A stretch of 64,000 nucleotides of DNA, taken from positions 819,074 to 883,073 of the forward strand of contig NW_022985550.1 of assembly GCF_010093815.1 (NCBI RefSeq). The letters are read 5' to 3'. Positions within the stretch are counted from its first letter, which is position 1. Each line of letters starts with the position of its first letter. The DNA comes from Pseudovirgaria hyperparasitica (Eukaryota; Ascomycota; Dothideomycetes; Acrospermales; Acrospermaceae). Under the pieces are notes generated by a model that had not been told where the DNA came from, searched no databases, and saw only the letters and a program-made list of their open reading frames with translations. Position numbers and translations under genes: made by a program. Below, piece by piece: positions 1-64,000 of the stretch.

Positions 1-2416
1 CGACTGTCGACCGCCGTCATAGTAGCTCTGGCTCGACTGTCGGCCGCCGGGATCGTAGTAGCTCTGACGCGACTGTCGACCGGCGTCGTAGTAATTGTTG
101 TTGTTGTTATTGTTGTTATTATAGCCCTGCGTAAAGGGCGGGGCTTGGTAGTACATGTCCTGCCCGTAGCTGCTTTGCTCTGGCTGATAAGCCATAGGAG
201 TAGAGTAGGGCTCGTTGGGAGGGCCGTCGTAGGCTGCTGCTGGGTATGGGTTGAATGGGCTGCTGCTGTGGTTGTCAAAGGCGGATGCCGGGCGCGAGCC
301 GAAGCCGTCGTTTAGAGGCTCGAGTTCGCGCGACGAGGCGAAGATGTCGAAGCGTGAGAGTTGCGAGCTTGGGAGCTTGAACGGGAGGGCTGATGAGAGG
401 CCGTTTGCTAGTGTTGAGAAGGGGTCTTGATGGCTGCCGTGCGTTGCTGATGATGATGTTGATGATGAGTGGTTGTGACCTGTGGCTGTGCCGTCGTATC
501 CTTGGTGGTGGCTGCTCTGCGGTGCGTGGGAATGCGATGCGCCAGCACCACTGCCAGTGAGGTGAGGGTTTCCGCCTTGGTGGTTCTTTCCGTCTCTTAC
601 GCTTTGCGACGACAGCACGTCGTTGATGTTGAACGAGTGAGACTTCCTGGCAAACTTCTCCACCACCCGGAACATGTTCCTATGTATCTCAATGTTCTCG
701 TCACGGATGGCCGGATGATGAAACACTCGGGCTACGTCGTCGACGACTTGATCGACGGGTATGTTTGGGTTTTCCCATGCGTACACGACGCGCGGCGCAA
801 CGTATTTGACGATTTGGGCGGCTACTTCGCCCGCTGGTGAGTTGAGGACGTTGGAGAAGTGATCTTTCGACAGCATCGAGTGGGTTGGATCTGTGGAATG
901 AGGGTCATTCCACACCCCGTATTGCTGCTTCGCAGACGCATCAACCACCGTCGACGAGCCCTCCTTCAATGACTTAGAAGCCGCCTTGATCAGGGGCTGG
1001 ATGTAAGGTGCCAGAAGACCAAAGATGAACAAGGTAACCCGCTCAGAGATGTTGTCAATCAGCTTCTCTAGACCAGGAATCTTGGAGATGACTGTGCTGA
1101 TTGCACGAACGACCTTGTCGCGAAACTCGAGAATAGGATAGATTTTAGGAATGATCTGTGCTGGATCCATGTTAGTACCTGGTATGTCTGGGCCCGGAGG
1201 TCCGCCCATAGAGCCGGGAGGCGCTTGGAAGCTCGGAGTCCCCTGACTTTGACTTGGACCGTCTCGGGAGCTCGATGTGCCATCGAAACCTCGGGATCCG
1301 TGATGGCCGTTTGCTGCTGCTTGTTGCTCCGACAATGTCTGTAACTGGAATGCTTCGTCGCAAAGAGTACTGGTACCAGGGATCTTGGACAGGAGGCTAA
1401 CAAGGTCTTGAGCACTAGTATCGCCACCACTGCCCTTCTTTCCTGACGATGATGCATTCCCAAGAGTTGAGTTCATCTCATCGAGCTCGGATTGGGTGAC
1501 GTGATCGGTTGCCTCACCCAAGACTGAGTGAAGGAAATCCACACCACCAAAGGTACCTGTAACAAGGGGAAAAACATATTTGCCACGGAGATTGATCTGT
1601 GTCGCTGATCCGGTGTGTGGAAAGACATTGTCATATCCCAACTCGCGGAGAGCGAGCTCCGTGTAATTAGTATGGGCCCCAAAGTCTTCTAGACAGTGGA
1701 GACCCTGTCCGAGACAGCGGAGTGCTTCACACAAGTCCTCTTCCTTGCCTTTCTGCCGACTGGACGTATACATGCGACCGAAATGAATACTTCGTGCTAA
1801 GCTGAATTTGATATAGCCAACACTGGTGGCCCATCCTCCTTGCTCATTGGCGATATAATTCTTCATGCCTATCATTGCGCATTAGTAAGTAGTTACCGTC
1901 CACCAGGGAATTGAACCCACCAGTATGAGGATCTACAGCTAGCTCTTGCGGACTGACTGGACCTCGTAGTCGCTGATCATATTGTCGAGCGTCAACGTTG
2001 TCGGCGTAGTCCTTTGGGTTATCGATATGCTCCTCTGGTCGGTACACGCCAAGACGTTGCGCCGTGACTTCAAATTCACCGGTCGCATAGCCAAATGACA
2101 TGAAGGCGAGAACCCACACAAGAACTCTGATAGTCTCTGCTTGCACGCCCTTTAATGTCCCAACGTCGACTGCCTGGGAGTAGTCTCTAAGCCAGTTGCC
2201 AAAATAGGTCCGTTTGATCTGCATCGAGGTCCATTTTCGACCTTTCAGAAATGCGATCGTAGCCAACACATCCTCGATGTCGCCATGGCGCCAGTTGTGA
2301 CCTTCGACCTTGGAAAGGCTTGCGATGTTACCGGCACCGAATGCGGCAGCGGGGGCGGGGAGGAGCACGAGGATAGTAATGACGAGAAGCAATAGGTGGG
2401 TATTAGAGAGCGCCAT
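1..2416 (-). CDS. het-C: HET-C family heterokaryon incompatibility protein (3' end outside window)
   Basis: Homologue of Neurospora het-c, a secretory-pathway protein whose allelic differences trigger incompatibility after hyphal fusion. It starts at 2416 with a hydrophobic signal peptide ending near AAAFG. The conserved core follows: NWRHGDIED, YFGNWLRDYSQAVDVG and YRPEEHIDNPKDYAD. One 52-nt intron (1869-1920, GTGGGT...GATAG) joins DPHTG to MKNYIANEQGGW; without it the frame stops at 1844. The second exon then stays open to position 1, and the window holds 788 codons. The C-terminal part is low-complexity, with an Asn run and a tandem GRQSxQSYYD-type repeat at positions 1-110, cut by the window edge. 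The glycine/tyrosine-rich tail fits the family's known glycine-rich C terminus. Whether this copy acts in incompatibility cannot be told from sequence. Confidence 0.93.
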
Positions 2417-3274
2417 GGTTGATACAAGTTAGGGAACGTGACCGGAAGAGAAGAGAATGTAAGAAAGAAGTCAGAGAGTGAGATCGATAAGTTGATTTGT
2501 ATGAAATAACTTAGGTTACGCAGTCACATGTGAACAGCTTCCCCGTTTAGCGCATGACGCATTCGTTCCTGCCCTTCAACCACTGTCTACACCTGCGCGC
2601 GGCGAAGTATCAACTATTCTCCACTCTTCTGACATTATGCTTAGTTCCAACACCGACAGCGAGGTTGTGTGTTGTCTATAGGCCCGAAACCATCATTAGT
2701 TTATTCGCTCGGCTCCTGTCTGACCTTGCGTGGGGGAAATGAAAGATGTTCGTATGGCTCGTATTGCTGTGGCTGAGTGTGGCTGTGCTGTGTGGCGTGG
2801 ATATCCCAGGGGCAACAATAACGACAGTAACGACGACGACAATGATCCCAGGCATAGACACAGACACACTCCGCCGCAAGTACTGTAGTGTATCACATAA
2901 TTCATGTCATGCCCGCAAGTTCTGGTGAGACACAAGATGCGTTCGAGATCAGGCTGTTCAGACATACATCAATATAGAGGAGGTAGTAGGTTAAGAATAT
3001 GAGCGAGCTTTAGTCTCCATATTGCCCTGGCGATCAACAAGGTTTCTCGAGCCGCTGGCCACTCTCGATACTCAACAATGTCTCCTGTTGCGGTATGGCT
3101 GGCAGCATTCAGACATGCATACTCTGCAGAGTGACGCTACTACCGAAGCGCAAGGATGCTGCTATAGTGCTAGATCACTATACTAAGAACATAGACAGAG
3201 TAGATCTATCCATTTGAGAAGGGCTACCATCACTCCCCGATTCAAGACCGCCATCACTATATCTGCCATTCCAA
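2417..3274. other. Divergent intergenic region between HET-C and DPP3
   Basis: 858 bp between two genes transcribed away from each other, so it must hold both promoters. It contains only short ORFs with no recognisable protein similarity. No tRNA or other RNA gene was seen. Confidence 0.6.
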
Positions 3275-5713
3275 ATGCGCCCTGGTCTCTATGACTACCT
3301 ACGCTGCCTCCGAGTCGTAGTGCGGGGAACGCGCCAGTCATGTAGCTACAGCTCCAGCTCCAGCTTCAGGCTCCCTCCCTCCAGGACCCCTCTCCTCCAT
3401 TCACTCTCCTTCCACAGCCCTACATCTCGACTCTTCTCCAGCCAGCCGCATAGATTCCACTTCCTCTCCACCATGGACAAAGATACCATCAAGCAATATC
3501 TGGCTGACAGCCCGCCTTCGGTCGTGCCACTCAGCATCAAACCTCATTTCGAGGCTCTAAGCGACGAAGAGAAGCTTTACGCTCACTATATCTCTGTGTA
3601 TGCTGCTGAGCTCAGAGCTTTGATGGATCTATCTAACGTCAGTCTAGAGCCTGTTATGCCGGCTCTCGCATCGTTCTACGCCAAGTCTCGCCCGAATCCG
3701 AACACATTTACGATCTCATCGTTGGCCTGTATCAGCATGGCAAGGGAGATTGGAAGGCCCTACAGAAAGAAGCTGGTCTCTCGGATGAAGAGCTAACCGA
3801 GTTTCTCAACTACGCTGCTCAGTTCCTCGGTAACCTGGGCAATTACAAGTCCTTTGGTGACTCAAAGTTTATCCCAAGGTCATCTCGATCGAACTCTGCC
3901 AGCTATATCTCGTGCCTGACCTGAACTACAGGTTACCCTCGCGCCAGACAAAAGCACTTGCAACGCTGTCCCCAAAAACCCTAGAATCGTACGAAAAGGC
4001 AAAAGATGGAATATACGAGACCAAGTCCGTTGGACTGATGCACCTTGGCTATCCCGATGCCGGCCACCTTTCCACATACTATCCCCAATCGCCCGATATC
4101 ACGAAAGAGGAGATTACGAAAGTCAGTGACTTTATGGAGAGCAAAAAGCTCCTGCCCGAAAACACGCGTATCCGGAAGACTTCCGAAGGCTTCGAGGTTC
4201 TGATAGCCTCTGCTGAGACCGATCCCTCGGAGAGAGATATCCCTGAATCGGAATGGACTCTAGACGGAAAGAAAGTCAAGCTCGTCTTTGGAGACTACTC
4301 TATTGAGATGAAGAAGATAGCCGATGCCCTTGAGAAGGCAGGCCAGTACGCTTCGAACGACACCGAGAAAGCAATGCACAAGGAGTATGTGAAATCATAC
4401 AAAACTGGATCTCTCGAGGCATACAAAGAGAGCCAGAGGCAGTGGATCAAAGACAAAGGACCAATGGTGGAGACGGATATCGGATTTGTCGAGACTTACA
4501 GAGACCCCCACGGTATTCGTGGCGAATGGGAGGGCTTTGTTGCTATGGTCAATAAAGAGCGAACCGAAGCCTTTGGCAAGCTGGTCTCAGCTGCACCCGA
4601 TCTCATACCAAGACTACCTTGGAGCGCGGATTTTGAAAAGGACAAGTTCTTGAGCCCAGACTTTACCTCTCTCGAGGTACTTACCTTTGCCGGATCAGGC
4701 ATTCCTGCTGGCATCAACATTCCCAATTACGACGACATTCGCCAGAACATCGGCTTCAAAAATGTCAGTCTAGGTAACGTCCTTGGCGCAAAGGCCCCCA
4801 ACGAAAAAGTACCATTCATCAAGGAGAGTGATCTGGCGGTTTATCAGAAGTACCGTGACGCAGCATTCGAGGTTCAGGTGGGCTTACACGAACTACTTGG
4901 ACACGGTTGTGGCAAGCTCCTGCAAGAAACAAAGCCTGGAGAGTTCAACTTTGATAGGAAGCTGAAGAATCCGCTCGACGGCCAGGAGATCAAGACCTGG
5001 TACGGTCCTGGCCAGACCTGGGGCAGTGTGTTCGGTCCGATCGCGGCAAGTTATGAAGAGTGTCGAGCGGAGTGCGTCGCCATGGCCCTGACCTGCGACT
5101 TCGACATCCTTGAGATCTTTGGCTTAGGCAATGGAAAGGATGACATCGATGGTCCAGCAGGTGACGTGCTCTATGCCAGCTATCTGAGCATGGCTCGCGC
5201 TGGTATCGCTGCTCTCGAATTCTGGGATCCAAAAAGCCGCAAATGGGGCCAAGCGCACATGCAAGCACGCTTCTCTATCCTCCGGACTTTCCTCAACGCC
5301 GGAGTTGAATTTTGTGAGCTCGAATACACCAAAGATGACCTCTCTGATCTCACCATTCGACTTGAGCGATCCAAGATTCTCAGTTTGGGACGTCCAGCTG
5401 TGGAGGAGTATCTGAAGAAGCTGCAGATTTACAAGGCTACTGCGGATGTCAAGCATGGCACCCGTATGTATAACGAGATCACAGACGTGGAGCCCTTCTA
5501 CGAGACCAAAGTCCGGCCAGCCGTTTTGGCGGCGAAACAGCCCAGGAAAGTGTTTGTGCAAGCTAGCACTTTCATTGAGGGCAACAAGGCCGTCTTGAAG
5601 GAGTACGATCCGACTCCAGAGGGAATGTGAGTATAGTTCTGTTTCAGTCGAGTATCATTCACACTGACATATATCTCAGGATCCAAAGTTTCGCAGAGCG
5701 AAGCTACATCTAG
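3275..5713 (+). CDS. Dipeptidyl peptidase III (peptidase family M49), apparent one-base frameshift
   Basis: Zinc metallopeptidase that removes dipeptides from short peptides, normally cytosolic. The M49 signature HELLGH is near 4887, and the second zinc-ligand motif EECRAE is near 5056. Exons are about 3275-3878, 3932-5626 and 5680-5713. The introns (53 nt each) join FIPR to LPSRQ and EGM to the tail IQSFAERSYI. There are two in-frame starts. ATG 3473 (context CCACCATGG, protein MDKDTIKQY) gives the usual cytosolic form of about 711 residues. ATG 3275 adds 66 residues rich in Arg and Ser without acidic stretches, like a mitochondrial presequence. Near 3691-3695 the frame changes: upstream reads FYAKSR, downstream resumes as ESEHIYDLIVGL, both family-like. 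One base therefore seems to be missing, which may be an assembly error or a real mutation. All other conserved parts are intact. Confidence 0.92.
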
Positions 5714-5878
5714 TTGTACTCCCTTGTACAGAGCATTGGCTGGCGCTAAGGGGCATTTGTGTATATAGAGTTGGCGGGGTCGCAGCCGACGGCGTACGGG
5801 TCCTGTTGACACTATAAAGCAATCAGGATAGATCAAATCATCTACATGATCTAAAAATTGTTCAATTGCCCCTGTTCT

Positions 5879-6535
5879 CTAATCCATAGCCAGGATCTTC
5901 CTGATATCCTCTGGGACATCAATCACTTCCTCCTTCGGCACCAAGCCCTTCTCAACCAACGCCTCAATCGTCACATTTCCTTCATCGATAACCCTCTTCA
6001 ACTCCCTAGCCCTATCCGTAACATCCTCAATCTCCAGAATCCCTTCTTCCGCCCACGTCCCACTCATCCCCCTCGGCACCCCTATCTGCACACTCCTCCA
6101 CCCCAGCCTCCGCAGCCACACATCCCGCTCCGGATCCCACTGCACCACCACCACTCCCCCCTTTTTGCCACCTTCAACCTCGCTTCCAGCCTCACCCTTA
6201 TCCACAGCCCCAGCAGCACTATGCGTGCTCAGCCGCGCCGTCCGCAGCATCCCCCACAGATACTCCCGCTGCATCGTCAGCGCGAGAATGCGCTCCTGGC
6301 CCGGGTCCTTGTACGAGTAGCCGGCGCGGTACAGCATCCAGGCCCAGGACGGCTTGATCCATGTCATGCGCGAGAGGGAGAAGGAGGGCGAGGCGGAGAG
6401 GCGCTGGGCTTGGACGGCGGGGGTGGCGATGGTGGAGGGGTAGGCTTGGTAGAGGGTTATGGTTGTGTTGGAGGGTGTGTGGGCGCGGATTTGGCGCTGG
6501 GGTGGGGATTGTTGGGGGGGGTTTTGGGGGGGCAT
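5879..6535 (-). CDS. DUF4291 domain protein
   Basis: Single-exon gene for 218 residues. The family core is clear: an N-terminal IRAHTPSNTTITLYQAY segment, then RMTWIKPSWAWMLYRAGYSYKDPGQERILAL, and a later VQWDPERD segment with LGWRSVQIG. DUF4291 proteins occur in bacteria and fungi. Their biochemical role is unknown, so no function is assigned. The coding strand is strongly C-rich in its first half and G-rich in its second half; on the plus strand the switch lies near 6340. A short glycine/lysine-rich insert (EVEGGKKGG) interrupts the domain. The gene lies tail-to-tail with DPP3, 165 bp apart. Confidence 0.88.
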   Translation of the reverse strand: MPPQNPPQQSPPQRQIRAHTPSNTTITLYQAYPSTIATPAVQAQRLSASPSFSLSRMTWIKPSWAWMLYRAGYSYKDPGQERILALTMQREYLWGMLRTARLSTHSAAGAVDKGEAGSEVEGGKKGGVVVVQWDPERDVWLRRLGWRSVQIGVPRGMSGTWAEEGILEIEDVTDRARELKRVIDEGNVTIEALVEKGLVPKEEVIDVPEDIRKILAMD

Positions 6536-7053
6536 GTTTTTGTTATGGGTTTTGAGGTGGATTGGTGGTGTTTTTTGGGATGTGTGGTGTTGCTGTGATT
6601 TGATGGGTTTGTTTTGTTTTGTGTGGGGATTTGGGTGGGTTTGATGGGTTGTGCTGCTTTTCGTGAGCTATGCTGGTGTTTTGGTTTCTTGTTTATTTCT
6701 TGTCGTGTGCATTGTTGTTGTTTGTTTGGTATGATGGGAGAAGGAGTGTGGGTATATATATGCTGTTGGCGTAAAGCGATGAGTGGCACCAAGACGGAGT
6801 AATAGTACCAGATATCGATGCACAAGTTTGGGACACCGCAACTGCGGACACTCTTGCCAGCTGGAATACGAGGTTAGTGCTGGCTAGGGGGACTGACACG
6901 GTGATAGTTGAAGCGCAAGTAGCCATCGTGATCGACATTAGTAGCTGTGACTCAAGCTGGCTGTGGCTGTGCCGAGCCGTAGCGCCACCAGTCAAACATT
7001 ATTTCCTAAGGAGTAATATTCTTCGTTGAAAATTTACACTTGCGGCAAGACTA
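6536..7053. other. Intergenic region upstream of the DUF4291 gene
   Basis: 518 bp between the start of the DUF4291 gene and the stop of cyclin C, both on the minus strand. The left half is very G/T-rich on the plus strand. It contains no supported gene. Confidence 0.5.
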
Positions 7054-8013
7054 TTATTTCTCCAAACCTTTACCCTTCACAAATCGGTTGATTTGCTCTC
7101 TGCAGACCTTTTCGTTGTACTGATCCCAGACCTCGTACAGACTGATGAGTTCCTGGGTGCAGTCGACGATGGCTTCGATATCTGCAGAGCTTTCCGCCAG
7201 CCAAGTGATCAGCTTCTGGATCCTGATCTGGATGTTCGCTCCACCAGGCCCGTTTGCTCCGGGTGCTGCCTTAGGGTTGCTCAATGCCTGCAATGCATTG
7301 GCGACATTCGCAGCATGAACTTGGTGCGTGCTTTGTTGGGGCCTCAGAACGACAGCGAGAACCATTGCTGTGATTGCTATCAGATGGGGAGCATGTAAGA
7401 GAGGAAGATCCGTGAGATAATGGTCGTTGATGATGTTCCAGGCAAGATTGTTCTCCTCTTGGCTGAGGGGAAAACTAGACTGAAGCTCGGTCATGCTTCG
7501 GTAAGGATGGTGGATGATGAGTTGCGAATTCATCTCTGCGATGAGGGCAAACTCGCATTCACCGATCCTAGAGGGCTCCTTGGGTCCAAAATCTGGCCAG
7601 TTGTGATTGGCTTCAGCTGAGAGCAGACGGATATGCTGGGGGCATTCTTCCATCTTGCAGGCGAGGTACAGGGCTGTCGCTACGACAAGGAGCGGATTGG
7701 TCCGGCGGATTTCGACTTTCGTGTAGAAGCGTCTGATATAGATTTGAGCTGTAGCTAAAGCTTGTTGTCGGACAGAGAGAGGCTTTCCCAGCTTCTGCAA
7801 CTCTGTTTCAAGTTAGTATCTGCGGACACGGGACGAAAGGAGATGGCCCTGACGTTGAGCAAAGTATTGGCTCAGTAGACGGCGATCTGGTAACGGATAC
7901 TGGGAGACCAGTACTCGCTCCGAGTCCTCTAGTTTCTTACGGATATCCGCAAGCTCTGGTTTCGTGTATGTCCAGTTTCGCCTCTGGGTTGAGTCCCAGT
8001 AACTGGATGCCAT
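7054..8013 (-). CDS. SSN8: Cyclin C, Mediator kinase-module subunit (SSN8/Srb11 type)
   Basis: Cyclin partner of the Cdk8 kinase in the Mediator of RNA polymerase II; nuclear. The N terminus [14 protein letters not shown] is characteristic of cyclin C. The cyclin box follows, with [19 protein letters not shown] and [24 protein letters not shown]. Two exons, 7854-8013 and 7054-7802, are separated by a 51-nt intron (7803-7853) with a TACTAAC branch site just before its 3' end. Spliced length is 302 residues, normal for filamentous fungi. A small NGPGGAN insert lies in the second cyclin fold. It is divergent from the mitochondrial carrier gene, about 600 bp away. Confidence 0.95.
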
Positions 8014-8615
8014 GATGTGAACCTGATACTCAGAGTATACGTAAATCTGCCATGCTCAAGACTGTACACTGGGATGAAGTTGCTTTCAAATGGTCTCACG
8101 CATCCTAGCCTTTCTAGGCAGATGGTTGGAGTTCGCCAGTCTCAAAAGTAGCCTTGATCACGAACGTCGCACGGCTGCAAGAGCAGCATAGGACGAATGT
8201 TTTGTTTAGCAAGTCCTAGAGGACTATCAAGACTTTGGTCAAATTCAGAGCGAATATGTGTTCTAGGTCGAGTGTTTGGGGGAGAAGGTCAAGGCAAGGT
8301 GTCTTCCGAACCATTCATAGATTGGGCATCTGGTGCATCCATAGCTACGCTAACCCGCTCTGAGTCTAGATGGTCACCGAGCCTCACCAGCTGCCGACAG
8401 CGTCACAGCAAAACAACTCAGTAGCTGGCTGCCAGGGAGCCCCACGGCTACTTTGTTTCACTTCCATCCATTCCTATGATACCAGCGTAGATAATTCCTT
8501 TGGGTGTACGCACAGGTCCGCGCCTTTGACGACGAGTTCCCCCGCAATCGACCACGCACAGCATGAACGAGGGCAGATAACGGCATCTGAGCGGCTGCGA
8601 CATCCGGTCACGATC
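8014..8615. other. Divergent promoter region, cyclin C / mitochondrial carrier
   Basis: 602 bp between two divergently transcribed genes. An ORF entering from 8370 is open upstream of the carrier start, but it shows no carrier similarity before the ATG at 8616. Confidence 0.5.
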
Positions 8616-10791
8616 ATGGACGGTGAAACCCCCAACGCCCAAGCTATGCGGCTTGAGGAGCTATGGACAACGCTGGACGCGAAGAAAACTGGTCACCTGG
8701 ACCTCGCGGGATTAAAAAGAGGCCTGAAGAAAATGGACCATCGTGAGCAAAGCGATCACAACTACCGTCCCGAATACTCATACCCGAGATCCAGCCCTAA
8801 AGCATGCAGACTCCCTTGTAGAAGATGTCATGCAATCTGTAGATACCAACAAGGACGGCCGCATCACATTTGCTGGTCAGTATTACACCTTGACTGTCGG
8901 CATTGTTCAGGACCGCTTCGCTAACAGTGGCTGTAGAGTTTCAGACCTTCGTGAAGCAAACCGAACGCGAGCTTTATTACCTTTTCAAGAGGATAGACCA
9001 TAACGAGGACGGCAAGCTTGATAAGGCGGAGCTCAAACAAGCTTTTCAAACAGCAGGTCTAGCTGTGCCAGACTCCAAGTTTGAGCGTTTCTTTGAGCAA
9101 GTCGATTCTAATCAAGACGGTGTGATAACGTTCGACGAATGGCGGTATGTTCACTTCAATAAAAGTGAACAGAGAGATCTCGGCTGACGTGATTACCCCC
9201 AGGGATTTCCTTCTTTTTATTCCCTCTGGTGAAACCGATCTTCGAGCTGTACTATCCTATTTCACTTCCACCTTTCGAATGAACCCAGAGGGAGATGCGC
9301 AGATAAGTGACGATATTATCGATGGGCTAGGTATACAACAACAATTTCTTAACATTTTGTTCGGCGAAATTGTCAGGATAGCAAAGCCCCCAAAGCCGCG
9401 TCCGCCCGCTTCTGTCCAAAACAATTCGTCCATTACACTCACCGCACCGCACCTGGACATGTCTTCAGAAGAGGCAACACTCACCCTCCCTCCGAAAGTA
9501 GACACCGTCGAGTTTTCGCCAGATGTCTCAGAACCCGAGACCGACTCTGCAGTCTTGCAACTTGAACAGACAAAGCCGGTGCTGATTCTTATTCCTTATT
9601 CAGGCTACTTCGTGGCGGGAGGTATCTCCGGTATCGTCTCTCGTACTGCTACCGCCCCCCTCGATCGTCTCAAAGTCTACCTCATCGCCCAAACATCGGT
9701 CACATCAGAAGCTGTCCAAGCAGCAAAATCGGGCAATCCCTTTGCTGCAATAGGCAGAGCATGGCGGCCCATTGCGAACGCGATGAAAGATCTTTGGCAG
9801 GCAGGTGGAATCAGGAGTCTCTATGCAGGTCTGTGTACCCCCAGACAGCTTTTCGCGATGGCTAATCCGTGAAGGAAACGGCTTGAATGTGGTGAAAGTA
9901 ATGCCAGAATCTGCAATCAAATTCGGCTCATATGAGGTCCGCTTCCTGGCTATATTTGGTAGACCTTCACCGTTAACGACATGTAGGCCACGAAACGATT
10001 CTTTGCTACTCTTGAGGGCATTGAAGACCCGAACAACATCCATTCGTATGCGAAGTTCATGGCAGGCGGTGTTGCTGGCATGGTGTCACAGTATGTCTAG
10101 ACATTTACGTTCATCATTGAATTGAGGGACTAATATTGTAAAGGTTCGCCGTGTATCCAATGGACACATTGAAATTGTAAGACTCACTCGTGTCGATTCC
10201 GAATGCTCACTGACTTCGGCAGCCGTATGCAATGTGAAACTGTTAAAGGTGGACTGCACGGCAATCAGCTAATAATCACAACTGCGAAAAAGATGTGGGC
10301 TAAGAACGGTGTGGTGGCCTTCTATCGCGGCCTACCCATGGGATTGGTGGGCATATTCCCTTATGCTGCAATTGACCTTGGAACATTTGAGTACCTCAAA
10401 CGTGCTCTCGCCAGAAGAAAGGCAAAGAAACTCGGATGCCACGAAGAACAAGCACAGCCCAGCAGCTTTGCCACGGCTTGCATTGGAGGTTTCAGCGGTG
10501 CTTTCGGTGCTAGTATGGTCTATCCTCTGAACCTACTTCGCACCCGTCTCCAGAGCCAAGGAACAGTTCTTCACCCTAGAACATACACTGGAATTATGGA
10601 TGTTACACGGCAAACTATCAAAGGTGAAGGGTACAGAGGTCTGTTCAAAGGACTGACACCGAATCTGTTCAAGGTTGTCCCTGCTGTTTCCATTGTAAGT
10701 GCTCCGCCTTTCTGCTTCCGCATCAGGTGCTAATCTCGAGCAGACCTATGTTGTGTACGAGCAGTCTAAGTTAGCCATGGGCCTACCATAA
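8616..10791 (+). CDS. Calcium-dependent mitochondrial carrier with EF-hands (SCaMC/Sal1 type)
   Basis: Inner-membrane carrier, probably ATP-Mg/phosphate exchange regulated by calcium, as known for SCaMC/Sal1. The N-terminal half has EF-hand loops DTNKDGRITFAEF, DHNEDGKLDKAEL and DSNQDGVITFDEW plus a weaker first one (DAKKTGHLDL). The C-terminal half has the three carrier repeats, signatures PLDRLK, PMDTLK and PLNLLR. There are nine exons: 8616-8742, 8789-8875, 8937-9144, 9203-9828, 9875-9936, 9987-10090, 10143-10175, 10223-10694 and 10744-10791. Introns are 46-61 nt. The sum is 1767 nt, or 588 residues. One exon is only 33 nt. A low-complexity linker (about residues 200-275) separates the EF-hands from the carrier. 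The boundaries were read by eye, but each restores family sequence. Confidence 0.93.
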
Positions 10792-11500
10792 AGCCGCTTT
10801 TGTGCCATCACGGACGCGTCCGCGTCTGCTTTGCATATACACGAGACCACCTTCACTGGGTCGTTTCGTTGGGTCCGTTACTTGCACGCTATAGACACAG
10901 CACGAATCGAGCCTCTCATGACATGTCTTTCAAAAATTCCACAGTACCCCATCTCGAATAGATACCCGCCCGCATTAGCTGCATAGTCAAAGAAATACTC
11001 CATCTACATGAATCTGTTCACGAGAAAGAGTGCGTACCTGTCTTGTTGACTGAGAATGAAAAAAAATTGTCTCCAGTGTTGCACAATAGTCGAAGCCTAG
11101 GTCTAAGCAGTATCACGACTTGCAGGACTTCGTGGCAAGTTCGATGCTAGTGACAAAATAATGATATTACTATGCCATGGTGCTCCATCACTGACATGGT
11201 ATGACGGTGAAGAGCTTGTCTGCCATGTTGTGAAGGGTAACAAGCCTGTGCCTAGTCGAGAGTAGATTGTGCATATGTCAGTGCTTATGAATGCGATGCT
11301 GATGTACCAAATGAGGAGCATAGTGGTTGCACAGTGGATTCCGAGTGTTTCGTGCACACGCCGCACGGTGCGTCCATGTTCATCGAATCCATGTTTCGAT
11401 GTTGATGCGGTCACGTGCCGGAGCAGAATTTTCGATCCGCGGAAGGCCGCAAGTCGCCTAGCGCAAGGTAAGCGAGGGTGCGCGGGCCAGCTCTATTTTC
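10792..11500. other. Intergenic region between carrier gene and U3 gene
   Basis: About 700 bp with only short ORFs and no recognisable product. The last 100 bp is presumably the U3 promoter. Confidence 0.5.
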
Positions 11501-11506
11501 TATAAG
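11501..11506 (+). promoter_or_regulatory. TATA-like box of the U3 snoRNA gene
   Basis: TATAAG lies 45 bp upstream of the inferred U3 5' end at 11546 and is followed by a pyrimidine-rich stretch. The spacing suits a polymerase II TATA element. Assignment rests on position only. Confidence 0.5.
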
Positions 11507-11545
11507 AACGACAGCCTCCCACCCTCTTCTCTCTTTTTTTCTTCA

Positions 11546-11875
11546 GTCGACTTTGTAAGTTCTCCCCGCCTACCTACACTTTCTACCTCTGCTTCTATGG
11601 CATGGAAAGGTTTATTCATTAGCATGTACTAACATCATCTCTCCTGCAGACTTCATAGAATCATCTCTATAGTAAACGACCCTCTGTTAACCACAGAAAA
11701 AAGCTTCAGTGCTGAACCTGGGTGATGATGTATAACCCCGACGCCCTAGAGTGACTGCCGCTATGGTGCGCGCACTGTACTTGCTACAGATACGCGTGGC
11801 GATGATCTCGACCCTGGTCTTTGGTACGCTCGTCGTGTCTGGGCTGGGGTGGGTGTTGGTGGTCGTCTGACAGGA
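11546..11875 (+). ncRNA. U3 small nucleolar RNA (box C/D) with a spliceosomal intron
   Basis: U3 guides early 18S rRNA processing in the nucleolus. The 5' part GTCGACTTT joins ACTTCATAGAATCATCTCTATAG after removal of an intron. This matches the yeast U3 5' domain (GTCGAC, ACTTCATAG, ATCATTTCTATAG) almost base for base. Further boxes are in order: C' TGATGA at 11723 followed by ATAACCCC; CCTAGAGTGACTG (box B region) near 11745; box C in GGCGATGATCTCGACCC near 11798; box D in GTCTGACAGG, with CTGA at 11867-11870. The mature length is about 235 nt, inside the known U3 range. The 3' end is placed a few bases after box D and is approximate. The gene lies in a region without protein genes, 150 bp from the LYC1-like stop. 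Confidence 0.95.
11555..11649 (+). other. Spliceosomal intron inside the U3 snoRNA gene
   Basis: 95 nt with GTAAGT at the 5' end, a perfect TACTAAC branch site at 11627-11633 and CTCCTGCAG at the 3' end. Removal rebuilds the conserved U3 5' domain. The intron sits within the first 10-15 nt of the RNA, close to where the Saccharomyces U3 introns lie. Confidence 0.9.
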
Positions 11876-12022
11876 CACTTGCAACTGGGTTTTTTTATAT
11901 AGTGGTTATAGAGTAATAAAATATTTTCATTCAATCCTGATCCTCTCACCTGTGCAAATGTGTATATCGTGTGTATAGTGTTGTTCAATTATTAGCTGAT
12001 ATACGATTCACAACCGCAAGAC

Positions 12023-13258
12023 TCAACACCAGCCATATTTCTCGTTGCTCACCCATTCCACCCCATCCTCTTCCTCCTTCGTCCCGTACCACATCAAGCT
12101 CGCAATGCTTTCGCAGTCCCTATCCACGACCTTGGCTTTGCCGTCTATCTGCTTTGCTGCGGCTACTGTGATTGACGTCGGGCTCCACACCTCTACCTCA
12201 TTCATATTCCACTGTGCCGCTTGTAGCTGGGCAGCGCGAAGTAGAGCTTCGACTGCCAGCTGCCTGCGCTGCTCTCCATGTACACGGTCGTTTGTACCAT
12301 TGTGGTGTGTCCCATTGACGGCAGTGCCGTTTGTCGGAGCAGCCCCTTCGTCTTCAACTACAAGGCGCAAGATATGCAAGGTATTGCCCTTGCTCGCCTC
12401 CACATCCGGATTGTACCACATCCGTGTCCAGTAGCACCACGCACGTTTACCTGCATCCAGCGATACAATGGCGCCCTTGACATCTGGTGAGCGACCAAGC
12501 AGTTCATAGCCCACAAATTCCTCTCGGGCATGATGCCATCTAATTGTCTCAATGTTTGGTAGCAACGCTACAGCGGGTGGCGCGTCTTCAGATCGTTCCT
12601 CCAGCGCTTTGCGTAGTATCTTCTCGTCTGCAGCACATAGATCCTCTAAATCGGCAGCACGTAGCTCCGACGCCGTCACAGGGCCTTTATGCTGGACTGC
12701 AGACGCCGGTACGGAGATATGGCTCGAAGGAAACGGTTTCCATCCGAATGACGCGTAGAACTTTTTCCCAATGTCCGAATACAACACCGAGAACAGGCTC
12801 TCAAAGCCCGTCTCCGCAACCTGGTGCGTCTTGAGTTTCGGCCCTAGCTCGCGCATCATGCGCTGTGCATACCCACGCCCACGATGCTCAGGGGGGCAGA
12901 ATACACTGCCAATGCCATGGCAGATGAGATCCTGCGTGCGTCCTCGGTGTGAGATGAGGGCTCGTTTGCGGAGAGACTCGCAGCCGCACAGCACTCGGCG
13001 TGTTGCAGTCGGCTCGGAGGTGTCGACGAGGACCCAGTAGGTGATTCCGGAGTTGGAGGATAGGGCCGTCTTGGCGAGATGTGCTTCACGGCGCTCGTAG
13101 GAATCTTGGGTGAGTGCACCGCGCCAGACGGAGCCATTGAGTGAGAATTGGTGGGCTTTTTCGGCCGCAGTTGGGTGGACGAGGGCTAGGGTGGGCGAGT
13201 CGCCGGACGGGAGAGGAGTGGAGGACATGGTAATGAAGTGGTTGACTAGAGATTCCAA
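12023..13258 (-). CDS. GNAT-family acetyltransferase, LYC1-like
   Basis: Single exon, 411 residues from the first ATG. A start at the eleventh codon (MSSTPLPSGD) is equally possible. The GNAT acetyl-CoA loop is seen as RGRGYA at about residues 126-131, after GIGSVFCPPEH. A C-terminal region matches the LYC1 type, the lysine N-acetyltransferase of Yarrowia: GFESLFSVLYSDIGKKFYASFGW, then RAWCYWTRMWYNP. In yeasts LYC1 acetylates free lysine in its degradation. The same substrate is inferred, not shown. An Asn/Thr/Gly-rich insert (near residue 320) breaks the C-terminal domain. The gene is divergent from the RBR ligase. Confidence 0.85.
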   Translation of the reverse strand: MESLVNHFITMSSTPLPSGDSPTLALVHPTAAEKAHQFSLNGSVWRGALTQDSYERREAHLAKTALSSNSGITYWVLVDTSEPTATRRVLCGCESLRKRALISHRGRTQDLICHGIGSVFCPPEHRGRGYAQRMMRELGPKLKTHQVAETGFESLFSVLYSDIGKKFYASFGWKPFPSSHISVPASAVQHKGPVTASELRAADLEDLCAADEKILRKALEERSEDAPPAVALLPNIETIRWHHAREEFVGYELLGRSPDVKGAIVSLDAGKRAWCYWTRMWYNPDVEASKGNTLHILRLVVEDEGAAPTNGTAVNGTHHNGTNDRVHGEQRRQLAVEALLRAAQLQAAQWNMNEVEVWSPTSITVAAAKQIDGKAKVVDRDCESIASLMWYGTKEEEDGVEWVSNEKYGWC

Positions 13259-14576
13259 GCTCTTTGTGCTGGCGTTTCACTAAACGGAGTCCCAGGGCCA
13301 ATACCGATTCTCACATAGACAGTCTTCTACAGACTATCCACACTATATTTGGAATGCAACGCTAGGGTTAATAGGAATAGAACGTGTTGAGGAGGCAGAT
13401 CGAGAGAATCAATTACTGCAGAGGTAGGCTGTAGATAGGTAACCCAAGAAAAAAGTGGACTGGTGTGAGGAGAGCAATAGCTTCAAATGCCCTCTCACGC
13501 GAGACAAGACATATATAATAACAGCCCAGTCAGCGAAGCCCGGAAGCCACGCCCACTATAAAACAGCCCTCCCCCCTGGCCTGCAGTGCCGCCCCGAACC
13601 TTGACTAAGAAACTCTGGGCAGTGGAGAGAGAGGTAGGTAAAGTTTCCCTTTTCCCAGACCAGCGATGCAGGTACGCACAACCGATGACAGCCGCCGTAA
13701 AGCGCCCAGGCCGTTCCTCACGTGGAGTGCTAGTGGTGGGTCTGCAGACCAGAACTGACGTTATGCTGGGAGTGACAATGGTAATACAGCAATAGGGGCT
13801 GACCATTTCTTGTCCCCGACGATCAATCAGTGGAGGAGGGCGTGTGGTGGTGGTGTTGTGAGGATGTTGTTTTCTTGTGACGGACTCGATGGCCTTGGAA
13901 CTAATCAGGTCTAATTATAACAGACATAGCAACATAGCACGCGGCAATCGCTTTGAATCTAGCGTCCGAGGCTCTGCTCCTTCCTAGGTTGGATTCTGTT
14001 AGCCTTGCCGCCTTGCCGCCTTTATGCCTTGACACCTGTGTGCCTTGATGCCTTGATGTCTTGATGCCTTGACGCCTTGTTGCCTCAAAATCATTAGCTG
14101 CCGCTTCGGTTCGCTGGGGGCGTGAAAGCATCCACGGATCCACTGTTCCGTCCTTTATCAAGTCAAATCGCTGAAAGTCGCGCTTTTTGCTTTTTGTCAC
14201 TGCTGTTCGCCGCTTCGTGGTGAATCCAGGACATTGTAGAGGACAACAATCCACTACATTCATTCATGTACCTATGTGTCTGCCGCCCTCGGCTCCGACT
14301 CGCCGAGCAGTCAGTCCGTAGAGCTGTGGGTGCCGTTCCCTTGGAGTCGCTCCGAGTCTGAGCTGCACTGCACTCGGCGTGTTCCAGCTCGCTCACAGCT
14401 GCCCAGCAGTCACGGTCTGCCATATTTCTTCAGCTTTGCTTCACTTGCTCGCTCGTGTACTCGTCATTCACTTTACCCTCGTTCCTTACAGTATTCAAAG
14501 AGACGGCATTCGCTTGTATGTTTCTAACAGCTTCATCTACCGCCAGCCTCGCGTTCATGCTGCAATCACCACAAAA
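13259..14576. other. Divergent intergenic region with a small decayed repeat
   Basis: 1.3 kb between the LYC1-like gene and the RBR ligase. It contains the CCTTGATG-type repeat listed separately and a pyrimidine-rich stretch before the ligase start. ORFs here are short and match nothing I know. Confidence 0.5.
13999..14086. repeat. Degenerate short tandem repeat, unit about CCTTGATGC
   Basis: About nine imperfect copies of an 8-10 bp unit: gccttgccg, gccttgatg, gtcttgatg, gccttgacg and relatives. It is non-coding. Confidence 0.8.
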
Positions 14577-17546
14577 ATGCCGCCTGACCCCGATCAACAA
14601 GCCCCCGTCGTGATTGACCTTTCCTCTGACACTGAAGAAGATACAGCACCGGTGAGGCAGGATTTTCCGTCGAGAGCATCTCCACTGGCCGGTTGGAGAT
14701 TTCCGCCAGACGACGATCAAAGCAATGGCAGCGAGGACGATGACCGCTCTGATGTCTTTCACGAACTAGCACGTCGCGTCTCTTCCCCCGTACCGGACGT
14801 ATACGACAATCCAGGTAACTCATTTGACTTGGAGCCCAACGAATGGCCAGCTGACGATGCCTGGGAGGCTCTTCTAGCCGTTCCGAATCTGGACGCTCGG
14901 CCAGACAACCCTGATCAACGTCAAAGTGCGCCTGTTTCCCTAGATGAAGCCCCAAGTGATCGATCATGCGTTTCCTTGACAGAAGAGCAAGGTCTCGCCT
15001 TGGTATTGCAGATTTTCCCAGACATAGCTCATGATCACGTGTTGCAACGTCTTCGTAAAGGCAAGGCCGGCGGCAACTACACACAAGAGTGGTGTAACAC
15101 AGTTATCAGTCGGATTGCAGATGATGCTACGTATCCAAAGCAAAAAGATCGACTGAAGGAACTGAAGCGGAAACGCCATACATCAAGTAGTGATGACGAA
15201 GCCACTAAAGAGCCGGTGCTACCGAACTCGCCCGTGGGAAATAGTCCCAGATATATACAAGACGCGTAAGTTTGAATTATTTTCCCCCAGTGCCCCGGAT
15301 GCCCCGGCGGGCACATGTGCGTCACTCCGCCTATGGATTCTTACTTATAGTTGCAATGAAGCCGATGTGCCGGCATCTTTCTCGGATCGCACATACTCAT
15401 TCACTGCGAGATCACGCGGAGATTTGTGCAGTATACTTACTGTTTCTCTAGTAAACGCTTGTTGGGAAACGAATTCTTAGACGTACCATTACCCCACATC
15501 CAGAACGTGCTACGCAACGAGCAAACCCCATACCACGCATATCTAAAGCTACACTCACAGCAAAACGACAATAACATGCCCTTCAAAAAACTCCCCAGGC
15601 CTCGACAACCATACCGGGCGTCGGGTGGAGCGCCCCCCGACGATAATCTCACGGCTATGCTCCAGACAGCTAAGAAGAAATGTGACAAGGATAACGCGAA
15701 GCGCATGAAGCAGAAAAAGGCAGAGCAGGAGGAACAGGAGAATGAGAGGGCAGCCAGAGCATCGGGTTCCATCCAAGATTGCGGTTGTTGCTACACGTCA
15801 TGCCCTCTTAACCGCATGGCCTTTTGCAGCAGCGAAGATGCGCACCCATTCTGCTACGATTGCGTGTCCAGCTACGTCATGGCAGAGATGTCTCAGGGCA
15901 AATGTAGACCTGTCTGCATGGATACGTCCGGTTGTGGGAAGAACGGAGGCATGTTCAAGCGGTTAGAACTGCTTAAAGCGCTGCGAGGCAATACAAAAAT
16001 CTTGGATAAACTGGAGCAGATGCAGCAAGCTGAGGATATTAGGGAAGCAGGTCTAGAAGGCCTCGAACAGTGCCCCTTCTGCGATTTCCAAGCAGAATAC
16101 CCGCCAGTCGAAGTTAACAAAGAGTTTCGTTGCGTCAACTTTGAGTGTTCGAAGACAAGCTGTCGGTTATGCCGGCTGGAGACCCACGTTCCAAAATCTT
16201 GCGAGGAGCACGCCAAAGACAACAAGCTGGCTCACCGTCACATTCTCGAGGAAGCCCTCACTAATGCTTTGACCAGGAAATGCAACAAATGCAAGAAAAC
16301 CTTTCTCAAGGACTCAGGATGCAACAAGATATCCTGTCCGACTTGTCACAATAAGCAATGTTATTGTTGTGGCAAAGATGTAACGGACTATCAGCACTTT
16401 AGTGGCGTTTCCAATACCCTGGATATGGGCTCCTCTGAAGCGAAATGTCCTCTTTACGACAATACGGAAGAACGACATGCTAAAGACGTCGAGAAAGCCG
16501 AGAGAGTTGCGCTGGAGAAGCTCCGCGCAGAGAACCCAGGCCTAAGCGACGCAGATCTAAAGATCAAGGTGTCAGATAAGGTGCAGCAGGCGGAAAAGAA
16601 ACGTTTAGAAGATGCCCGAAGGGTAGAGTTAGAGGGCAGACCGCACCCTCCAAATAGACAACGAATTGCAAGAGCGTATGCCGAGGGAGTAGCGGGCCAT
16701 GTCCCCAATCTCGCCCATTTCGCCGACTACGTACCACCAGGCTTTGATCCGGTGGGAATGCCATATTTCGATCGTCTCAACCAACGCTATCTTGGCCAAG
16801 GGATCAGACACCATCACCATGTCCATCACCACCACGTCCAACTTCCAAACAATGCTCCTCCTGTAGCTGGCATCAATCCACACGGTGCACTGATGCTACC
16901 GGACTATCTCGCCCGTGCGGAGCCTGGAGGACCACCACGCCAGAATCGAAATGTCATGATAAACCCGATGGGAAATCACAGGGAGCCGGGTGGTGGACCA
17001 ATACAGGACATCCAGGACATTCAGCGTCGGCCTGCCGCACCGCGTATCGTACCTCAGGCTCAGCGAGGCGCTCCACCACAAGTGGAAGTATACGCAGGCA
17101 TTCAGCCACAGGCAGCTATACCACAACGTGCCAATCCGCAGCATGCCGTGCCTGGAGTAGCACAGAATGACCGTCCACAAGTACCAAATCCATATGGTCT
17201 GGTCGACGCGTGGCAACAATTCCCGGTCTTGAACCACCCACCACCACTCTTCCAGGCGGCGGGAACACACGCCAATATCGCGCAGCATCAGGAGATGAAC
17301 AGGCTTCGAATGCTACAGTTCATAGAGCATGAGCGCCAACTTGTTGGCATGCACGCACGACAGGCCGCTGCCATGCACGATCTGAACCGACGTCGCATGA
17401 TGATGGCCCGGGAGCTTCCTGCCAACGGCTTTCCGAACCCACAACCCGATCAGGCTGTGCGTGACAGACAGCTTATACGCGATCAACTGATCAGAGAGCA
17501 GCAAAGGCAGCTATATTTGGCTAGACATCCTAGGCAGGATCATTGA
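14577..17546 (+). CDS. RBR E3 ubiquitin ligase, RNF216/TRIAD3-like, with CUE-like segment
   Basis: RING-between-RING ligases pass ubiquitin through a RING2 cysteine. Exons 14577-15265 and 15452-17546 encode 927 residues across a 186-nt intron. An N-terminal acidic region opens with VVIDLSSDTEED, which resembles a SUMO-interaction motif. A CUE-like stretch (LVLQIFPDIAHDHVLQRL) sits near residue 160. The RBR module starts near residue 339 (CGCCYTSC), has the IBR near 436 (CPFCDFQAEYPPVEV...CRLCRLETHVPKSCEE) and RING2 near 505-540 (RKCNKCKKTF, then SGCNKISC). The Cys in GCNK is the expected catalytic residue. The tail is Pro/Gln-rich, with a His cluster near residue 682. The intron boundary is supported by in-frame joining (DA|KRLLGNE). 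A tiny extra exon inside the intron cannot be excluded. Confidence 0.9.
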
Positions 17547-17979
17547 CAGCTTGGCCCTGTCGAGCTCCCATTCATTGAGTAGCAGATTCCTCGCTTTATG
17601 TTAATTTCATTCCCCAGAATGGCATAACGTGTGGTGTAAACTGCTTTCCTTGTCATTCTTTCGTTGTTAAGGGGGTGGTGAATGGGGGGTTTGTTAGCAT
17701 CATTTCTTTTACGTGAATCCGTCATTCAAAGGTCCGCCAAACGCAAAGCCTATTGTCATCGCGGGGGGGTTGGTTAGCACATTGCAGCATTTTCGACTGG
17801 GCGGGCTTTTGCTATCGTTACAAAGTCTATTCTCACATTTCCGAATACCCATATGTTTTTTCCCCCAGTCAACGATCCATGGGGGTCGCACTTTCTATAT
17901 GTACATATTAGTGTAGATTTGAGCCCTGAGACTCGCGCTGTGAATTAATCGCTTATAAGCTTCTCAGCATCCTCGTTTG
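17547..17979. other. Convergent 3' region between RBR ligase and REV7
   Basis: 433 bp between two stop codons facing each other. No gene seen. Confidence 0.5.
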
Positions 17980-18762
17980 TCATTGGAACCCACTGCTACT
18001 ACTACTACTACTACTAGGAAACGTCTCCTGACTCGCCTCCTCCATCTTGCCACTCCCCTCCTCAACCCACACCTCCAGCACCATCTCCCCAGCCTCCACC
18101 GCCCGCACCGGCACCGTCCTCGCACCACCCAACTGCCCACCCCTTTTCCGGTCCCCATCGCCAACCCGCCCACTCACCTGCAATCCCGGCTCCGCCGGAA
18201 TCCACGGCTGCGGATGCCCAATCGGCGCCTCAGCCTCCTCCTTCAACTCCACCGCAACCGCGAAACTGCAGTCCGGCGGCAACGGCGCCAGCCTCGTCGA
18301 CACGCTGCTCAGCCGCGCCATGACGGCCCGGAAGCTCTCCGATAGCTCCACACTAACCCGATCATGCCTCCTCTCCAGCTCCGCGTCGCTCGGCGGCACC
18401 GCCCCTGCCCCTGCCCCCGCAGCCTCCGCACGCTCAATCACCAATTCCCTATCTCTAGGCGCCACGACGGGGAAGCGAGAGACGTCAAAGACGAAGCGCT
18501 CAAGGGGGACGTGCAGGGCGGAGTATATGACCACCACGACGTGGGCGAGGGAGTTGGAGGCGAGGAGAGGGGTGATTGCGGCGACGGCGTCGTTGATCCA
18601 GGTGCAGACGAGGGGGTGGCGGGATTGGTGGACGGGGTAGTTGTGGAAGCGGGTGGCGAGGAAGGAGGCGCGTGGGTAGAGGGCGCGGGTGTAGAGGATT
18701 GAGTGGATGGCGGCGGTGAGGAGGGAGGTGAAGGCTGTTGTGAGGTGGATGTGGGTTGACAT
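17980..18762 (-). CDS. REV7: REV7/MAD2B, HORMA-domain subunit of DNA polymerase zeta
   Basis: Accessory subunit of translesion polymerase zeta. HORMA family members bind partner peptides under a safety-belt loop. Single exon, 260 residues. Family features are the N-terminal HSILYTRALYPRASF, then HQSRHPLVCTWINDAV, and VFDVSRFP typical of Rev7. The central part carries an Ala/Gly-rich insert (GAGAGAVPPSD), and the C terminus ends in a serine tract. The coding strand runs from C-rich to G-rich, with the switch near 18460 on the plus strand. The gene is divergent from importin-9 across 1.1 kb. Confidence 0.88.
   Translation of the reverse strand: MSTHIHLTTAFTSLLTAAIHSILYTRALYPRASFLATRFHNYPVHQSRHPLVCTWINDAVAAITPLLASNSLAHVVVVIYSALHVPLERFVFDVSRFPVVAPRDRELVIERAEAAGAGAGAVPPSDAELERRHDRVSVELSESFRAVMARLSSVSTRLAPLPPDCSFAVAVELKEEAEAPIGHPQPWIPAEPGLQVSGRVGDGDRKRGGQLGGARTVPVRAVEAGEMVLEVWVEEGSGKMEEASQETFPSSSSSSSSGFQ
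17994..18016. repeat. CTA/TAC trinucleotide run coding for serines in REV7
   Basis: Seven to eight TAC/CTA units on the plus strand read as AGT serine codons near the C terminus of the minus-strand REV7 gene, giving a serine tract before the final GFQ. Confidence 0.85.
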
Positions 18763-19886
18763 TTTGTTGTTGTTTATGTTGTTGTTGACGGAGAAGAAGA
18801 AGAAAGGGGGTTTGCTCTGGAGAGACAGGGTAGATAGGGAGGGACCGGGCCAGGCTGGTTGTGTGTGTGTGTGTGATACAAGGGGCGCTCGGATGGGGAT
18901 CCACTCGGCGGTATGTGCTGCTTATGTGGATAGATAGATAGCGGCGGCCAGGAATCTGGGCTGGCCCCCTGGTCAGGTCCAGGACTGGGTCAGGTGGACG
19001 TTTTGCCGGTGCGCTTCGCGGACCGGGTGTGACGGATTGTTTTGAATAGTCCCTGGCAAACCTGGCAGGATGCTGTGTTGGATACGTGGTGGGTGAGGAG
19101 GTGGGTGAGGGAAGAGAAGCGAAGGGTTGCACGGCAGGTAGGATGTGCTTGGCCGGTCCTATCAGTCGCGGTCGCGAGAACAGCGTTCGTGCAACATTCC
19201 AGTGGACTGTGGGCGTGTTTGATCAGTAGAGTGATGTTTCCACGATGTGGGTTTCCGCGCGCGTCTTGGGGGAGCTGGAACGGACTGCCTTGGTTTGAGG
19301 TGAGGGGGCAGGGAGTGTTTATATGCAGACGTTCCCGGCTCGAGTGGTGTTGGGATTTGTAGAGGAGAGTTTTCTTGCTTTGTGTTTGCTTCTGCTTCTG
19401 CTACTTCTTCCTGCCTGCCGACCGTCACTTTGTTCGCAGAGTTCTTTTGATATCTTGTTCGTGAGTGGGTGCGGACTTGGACGCGGATTTCAGGCTTGTG
19501 TTGTTGGACTGCCACGAGTTGCTGACTGGTGAGTGTGATTCGTATTGCTGGGACTTGTTGCCCCAGGTCATCAGTAACAGTGACTTTAACGTCGTCGGTC
19601 GTTCAAATTGAATGAGGAAGTTCAGATAGACCTACGTCACTAGCCACAATCCGATCCATAGACAGTTCAGCCAGCCACCTCGCCTGCGCCACAGCTCAAA
19701 CCTAAAGTTCCCCCTCCTCTGCCCCGGACTCCAGAGGATTCGCCAAAAATAATTCCCCACCAAAACAAAGCCGCAAACTACTCCCCCAAGTCGCGATCCA
19801 CGCGTGTTACCACACTAAACATTCCTTCGATCCCACTGGTCACGCGTCCTCTATCAGCATCCTGGCTCACTAAACCTTTCTAAACC
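18763..19886. other. Divergent intergenic region, REV7 / importin-9
   Basis: 1.1 kb. The left third is G-rich on the plus strand and includes a short GT run near 18860. The right end is C-rich before the importin start. There is no supported gene. Confidence 0.5.
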
Positions 19887-22800
19887 ATGGAGGAGCAACT
19901 GGTTCGCGTCCTTGCCGAGACGCAGTCTCCCCACGAGGGTCCCCGCAAACAGGCCGAACTGCAGATTCTACAATCCTATACCAATCCTGCCTTTCCACTG
20001 TCGCTCATCAGCATCGCTTCACACGACAGTGTGCACATCGGTATCCGCCAGTCCGCTCTGTTGACGCTCAGGGCGTTTGTGCTTGCTGGCTGGTCGGCCG
20101 GTCTGGACGAGTTCAAGGGCCAAGTGCTGGTCGATGATGAGAGCAAGATACGGATCCGACAGTCCTTACTAGAGCTTGCGACAAGCCCGACCGCGGATAG
20201 GAAGATCAAGGCCGTTGCTAGCTATGTCGTCAGCAAGATTGCCAGCGCCGACTACCCAGACGAGTGGCCCGACCTGCTGCCCACCCTGCTCCACCTCATC
20301 CCTACCGCGAACGATTCACAACTACATGGCGCGCTAAAAGTATTGGGTGATATGGTCGACGAGAGTCTCAGCGATGACCAATTCTTCGCTGTGGCCAGGG
20401 ATCTGATCACCGCCATCCATGCCGTCGTGGCTGATGAGAGTAAGAAGAACATGCTGAGGGCATTGGCTGTCAACGTTCTGCGCGGATGCTTTGACTCCCT
20501 GGAGATTGTGGCCGAAGATAACAAGGCGGCGGTCAGATCCTTTGCTGACGAAGTCCTGGCTGCGTGGCTGCCCTTCTTCCTCGATGTCATGAAGTCTAAA
20601 TTGCCGGAACCTCCTTCGGAAAAGGACGAGGAGTCGGAAACTCCTGCAGCTGAAGCATACCGCGGCTTATTGGCTTTGAAACTACAGGTGGTGAAGGTAG
20701 GCTCTTCTCAGACCAGAGTATGACAACGTACTGATCATGGCAGTGTTTGATGCGCATCAGGTCTGCTTTCTCCTTCCTTCTAGCCCAATACAGCACGGCT
20801 TTGTTCTCCGCAACATGGGACGAACTCTCATCGATCCAGGCTGCGTATCACCATATGTACATCTACGATGAGCGCCAAAGCAGATTAGAAGATTCGGACG
20901 GTCTACCTTACACTCTGGACTTTCTTGTCCTCGAAGAGCTGGATTTCATGCAGGCATGTCTGCGTGCTGCACCAGTCCGCAAGGAGTTGGAGAAACAATT
21001 GCAGAGCAACGCGAATTGGGTCACTGAATTCTTGAAGCTCTCCGTTGCTTTCGCGCAGATCACCACTGAGGAGGAGGGGTTGTGGAACATTGATGTAAAC
21101 ATTTTCCTATCTGAGGAGACCAGTGTCACTGCGAACTACACGCCCAGAACAGGATGTGGCGACCTCGTAATCAAGTTGGGCGAGTGGTTGAATGATCCCA
21201 CCATACAAGGTCTTCTCTCGTACACACAGACCCTCTACTCCTCAACGGAGTCGTGGAAAGCCAAAGAGTCCGCTCTCTTCATACTGGGACAATTCCTGGG
21301 CGACTATCAAGACAGAGACCGGTTCTTGAACTTTGAAGTCGGCAATGGCTTCATCGATTACGTCAAGTATGCAATGCAGCAGCCCGAAGAGTTCTTGAGA
21401 GCTCGTGGCTACCTTGTGGCTGGAAGTCTGGTCCGAAGTACATCACAGGGGCTGGGCCAGATTGGCGTTGAGTTCCTCGAGGCTACGATCCGGGCGATCA
21501 ATAGTGACGACTCCGAGGTCGTCAAAGTCTCCTGCATTCGAGCTATGCAACACTACATTCAGACTCTAGACCGCAGCGTTACCGCTCCGTTGCAGGAGGC
21601 AATGATTGCGGCTTTGTCCAACTATATCTCAGCACATGATATGGCAGACATGGCAGAAAGTGAAGATCTCCTCGTCACTTTTGTTGAGAGTCTCAGGGAT
21701 GCGATTCTATTGGATATCCGTGTTTGTTTTACCGGAAACGGTCTCGACCTCCTTTTTACGGTTGCAAGCCAAGGGTCTCATTTCCACCTTGAAGAGATTG
21801 TCAACGACACATTCGATGACGTTGTCAACCAGACCGCGCTTCTCGGCCCGGACGCGTACACTCAGCTATGCCATAAAGTCCTCCCAACAATCAATGGAGC
21901 TTTCGATGTAGGTACGCTGATAGAAGAAAGTACTTTGACAAACCTCGCCGCCAGTCTTCTTGCTACCCTCGCTGAACATGGCTCGGAACCACTTCCGCAA
22001 GGATTTGTCGCTGCAATCATGCCAAAACTACACAGGCTCCTACTTGGCTCAAATGACGACGAGTTACTCAAAGCTGCGACTCTCGCTGTCAAGAACATGA
22101 TCATACATGACTACAAGCAGCTGTTCGAATGGCACGATGAGTCCGGTAAGGGCGGTCTGGAAGTAGTGCTGATCATTATTGATCGCCTACTGGGCCCTGA
22201 TGTAGATGACAATGCGGCCGCAGAGGTTGGTGCTTTGGCTGCAGAAGTTGTAGAGAAGGCAGGCTCAGAGAGACTTGGTCCATTCCTGGAACAGCTATTG
22301 AAGGCTGTCGCTATACGACTGGGAAGCGCCTCAAAGATCCAGCTTATTCAAAGTCTGACCCTGGTGTTTGCACGCTTGTCTTTGGTCAGTGCCAAAGAGG
22401 TAGTGGACTTTCTAGCACAGGTTGAGATACAAACGGAGCAAGGGCCGCAGACGGGGCTCCAGACGGTTCTTGCCAAGTGGCTAGAGAACTCGATCCACTT
22501 TGTGGGATACGACGAGATTCGACAGAAGTGAGTCTGGCTTTTTGTACAGTTCGGAAGTGTTGCTGACTTTGCTAGTGTCATTGCTCTATCGAAGCTGTAT
22601 GAGCTTGAGGATGCCAGACTGTCGCAGGTACAGGTTAAAGGCGATCTTATCGTTCCCACCAGCGACCGCATCATGACTCGGTCGCGTGCAAAGCAAAGTA
22701 GGTACTTTTCTCGATCTCCTGTCTACCGTGACTTTCTAGCTGCGCAAAATGCACAATATGGCAGCAACAACAATTCTACACCGTCGTTGTTGTCGCCCAC

Positions 22801-23329
22801 TTCTTCTTCAAGCTTTCCGTCTAGCTACCCGGCTTCTATGTATTCTGCGAGCACTCCAAACACACCAGACTTTCCTAATACGCCACTTTCAACATCCTCA
22901 TTTCCTTCGAATGTCTTCAGCTTTAGCGATGAGATTCCGTGTACCAACAACGATTCAGATCCAGACCAATTCGCCATCATTCCCGCCCCCCTCAAGATTC
23001 TCAAAGTCCTTGTCCAAGAGCTTCTCTCGGCTTCTGGCATGGCTAGCCACCTCGATGGCAGCAATGCACAGGAGGCCGCTGATGATGAAGCTGACGACGA
23101 CGATGGATGGGAAGATGACGACGTTATCGATCTTGGCCTGGGAATGACGAAACAAGACCTTATGGGCTACGACACCGACGCAGCGACTCGCGGAAAGGAC
23201 GATGAGACGCAGACATATCTTCTTCAATTCTTCCAAGGCGCCTCGACGAAGCCTGGATTTGATGACTTGTTCAACGCGTTGACGCCCGAGGAACAACAGA
23301 AGCTGAGGGCTATGAGCTCAGCACAATAG
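19887..23329 (+). CDS. KAP114: Importin-9 / Kap114-type karyopherin beta
   Basis: Nuclear import receptor of HEAT-repeat type; in yeast Kap114 carries TBP and histones H2A-H2B. The importin N-terminal domain is visible in ELQILQSYTNPAFPLSL and IRQSALLTLRAFVLAGW. Exons are 19887-20696, 20744-22527, 22576-22697 and 22959-23329, 1028 residues in all. The third intron is modelled as 22698-22958 (261 nt) because it joins RAKQ to NPDQFAIIPAPLKILKVLVQEL, which fits the family. That 261-nt piece is a multiple of three without stops. If kept, it adds 87 Ser/Pro-rich residues. An acidic stretch (DDEADDDDGWEDDD) near the end is the usual C-terminal acidic loop of Kap114/IPO9. Confidence 0.92.
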
Positions 23330-24550
23330 ACTTTCGATCTTACGACAGTGGAGGATAAAGGTAGAGTCGGATTGAAAGGTCTAGTCGGTGATTAACCATA
23401 GAATTTAGCGCGCATCCTGGGAGATAGTACAAGGCTTCATCAGTGGGAGCGGAAGGTAGACTGAATGCATATACTCTATTTGGAACGCAGCATTCTGTCA
23501 ATAAGACCTCCGCAAGTAGACCGATCTGTATGAGTTAAGGTATGTATGGCTGTTGGTGATGGATGAAATGTATGAGTGTTCACACGCACTATCATATGTA
23601 CAAACACCACTCTCTGTTTTCGAATAATTCCTCTCTCGCTTCAAAACATGAAGTACACATGGCGTCACCGAATACCAGTATCGGTGGCATGATCACAACT
23701 TAGTAGCACAATCAGTAAAGCAGACGCGGTAGACGCAATGACATATTACCTGTATCATGTGATGGTTTAAGGGCAGGAAGTGTGAATGCTTGGCAGTGTG
23801 AATAACCATAAGGAGAGTGACAGAGCGCGCTATTTACGTGGTGTATGTATGTCAAAGGTTTGGGTCATTGTTCATTTGGTCATTAGTCTATGTACGCTGG
23901 TCTACCTACCTACCTTGACTCGTACCTGGTTTTGGAGCTTCGACCTTCGATCGAGGAGGGGTAGGTAGGTCATCACGGTCGACAGGAGGTTACACTACGA
24001 AGCTGGAGAACGAGCCACCGGATTCGACGCATGCATTAGTGAAGAGTAAAATAGATTGCAAGATAGACTGATGGAGCAGTAGTATAAGTCTAATAGCAGT
24101 TTAGCGCGATAGAAGATATTTCATGTTTGGGAGTCTCTCCTTAACAGATCTACACGCTCCCGACGCTCGAGCCCGACGCACAGACCACCAGGCGCTCTCA
24201 ACGAGCAGCTCCACCACCACCAGTTGTGCGAGCGAGCATCCATCCATCGTCGTCACTCTCTCCTGTTCTCTCTCTTCTCCTCTTACACCACACACACTCT
24301 CTCTCTCTCTTCTCATCTTCACACTCCCTCACTCTCTCTCCCTCATCCTTCATCGTCGCCCTCCTTGTCGTTGAGCGTCGTCCCGTCATTCTTCGTCACC
24401 CTCCTTTGCTTCGGTTCCTTCCCAACTATACCTGGGATTCACTTTCCCTACTTCAGTAACAGACCGTGCACGGCAATCGCCCAATATACTCCGACATCCC
24501 ACCCTCAGCTTCTTCCATCGACCTCGATCCATTCAAGTCTCTATCCCAAT
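23330..24550. other. Intergenic region downstream of importin-9
   Basis: No supported gene. It holds CTAC/CTAC-type short runs near 23902 and a CT-rich tract at about 24240-24350, probably part of the SSD1 promoter. Confidence 0.5.
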
Positions 24551-25075
24551 TGACTTGATCGTGGCTTACTCCTCTACTTCATTGCCGCAGTCACGACGTG
24601 TTACCCGCGCAGGTGCAGTGCACTCTTTGATCTGCATCTCCTCCGGCCCCCTCAATAACAATCGCTCCCGTCCGCAACCAGTCTACTCTGAGACTGTAAA
24701 CCTCCAAGCCTTCAAGCCTTCGTCTGCTCCTCACAACGCAACGATCTGCATGAAGCATTGACATCATCATACTTGCGCATCTTCCTCAGCAGATTTCTGT
24801 TAGCGGATTGCATTTGGTCACTTCCTTCACAGCTTACTTTCACCCACTGTTGATCAGTCCAAGGTCCGTAACACCCTTGGTGAGCACCAATCAACCCATA
24901 TTGATTGGCCATCTTGCCATGGACATCACTAACTGGCTGTTGCTCTTCATAGTGTTCTGTCGAGACTTTGGTCTTCTTCCGACATACCTACCTACCTACC
25001 TACGTCATACGTATATATCATCGTATATCAGTGTTAAAGAGTCGAGACCTGTAATTCTCCTGTCAAACCTTTATC
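24551..25075 (+). promoter_or_regulatory. Probable long SSD1 mRNA leader with upstream ATGs
   Basis: The 500 bp before the SSD1 start contain several upstream ATGs. One opens at about 24942 (MDITNWLLLF...) in a frame that runs on past the SSD1 ATG at 25076. Pyrimidine-rich stretches and a CCTA repeat (24983-25001) are present. The transcript start is not known, so it is uncertain whether these ATGs are in the mRNA. Confidence 0.4.
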
Positions 25076-28000
25076 ATGGATCAACAAGGACATACTGGTC
25101 CGCAAGGACCGGCAGGACGTAGACTGCACATTGCACATCGCCGCAGCCCTTCTGAGCTGACTCCTCTTATGAGTAAGTCCATACCTGACATTGCATTCGA
25201 GATACTGGATTACTGACAACATTTTTCAGTGGAACAACTCGCTCTTGCACAACAGATTGAAGCTCTTCAGGTGCAGCAGCAGCAGATCGCCGCAACTCAT
25301 CAGCAGTATCTCAACATGGGCATGATTCCAAACCAGCAACATATGCAAGGTGGCCAATACCAGATGCAAGGACAAATGGCCAATGTATCGCCCCATACGA
25401 ACCAGTTTCAATTTCCACAACAGATGCAACAGCAAATGTCTGTGTCATTGAACACGCCCTCGCAGCCGTCTGCTCACAGACGCAACCAGTCCGCCTTACC
25501 CAATGTTGGTATGGGTCCCCCACCAGCTCCGTCCTCGGGTGCCTCTGGATTCCAGGATTACAACAATTCGCAGCCGCAAGGTCGTGAGAATGTAAACCCA
25601 CGTGGCCGTGGCCAGGGTCCTCCGGGATCTGGCCATACACGTCGCCATTCGCTAGCCTTACCTGAGGCCAAAAAGGCTGCGGAATTGGCTGAACAGAAAA
25701 GAAAGACATCTGGCTTTCAATTTCCTATTCCAGGAGCCACTGGCACTTCCACAACCTCGAGCAACCGAGACGCCAGCCCTGTCGGAGCTCCAACAGGCGA
25801 GCAGCCTCCAGCGGCAGGCCGTGCTCAGCGCGGCGGCCACGGTCGCAGCCAGAGCATGGCCGTAGGGGGTGGACGCGGCTCTGGACAAGGAGGTCGCGGG
25901 GGTCCTGCATTCCAATTTCCCGCCCAACCTGACAACTCAGCTCAATCGGACTTCCAGCGCCGAGGCAGTGGGCATGGCCGAGCTTCTTCTCGCAACTTTG
26001 ACGGGAATTGGAGGCAGCCTAACAACCAGCAGCAGCAGCAACCGCAAGACCAGCAGAATAGCAACATGGGTAACTTCAACTTGAATCAGTCAGCAGGTGC
26101 CGCGCCCTTCCAGCCTGGACACCGCGCCCGTGGATCCATGAATCAATCCATTGGCTCCATCGGCAATTTCCAGTATCCTCAACAGCCGCAACTTGTGCAG
26201 CTCCCCCAGGGCCAGATGCTCGTTCCTCCTCAGATGTATGGACAGAACATTAATCCCCTGCAGATTGCTCACCTTCAGGCCCTCCAGGCTGCACAAATGA
26301 ATGGCCAGATGGGTGGCTTACAAGCTAGCCAGCATGCTCAGCCTCAAATGTCTCTTCAGCAGCAGCAACAACAGCAACGCAAGACGCTCTTTACACCCTA
26401 CCTGCCTCAGGCCTCTCTGCCAACTTTACTGTCGGAGGGCCAGCTTGTTTCCGGTATCCTACGTGTCAATAAGAAGAACCGCAGCGATGCTTACGTTACG
26501 ACGACCGATTTGGATGCAGACATTTTCATCTGTGGTAGCAAGGACCGTAATCGTGCTCTCGAAGGAGACTTCGTAGCTGTTGAGCTCCTGGATGTCGATG
26601 AAGTATGGGGCCAGAAGCGCGAGAAAGAAGAGAAAAAGAAGCGCAAGGACAACTCGGATACTCGTGGCGGTAGTATGGCAGTCAATGATGCTACTACGCA
26701 GCCTGAATCTAGCCAGTCTGGCGGAGACGGTTCTCTCCGTCGTCGTGGTAGCCTGCGACAACGTCCTACGCAAAAGAAGAACGATGATGTTGAAGTCGAA
26801 GGACAAAGCTTACTGCTTATGGAGGAAGAAGAGATTAACGATGAGCAGAAGCCACTCTATGCCGGTCACATTGTTGCCGTCGTAGAGCGTGTCGCAGGCC
26901 AGATGTTCTCGGGTACTCTCGGACTTCTTCGTCCCAGCAGCCAGGCCACCAAAGAGAAGCAGGAGGCCGAACGTCAAGCCCGCGAAGGGAACCACGGACG
27001 TCATCAAAATGAGCGACAGCAAGAGAAACCCAAAATTGTGTGGTTCAAGCCAACAGACAAGCGCGTGCCCCTGATTGCCATTCCAACTGAACAGGCACCC
27101 CGAGACTTCGTTGAGAAGCACCAAGACTACGCCAATCGCATTTTCGTGGCTTGCATCAAGCGTTGGCCAATTACATCCCTTCATCCATTCGGAACGCTGG
27201 TTGAGCAGCTTGGCGAAATGGGCGATTTGAGAGTAGAGACTGATGCTCTGCTACGTGACAACAACTTTGGCCCTGACGACTTCTCGGATGCTGTACTCAA
27301 GAATGTCGGTTTTGATGATTGGTCCGTCGCGAATGACGGCGAGCGAGGTCTTGAAAATCGCCGTGATTTCCGAGAGGAAGAGACTTTCACAATCGATCCG
27401 AATGGTAGCAAAGAGCTGGATAATGCCATTCATGTCAAGACTCTTGCCGATGGTCATATTGAAGTCGGTATCCATGTTGCCGACGTGGCCCATTTCATCA
27501 AGCCAAACTCCTTGGTCGACCGCGAGGCTAAGAAGAGAGGTACCGCTGTCTACTTGATGAACAGAGCTGTCAATATGCTACCGCCTAAGCTGGCTACCGA
27601 CATATGCTGTTTAAGCCCTGGCGAAGAAAGATACACTGTCAGTGTGGTCTTCAAGATCCAGAAGGACACTGGAAATGTCATCGATGACGAGACCTGGGTT
27701 GGCAAAGCTGTTATCAAGAGCTCTGGGAAATTGACGTACGATGAGGTCGACAAGATCATTGGAGGACGCGGCGACTCTGGATTGGCGGAATCGAGAGTGC
27801 AAGCCATCAAAATGCTCTACCAGATTACTGAACGGTTCCGCCAGGCTCGCTTTGGCAACCGGTCTCCTGACATCCCACCTCTACGCCTCTTGTACCAATT
27901 GGACGACGAGAATGTTCCTGTAGAACAGAACATCTTTGACTCGTCCCCAGCTCATGAATTGATAGAAGAGATCAGCCACAAGACCAACGCCTTTGTTGCC

Positions 28001-29277
28001 AAAAAGCTTCTAGCAGGTCTTCCAGAGAAGGCTTTCCTCAGACGTCAACTCTCGCCAAACCCCAGGAGATTGCAGACCTTTGCTGATCGTATGAACGCCA
28101 TTGGCTACGACATTGACACAACAAGCAGTGGCACTCTACAAAACAGCCTGTTCGCCATCGACGAGGACGATCTTCGCAAAGGCATGGAAACCTTACTTGT
28201 CAAATCAATGTCACGTGCCAAGTACTACGTCGCTGGACGTGTACCAGAGGATCAGCAAGCACACTACGCGCTAAACCTTCCAGTGTACACTCATTTTACG
28301 AACCCATCTCGCCGTTATGCTGACATCGTCGTCCATCGCCAGCTCGAGGCAATTCTCTCCGAAGGCGCGACTGAGTTCCAGGAGGACGCAGATACACTTG
28401 CCAAAATTGCAGAAGCTGCGAACACCAAGAAGGACTCGGCCCATGCCGCCCAGGAACAAAGTGTACATATCGAGTCGTGCCGCCGTATGGACAAGCTCCG
28501 TCAAGAGGCTGGTGGTGATTTGATCAGTGAAGGTGTGGTGCTTTGCGTGTACGAATCTGCGTTTGATGTCCTGATTCCCGAGTTTGGCTTTGAGAAACGT
28601 GTCCACTGCGATCAGCTACCGCTCAAGAAGGCCGAGTTTGACAAGAACAAGCGCCTTCTCGAGCTTTACTGGGAGAAAGGTGTGCCGTCTTCCGCCTATG
28701 TTCCTGAGGATGAGCGCCCCAAGCCTGGCAACTCTCGGTCGGCCCAAGCTGTAGCTGCCGCTCGTGACGCAGAAGCAGCTAAACAGCGCGCGAAAGAGCA
28801 CGAGGAGGCCCAGCGGCGACAAATGGACACTGGTACCATGTCGACAGATGATGTTGATGCGCTTTTCGATGATGACGATGATGCGTCAGAGATTACAGAG
28901 ATGACTGCGGGAGTCTCTTTGAGTGCTGCAGATCGTCCAACCCAGAGCATGCCGCCTTCACCAACCAGGGGCAGCCTCGAATCCGGCCAAGCACCTCATC
29001 GCACCAATTCCGATTCTCGCCTTGCGCAGAGTGCTACTGATGCCCCCGAGACACAGTTGACGAACAAGGAGAAGTATCTCAAATTGTTCTCGCTTAGAGA
29101 AGTAGATGGCGATTATATCCAGGACGTGAGAGAGATGACACGCGTACCGGTTATCCTAAAGACGGACCTCAGCAAGAGTCCCCCGTAAGTTTTTGCATGA
29201 TTAGGCCAGGGCCACTAAAGATGCTAAATGTGTACAGATGCCTGACCATACGCTCTATGAATCCCTACGCTCTCTGA
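25076..29277 (+). CDS. SSD1: SSD1/Sts5-type RNA-binding protein with degenerate RNase II (RNB) domain
   Basis: Translational repressor that binds mRNAs for cell-wall and polarity proteins and acts downstream of Orb6/Cbk1 kinases in yeasts. Exons 25076-25172, 25230-29184 and 29238-29277 encode 1363 residues. The first exon carries RRLHIAHRRSPSELTPLM and the last SMNPYAL. Both are hallmark ends of the family and were recovered only through the 57-nt and 53-nt introns. The N-terminal 450 residues are Gln/Asn/Gly-rich and disordered, with HRRNQS and HTRRHS sites resembling NDR-kinase targets (HxRxxS). Cold-shock folds follow, then the RNB domain from about residue 740. Its active-site segment reads IDPNGSKELDNA, where active enzymes have four Asp; two are replaced (E and N), in keeping with loss of nuclease activity. 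Confidence 0.96.
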
Positions 29278-30829
29278 GAGGACAAGCCATACTACCAATC
29301 GTCAGCCACGGTTGCTTTGTATTTTCCATCATTCCTGACAGCATAGCTCGCCACTCTTTCGAGCTATGCGGGCTAGTAAGCACGAATCTTTCAGCAGAAA
29401 TCATAAGCTTAGCGGTCCAAATTGTGCCGCGTCCAATCATTACAACTATAACGACCTGAGGAGTCGTGTGACGGTCCTGGGCTGAGCACCAAATGGTCCG
29501 TTGTCAACGTTGACAAACGGCACCAGGCGAAGCAATACGTTCAGCGTGTAGGCGGGTGGAAAGAGAGGAGAGAAAAGTCGAGAATCCTGAGCGCTAGATG
29601 AGTCAGTACATGATATTGCTATGTACCATTGACCAGCGAGAGCGGTAAAGTGGATGATGGTCTTGAGACATGACATAGCTTATTAGAATTACGTGTAATT
29701 TCCTTCCTAGCAGTAGTAATAAAGGTTTAGTATGAAGATAGCGAGCACCTGGTCGCTTGTGTCCTGGACAGGCATGTTCTTTCAGCCGTAGCCGTCCCTA
29801 TATGATCACATGGAGACCGAGCTGCACAACACCACAGGATCTTCGGTGAGAAGATTAAAGGGCATCCAGCGGCAAAAGCGTTTGGGTATTTGACAAGTTA
29901 ACTTGGCAGCCGTAAACCCGGGGCTCAGTGAACTGGTCAGCCACTGTTCGCGGTCGGTTACACTGGGATTGGGATCCAGAAACCCATACTATACTTCACA
30001 CCAAAGTTTTTGACGCCCTGTCTCGAAAGCGGATGATATTGTCTCCTTTGACTGCCACTGATTTGTTTATTCAATTATTGAGCTTGGCTGATGGCACATA
30101 ATGTAGAAGTTGGGACTGTGTAGCATCTAGTAGTATCAATACTCCTCTTCCGCCCCTCGGAAAGCTCAGCACCCGGAAGAAAAGCGACAAGAGGTTCATT
30201 AGCGATGGACAATGCCTTGTAACGGATGTACCATGTTCCTCTGCTGTCCAGCGCTGGTGGGTGGGGCTTTGTTGCTGACGCGGGTATGAAGATGCGACGT
30301 TGAAGCTGCTCGGGTTTCAAGTTCTGGCTATCGCGTCTCATCGGCCCTGACCTGCAACACCACGGCCTTCATCATCACCATCGTGTACAACCAGTTTCGA
30401 CACAACCGTTCGGAAGGAGTGTGCTATCTAATTGCACGTAGTAGTACTTCGCCTCCTCCGTGCCCAAGGCGGGTCTTTTTTTTCTGGCACTCGGTCGACT
30501 CCTGAAGGTTGGATACTGTGTGGCGTCCAAACCTGTCTCAGGTTCAGCATTGGGCTCTCTGGTCAGTGTAGTATAAGGTGGACAGCTCGTTCCCTCATCG
30601 GACATGCGTTCCTTTCTTGATTCTTTCTTGTTGCAGTCAACAGATCATTAGTTCGCAGCTGACTCCTTCTCTTCTCGCTTTTCTGTTCACTTTAATTAAT
30701 CATCACATTCATTCTTTCGGCTTTCGATAGTCCCTGGTCGGACATCTGTACACTCTTTCACAGCAGATCTAATACGATTAACTTGTGTATCATCCTCTCA
30801 CAAAGTACCTCTCTGCTCAGTTCGCCAGA
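29278..30829. other. Intergenic region between SSD1 and the Rds1-like gene
   Basis: 1.55 kb with ORFs under 90 codons on either strand, none with recognisable features. No RNA gene seen. Confidence 0.5.
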
Positions 30830-31896
30830 ATGCCGTCTTTCAAGCAAGCTCTGAAGTGGATCTTCGTCCTTGGACCTGTCGTCACCCATGCCCTTCCGGT
30901 CAAGGAGGCTAGGCAGGAGTCTGGCGCCCCCAGTGGGGGACTCTCAGATATTGATATTCTTAATTTGTGAGCACCGTCGTTCAAGACACTGAAGCAAAGG
31001 CTAACAGTGTGTGTAGTGCGTTGACTGCCGAGCACCTTGAATCGGAATTCTACAGACAAGGCTTTGCCAAATTTCCCGACAGCGACTTCATGGCATTGGG
31101 CCTCAGTGCAGCCAGCATCGCCTCTCTAAAGATGGTCGGCCAGACCGAAGCAACACACGTATCGTTCCTCACCTCTGCAATCGCCGCCGCGGGAGCCCAA
31201 CCGGTGCAACAATGCACCTACAACTTCGGCTTCACTGACGCAGCGACAATGGTAGCTACCGCGAAAGTCCTAGAAGCCATCGGAGTATCCGCGTAAGTTT
31301 GCACAAACAAGGACTTGTTCAGTTCAGAACGGACATTGAGCTCAATTCCACACAGTTATCTCGGCGCCGCACCCCTGATCAACTCTTCCGCCATCCTCGG
31401 CCAAGCAGCCACCATCGCAACAGTCGAAGCCCGTCACCAAACCTTCATCCGCTCAGCCGCATCCAAGGAGCCCATCCCCGCCGCATTCGACACGCCTCTC
31501 CAGCCACGCGCTGTCTTCACCCTCGCCGCCCCATTCATCCAATCGTGCCCGCCCGGCTCCAATCTTGCCATTACACCGTTCCCGTCCATTGCGCTGCAGA
31601 ACCCGGCTGCTGCGATCCCGGGCAACGATCTCATCTTGGCCGACGCAAACCAGCCTGGCGGTGCGCAGTTCTGTGCTTTTGCCGCTCCGGGCGGAGCGCA
31701 GTTTGCGCCGTTGACGGGCGGGAAGTGTACGGTGCCGCAGGGCCTGCAGGGCGAGGTGTATATGATGGTTACGAAGTCGCAGTCGATTGAGGACTCGGAG
31801 ATTCTTGCTGGGTGAGTTTTCTGTTTTCACTTCATAGCTGTGCGAGTACCTTTTGACTAATGCGAACTTAGACCTGCCGTCCTGTCGCCGTCATAG
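30830..31896 (+). CDS. Secreted ferritin-fold protein, Rds1-like
   Basis: Family of fungal stress- and nutrient-responsive proteins (Rds1 of fission yeast) with a ferritin-like four-helix domain; the biochemical role is unclear. Four exons (30830-30966, 31017-31292, 31356-31811, 31872-31896) give 297 residues. A signal peptide is visible (LKWIFVLGPVVTHALP). The ferritin-like region begins with LTAEHLESEFYRQGFAKF and continues through GQTEATHVSFLTSAI and VEARHQTFIRSA, with Glu/His pairs spaced as in the fold. Introns of 50, 63 and 60 nt have standard signals. The gene lies 1.3 kb upstream of the monooxygenase, on the same strand. Confidence 0.88.
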
Positions 31897-33198
31897 TCCC
31901 TTGGTGTTACATTTTCATTATTCAGGCATGCATCGTGCTGATGGGTTTTTACTTGACGTGTGTATAGGGTAGTGAGTGTTATCCGGAGATGGAAGGAGTC
32001 GGTAATATAGGAATATACTATTCTAGAGTTCGACGGAGCGGAGATGATGGGATTTATCCTGGGCAATCGATCGATCGGATGTATGGATGAAGGATGCCTG
32101 CCCTGCCCATCACGTATATATCACTACTATAACTTGTCTTTACCTCTTGATGCTTCGAGAGAACAAAAAGTTGCCGATACGTGGTATGTTTTCCTGTCTT
32201 GAGCCCAATATACATTGCTAGAATTGGCTTTGGAGTAACACTCTGACTTCATGTTGGTATAGACTTGCGCGATTTTGAATGTGTTGGTTGCATGGGGGAT
32301 TTGATGTCTGCGACGGTGGAGGTGGATCTTGTTTCACTCAGTCCTCATTACTCCTAACGTGGGGCTGCCTACTGTACATATATCAAATCGGCGCGCTTTG
32401 ACATCCTGGAATGCGTTGTTGTGATGCTCCGGTTTGGTGACCTCCCTCGGTTGTTTGGATACTGTCATGTTGTGTCAATCAATATGAGAATGCTGTTTGC
32501 ATGTACTGTGCTGAGCGTTCTTTTGTGCAATTGGATGGGGTCATCTATATCGATGTCTTCTGGACAGGGATGAGGTCACAGGTGAGATCTGATGGATGGA
32601 GTCGCCGACGATGGATCTGTGGGGACACAATGCCGATGTTAGCGCGAGGATTCAGATATATGAATTGCATCCCGTGCGTATGGATTGAGTATGTGATGTA
32701 TGCGTTATTTGGTAGAAGGGTGCTGAGATGAGGCGTACATGGAGTGAGATGGCTACTAAAATATCATCACAAATCACCATGATAATCTTACAATAATAAT
32801 AGTCCACCTGCAGTGCAGGCTGCATGCACATTGTTCCCGTCTCCACATCCCCGCAAGCGTTACCGAAAGTAGTAATGGAAGCGAACCGAGGCATGGATGT
32901 GAATCCCGGTATCTGCACCCGCAAGCTAATACCCCCTTTGCAGTTCGAAGTGGATACCGCCCCCAAGAACCGACTCTACGATGGCGGGCTTGGGTCCACG
33001 AGCTGTCGGCGAACCATGTGCTAACGGTGTTGCGGACGTGACGCCGTGACGCGCTAATGGACCATATGTAGACATCGCTCGCTTTTAGGCTGCTTTGTCA
33101 CCGTCTTCCGTTCAACTTCTCCCGTCTCTTTCCCTCAGCCTCAGGGAAGTCGATTCACTTCAGTCAGTCAGTAAACCTCACGTCTGCCCGCCTTGAAA
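31897..33198. other. Intergenic region upstream of the monooxygenase
   Basis: 1.3 kb, AT-richer than the flanking genes. ORFs are short, and no gene or RNA is recognised. Confidence 0.5.
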
Positions 33199-35236
33199 AT
33201 GACGCTCAAGGGAACGAATCCAGAGACTATACATAGGGTCAATGGCTATGGCAAGGATAGCTACACCTATATTCCCGTCGTTGTGGTCGGTGGTGGCGAG
33301 AGTGGTATTGCGATGGGCTGTAGGCTGAAGCAGAAGCTGGGATTCGACCAGTTCCGCATCTACGATCGGCAGAGTGGTGTTGGAGGTACCTGGTGGATCA
33401 ATCGGTATCCGGGCGTGGCTTGCGACATGTAAGTTCTGCAAATACATGCCTGGAAGAACAAAGGAGGCAGACGAGAGAGTCGATGCTGACAGCGTGGTAC
33501 GCACAAAAGTCCGTCCATTCTATACTCTTTCTCCTTCGCGCAGAACCCGAATTGGACTTCCTTCTTTCCCCCGGGCCCGGAGATGCAGCGGTATCTTGGA
33601 GACGTGTGCGCCAAGTTTCAGATCGAGGACAAGATACAGTGCAACGTGGATGTGGAGTACTGCAGGTGGCTGGAGGAAGAGAAGCTCTGGGAGGTTGAGC
33701 TGAAGCACCTCGTCCCCGGCGTGGGCGATTTGGGCGCCAAGGCAAGACAAGCGCTCATTGATCGGGACGGTCCTCAGGCAGTTGTGGTTGGGCGTGAGAC
33801 TGTTCGCTGCAAGGTTCTTGTCAGTGCCGTTGGAGGACTGGTGGAGCCGCGATCGTGGCCTGAGAATATCCCCGGCATTGAGGACTTCAAGGGCCCGGTC
33901 TTCCATTCGGCACGATGGGAAGAGCACCACGACTTCAAGGATAAGGATATCATTGTTATGGGCACGGGATGTAGCGCGGCGCAGCTGGTCCCCAAGCTCA
34001 CGAAGGAGCCCTATAATGCGAAGAGCGTCACTCAGCTCATGAGGAGTCCTCCCTGGGTCAGTCCCCGCACTGTGCCTCCGGGCGGCAACGAGGCCTTCGC
34101 AAAGTACGCGCCGAAGCTGTTCAATAACGTGCCGGGACTACAGAACGCCCTGCGGAAGGTTGTAGCTGCCGTAGTAGAGTATGACTTCCGGTACTTCCGC
34201 GGAGACGACTTCGCGGCAAAAGAGCGAGCGAGGTATGAGGAGAGACTGCGACGGCACATCAAGAAGACGACTCCGGAGAAGTATCACGAGATCTTGACGC
34301 CGAATTACGGTGTTGGGTGTAAGAGGAGGATTTTCGACGCGACCTGGTACCCGGGTCTGAATGATCCCAAGATTGAAGTGACGACGCAGCCCCTGACACA
34401 TGTGCACGAGCATACTGTTACTATCGGGCCTGGCCGGACTTATCCTGATCCCAAGGACACCTCATCGAAGGCTCCGATGGATAAGAAGGAGATTCCGGCT
34501 GATATGATTATCATGGCGAACGGCTTCGATACAACAGTCTGGCTTCATCCGTTGGTCGTAAAGGGGCGCAACGGAGTCGATCTTCTACAGCAGATGCAAG
34601 ATCGCGGTGGCCCACAACTATACCAAGGCACAGCCATGGACGAATTCCCCAACTTCTTTGCCATTTTCGGACCAAACAGTAAGTTTCCACAAAATAGATG
34701 GATTTCGGCGCACGCTAACATGAAATCTAGCCGCGACGGGTCACACTTCTGTCATTCTGGCCACGGAAAACATGGTAAACTACAGCTTAAAGTTCATCAA
34801 GGGCATCCTCAACGGCGACATCGAGCAAGCCGAGATCAAGAAAGAGGCCGAAATCGACTACACGACGAAACTGCAGAAGAAGCTGAAGACGATGGTGTGG
34901 CAGTCAGGGGGATGCCATAGCTGGTACTTCATGGAGAACGGATGGAACCCGACGGTGTACCCTTGGTCGCAGATACGGTTCACGTACCGCTGCATGTTTC
35001 CGAGATGGCGCGACTGGAACATCAAGTACACGACCAAGGGACTGTGGAAGCTGAGACTGCAGGCCATCTTCAGGCTTCTGGCGATTACAAGCACGATTGC
35101 TGTGCTGCTCAAGATGCGAAGTATGGGCTTGGATAGTTTGGAGAGTATCAAGTCAGTGGCTGGGTTTGCCCTGCAGATGGGGGTCGCACGCGGGATATCT
35201 TCCTTGAAGTCAGTACAAGCCTCCCTGCAGGCTTGA
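33199..35236 (+). CDS. Flavin-binding Baeyer-Villiger-type monooxygenase
   Basis: FAD/NADPH enzyme expected to insert one oxygen atom into a ketone or similar substrate; the real substrate is unknown. Exons 33199-33428, 33510-34678 and 34731-35236 give 634 residues. The FAD-binding Rossmann motif is VVVVGGGESG near residue 30, followed by GVGGTWWINRYPGVACD. The Baeyer-Villiger fingerprint FxGxxxHxxxW is exact in FKGPVFHSARW (about residues 203-213). The NADPH Rossmann motif GTGCSAAQL follows, and an ATG-type motif (MANGFDT) comes later. The C-terminal 60 residues contain a hydrophobic stretch (LLAITSTIAVLL) that may bind membrane. Introns are 81 and 52 nt. The Zn2Cys6 regulator gene starts 370 bp downstream in the same direction. 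Confidence 0.93.
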
Positions 35237-35608
35237 AAGATGACGGTTAGAGAGCCGAGGAAGCGTTCATGATGCCTGTGTAGATGCACATAGAGTAGTA
35301 TGACTGTAGTAAAACATATAATGCGATGAATCATACCAGTTTCAGACGGCCAATTACTCCCTCGACACTTTTGACTGATTATCCCTACTTAGTTTCCCCG
35401 CAGTCTGCAACCAGAACGAGACAATCCGGCCCAGCAAGGGATCTCTTAGCGGCGTCCGCATGCGCATGCACACCTCCAGACTCATCATGGTTTAGAGGTA
35501 ATCTTCTCCCTTGTCATTCGATCCTCTGCTCTCATTTCTCTTCTATACATCCTACTCGCACTGGTTGGCACACTCGTGCTCAGCGTCGTCGACGCCCTGT
35601 CTTGCACA
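35237..35608. other. Intergenic region, monooxygenase to Zn2Cys6 regulator
   Basis: 372 bp holding the monooxygenase 3' end and the regulator promoter. No gene seen. Confidence 0.5.
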
Positions 35609-37985
35609 ATGGCCCGCGAGGACGAAGACGCAAGCAATAGTCCGGACACACCATCTGCTTCGAATAAGCGTAAAGCCGACGACTCCGCGCAACCTCAGAC
35701 CCGGGCGAAGCGCAACAGATACATATCCATCGCCTGGTAAGCTGCTTCTCGGACTTGAACTTGAAAGACGCTGGAGTTTGAGGGGTTAATTCGACGTACA
35801 GCAATGAGTGCAAGAGAAGGAAGATCAAGTGCAATGGCGAGACGCCGTGTCAGCGATGCGGTCGCCTCTCGCTCGAATGCCTGTATGCGCCAAACTGCTG
35901 CAATAATTTCAAAGATACAGAGTACGTACACGGTGGAAGGCAATGAGGTCTGCAGGTCCTGTGGCTGATACTACTACGGCAGCGATTTTAAGCAGATGAA
36001 CAGTCAACTCTTGAATCTGCAAGAACAGGTCGACCTACTCTACCAGAACCTCTCCAGTCTCCATTCGCAGATCGACCCCGGCGGAGCAATTCCCCTCGAA
36101 CCCTTCCCAGGCGGCGGCAAACAATATGTGCGGTCCTCGGGGTCTGCACCCGCCCACACCCCCGGACTACCTCCTATTTCTCCTGTACGCAGTCGGTCGC
36201 AGATGGCGAGGCTTCCGCGGTTCCATGGTCCTACAAGCGCAACTTTCAATATCGGGGTTGCGAAATCGAGTCTGCAAACTATGGGCATTACGTCTCAAGA
36301 CGACGGCCTAGACGACGCGCTGGCGACGCTCAACGGCACACCGGCTGCCAGTCCACCGCACATGATGCATCAACAGGGCGTCCTGCAAAAAGTCTTGCAT
36401 CATTCCAAAGACCCCGTATGGGGCGTCGAGAAGGAGGAGGCGATTCGGCTGTGTCGCGTGTGGCACGAAGAGATGGGCATCATGTATCCCTTCATGGACA
36501 TCGAGCAGGTGGTCCAGCATGCGCGGCTACTTTACACGTTCATTGAGGCTGCGAACCGGAGTGGAGTCGTGCAGCTTGCTGCTCCCGGTGCAGACGCGAT
36601 TCATGATGATCAGACGAATCTGTTGAAGGTCATATTGTCGATTGCGCTAGTTCTGGAGGGAACCGGACGGAGTGAGCTGGGGAAGAAGATGTTTGAGAAT
36701 ATTTCGCCTGTGGTTGATGCGCAACTTATGGGGCCGGTGGATATGAAGGGGATCCAGATGCTGGCGCTTGCGGCTATGTATCATTTCCATCGCGATGATG
36801 AGGGGCTTGCCTGGCGTGTTGTGGGACTAGCTGCAAGGCTGTGTATGGAGCTGGGTCTGCATAGGAGAGAGACGTATGAGACTCTCTTCAAGACGCCGGA
36901 GGAAAAAGATGAAGGTGTGCGCTTATTTTGGTCTATATATGTGCTGGACCGTAGGTGGAGCTTTGGTACTGGCATGCCATTCGCGTTGCAGGATGCAGAC
37001 ATAGATCCCCTGCTTCCCAGACCTGTAAGTAGAGATTGAGTCCAGCAATGCTTCACTAATGATGGTATAGGATGACTCGACGCCGTATCTGACCGCCATG
37101 GTGACCTACAGCCAGATTGGCTCAAAGGTCTGGAAGTCGGTTGCCAATGTCGACAGCACGAGCAATGTCAACAAGGAAGATATCGGGTATCTCGACTACC
37201 AGATCTTAGAGTGGTTGCGATCGATACCGCCATCGCTCAAGTTCACTCATCCCAGAAGCAATGCGACCCCTGAGGCATGCAGCAGGGGCACCCATCGCCT
37301 AAAGGTCGCCCTGTATCTTCGCGCCAACCAGATGCGCATACTTATATACAGGCCAGTCCTCCACACGGCCACCAGTATCATGGAGAACATCGACTCGGCC
37401 AACCGCGTTGTTGCCATCGCGAAAGACACAATCGATGTCCTCGCTCACACCAACCAGACATCCGACCTCTACCGTACCCAGCAGATGATGTTCAACTACT
37501 TCCTCATATCCGCCCTGGCAGTCCTCTTCCTGGCAGTCTCCCACGCGCCGGCCAGGTACAGCGACTACTGTCGGCAGGAATTCTACGCAGCACTCGACCT
37601 CGTGCGCGGCCTGTCTGCCAACTCACACGTGTCGAAGCGACTCTGGAAAACGATAAAGGTCCTGAAAGAAGTCGCGCCCAAGCTCGGGCTGAATGTGAGA
37701 AACCCGGAGGCGGATGCCCACTCGTCTGCCGCGGTTGCTATGGCGGGACTAGCAGGCCATCAGGTTAATGAGCTTGCCTTGTTTTCTAATGGGGTCGGGC
37801 AAGGGCCGATGAGCTATAGTCCGAATGGAATGGCGAATGATCTCACTAATCTGTTTGAAGCAGCAGGGCAGTATGGGAACGGCGTGATGAACAATAGGGG
37901 GGCCTATGTACTGGGCCGGCCGGAGGAAGACGGCGGATTTGGGCAGGAAGATGAGCTTGCGAGGATTATGAGAGATCTATTCTGA
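35609..37985 (+). CDS. Zn2Cys6 transcription factor with fungal-specific TF domain
   Basis: Four exons (35609-35736, 35802-35921, 35983-37024, 37071-37985) encode 734 residues. The binuclear zinc cluster straddles the first intron: C43-x2-C46-x6-C53-x5-C59-x2-C62-x6-C69, the exact family spacing. A basic run (KRKADD, RAKRNRY) precedes it. After the cluster comes a short coiled-coil-like stretch (MNSQLLNLQEQVDLLYQNLSSLHSQ), the usual dimerisation element. The middle-homology domain follows, with LGLHRRETYE and EGVRLFWSIYVLDRRWSFGTGMPFAL. Target genes are unknown. The position next to the monooxygenase suggests, but does not prove, that it regulates that gene. Confidence 0.93.
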
Positions 37986-38835
37986 ATGAACGAAATGAAC
38001 ATGACCAGACGATTGACCGGCACAGCTTATAGAAAGGAGCATTCTTGGCTGTCGACTCCAGTTTTGTACTTCTGCAAATGCTTGGCACGTGACTCTGCAG
38101 CCCAAAGTCGCTTAGCGCACACCAGAACGCGACTGCGCTGAGCCCATCTCGGCTGCATAATACACATCCAGACAGGTAAACCTCCGCACCGCTCTCGATC
38201 ACTATTCACACCCTTCTCACTTCCCGACCTCATGCCAGGTTGGCGCCGCTGCAATCTCAGTACATCCGCCGTACACTGATTCATCCTCCTCTCAGCCTCT
38301 TTAACACTGCCTACCTGCCTCCTCACAGAACCACAACTTGTCAGCCCCGCACCTACCTGAATTCACCCGCCCCTCGATCACCTATCATGGCTTCATAGAT
38401 ACGAACTAGTCGATCACCGCGTATGAACCCTTTTTGACGTCAATCCTATACCCTGAGATTCCTCGCTCGAGGCCTACTATCTTACTACCTACACGACCGA
38501 CGAGGTTCATCTTGGCAGCCGTCACGCTCGTTGCGACCTCCTCACTCATTCGCCTGCGCATTCGAGATAGATATATCCGGGCTACATACCGTGGAGAAGC
38601 TTGGGCAGTTGGGGCTGAATATTGGTCGCGAATTTGACGGCACGGTGTGTCTCCACAACTCATACGTCAAGTCTGCTCGCAGAGTCAGCCTGAACATCAA
38701 GAGCTCTCCAGGTATACGCGGAGTAGCTGCGGAAGGGTTGGGAATATATACCAAAGCTACCGATTCAGTTCGTATTACGGTCTTACTGCATCGACGCACG
38801 AGTACCTTGATTGAGCATCTGTCTTCTCCTTCAAC
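37986..38835. other. Intergenic region upstream of casein kinase 2 beta
   Basis: 850 bp with no supported gene. The last 300 bp are probably the CKB1 leader. Confidence 0.5.
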
Positions 38836-39945
38836 ATGTCGTCTTCGTCACAAGTCGCGGAGTCTTGGATATCGTCCTTTTGCAGTCTGCTCGGCCATGA
38901 ATACTTTGCAGAGGTATCCGAAGACTTTATAGAGGACGACTTCAACCTCACAGGCCTGCAATCACAAGTGCCCATGTACAAAGAAGCACTGGAGATGATA
39001 TTAGACGTGGAGCCAGATGATGACGAGGACGAGGAGGATGAGGAGGATGAGGACGAGGACGAAGAGGATATGCTGGGAGAAGGTGATCGGCCTACTGGTT
39101 ACCGAAGAGCCGGAGACCGTCGACACATGCGCATGGCTAGTGATCTGAGCATGATAGAAAGCTCAGCCGAGCTGCTTTACGGCTTGATACATCAACGTTT
39201 CATTATCTCCCGCCCTGGCATCCAGCAGATGGCCGAAAAGTACGACTTGCAGCATTTCGGTCTCTGTCCGCGCGTCAACTGCAATGGCGTAAAGGTCTTA
39301 CCAGTCGGCTGCAGCGATACTCCTGGCCAAGAGACCGTCAAGCTTTTTTGTCCCTCCTGTCTCGACGTCTACACACCACCTAACTCTCGCTTTCAGTCCG
39401 TCGATGGTGCCTTCTTTGGGACGACTTTTGGTTGCCTCTTCTTCATGACATTTCCCGAACTCGACGTTGGCACGATGCGTGTGCAAACAGATGACCGCAT
39501 GGCATCAGATACAAATTCCGCGTCGACGATAATAAACGGCATACCGGCGACTTCACGCATTCCTCTACCACCGCAGCCATCCATTATCAACGGCGTCGCG
39601 CCACACAACCTCGCTCCAGGTCTGGGTACGGGCAATATACACGAGCCTCGTATTTATGGCTTTCGCGTTTCGGAACGAGCTCGTTCCGGGCCACGCATGA
39701 AGTGGTTACGCAGTAGACCTGACGACATAAATGAGCTAGACGAAGCCAAACGATTCTGGGAAGATCAAGAAGAAGTGCTCGAAGATGAAGGCACGGAAAT
39801 GGAGGAAGAGGCCATGGACGGCCAGCAAGGGATCGATGCGGACGAGGGCAGTGCGATCGCGGCGAGCGTAAAGAAGGCGCGGAAGGCACAATTGAACGGG
39901 GGCGTGAGTCCGATGGATACAAACGGCGTGGGGGAAGGTGGATGA
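38836..39945 (+). CDS. CKB1: Casein kinase 2 regulatory (beta) subunit
   Basis: Non-catalytic subunit of CK2; it dimerises and docks the catalytic alpha subunits. Single exon, 369 residues. The start is WISSFCSLLGHEYFAEVSEDFIEDDFNLTGL, the typical CK2-beta N terminus. A long Asp/Glu run sits near residues 60-78 and is expanded relative to animal CK2-beta. The zinc-finger cysteines are in CPRVNCNG (about residue 143) and CPSC (about 174), and the segment between them includes YDLQHFG and RPGIQQMAEKYD. An acidic C-terminal extension beyond about residue 290 is typical of fungal forms. Confidence 0.96.
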   Translation: MSSSSQVAESWISSFCSLLGHEYFAEVSEDFIEDDFNLTGLQSQVPMYKEALEMILDVEPDDDEDEEDEEDEDEDEEDMLGEGDRPTGYRRAGDRRHMRMASDLSMIESSAELLYGLIHQRFIISRPGIQQMAEKYDLQHFGLCPRVNCNGVKVLPVGCSDTPGQETVKLFCPSCLDVYTPPNSRFQSVDGAFFGTTFGCLFFMTFPELDVGTMRVQTDDRMASDTNSASTIINGIPATSRIPLPPQPSIINGVAPHNLAPGLGTGNIHEPRIYGFRVSERARSGPRMKWLRSRPDDINELDEAKRFWEDQEEVLEDEGTEMEEEAMDGQQGIDADEGSAIAASVKKARKAQLNGGVSPMDTNGVGEGG

Positions 39946-40687
39946 ACAGGATGGAAAGGGGGGGGCTGCAGGTCTCGGGGAAACTTGACACACGATCAGG
40001 ATGTAATCAAGCGGCAGAGCGTCTTATGGTGGTGGAAAAGGAAAATGGCGGGCCAAGAGACGCATACGATTCGGGGTAGATGTTTGCTGCTGATATCATG
40101 CTACTCCCTTTTTTTGGCTTTCTTGTGCATTGGGAGACGGCCGTCTTTGTTCTATTGCTATGTTCTGTGCCGTGGCTGTGGGGAAGTGAGTGGTTTGATG
40201 TTGTGTAGCTGTACATGAGTTAAGGTGGTTTATGTAGGTATGTGCATGGAGGCGTCTGGTCGCTGCTGCTGCTGCTCATCGCTGGGATTATATGTTTTGG
40301 ATAATTGCCGTTGTGGCTTCGGTGAGATGAGAGTTGTTCATGATGTTGAGTTGATTGCATAATTGATTCCCCTCTTTGTCTTTTGAGTGAAGCTATACAG
40401 TAATTTAATTAGAAGGACGTGTTCACATGTGAGTGAATGATAGTGGCTATGGGTATATTACAGCACGCGGTGCTGTAGACGTACTCTTCGTCACGCTAGT
40501 CTCCGCGTGTTGAACTTTGAAGGTTGACGTATGTGTGTATGTATGTATGTCATGTAAATAGATCGGTCTGTGGCTTTTCTTCTTTTTCTTCTTCTTCTCC
40601 CTCCCTCCCTCCCTACCTCTCCTCCTTCAAACAACAAGTAACAACATACACACACCTACCTACCTACCTACATCCCCCACCCACCCA
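39946..40687. other. Intergenic region, CKB1 to U1-type zinc-finger gene
   Basis: 742 bp with short TGTA/ATGT runs near 40530 and a C-rich CCTA/CTCC stretch at 40600-40685 just before the next start. No gene seen. Confidence 0.5.
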
Positions 40688-41742
40688 ATGGCCGACTACT
40701 GGAAATCCACAGTACGCATCTCCCCCAAACCCCAACAACACACTCCCTTCCAAACTAACAAATATATCCCTCTCTCTAGCCCAAATACTGGTGCAAATTC
40801 TGCACCACCTTCGTCCGCGACACTAAATTCGAACGCCAACAGCACGAGGCAACAGGCAGGCACCAGGGCGCCATTCAGCGCTCCCTCCGCACCATCAATC
40901 GCGACAAGGAGCGCGAGGACCGCGATAAGCAGCGTGCTAGGGATGAGGTTGCGCGGTTGAATGGTTTGGTTGGTGGTGGTGGTGGTGCTGGTAATACAGG
41001 GAGTGCTGGTGCTGCTGGTAATACAGGGAGTGCTGGTGCTGCTGCTGCTGGTGGTAGTAGTGCACCAGACCAGAAACCGACGCCGAGACAAGCACAACCT
41101 ACGGCCACAGCTCCGCGCAAAGCAACAGCCCAAGACGTAAAAGCACACATCGCACAACTCGCCGCGCTCGGCGTCGCGGTGCCAGAGGAGTATCGCGCGG
41201 AGATGGCGATGCCGGGGGAGTGGCAGACGGTGCGTCAGATCCCTCCCGCGCAGATCAAGAAAGAGGGAGAAGGAGAAGAAGAAGACGAGAAGAAGGGCGT
41301 TGCCGCCGCGGGGCTAGAGCTGAACAGAGGCGTGCGCAAGAGACGCATGGGAGACGAGGAGGAGGAGGAGGCGGAGTTGGCGCGGCATGTGCTGTCGCGG
41401 AAGAGGAATTGGGGGAGTGTGTTTAGGGGCGTGGGGGATGTGGAGGTGGGGGATGAGGTGGATTTGGATGTGTTGTTTCCGGGGAAGAAGGTTAGGGTTG
41501 GGGGTGAGGGTGAGGGTGAGGTGGCGGATGTGGAGGCAGAGAGGGTGGTTAAGAGGGAGGAGGCAGTGGTTAAGAATGAGCCTGTGGATGATGCGTCGTT
41601 GGAATTGGAGGAGCATGGCGAAAAGCATGACATGCCTGTCGTCAAGACTGAAGCTGAAGAGACTAAACCTGAACCTGAAGCCACGACGACGACTGGTGTG
41701 GTGTTCAAGAAGCGCAAGAATAAAGCTGGTAGACCGAAATGA
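40688..41742 (+). CDS. U1-type zinc-finger protein, WBP4/FBP21-like spliceosome factor
   Basis: The first exon is only 24 nt (MADYWKST). A 68-nt intron (40712-40779) is followed by the long second exon; 328 residues in all. Splicing creates a matrin/U1-type C2H2 finger, PKYWCKFCTTFVRDTKFERQ followed by QHEATGRH, with C13, C16, H30 and H36. This N-terminal MADYWKS...W-C-x2-C form is typical of WBP4/FBP21, which binds splicing factors. No WW domain is recognisable, so only the zinc-finger part is certain. The rest is low-complexity: a Gly/Ala repeat (GNTGSAGAA twice), basic and acidic runs, and a C-terminal basic KKRKNKAGRPK, probably a nuclear signal. The coding strand changes from C-rich to very G-rich near 40940. 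Confidence 0.85.
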
Positions 41743-42442
41743 AAGGGTAATACATCGTGCTTCTCAGCTTCACTACATCAAATCACATCTCATCATCTGG
41801 ACCATCAACATCACCACAGCCCGCACCGATCCGCGATCCGCGATCCGCGACACACGATCAACAACGTAAACAAAAAAACAAGAGGTGCATCTACAACCGC
41901 TCCCAACAGCACAGCCAGCGCGACCAAGCAGCCAAGCAGCCAGTCATCCCACGTTAAAGCCGAAGAAAACATCGCTAGTATCATACTCTCGACCAAGAGG
42001 TCCAGAAACGGGCAAACAGGACAGTGGGACTACTAGATGGTGAAATTAAGAAACCCTGGATAGCGGAGTGAGATGGGAACTAGGAAGAATGTTTGTTTGT
42101 ACATTAACATTGGCACCTTATTTGTCGAGCTGCAGATCCGGGTAGATAATAGCTAGGCAGATCAACGATGATGAACAGAAAGGAAGAAGTGTTTCGATGT
42201 TTCAGTGTATGGTGGGTGATAAGGAGGTGTATATCCTTTGCCTTGCTATTCAGACACAGACCAATCACAAACACAACAACCCCATTGTAGCCACATTCAC
42301 AAAAAAAAAGCCAGATAATATTAATCTTCATCTACCTCGCTCCCTAATATATACACGAAGCTCTCCCTCTCTCCCTCTCCCCCACGAAATTAAACCATCC
42401 CCAGCCCAAATTTACAACGTCAACCGACCACGGCTATGATAA
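41743..42442. other. Convergent intergenic region
   Basis: 700 bp between two converging genes. It contains a small GATCCGC triple repeat at 41827-41850. No gene supported. Confidence 0.5.
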
Positions 42443-44279
42443 TCACAACACAGCAACAACAAGCGCGCCAACACCCACGACCGCGGCCCCGACGTTGCCG
42501 ATGGCAAAGCTAGAAGCGCCGCCGGTGTACTCGGTTGGTGGGGCGGAGCTGCCGCGGGAGGCTGAGGGTGTCGGTGTCGGTGTTGGGATGAGGCGGGTGG
42601 GTTTGTTGGTGTTGGATGAGGGGGCGCCGGGGGCTGCGGGGGAGCCTGGAGAACCTGGGGTGCCTGGAGCGCCTGGGCTGCCTGGAGTTCCAGGGCTGCC
42701 TGGAGAGCCAGGAGAGCCAGGAGAGCCAGGAGTTCCGGGAGCACCGGGAGTACCAGGGCTNNNNNNNNNNNNNNNNNNNNNNNNNNNNNNNNNNNNNNNN
42801 NNNNNNNNNNNNNNNNNNNNNNNNNNNNNNNNNNNNNNNNNNNNNNNNNNNNNNNNNNNNNNNNNNNNNNNNNNNNNNNNNNNNNNNNNNNNNNNNNNNN
42901 NNNNNNNNNNNNNNNNNNNNNNNNNNNNNNNNNNNNNNNNNNNNNNNNNNNNNNNNNNNNNNNNNNNNNNNNNNNNNNNNNNNNNNNNNNNNNNNNNNNN
43001 NNNNNNNNNNNNNNNNNNNNNNNNNNNNNNNNNNNNNNNNNNNNNNNNNNNNNNNNNNNNNNNNNNNNNNNNNNNNNNNNNNNNNNNNNNNNNNNNNNNN
43101 NNNNNNNNNNNNNNNNNNNNNNNNNNNNNNNNNNNNNNNNNNNNNNNNNNNNNNNNNNNNNNNNNNNNNNNNNNNNNNNNNNNNNNNNNNNNNNNNNNNN
43201 NNNNNNNNNNNNNNNNNNNNNNNNNNNNNNGGAGTTCCGGGAGCACCGGGGGTACCAGGAGCACCAGGGCTGCCAGGAGTTCCGGGAGCGCCGGGAGTAC
43301 CAGGGCTACCAGGAGTACCAGGGCTACCAGGAGTACCGGGAGAGCCAGGAGTACCAGGAGCGCCTGGAGTGCCGGGAGCACCGGGGTGACCAGGAGTACC
43401 AGGAGTACCAGGGCTGCCAGGCGAACCCGGAGTACCAGGCACATGCGTAGGCTCAACGGGGCAGACAGTCGTACCGATGGTGACAGTAGTAACGGTAGTG
43501 ATGGTCGACTCAGCCGGGCAATTCTTCATCGTGGTGGGGCAAGCGGTGATGGTGACGGTGGAAGTGGTGACGATAGTAGAGGTGGTGAACAGCGTCGTTG
43601 AAGGCGTGGGCGCAGGAGTAGGAGTTGGCTCGTCGCATCCGTACTCGCAGTCTGGGTTGTCAGATGGAGTGGGCTCAGGAGTAGGAGTCGGCTCGTCACA
43701 TCCGTATTCACAATCTGGGTTATCAGAAGGCGTTGGGGTAGGTTCGTCGCAGCCATATTCGCAGTCTGGGTTGTCCGACGGGGTGGGTTCAGGAGTCGGC
43801 GTAGGCTCATCACAGCCATACTCGCAGTCTGGGTTGTCAGACGGCGTAGGAGTGGGCTCATCACAGCCGTACTCGCAGTCCGGACCGGAAGGAGTAGGCG
43901 TGGGCGTCGGAAACTCTGAGGTGGTCTCTGGCTCACAGTAGCAGTCCTCGTCATAGTCGGGATCGCACTCTTCGGGCTCGTCGCCCGGATAGTCGGGTTC
44001 CTCGCCCGGGTAGTCAGGCTCGTCCTCCGGATCATCCTCGCAGTAGTCATCCTCGTCCTCTGGGCTTTCGGTTGGGGTTGACTCCGGAAGAGATAAGGTG
44101 GGTGTAGGATCAAGCTCTGAGGTGGTAGGCAGTAACGATGGAGTGACAATAGGTGGGATTTCGAGAGTTGGGGTTTCAATGGGCGGAAGTTCGATAGTCG
44201 GGGTTTCAATCGGTGGCAGTTCGATGGCAGCGGCGTTGCCGGCCATGGCCAGAGCCACGATACATGATACCAACTTCAT
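42443..44279 (-). CDS. Collagen-like cell-surface protein with tandem cysteine repeats and GPI-type tail (interrupted by assembly gap)
   Basis: Probably a wall-anchored surface protein or adhesin. The N terminus has a signal peptide ([18 protein letters not shown]). It then shows: two copies of a Pro/Ile/Glu repeat ([10 protein letters not shown]); an acidic [13 protein letters not shown] stretch with cysteines; five tandem units of [15 protein letters not shown] type; a Thr-rich segment with Cys ([22 protein letters not shown]) as in fungal GPI adhesins; and a long run of Gly-X-Pro triplets (GTP, GSP, GAP). The 470-N gap at 42761-43230 lies inside the triplets, which resume on the other side. 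The C terminus is Ser/Thr/Pro-rich and ends in a hydrophobic tail ([17 protein letters not shown]) preceded by small residues, as in GPI signals. The gap length is not a multiple of three, so the two sides appear in different frames. That reflects an estimated gap size rather than a broken gene. Confidence 0.85.
42761..43230. other. Assembly gap (470 N)
   Basis: Run of N within the Gly-X-Pro repeat region of the collagen-like gene. Repeat collapse is the likely reason for the gap. Confidence 0.99.
43231..43440 (-). repeat. Collagen-type triplet repeat DNA (also 42630-42760 across the gap)
   Basis: 9-bp based repeats of the form ggagtacca / ggagcaccg on the plus strand code for Gly-X-Pro on the minus strand. 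Near-identical copies lie on both sides of the gap. Confidence 0.9.
43620..43900 (-). repeat. Tandem repeat encoding five [12 protein letters not shown] units
   Basis: Five units of alternating length (about 48 and 60 bp) encode [13 protein letters not shown], with or without an EPTPSDNP spacer. Synonymous differences between units show that they are not a recent exact amplification. Confidence 0.9.
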
Positions 44280-45583
44280 CGCGTCTTGATTACAGACAGT
44301 AAAGAACGAATGTTTTTCTTCTCACGAGTTTCGACTGTAGGAAAGGAAAGGAACGAAAGACAGGACACCCGCAGAAGAAAAGTCCACTGGCAATCCACGA
44401 AGGGGATTCAAGGGCTTTCATACTTGGCCTTCATACCTAGAGGCCCCTCTCCCCCAACGTGTCTATCGAACGCCATCGTGCTCTACCTTTTCCGGCGTGA
44501 ATGGTAATAAAGGCTTGACGCCACACGACGCCCGGATTGGCCGTTTCAGTACAACCTCAGGCGGATTCTGGAGTCGACGCTTTCGGCGAGGCCTTCGCGA
44601 TGCCGTCGGCAGACACTGACTGGGAAAGACCGCCATTTCATTTTGCCAACCGAGAACTTATACTGTTTTGGGGGGCTGTGGCTGTTGCGCTAGACGGTAT
44701 GTGGGACTGGCGGATTCCGTAGACGGGCGTCCAGAACACCGCGCCCCTGACTCCCGTTATGCTTTTCTTGGTAGACGCGCATTTCGCTCGCCAGCGTGCG
44801 CTCGCTGCCGCGAGTAAACAATATACCCTGCGAGAGTCTGTGTCGTAGTCCGTCATGCGTTTGGGCGTTTGTGGTTATGGTAAATTGACCTTGGCATGGC
44901 GTTGCTTGTTGCTCTCGAGTGGTCTCGCCAAACATAGTGGCTAAGAAGTATGCTTAGTGACAGACGACTGACTGTGTCTGGGGCCTGGAGGTAACTTTGA
45001 TACCTTCGTGTCGGGGTCTCCGTTCCTGGCGTCGAGACGATACTTCATCTAATGTCTGCAAAAGCTTTTCCTAGATAATTTCGAGATATACAGAATCTCT
45101 TGCATATACGTGACCCTACATGACATTGAGTCGTTCGAGGTCGAATATACCCATCTTCGCCCACACGACATCGAGTCGATCAAGTCCTGAGTCCTGACAC
45201 GCTCGCTCGCGCAAGAAGCGTGAAACGGCAGCAGTGCTACATGCCAACGCACGCGGTGTGTAACAGGAAGAGCATGCTGTGTACGACAGTCTAGATCTCA
45301 CTATAGAGTGCTAGTAGTAACTAGTGAGAGCATCAGATTGTGCCTATGTCTGTGATCCAGTGGTACAGTAAGGCTGCATGTTTAGTGGCGCATCTTGTGG
45401 AAATGAACTGCATGCCTGCGTGCCTGCCCCTGGCGATTGCCCTATACTGCCTCAGGCCACAACTCCGCCACACCGCCCGCATACACGACGCCTCAGGCAC
45501 CTATTCTGCCACCACGCGAATGACGCATGTCTCCCATCTTCCAAAAAAATACACAACACACCACACCACCATAACACATCACC
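44280..45583. other. Divergent intergenic region, collagen-like gene / VPS25
   Basis: 1.3 kb, unusually long for this window. ORFs are short and unrecognised. A large promoter is plausible for a developmentally regulated wall protein (inference). Confidence 0.5.
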
Positions 45584-46237
45584 ATGACCACTGTTCCAGA
45601 GACAACCCCATCCCCATTCACATTCTCCACCACCCACCCGATCCACCGCCAATACCACTTCCCACCCTTCTACACGCCCCAACCCATCCTCTCCACCCAC
45701 CACGCCCAACTCTCCCAATGGGCCGTCCTAATCCTCGACTACTGCCGGCACAACCGCATCTACTCGCTCTCGCTCTCCCAGGTTTCCTACTCCAAGGGCA
45801 CGCGGCCGGACCTGAGCGCGCACCCGCACGCCGTGCTGTTCTACAATGCGGCCATTCCGCGGTGGGTTGAACCGGCGTTTGCGCGGGAGATTGTGGACTG
45901 GATGGCTGGTGAGGAAGGGGGGATGAAGGCGGAGTGGCGGGATAAGGTGGGCGGCTCGGGGAAGAAGGGTGAGGATGCGGCGACGGGGGATGTGTTTTGG
46001 GTGTATTGGCGGAGGCCGGAGGAGTGGGCTGGGGTGATTGAGGGGTGGGTTGAGGGGAGTGGGCAGAAGGGTGTTGTGTTGACTGTGTATGAGCTGTTGA
46101 ATGGCGATGCGACGGCCAAGGAGGAGTGGAGGGGTATGGACGAGGAGTTGATGGTGAAGAGCTTGCAGATTCTGGTCAAGAGAGGGCGCGCGCAGGTCTT
46201 TGGTGGGGATGGACAGTTGGGAGTCAAGTTCTTCTGA
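45584..46237 (+). CDS. VPS25: VPS25, ESCRT-II subunit
   Basis: ESCRT-II component that recruits ESCRT-III (Vps20) at endosomes for multivesicular-body sorting. Single exon, 217 residues. It starts with the typical FPPFYTPQPILSTHHAQLSQWAVLILDYCRHNRI and ends with the second winged-helix segment (LMVKSLQILVKRGRAQVFGGDGQLGVKFF). The middle contains the conserved FWVYWRRPEEWAGVI. An insert of about 20 Gly/Lys/Glu-rich residues separates the two winged helices. The coding strand is C-rich up to about 45835 and then G-rich to the end. It converges with RTT107 across 225 bp. Confidence 0.95.
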   Translation: MTTVPETTPSPFTFSTTHPIHRQYHFPPFYTPQPILSTHHAQLSQWAVLILDYCRHNRIYSLSLSQVSYSKGTRPDLSAHPHAVLFYNAAIPRWVEPAFAREIVDWMAGEEGGMKAEWRDKVGGSGKKGEDAATGDVFWVYWRRPEEWAGVIEGWVEGSGQKGVVLTVYELLNGDATAKEEWRGMDEELMVKSLQILVKRGRAQVFGGDGQLGVKFF

Positions 46238-46461
46238 AGTTCTTGCGATGTTGGACATATGCGGGATATATATGAAGAAAGTAAGAAGACTCTTGCGCCA
46301 GACAGGAGAAGGAAGACGGGCACCTCGGACCAGCAACGAGCAACTCCCAGAACATGGTAGAGAACGCCAATATGTCGCTGTCCCAACCAAACAATACCCA
46401 CACTCCAACGCGCCGGGGATCCACTCTATACCCGAACCCTTATCGGAATATGCCATAATCT

Positions 46462-49138
46462 TCATGAGTCCTTTTCGTCGATCAGATGTTCCTTCTCTAC
46501 TCTGGAGACCTTCTGGTCCATGGCAGTCTTCAACAACCAATTGACGTCTACTATCCGCGGTATCATATCCACATTCTTCGCCAGGCTGCGAAACTTGGGC
46601 CACATCAATTCATCTTTCCTCTCGCGAGAGCTGATCAGATAGATGTACTCCTTGTCGCCTTCGCCGTATGGATCTTGCTCTTGGCTTTCCGTATTGGCAG
46701 CAACAGCCTTGACTTCACGCTTCGAAACGTTCATATTAGATCGTCCGGTATAAAGCTGGCACGTGCCACCGTTGGCGACGGCTATGTCTCTCATCGTTTC
46801 GTAGCCCGAAGTCACGTTTCCGGTGCAGAATAATGCGAGACCTTCCAACAGCTTGCCTTGATTCCGCTGGGCTCGGGTCAACGTCTGCGTGAGGTTGATG
46901 TCGAACTTTTTCTCGTTTTCTCGGTCGCTCAGTATGAATTGATGTGGGTCTGGCAGCTCATGGTGCTTCAGGGCGTAGTCTAAGAAGTCGGTTGAAACCA
47001 CCACGGGTGCGTGAGCCAGGGCTCGAAGGAAGTTCTTCGTGCGAATGAGATTCGGCGCACAGAGAATCATGTCTGGACGAGGGTCTCCAGTCACCCAAAG
47101 TCCGAGCTGACGTAGTTTCATCTGCACAGTGTTAGGATGATATACAGTCCAAAAAGGAGTATATGCCAGAGGACTTACCTTGTCTGCTGATTCTTTGGTC
47201 TCGTTTCCTACCCATGCTTTATATCCGGTGACCATGAGCCAGTACTCGCGTTCTACTTTGCCAACTGGTACCGCCTTGGGACGCCCTTGCTTGGACTTTG
47301 TCTTCTTCGGTGGTGTTGCCTTTCTTTCCTCCTCTTCCTCTTCCGCATCTGGTTCGACGGACCGTTTCCGTTTCTCTGACTCTTTCCTATCTCTACCGTG
47401 TATCACGCCACCAACCCTCTTCATTTCCTTCTCAAACTTGGCCATGTCGGGTGCCATATCACTGAGCTTGGCCATCGCACGAGCCTTTGCACCTCTCCCA
47501 GCGGTTGACGGTGTCTGATTCTCCTTGTCTCCTTCCACGGGATGACGCTCTGCTGATTGCCCTTCCACTGGTTGCCGTCTAGTCTTCTGAGCGACCGGTG
47601 TGCTGGTCTGAGCCGCCGGTCGAGCTTTAGACTTTTTGACAACACCGGGCCTTGGTGGTGCAGTCTCGGTATAGTATTTCTCTACAGCCTTAGGATCAAG
47701 GCTAGTTTGACCAACGGCCTCGCCGAGATTGGTGCCCTTTGGAAAGTAAACATATTTTGGGTTGGTCATTGACATCTCCTCGCACTGCGCATAGCTTTCC
47801 TCCAGCCAGATATGGTTCAGAATGTGGATATTCCATTCTTGTGCCGCTTCACACTTGGCACCATCCATATATGCAGTGATCAGATGAGTATCTTCCTGTG
47901 TCATTTTGCGATCCAAGTGAGCCCCAGTGACTTTGACAAGATCTTGAAGGTAGTCTCGCGCCAGTCCTGTATAATTTGAAATGCTTATGTGGTACTTGTC
48001 GAAGCCAGGAATTCCATTGCGAGGGACCGGATAATGGAGCAGCTTGCGGAAGGGCGACCTCCATCTGTTACTCCTTATTATGTCAAAAAGCCAGGCGAGA
48101 TTCCCCACATCTTTCCCTGCTCTTGACGCTTCCACGTAATCAGGGCCGTCTCTGTACCTGCAAATCAAGATGTCTGTCGCCTCGATGTCGTCCGTAAGAG
48201 ATCCTCCGCTTTCTTCCACAACTTTAGCAATATTATCCGTGAGGTGAACGCTAAGCTCTAGGTCCTTGCAGATCTTCAACTTCTTGCTCTTGAACACTGC
48301 CGAGGCTTGTCGTCTTGCTACAGTCTCTTGCTCGGGATGGTGGGAGGTGGCGCCGTTTATAGTATCATGTATCTTTTTCGCGTTCGCCAGTGGAGGTGAT
48401 CCCGGTCCGCTTCGGAGGGCCACAGGATCTGATAGGAGATAGTTATCCTCAGAAACCTTAGCGCCTACTTTCATACAGACGTCGAACCTAAGTCAAGGTG
48501 AGAAATGATACACATAGGCAGGAACAAGGTCGTACCAGTGGGGCAGGACTATGTGGCATCGCAGCTTTTTTTGGATAGCCTTTTGACAGTACGCATTTCG
48601 AAGATCCAGAGCGATAATATGTGTCACAAAGGCTGATAGCCCAGTCGCATATGCACCCCCCATAGCCAATACCCCTCCATACACAGCCTCTTTATCGCCT
48701 TCCGGAATATCTGCGCAGCAGACTACGACATTCGACATGAACATGTGAGGATCGGGGCTGTGCTGTTTCGTGTTGGCGGGCTTCTGCTTTCTTATTGACT
48801 CTGGTATCCAGGCAGGCTTGACAACGGCCAACATAGCATCGAGGGCGTCCGAGTACTGGGGGAAATCGGCTGTCGTCGAGATAACGTGGGACACGTCCGA
48901 GAGGTCTTGTATACGGCCATCGCTGTCGAGAACGACGAAATCGCCTCCATATCTGACAACGTCTTTCCTCAACTGTGCATGTTAGTTGTCGTAGTACTTC
49001 AGGCAGTCCGTGACTGTAGCCTACATCTTGGATGGACCCGTCCGAGAATTCTGTGCTGGGAATGAACGCGAACCTCAAGCCCTTGAATAGAGTCGCTGAT
49101 GGGTCCTCCATTATCGTGTCAGAGTTGTTGCCGGCCAT
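46462..49138 (-). CDS. RTT107: RTT107/Brc1 multi-BRCT genome-stability protein
   Basis: Scaffold of BRCT domains that binds phosphorylated H2A at stalled forks and links to Slx4 and Smc5/6 in yeasts. Four exons (49025-49138, 48536-48972, 47179-48487, 46462-47121) give 839 residues. The N-terminal part carries several BRCT repeats (LFKGLRFAFIP, MFMSNVVVCCADI, KICKDLELSVH, YHISISNYTGLARDYLQDLVKVTGAHL followed by NHIWLEESY). A basic and acidic linker (about residues 400-540) follows, then a C-terminal BRCT pair (YWLMVTGYKAW, LALFCTGNVTSGYETMRDIAVANGG, IPRIVDVNWLLKTAM). Introns are 52, 48 and 57 nt. The 57-nt one (47122-47178) has ideal signals but is stop-free and in frame. Confidence 0.92.
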
Positions 49139-49748
49139 GATTGCGTTGCAGTGTGTGTGCGCATGGATCGTAAGTGTAATGTTTGCGGTGTCCGAACGCG
49201 CCTACCACTTTGACGCGCTATTGAACGCGCCTACACGTGACCTGTATTCTGTCCACTAATTGGCATGAAACAATCAATATCTTTGAGGCACAGCATGTCT
49301 TCCATCTTGTGTCAACACGCCTAAGCATAGCAGATTTATGTCATACTGACCATATTTAATGTTTGTGCCTCATGCTTCACAGTGTCAAGACTCCAAGTGT
49401 ACACACCTTAACCTCGGCATGTCTTCGAGTAATGGATGCTTGTAAGAGATTGATGATGACCTGGACCCGAACTGCCAGACACGTAATAATATCAAGGCTG
49501 TAGTAAAGGCCAACTCAAGTGAATTCACTCTATTATCACTCGTCACATAACACAGTACGAAATCGAATCTGTCAACGTCAGCACTTCATTTGGTCCCGCA
49601 GTGTCAAATACCGGTCAAAAGTCCCGCAGTCGATCTCAGTATACCTTCAGAGTTTCACGGGCCTACGGAACCACTTTGTTCATTATCCTACAGACTCAGA
49701 TGAGAAAACCATCGATTCTTATCCAAGTCATTGATCCAAACGAGCGAA
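49139..49748. other. Divergent promoter region, RTT107 / alpha-beta hydrolase
   Basis: 610 bp between divergent genes. No gene seen. Confidence 0.5.
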
Positions 49749-51257
49749 ATGGCTTCGAAAGTCTTCCAAGTCCAAGAGCATGTCTTGCCTTGCCAACACA
49801 TCAGGCAGTACCATCGCGCGACAGTAGACGGAGAAGACGGTGTATTGAACTTGGCGATTAAGCAATACACACCGTTGAACAATAAAAGCCCTAAGCCAAA
49901 CGACCTCACCATCATCGGCGCACATGCGAACGGCTTTCCGAAGGTCAGTGTGGTCTGATGATACCGGGGTAATCTCTGATAGATGTGTCATATATAGGAG
50001 CTATACGAACCACTCTGGATTGAATTGCTCCAAAGAACCGAACAAGCTGGCATCGGTGTCCGTGGCATATGGATAGCAGATGTCGCACATCAAGGCGCCA
50101 GCGGTGTCCTGAACGAGAGCAAACTAGGAGATGATCGCGAGTTCTTCCACAGATACACTCAAACCAACCACTAACAACAAGCAGCATCATGGTTCGACCA
50201 CCCTCGAGATCTCCTACACATGATCAACCATTTCCGCGACCAGATCCAGCGCCCAATCGTCGGCATCGGCCACAGCATGGGCGGATGCCACCTCGTCAAC
50301 CTCTCCCTCATCCACCCGCGTCTCTTCGCCAGCCTCATCCTCGTCGACCCCGTCATCCAGAAATACACCACCGCCCAGGGAAACTACGCGCCCGCCCGAG
50401 CATCCTCCTTCCGCAGAGACATCTGGCCATCCCGCGCCGCCGCCGCACAAGCCTTCAAAAAGAGCAAATTCTACACCGCCTGGGACTCGCGTGTCCTCGA
50501 CCTCTGGATCCAACACGGCCTCCGCGACCTCCCAACACACCTCCACCCCATCCCAGACGACCCAGCATCCCCATCCCCCTCTCAAACCTCCCCCCTACCA
50601 CCCATAACCACCGAACCCACCCTCACCCCACAACCCACCTCTCCCCCCGTAACCCTCACCACAACCAAACACCAAGAAGTCTTCACCTTCCTCCGCCCCA
50701 ACTACGCCCCGCAACCCACCCCCGACACCCCAGGCCCCCACCTCCTAACAACCACCACCCCCTCCCAAAACCGCACCACCATCCCCGACCTCACCCCCAG
50801 CCCAACCCCTCAATCCCCCTTCTACCGCCCCGAACCCACCCTCACATTCACCCAACTCCCCCACCTCCGCCCACCCACCCTCTACATCTTCGGCGCCCAA
50901 TCCTACCTCTCCCAGCCCGACGCCCGCGCCGAGAAACTCGCTTGCACAGGCGTCGGCGTCGGCGGCAGCGGCGGCGCCCCCGAGGGCAAGGTCAGGGAGT
51001 ATGTGATGCCGGGCGTTGGGCATCTGGTGCCGATGGAGAAGGTTGCGGAGACGGCGGAGCAGTGTGGTGTGTGGATTGTGGAGTCGTTGCGCGGGTGGAG
51101 GGAGGCGGAGGAGGTGGTTTTGGGGGAGTGGGATGGGGTGCCGCGCGGGGAGCGCGCGCGGTTGAGTGAGAGGTGGTTGGAGGCGGTGAGTGCGCCGGTG
51201 GCGGGGTTGCCGGCGGTGAAGGGGAAGGTGGAGGGGAAGGGGAAGAGTAATTTGTAG
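49749..51257 (+). CDS. Alpha/beta hydrolase (Lpx1/Tox-type) with Pro-rich insert and a GC-AG intron
   Basis: Alpha/beta-hydrolase-fold enzyme of the group that includes yeast peroxisomal lipase Lpx1 and AKT-type toxin-pathway hydrolases; the substrate is unknown. Exons 49749-49943, 49998-50136 and 50185-51257 give 468 residues. The oxyanion segment IIGAHANGFPKELYEPLW spans the first intron. The nucleophile elbow GHSMGG is near residue 140, and the likely catalytic His is in GVGHLVPMEKV near residue 386. The second intron (about 50137-50184) has GCGAGT instead of GT at its 5' end, a CACTAAC branch site and CAG. Only this choice restores DDPSWFDHPRDLL. A Pro/Thr-rich insert of about 80 residues (encoded around 50540-50810) is unusual. 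No PTS1-like C terminus is seen (ends GKSNL). Confidence 0.85.
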
Positions 51258-51594
51258 GGTGGAAGGGGGATGGTGTGTGGTGGTGTCTGCTTGTTATTGG
51301 GCTGGGATGGAGACGTCAGCGTGGGTCGCTTTGTCGAGGGATGTAGGCAGTGTTTGGAGGGTCAGGAATCTTGGTTATACAGACCAACATGGCCGCATCA
51401 GAGCGGAATCGACGTATGAATCGACCAGAAGTAGTCCACCATCAAATCATTGCAACTCAACCCGTTCATTCATTCATTCATCTATCTATCCACATGCGTT
51501 GCACAGTGCGTCGTAACACTCATATCGAACAGGTATACATCTCTATATCCTAATTTTGATATTCCCCAAAAAAACAGCCACCCACATATCCCCA
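51258..51594. other. Convergent 3' region, hydrolase / amino-acid transporter
   Basis: 337 bp between two stops facing each other, with an ATTCATTC run near 51465. No gene seen. Confidence 0.5.
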
Positions 51595-53298
51595 TCATGC
51601 CGGAACATACTCATCCGGAAACCCATTCGACGCGCACGAGAACGGCCCCCCGAAACTATCTGCATGATAACCATCAATAATACTCTGCACCGAAGCCTAT
51701 TCAAGTCAGTCAGCAAGCCACAACCCCATCAGGACTCTCTCCACAGGGAGAACACTCACATAAGTCCCACCAGACAAAAAGAACAGCCCGATAAAAATCA
51801 AGACCACATTAACAACAATACCCACCCACCCGCGCCATCCACGAATCTTATAAAAATCCGGCCCATGATCCGCCCTCCGCATACGAATATACGCGACGCC
51901 CCAGAAGATAAACCCGAAGAACGAGTCAAACAGCGAGCTCATAATGCTCAGCAGATCAGAGAAGAAGGGGATGACCTCGGCAATGATGAAAGCGGCCACC
52001 CAGGTGAGCGCGAGGATACCGGCCCACACGGCCCAGCCAAGCGGGGTGTGGTGGCTGAGATGCTTGGTGCCCTTGAAGATGCGGAAGAAGATGAAGCGGG
52101 CGCTGACGCTGGCGTACAGCACGCCGAGGAAGATGAGGGTGGGGATCATGAAGCTGAAGCTGACCTTGCGGTAGGTGAGGTTGCCGAGGGAGCCGAAGGC
52201 GGGGGCGGTGTTGTAGTTTGTGCCGGTGTAGGCGTACACGATGGAGCCGACGAGGCCGAAGACGATGACTTCGCAGATGGTGACGGCCCAGAGCGCTTTG
52301 GGGAAGTCGCGGGGTTCCTTCATCTCGGCGATGAAGGAGGGGATGGTGATTTGGCCGATGAAGGTGTAGGAGATGTTCATGAATGCGTTTGTGCCCATGA
52401 CGAAGGTGGTGCCGGCCTGGGGGATGGCGAGGACTTGGATGGGACCCTTGGAGGGGAAACCGGTGGGGGCGTCCTCGATGGCGGCGAAGACCATGGCGAG
52501 AAAGACGGAGATGAAGGTGAAGAATGCGGATGCGGTGGCCAGACGGGCGAGCACGGAGAAGGTGCGTGGGAGAGAGCATACCCAGCAGACGACGGCGGCA
52601 ATGGCGGAGAAACCGATTGTGCAGAGGCCATGTTGCGAGATGGTGTTCAGGTAGTTTGCGCTGACGAGGCAGTGGAAGCCCTGGATGAAGGTGTTGTTGA
52701 GGAGGAACATGACGGCGGTCGCGTACCAGGCCCATTTCTTGTTCCAGAACAGCATCTGTCCGATGTCACAGACATCGCGGACTTCGGGGTGGCGCATGCA
52801 GAATTCCCATAGCACGAGGGACGTGTAGAGGACCATCGCAGCCACGAGGACGGTGAATATCAGGCCAGGTACCAGTCCGAGGATGGAGTACGAGTAAGGG
52901 AATGACATGATGGCCAGACAAATGTACTCTGAGAACAGCAATGCTGCCGTCTAACATGTCGTAAGCTATGGTGACGATGATACTTTGAGCCCGGGGTATA
53001 TACAGCGGGCACAGGGCGTAATTACCTTCTGCCAACTGCAAGTCCTGTACTTGATGGGATTATCAGCCTCCAGTGCCATCTGCTTTCCAACAGACATGGA
53101 GCTGTCGCTGTCGTCGCCAATATTGCCGGTGGTGATAGGCTTGTCAATCCTGCTCATCCTGCGACCACCTTGGCCCTCGACATCACCGCCATAGTTGTCC
53201 GAAGCTCTTTTTTCATGCTCATCCGGAGTGAATAGTCCACTGTCTTTGTTCTGAGCCTCCTCCTTGCTGGAGGAGCTCTTCCGAAGACCTAGCGCCAT
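51595..53298 (-). CDS. Neutral amino-acid transporter, AAAP family (Mtr-like)
   Basis: Plasma-membrane permease of the amino acid/auxin permease type, close to Neurospora Mtr. Exons 53026-53298, 51760-52950 and 51595-51696 give 521 residues. The cytoplasmic N terminus (about 90 residues, Ser- and charge-rich) ends in NPIKYRTCSWQK; the first 75-nt intron joins it to TAALLFSEYICLAIMSFPYSYSILG, the first membrane segment. About eleven hydrophobic segments follow, with the conserved NAFMNISYTFIGQITIPSFIAEMKEPRDFPKAL. The last intron (63 nt) adds ASVQSIIDGYHADSFGGPFSCASNG, the standard fungal tail of this subfamily. N-terminal lysines could be ubiquitin targets, as in other permeases (inference). 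Confidence 0.94.
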
Positions 53299-54912
53299 TT
53301 TACTGACCGGATGGCCCGGACAAAAATAGTGGAATAAAAGGGTTCGTTACGTCTAAATAAGGGCAGCATTAATCACTAGGATTCAATGAGCTTTGGAAAA
53401 ATTAGGCGCGCAATGAGGATACCACTCGATTGCGGGCTGATGAAGGAAGATAGAAAACAAGCGACGTATTATGGGCGCAGGCCCGGCTTATGAATGGAAA
53501 GCAGAAACTGGGGCGAATTAGAGAGGGCGTGGAGCAAAATGTAAGATCGACAGAATTGAACGGCACGCGAGTTGTTGGTGCAAGCCCCAAGCCCGATGGT
53601 GCACCATGTCATTTTGTAAAATCTGATGCAAACCTCTTCAAAGCCCATCGTCATAGGCTGCCAAGGTGTCACCAGCCTACCAGTGTTGAGAAATGCTCGT
53701 CCGACTCGCAGAGCAGTACAAGCTGGAAGTTCCTATATCATATCTCTGGTTGGTGGTTGGTGTAGCAGCAGCAGACAAAGAACACAAAGGACATAATCAT
53801 CAAAGTGTCCATTATCCAGGTTGAAAGCTTGATATCGCTTGTTATGACTTGGTAAATGATGACCTCAGAGGCGTGGGGCACCAACACACTATTACTCGCG
53901 CAGATAAATAGATGGGACGGGGAGGATGTGGAGAATTCGTCGCGCAAAACCCGGTGGTTGGATCGGTTTCCGTAAATACGTCTTGGCTCGGCACTATTGA
54001 TGCGAACATACGAGCCAGCAGTCATGTTATTGATATGTAAAGCGTTTCATCTTTGCTGTCTTGCGCCATAATAATTGATGAATCCCGAAATCGGATGGAC
54101 GATTTAACGCTTACGTTGGTTGTGTCGTCGCTTAATCCGCCCGACTCGCCCTGTACATAATTACATGATAGGTACAGGGTCAGTAGAGATGACTTTAAAT
54201 CCATCACCAACGCTTTTGGTGCGGCGCCAGCTCAATAGGCTGAGCGCTTCGCAAATGACATTGGAACGAGCCAGAAATAGTATAGGTAAACTGTACAGAA
54301 TTCGCGGCCCAGAGCCTGTCGCAGACAAACTCTTTGCTTTGTCGTTCGCCGTGAGACTCGGTAAGCTTCTCAAGAGTATCTTGGCTTCATGTGGCGGCGT
54401 CCTGGGCAACGCTGTGCAACTCCGCAGTACAAGTAGATAGCGATTAGTCTACTACTCAGCCTGAAGACTCTGTGAGATAGCAATATCGTCACTTGGGGCA
54501 TAATTCAAGTGGCAATCTCCATCGTGATGAGCATCGCGGGGTCGCGCCAACTGTAATTGTGGTCTCAGTGCAACCTTTCAGGGAATCCCCTCTGTGTCCC
54601 TCCCTGTCAGTGGTCGAAGTATAAGCCGAGTTCGTGCTATACTGGAGGGTGACTTCGACCCATCTCTTCCACAATTCCTCATTGTTCGTGATCTTCAACA
54701 ATGGCACTCCTGTACACCAAGTGGAGTCGTCTTGAGTCTTTGCAGGATGTGTGCAGTGTCCTTCAGCCTAGCTAGCCGTGACTGCAGCTCAGGATCGTAG
54801 CTGTGACTTCCATGTCTTCCGACTAGTTGTGGTGCATAATCCAGATCGAGAAACTTTCTGCAAGGACGTACTTCCTCGCCCCATTCGCTCAGGGGGCGAC
54901 ATTGTATGAATC
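53299..54912. other. Intergenic region upstream of the amino-acid transporter
   Basis: 1.6 kb with ORFs up to about 106 codons on both strands in the same stretch (54120-54440). None is convincing, and no RNA gene is recognised. Confidence 0.5.
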
Positions 54913-55816
54913 TTACACAGAGCCTGTGCTCTTGTTGCCTCTAGGAGCGAATCCAAATCCGCCTCTTCCGCTACCATCTGGGCCTCGCGGAGCCCGAAGG
55001 ATCTGACTCTCCTTGGGAAGCTCGGAATTCGACTGGCTGCCCTCTCCAGCTCTTCTTTGAATATATACAGAGTTCGGTTTCGGCGCATATCCGGGTTCAA
55101 AAAGCTGCGACGACTTTTGGGGTCCACCGCGTGCAGGAGAATGGTCGCCTGACGAAGGAGTGACATTACCACTTCTCTGACCTCCTTTGCCCTTTCCTTT
55201 GCCCCTCTGATTTTGGTTTTGGCTTTGATATCTTGCTTGTGGGGAGGCCCGGCCTTGTGTTTCGACAGATGCGCCAACCCCAAGTTCAGCTCGGCGCTCA
55301 GCATACGCACGCTTCTTTTCTTCGCGATCTTTTGCCGCGTTAGCCTGTCGTTCCTTCAGAAGTATGTCTGCCCTCTTGCGCTCCTCCTCTTCACTGTCAT
55401 CGTCGTCGTCGAGCGAGAGCCCCCCTATTTGACCTTCTACATCAGTCTTAGATAACACCTTTGGCGGTGGCTTGCGTGAAAGAAGTTTCATGGGTGCCCT
55501 GAACGGATCTCCCTGAACAGGCGTGTTGTCCCTCGCAGTCACGAATATAGGAGCAGGCGCAGGGTTATCTCTGGAGACAGATTAGCAGTCTGGCGGCTGA
55601 ATATGAATCAAGCACACATACGCTGTGTCCCACAGCTCGCGTTGCAATTGGGCATGCTGCGCGCGTCTTTCGGCCTTGGTCAACTTTTTCGGTTTCTCTG
55701 GTTGAGTATCTTTTGCTGGTTCTCTCTGTACTGCAATCAGCCTTGACTTCTGAGGATAAACAAAGTGCGCAACTGACGTCTGCAATTTTCACCCAGTCAT
55801 CGTCCCACGCACTCAT
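54913..55816 (-). CDS. SUZ-domain-like RNA-associated protein
   Basis: Three exons (55778-55816, 55622-55725, 54913-55570) give 266 residues. The start MSAWDDDWVKIAD, the segment PKKLTKAERRAQHAQLQRELW, an RKPPPKVLSKT stretch and the end RAPRGPDGSGRGGFGFAPRG are conserved fungal features. The PRGPDG/GFGF end resembles the SUZ-C motif, and the middle (EEEERKRADILLKERQANAAKDREEKKRAYAERRAEL) is a charged helix as in SUZ-type RNA-binding regions. The function is unproved; RNA association is inferred from composition (QNQNQRGKGKGKGGQRSG). Introns are 52 and 51 nt. The first 3' splice site was chosen to keep frame with REPAKDTQPEKPKKL. Confidence 0.75.
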
Positions 55817-56146
55817 GTTGCTGATACTTCAATGTACAGTTTTGTGTATGTTTGGGCAGTGCTTTCGAGCGCAACGTATGAGGATAATGAAATGCACGAG
55901 CAACTGTGAGGTTTATCTTGTGGGTTTTGAGAACGAACTACGACGCGGGCAGCGGGCTCAGTAAATGATTAGCGCTACGCGGGTGGGTACAGCCGAACTT
56001 AGGAGCCTCCCCCCGCCTCTCAGCCCCTGCAGCCCTAAAAGCGAAGTGGAGCTATGGCTAGTATCTGTGTATGTGAACTATGTGTTGTGAATCGAAAACA
56101 TTACTGAACAGACAGTGCCTTTACTTGCTGACTCGCTCGCGACAAT
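55817..56146. other. Short divergent promoter region
   Basis: 330 bp between the SUZ-like gene and the small gene at 56147. No other feature seen. Confidence 0.5.
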
Positions 56147-56757
56147 ATGTCAGGTATGACTCTCGATCTCTTGGAACCAGCGACTCACCTCTAATCCAAC
56201 TCTACAGACATCGACGGCGACTCAACGATGCATTCCTCACCCTCTGACGTAGAGGACATGGACGAAGAAGAAGAAGAACTCCCCACCGCCCAAGACGCAC
56301 CTGCAACTCCAACAGGTGGTATAGCGCCTCAACATCCCCATGCCTTCGTCCCTCCATCCTCCGAGATCTCCCCTCCAAACTCACAGCACGGCCCGGCGCG
56401 ACAGAACGCCTTCACGAGTACTTCACGAAACGATGGGATGCCCGAGGGGAGCCCGAGTGCGATGGCGCTGAATGCCAACGGAAAGAGAGCCATAGTGGAG
56501 GGCAAGAATGAAGCTGCTACCAAAGCGAGCAAGCCGATAGGGAGGTCGTCTAGCGGTTACGAGTGGAGTCGGCCAGAGGACGAGCCTGGCTGGACGTGGA
56601 TGAATAGGAAGGCGGCAGAGGAGTACTACCGGGCGATGGATCAGATTGTGGATAAGGAGTATATGATCAAAAGTGAGTTGAGTCGATCCTCGTGTGGTGA
56701 TATTTTTCTGACGCGAAGTAAGACAAATACGGCGATGTGTGCGAAAAGAGACAATGA
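56147..56757 (+). CDS. Small acidic protein of unknown function
   Basis: I do not recognise the family. The model has three exons: 56147-56153 (only 7 nt, ATGTCAG), 56208-56672 and 56723-56757, giving 168 residues. The N terminus is acidic (MSDIDGDSTM, then EDMDEEEEEL). The middle is Pro/Ser-rich, and the C-terminal third looks folded: GYEWSRPEDEPGWTWMNRKAAEEYYRAMDQIVDKEYMIKNKYGDV. The WxWxNRKAxEEYxRAM pattern suggests a conserved helix. The last intron boundary (56673-56722) is uncertain; a different 3' site would give another short C terminus. It lies in a row of nuclear genes, next to DPB4. Confidence 0.65.
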
Positions 56758-57032
56758 ACACAGGACGTAGTCGCAGCAAAGAGCATCCGGAGTACCTGAG
56801 GGACTCGTACACTGTATGTTTCAAAGAGCCTATATCTATGCCGCAGTACATGCGACTCGGCGGTAACAGATGGCCATAAAAGTACTGCGCGTACGTAGGC
56901 GTATATCGCTTCACATGTTCTAGCCAGCAGCTGGCTTGATCATATCCTTCTACATGACCTCTAGTACTCATGTCGTATGATACAGGCTCATGGTTCTACT
57001 CCACACATATTCAATAGGCGCCACACACCACA

Positions 57033-57961
57033 TCAATCACTGTCTTCGCCTTCAGAATCCTCATCTCGTTCTTCATTGTCCTCCAGCGGATCTTCCACCA
57101 ACTGATCTGCTCCATCTCCGTGATCCTCCTCGTCGTCATCTGGTTCGTCTTCCTCCTCCTCCTCATCCTCTTCATCATCCTCCTCATCGTCCTGATCATC
57201 AACCTCATCTTCCATCTCAGCATCTGTTTCTGGCTCTGCGCCATCCTCTCTCCGTGCCTTTTTGTGAGCAGGCGGCGAGTCTCCGTCTTTACGTCGTGCT
57301 GGTGATCTGAGACCTTTCACGCTGCCTTCTGCGGTGACGAAACTTTCTTCTGCGGGGGAGGAGGGAGCCTGTTGCGCGGTGATATTTTCATCGGCGAAGC
57401 GTTGGGCGGCGGCGATCTTCTCCTCTTTTACTTTGCGGCGGTAGGAATTGCGCTTCTCGGTTTGGATCGTCGCAAACTCTTGGAGATGTCATCAGTGCCA
57501 TATAACTGCGTATCGTGGAAGATCTGCGTACTTGTATGTTCCTCGTCCAATCGCGCAGCAAAGCGTTCAAACTCGATGGCGTGCAGAGCATTGAGTACGT
57601 CTTGTGGTTGTATCGTCTTCTTGTTACTCCTCATCGTGAGTTCGTTCGCACTGATCAGAGCGTCAGAATTGTGCAGTAAGCTCTTTCGACTCCGCCTACT
57701 GTGACGCCAGGTAGCTTATGAAAACTGTTGCGCTTTTCTGTATCGCCAGTATCGCGTCTTTCTGCACCACCGTGTTTGGTGGTAGTGCGCCCCGTGCGAG
57801 TCGCTGCACCATTGACTTTGGAAGACCTAGGTCCTGGGAAGTGTGATTAGCGATTGAGTTCTGTCGTGGAAGCTCACTCATACATCTATGCTGATCCCAT
57901 CGACCATGGAGGAGTTTCCCTCATCAGGTACTGTGGAAGCATTGCTCTTGCGCGGTGGCAT
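57033..57961 (-). CDS. DPB4: Dpb4-type histone-fold subunit of DNA polymerase epsilon
   Basis: Histone-fold protein shared in yeast by DNA polymerase epsilon and the ISW2/CHRAC remodeller (POLE3/CHRAC17 in animals). Four exons (57884-57961, 57706-57833, 57532-57650, 57033-57478) give 256 residues. The histone fold runs from DLGLPKSMVQRLARGALPPNTVVQKDAILAIQKSATVFISYLAANELT to KKTIQPQDVLNALHAIEFERF. A basic linker follows (RNSYRRKVKEEK), then a very acidic C-terminal tail of about 70 residues. Introns are 50, 55 and 53 nt, and each junction restores family sequence (for example SYLA|ANELT and EEHTK|FATIQTEKRNSYRRK). Confidence 0.94.
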
Positions 57962-59218
57962 GACGAGCTTGCAGAGTCGTATGGGTAGCAAGCAGAATAG
58001 AGCAATTCCAAAGCGAAAGTAATTAGTTGTTATAATGCGGTTTGATCGTGGTGAACAAGAGTGGGGAACTTGTGTATCCGGATAGAGTACGGGCGTGAGA
58101 CGCGTTGAGTGCAAGCGCACGTCCCTCACCTACACGCGTTTTTAATTGATTCTCATTCTTTGATCATGACGTCTGATTTACAGGTCCAACAGTCCATTTG
58201 ATATATCGCAAACCTTCGCTTTCTACCTGATGCTACTCTCTTCCTCATCTCGAGGTCTGATGCCGAGAGAGCCTCTGCCAATATAGTAGACGTTGTACCT
58301 CCTGACATAGATATCGCCATTCGTAAAATGCATCGTCACTGCATATACGCCGCAAACGTCTCTACAGATTTGTCTACTATCTGCATTACTTCCCCATGAA
58401 TTGAAAGGTTTGCATATTGAAAAATGTAACCTTCATTTCTTATGGCATCGGTGTCTCCAAGGGAGAAAATAGGGCAACTCGCACAACAAACACTTACATC
58501 TCCTGTCTCTCCCGAGGCTCAGCTCAAAGGACTTTCCGATGCTTACTAGCTACAAGGCGACCAACTACGAATATCGTCCTTATTCTACGAAACCTTATCT
58601 AGTCAAGACTGCGAGTTTCGCTGCACACTTTCGGACTTAGCCGGTCTTGGTGTCAAGTCTCGAACGCCTCGGCGCACCACAGATGGTTCGTAGGTGACAT
58701 GGAGAGATACTACGGTTGGTCCACCATAGCGACGAGAAGCCTATCCACAACAATGATAAATACTGTTGATACAGTACAACGTTTTTATGGATGCACTTGG
58801 ACCTTAGTTGCATGTATGCGACCACGAGACGAATCTCACGATCATCGGACAAATTGAGTCGTAGGGCGATCTGGAGGGGCCCAACGATTTACTACCGTCC
58901 GGCCCAGGGTTCCAGCTGGATGTTGAACACCAACAGCGAATGAAACAACAGCATGGTTGGATTGCAACTTGATGGAACCTTTATCTTAGTGGCGTCTGAT
59001 ATCTCGCCCACTTGGTCGCTTTAGTCTAAGCAGCATGCAGGTTTCAAGGTCGTGGGCCGCAACGCCCTAATAGCCATGGGAGCCACGTGCAATTCACTTC
59101 AGCCTCTCTTTCAACTTGAAATATAAACTGTCGCCTTTGAACTTCGTTTTCTTGTCTAGAGACGCCCATGTTTCGCGTGATCACCTCCCCCATCCTCTGA
59201 AGAAGATTGGCAACAATC
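57962..59218. other. Divergent intergenic region, DPB4 / alpha-arrestin
   Basis: 1.26 kb without a supported gene; ORFs are below 75 codons. Confidence 0.5.
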
Positions 59219-60676
59219 ATGGCAACTGTTCTCAACGTGACGATTCACGGCGATCCCTGTCGCATCTACCACCCGGCCGACAAAATCACAGGGACCGTCT
59301 ATCTTACAACATCCTCTCAGGAAGAATTCAAGCAACTAAAGCTCAATTTCCGAGGACAATGCAAAACGACGACGACAAGACCATACTATGTCTCCGGCAA
59401 CGAGCACTCACTGGCGTCCCGTAAGATGCTGAAGGAGACTGTCACACTTTTTGATCAAGAAAAAGTTCTTTTCCAGGGGCCCTACAAGATGTCTCCCACT
59501 CAACACGAATGGCATTTCGAGTACACGTTCCCGTCGAAAAGCGAAACAACGTACCAAAAGGCGGTCAAATCGGCATATTATAACAAGCACCCGCACGACC
59601 TACCACCATCCTTCCGCTGCTTGACTGAGTCTTACAGGGGAGAAGGATACGTTCATTATAGCATTGAGGCTACACTCGTCCGTGGGAGTTTCAAGTCTGA
59701 GGTCAGAAATCTTCGATACCTCCTATTCCGGCGAAGGAGTGAACGGCCGACCCCTGCGAAGTCGCACCCCAATGTTCTCGAAAGTCAGCAAATTCAAATG
59801 CACGAGGACTTCAGGCCGCGTGTGGACAAGTTTGGAAAAGCTATACATTACAGCACTCTGCCAGTTCCAACTTCAGTGAAATTTACCCCTACTTTCTATG
59901 CGCCAAAAGCAGTAGCACCCAAACAGGTCATCGACCTAGGCCTATCGATCAAGCAGATCCAAGATCAGGTCAACTGTAATGACACCGAGATCTTCACCGT
60001 CGACCGTCTGAGAGTAGAGCTCTTGACGACAACAAGAGTAGCATGCAGAGGCGTACTCTCACAGACCCAAGACGTCGTCACAAGATCAGTCACATGCGTC
60101 GACAGAAAGCTCCCCGGCATCTCCATCCCCATCGACGACACGCCCATCGCCCTGACGCGCGGCTTCCGCCTCACAGACAACAACGAAGCCTCACCCTCAT
60201 TCAAATCCTACTCCATCAGCCGCATCTACCAAATCAACATCAACATCTGGCTGCGCTGGCGCGACCAGACATTCCGCCTCAGCACCAGCATCGAACTCGA
60301 CATCCTCCCCCGCTACGACCCGCCTCCTCCCCGCCGACAGCGACGCAGCGTGGACGCCGAGCTCGTCGATCCGCTCCCGCTCTACACGAGGACGGAGCAT
60401 GCGCCCGCGTACGAGGAGGTTGCGCCGGCGCTCGCGAGAGATGTCAGAGAGCAGCGCCTCTTGTTTGAGCGCACGTTCAGCGAGTCGCAGCGGGACGCTT
60501 TGCTTGGGGCTACCTCGTCGTCGTCGTCGTCGTCGTCGTCGGGCGACGATTCCAGTGCTGCGGATGAGTCGAGCGATGACTTGTACACGTCCGACGAAGG
60601 GTCTGCCACACCCCCTACGCCGTTTCTATCGCGCGTCAGCTCTGCAGTCATTGCTTCGAGGTCGAGCACAGGCTAA
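59219..60676 (+). CDS. Alpha-arrestin-like protein (ART/CreD-type adaptor)
   Basis: Arrestin-fold adaptor expected to bring a Rsp5-type ubiquitin ligase to plasma-membrane transporters. Single exon; the first ATG at 59219 gives 485 residues. The N-terminal arrestin fold shows VLNVTIHGDPCRIYHPADKITGTVYL and the typical HEWHFEYTFPS and SYRGEGYVHYSIEATLVR. The C-terminal fold follows with IHYSTLPVPTSVKFTPTFYAPKAV and SRIYQININIWLRWRDQTFRLSTSIELDIL. After the folds come PY-like motifs (DPLPLYTR and APAYEEV; neither is an exact PPxY) and a serine tract encoded by a TCG repeat near 60520. With the permease at 51595 in the same window a functional link is conceivable but untested. Confidence 0.9.
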   Translation: MATVLNVTIHGDPCRIYHPADKITGTVYLTTSSQEEFKQLKLNFRGQCKTTTTRPYYVSGNEHSLASRKMLKETVTLFDQEKVLFQGPYKMSPTQHEWHFEYTFPSKSETTYQKAVKSAYYNKHPHDLPPSFRCLTESYRGEGYVHYSIEATLVRGSFKSEVRNLRYLLFRRRSERPTPAKSHPNVLESQQIQMHEDFRPRVDKFGKAIHYSTLPVPTSVKFTPTFYAPKAVAPKQVIDLGLSIKQIQDQVNCNDTEIFTVDRLRVELLTTTRVACRGVLSQTQDVVTRSVTCVDRKLPGISIPIDDTPIALTRGFRLTDNNEASPSFKSYSISRIYQININIWLRWRDQTFRLSTSIELDILPRYDPPPPRRQRRSVDAELVDPLPLYTRTEHAPAYEEVAPALARDVREQRLLFERTFSESQRDALLGATSSSSSSSSSGDDSSAADESSDDLYTSDEGSATPPTPFLSRVSSAVIASRSSTG

Positions 60677-61610
60677 GTCGACGAGCCCCGATTAGTTTAG
60701 GGTTTTCGCCTCGAGAAAAGTCAAAATGCATGCTCGCTCAAGCTGGGCGCGCTCCAAGAGGAAGCTTCATCCTGGGCAGCACAAGTCGACGTGGAACATT
60801 CAACATGAACGCAGTCCTGCATTATCAAATAACCGCGTCATTCCCACTCTCCGTCGTCAGCAGCCAGAGTCGTATCAAAGGGGCATCCCATCAATCCACC
60901 TCACCAGCACCGGCAGTCCCCTCTCTACCGACGAACGATCGACCATCGTCCATCGTCCATCGTCCAACCACCAAATATGTCCCTAACTCCCTGCCGCCGA
61001 TCCTCATCTCAAGCGATCGATTTGCTGCAGCACAGACACCCGCCGAACGCCAGTTCCAGCAAATCAGAGGCACCGTCACCCCCACACCAAAACCAGACCA
61101 GACAAGACGCTAAATTAATAAAATCACCCTCACCAGTTATTAACATACTGTAGCAATCATCATCATCATCATGAAACAATAACACATGTTTCAAGGAGGC
61201 AGCAGGGCACACACACAAATAAATTATCGATATGAAATCTTCCCAATCTCCCAATCTATGCGAGATACCCGGAATTCGACCCTTGATCCCTTTTATCGAA
61301 AAATTGATGGCGGGAAAAACGGGGCTTTCGCGACACAAAACCCCGGATTTGCGTCTCTTCTGGCTCTGGTGAATGGATGCATTAGATGCACTAAATGCGG
61401 CACTAGAAATATGTGCACAACGATGACAACAAAGTTCTCTGCACAGCACGACATTGAACAAAAAGGGGAACGACGACGACGACGACGATGATGATGAGAC
61501 TCGGTACTTGCAATGGTGTTATTCTCCCCGAGACAGGGGGGATCGACGATGTACATACTGTACAGCATGTATATGAATGACGAGGCGCGGGAGATCACCT
61601 GCGTGTTTGC

Positions 61611-61680
61611 ATGGCGCTGCATGGCGCTGCATGGCGCTGCATGGCGCTGCATGGCGCTGCATGGCATGGCATGGCGTAGC
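61611..61680. repeat. Tandem 10-bp repeat atggcgctgc
   Basis: Five exact copies of atggcgctgc at 61611-61660 are followed by two variant units (atggcatggc, atggcgtagc). Confidence 0.95.
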
Positions 61681-61874
61681 ATGGGCGCATGACGACGTTG
61701 TGCCACGTCTGGCCTTGTAAGGCAGGGATACGTGGACTATCCGGGGACTAATTAGCCATGAATAATGGCCTGCTGAGGCCGATGCGATGTGTCTGTCTAT
61801 CAGTCTATCTGCCAGTCAGTCAGTCAATCACATCCAAGTCGCAACATCCCAAGCTTTTCGAAGCTGTAGATTAG

Positions 61875-61880
<6 letters not shown>

Positions 61881-61906
<26 letters not shown>

Positions 61907-61921
61907 NNNNNNNNNNNNNNN

Positions 61922-62016
<95 letters not shown>
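61881..62016. repeat. (CA)n microsatellite interrupted by 15 N
   Basis: Pure CA dinucleotides lie on both sides of N positions 61907-61921. The true length is unknown because of the gap. Confidence 0.97.
61907..61921. other. Assembly gap (15 N) in the CA repeat
   Basis: Fifteen N inside the dinucleotide repeat. Confidence 0.99.
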
Positions 62017-62020
<4 letters not shown>

Positions 62021-62757
62021 AAACACGCGAAACAAACACAGTCATCACAGCGCCATAACTCTAGAAATACATCCATCAATGCAGTGATATAAAGTCCACA
62101 TAGACAAAAAATCTAATATTCCTATATTCTCTCTTCTCTCTCCGTCTCCTCCCCTCAGAAAATAAAAAAAAAATCCCATCTGTTCCCTATGTCGCAGCTC
62201 CGGAGAGAAGCGTATGTTTGCGAAAAATGCCCATATCCCCATATCCCGAATGCACCAACCAGAGTAGTCGATGCCATGATGCCATAATCCCGCTCATCGA
62301 TACGGAAATGCCAAATCTCCAGAAAGGAGTAAGAAGAAGAAGAAAGGAAAAAAAAAGATCCCACCATCTCCAGAGAGAAAATAAAGGTGATGAAGAAGAG
62401 GAGAAAATCCAGTAAACGCCAGTCCAAACCAGGCCCCGAATTCGTATCGTTGCATGCGGGCGCATGTGTGCGTGCGTGCGTGCGTGGGAATAATTTTGAG
62501 AAAAAAAAAAAACAAGGTATAAATTGTAGGAATTAAAGTGTGTTGTTGTTGTTGTTGAAAGAAAAACCCCGGCGGTGTAGAGTGTCGTCGCGTGTTGCGT
62601 GATTGTTCGGCGGGCGTATGTGTATGTGTGTGTGTATGTCTGTGTCTGTGTATGCGTGCGTGTATGCGTGTCTGCGTGTATGCGTATACGCAACCCCCCA
62701 ATCCCAACCCCATAACCAAGACCCAAACCAGCCCCAAAAACTCACGCACACACCCCC

Positions 62758-63123
62758 TCAAACCGCCCCATCCAAAACCTCAAAAATACCCACACGCCCC
62801 CTCGGCCTGGGCTCCAGCAAGCCCAAGCCCTCGCCGAACCGCCGCTGCTCGTCCTCCATCTCGCGGTCTAGCGGGGACGGGCTGTGGCGGCGGCTGCGCA
62901 GCAGGGCGTGGATGGAGGATGTGCTGCTGGTTGAGGTTGTGGTGGAGGTGGAGCAGATGGAGCTGGAGGGGGATATGCTGCGCATGTGGCGGGTGGGTGA
63001 TGTTGTGGTGGTGGTGTCTGCTGGGTTGGATGGCGAGGGTGAGGGTGAGGGTGAGGGTGAGGGGGAGGAGGCGGTGCGGAGGCGGATTAGGGGGGTGAAG
63101 GGGTGGGTGCGAGGGGCGGGCAT
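62758..63123 (-). CDS. Small Ser/Pro/Thr-rich protein of unknown function
   Basis: Single-exon candidate of 121 residues starting MPAPRTHPFTPLIRL. It has a Ser-Pro run, a Ser/Thr-rich middle and a C-terminal segment that looks conserved rather than random (REMEDEQRRFGEGLGLLEPRPRGRVGIFEVLDG). I do not recognise the family. The region shows the C-rich to G-rich coding-strand switch that creates long chance ORFs, so the call is uncertain. The C-terminal segment is the main reason to keep it. Confidence 0.5.
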   Translation of the reverse strand: MPAPRTHPFTPLIRLRTASSPSPSPSPSPSPSNPADTTTTTSPTRHMRSISPSSSICSTSTTTSTSSTSSIHALLRSRRHSPSPLDREMEDEQRRFGEGLGLLEPRPRGRVGIFEVLDGAV

Positions 63124-64000
63124 GGTTTGTTTGTTTGTTGATGGGTGGTGGTGAGGTTGAAGCGAGTGGTGGTGTGAGTAAAGTAGAGAGCGGCTGATGG
63201 AGAGATCCGATCGTAGTGAAAGAGTGTGTGTATGGACGAATATGTCGAACGAGCGTGTGGAGGAGAGAGAAGGCAGTCGTCGTTCGAACCCAAAAAACAC
63301 AGTCGAGAGGCGGAGACGGGTCGGTATATGTGCTTCGTTGACGATAAGTGACGATTGAAGAAGATGAAGGTGTCGTGTCAGGGGGGGGGGGGGGGGTTCG
63401 CGGACGCAGCAGTGCGAGCGAAAAGGAAGACGCAGAGACCTTTCGATAGCACGGTATAGAATACTCCGAATGCAAGACCTATCCTCAAAGAAGAATGGGC
63501 AAACTGGTCAGGAGTTCCGGACTGGCGGGTTCGACGAAGCCACGCGTGATGTATGCAGGCAAAGTCCGGTGCAGGAGAGCAAGCGAGAGCGAGAGAGCGA
63601 GAGAGAGCGGGATAGTGTAGTGAGGGAGAGCCAGTGGGGCGTCAGGCAGCAGATGATATAAGTCCAGAAGCAGATCCTTGCGCAGGAGGCGTAAACCAGT
63701 TCGTTTAAAAAAAAGAATGACGATGGCGCAGAGATATAAATATATCTCTTTTTCCGGTGGTATGAGTTGGTATAGCGTAGTCGAGGGAAGGGTATAGTTC
63801 GATATTAGGTCGGCTGGGATCTGCGTGCAGTCGAAGCGCAAAACGCAGACTCCAGACTAAGCCCGAGTCCTGGTGAATATTTCGCGGAATTACTTTCCTA
63901 CTATCAAACGATAATAATAATAACCTCCTGGGCAAAGCAGAATTTAGACCGGGCAATAAAAGCGATGAGTCGGGCTGGGGCCGATAATACACCCACACAC
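63124..64000. other. Upstream region of the small gene, to window end
   Basis: 877 bp, without a supported gene, containing a G run (63381-63396) and GA-rich stretches near 63580-63610. Confidence 0.5.
63381..63396. repeat. Homopolymer run of 16 G
   Basis: Uninterrupted G run. The length may be an assembly estimate. Confidence 0.9.

Follow-up and report, generated by a model that had tools for sequence, protein, structure and literature searches.

Does the plus strand at 11546-11875 carry a U3 snoRNA gene whose 5' end is split by a spliceosomal intron, as an earlier note proposed for this filamentous ascomycete, and if so, what does such a gene tell about the U3 introns of other fungi? U3 is an RNA with a role in ribosome assembly. 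The window, i.e., the whole 64-kb stretch of DNA that was analysed, originates from Pseudovirgaria hyperparasitica, a member of the Acrospermales (Dothideomycetes, Pezizomycotina). The sequence supports the interpretation of this locus as a U3 snoRNA gene with a canonical spliceosomal-type intron. It does so through features that can be observed directly: a match to the RNA family, the order of the conserved boxes, the intron signals and a hairpin M1 that is restored when the exons are joined.

The identity of the gene is given by the fungal U3 model of Rfam (RF01846, Fungi_U3), which matches 11646-11875 on the plus strand over its full model length with 107.4 bits (E 1.2e-25), 12 bits higher than the gathering cut-off of 95 bits. 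Comparison with a U3 covariance model had been suggested in the earlier note, and its identification of the family is borne out by this match. In the window, no match but RF01846 is listed with a score that passes the gathering threshold; a second, overlapping match from that clan is left out of the list. A permissive Rfam scan of 11200-12100 returned five other matches, all well under the cut-off of their own family. A pattern search located box C' (TGATGA, 11723-11728), the core of box B (AGTGA, 11750-11754), box C (GATGA, 11801-11805) and box D (CTGA, 11867-11870), all on the plus strand and in the correct order, as read before. Stem M2 pairs poorly in the RF01846 alignment.

The proposed intron comprises the 95 bases 11555-11649 (plus strand). 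It opens with GTAAGT, contains the branch-site motif TACTAAC at 11627-11633, which ends 16 bases ahead of the last intron base, and closes with CAG at 11649; its limits are those given in the earlier note. The U2-type signals (GT donor, branch site and AG acceptor) are thus all present at normal fungal spacing, which falls inside the range reported in a survey of fungal U3 genes (PMC5832005). When both strands of the 64 kb are searched, GTAAGT, TACTAAC and CAG are found together at intron spacing a single time, versus 32 times (17 plus, 15 minus) for a looser donor, branch and acceptor pattern. In a DNA search of the genome that skips very common words, a 361-base query containing the intron found itself alone, and an introner-like element was rejected as its origin.

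The nine bases upstream of the intron (11546-11554, plus strand) form exon 1, with the predicted 5' end of the RNA at 11546 following from the alignment. The 5' side of M1 begins in exon 1, which also contains the initial U of box A' and is identical to the RF01846 consensus at eight of positions 1-9. An agreement of eight in nine with these first positions is found at 15 sites on both strands of the window, and exon 1 is the only one then followed by GTRHGT. Exon 2 (11650-11875, plus strand) provides the remainder of M1 with box A, followed by boxes C', B, C and D; its 3' end is that of the model. Together, the exons amount to a computed product of 235 nt, in agreement with the approximate length forecast earlier.

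Removal of 11555-11649 joins GTCGACTTT to ACTTCATAG and restores M1, so that the claim of a rebuilt U3 5' domain, which has two hairpins (M1 and M2), holds for the first of these: exon 1 plus exon 2 up to 11680 reaches -9.3 kcal/mol in the M1 fold. When random 9-mers of the window were put in the place of exon 1, 30 of 5000 folded as well. The exon 1 fold ranks first of the eight GT sites tried at about 11450-11630 and second of the 84 GTRWGT donors on the plus strand of the window, a single unrelated donor at 51273 giving a slightly better joined fold (-9.5 versus -9.3 kcal/mol). With the donor fixed at 11555, the CAG at 11649 is the best of the four AG acceptors compared (-9.3 versus -6.9, -5.0 and -2.4 kcal/mol), in a comparison of folded pieces of unequal length. 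The extension of exon 2 to 11691 makes for a weaker test, in which 228 of 5000 random 9-mers were as good and at least eight nearby upstream 9-mers (with ends among 11350-11483) folded better than exon 1. The unspliced sequence 11546-11680 is no better than its shuffled versions (z 0.40, with 131 of 200 shuffles at least as good).

The unaided model alignment begins at 11646, which could be taken to mean that the gene is intronless and that its RNA starts near this position with an unusual first hairpin. We consider this highly improbable. The start at 11646 lies within the final four bases of an intron whose signals all conform to the consensus, five M1 positions are gapped in the alignment and several others are unpaired, and 11646-11691 alone folds at -4.0 kcal/mol versus -10.1 kcal/mol when exon 1 is joined to exon 2 and the sequence likewise ends at 11691. 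The split gene accounts for this behavior of the model: the first nine bases of the RNA are located upstream of the intron, so that the RF01846 alignment begins within it and leaves gaps in the first hairpin. Consequently, annotation by the unaided covariance model places the 5' end of U3 inside the intron, and the RNA would be mis-annotated.

A single U3 locus was found in the 35-Mb genome by a model search, which scored 24 of 363 candidates, and likewise by a DNA search; a diverged second copy may be present elsewhere in the genome. That the locus is a decayed copy, as its modest score (107.4 versus a cut-off of 95) might suggest, has a negligible probability, since it is the sole U3 match found in the genome, its boxes C', B, C and D are intact and U3 was present in all 147 fungal genomes surveyed (PMC5832005). 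Viral contigs were also scanned with a pattern of the M1 core, in case stray fungal contigs were among them, and gave no match. A literature search returned no title concerning the U3 gene of P. hyperparasitica among the matches listed.

An intron-split U3 gene is well in line with what is described for other fungi. Canzler, Stadler and Hertel (2017) surveyed U3 in 147 fungal genomes and reported introns in 138 of 310 U3 genes, distributed over 78 genomes and including the vast majority of the Pezizomycotina analysed, Dothideomycetes among them (PMC5832005). Nearly all of these introns (133 of 138) reside within the 5' half of M1, that is, in one arm of the hairpin. They measure 92 nt on average, carry GTRWGT, RCTRAC and CAG, and have a mean distance of 15 nt between branch site and acceptor (PMC5832005). 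The U3 gene of P. hyperparasitica, a species that is not named in the main text of that survey (the species list is in its supplement), has an intron in the same 5' arm of M1, of similar length and with signals of the same form. This is the arrangement of most Pezizomycotina analysed, and we count it in favor of the U3 interpretation. Thus, the split gene is an ordinary further example of a documented pattern, its tested features fitting the 2017 description as given there, and it adds one species of Acrospermales to those with known intron-split U3 genes. Similarly, the filamentous ascomycete Neurospora crassa has independently transcribed U3 genes with a small intron in each, yet it possesses three of them, compared to the one found in P. 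hyperparasitica (PMC2780460).

The comparison with Saccharomyces cerevisiae is more nuanced. The yeast genes snR17A and snR17B contain introns of 157 and 130 nt, respectively (PMC3454408), in the same hairpin arm as in P. hyperparasitica, and these are removed by the spliceosome. S. cerevisiae has two U3 genes, whereas one was found here, and the yeast branch site deviates from the consensus at its first base, whereas that of P. hyperparasitica is the full TACTAAC. Based on the printed primers (PMC3454408), mature yeast U3 reads GACGTACTTCATAGGATC and the 3' end of the intron runs into GGATC, which places the yeast junction probably at or within one base of CATA^GG, one of these primers being a splice-site mutant. 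The junction in the window is TTT^ACTTCATAG and would accordingly precede the yeast junction by about 8 nt, as estimated from these primers. The assertion in the earlier note that both introns occupy nearly the same place therefore stands for the hairpin arm, but probably not for the exact bond.

Whether one ancient insertion followed by losses and sliding or several insertions gave rise to U3 introns has been weighed for all fungi and was considered undecidable from the data (PMC5832005). The U3 gene of P. hyperparasitica alone decides neither for one old intron nor for repeated gains. An intron after nucleotide 9, which splits the U and A of box A' and leaves a 9-base exon 1, could represent a rare position and derive from a separate insertion or from intron sliding within the Acrospermales, instead of being the common intron of Saccharomycetaceae and Sordariomycetes. 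We regard this as rather unlikely. The survey describes slight variation of intron positions among Dothideomycetes (PMC5832005).

We propose that the locus is almost certainly a working gene, and the only U3 gene found in this genome, with a TATA-type promoter of its own and a 95-nt intron whose splicing completes M1 and the boxes for 18S rRNA processing. The gene would be transcribed independently from the plus strand as a precursor that contains the spliceosomal intron after nucleotide 9. The ordinary spliceosome would then join exon 1 to exon 2, which would complete both M1 and the two boxes A' and A. Splicing would be required, since the 5' strand of M1 begins in exon 1 and box A' takes its first U from there; the box A'/A region is the part of U3 that pairs with 18S rRNA (PMC5832005). 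In the mature RNA, boxes A' and A are expected to pair with pre-18S rRNA and the C'/D and B/C motifs to bind snoRNP proteins, in line with the roles described for the U3 boxes (PMC5832005; PMC8162545), and 18S rRNA processing would follow. When yeast loses the splicing factor Cwc24, the level of mature U3 falls and the processing of pre-rRNA is disturbed (PMC3454408); a dependence of U3 on splicing therefore has precedent.

A pattern search found a TATA-box-like motif (TATAA, 11501-11505, plus strand) 45 bases upstream of the predicted 5' end of the RNA, which may act as the promoter element. Shortly past the predicted 3' end follows a run of seven T (11890-11896, plus strand), which we guess, after work in yeast, to serve 3'-end formation or binding of the La protein. 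A CACGTG palindrome at 11412-11417, some 130 bases ahead of the predicted 5' end, is a putative regulator site. Box C/D genes of ascomycetes are said to be controlled by a Homol-D box (PMC8162545); a search for one exact form of this box did not find it in 11000-11546, which speaks against the proposal.

A non-exhaustive search did not indicate a host gene or an antisense protein gene at the U3 locus. The closest signs of coding sequence lie on either side of it. Upstream on the plus strand is a stretch resembling mitochondrial carriers, with a Pfam match in 9129-9869 and a frame at 10173-10733 that looks similar by eye. On the minus strand, a frame similar to the LYC1-like GNAT acetyltransferases (12023-13276) converges on the U3 gene at a distance of about 150 bases.

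Outside the window, the genome also contains 15 dispersed, uninterrupted U6 snRNA loci above the Rfam cut-off, and a sixteenth that scores below it; a literature search on U6 copies returned no papers. In all 15, TATA or AATAT occurs no more than 45 bases upstream, and at least five consecutive T stand near the end. A B-box-like G(N)TTCGANNC is present downstream of eight of the 15, and an exact 25-base core, derived from these same loci, is kept in eight of the 15.
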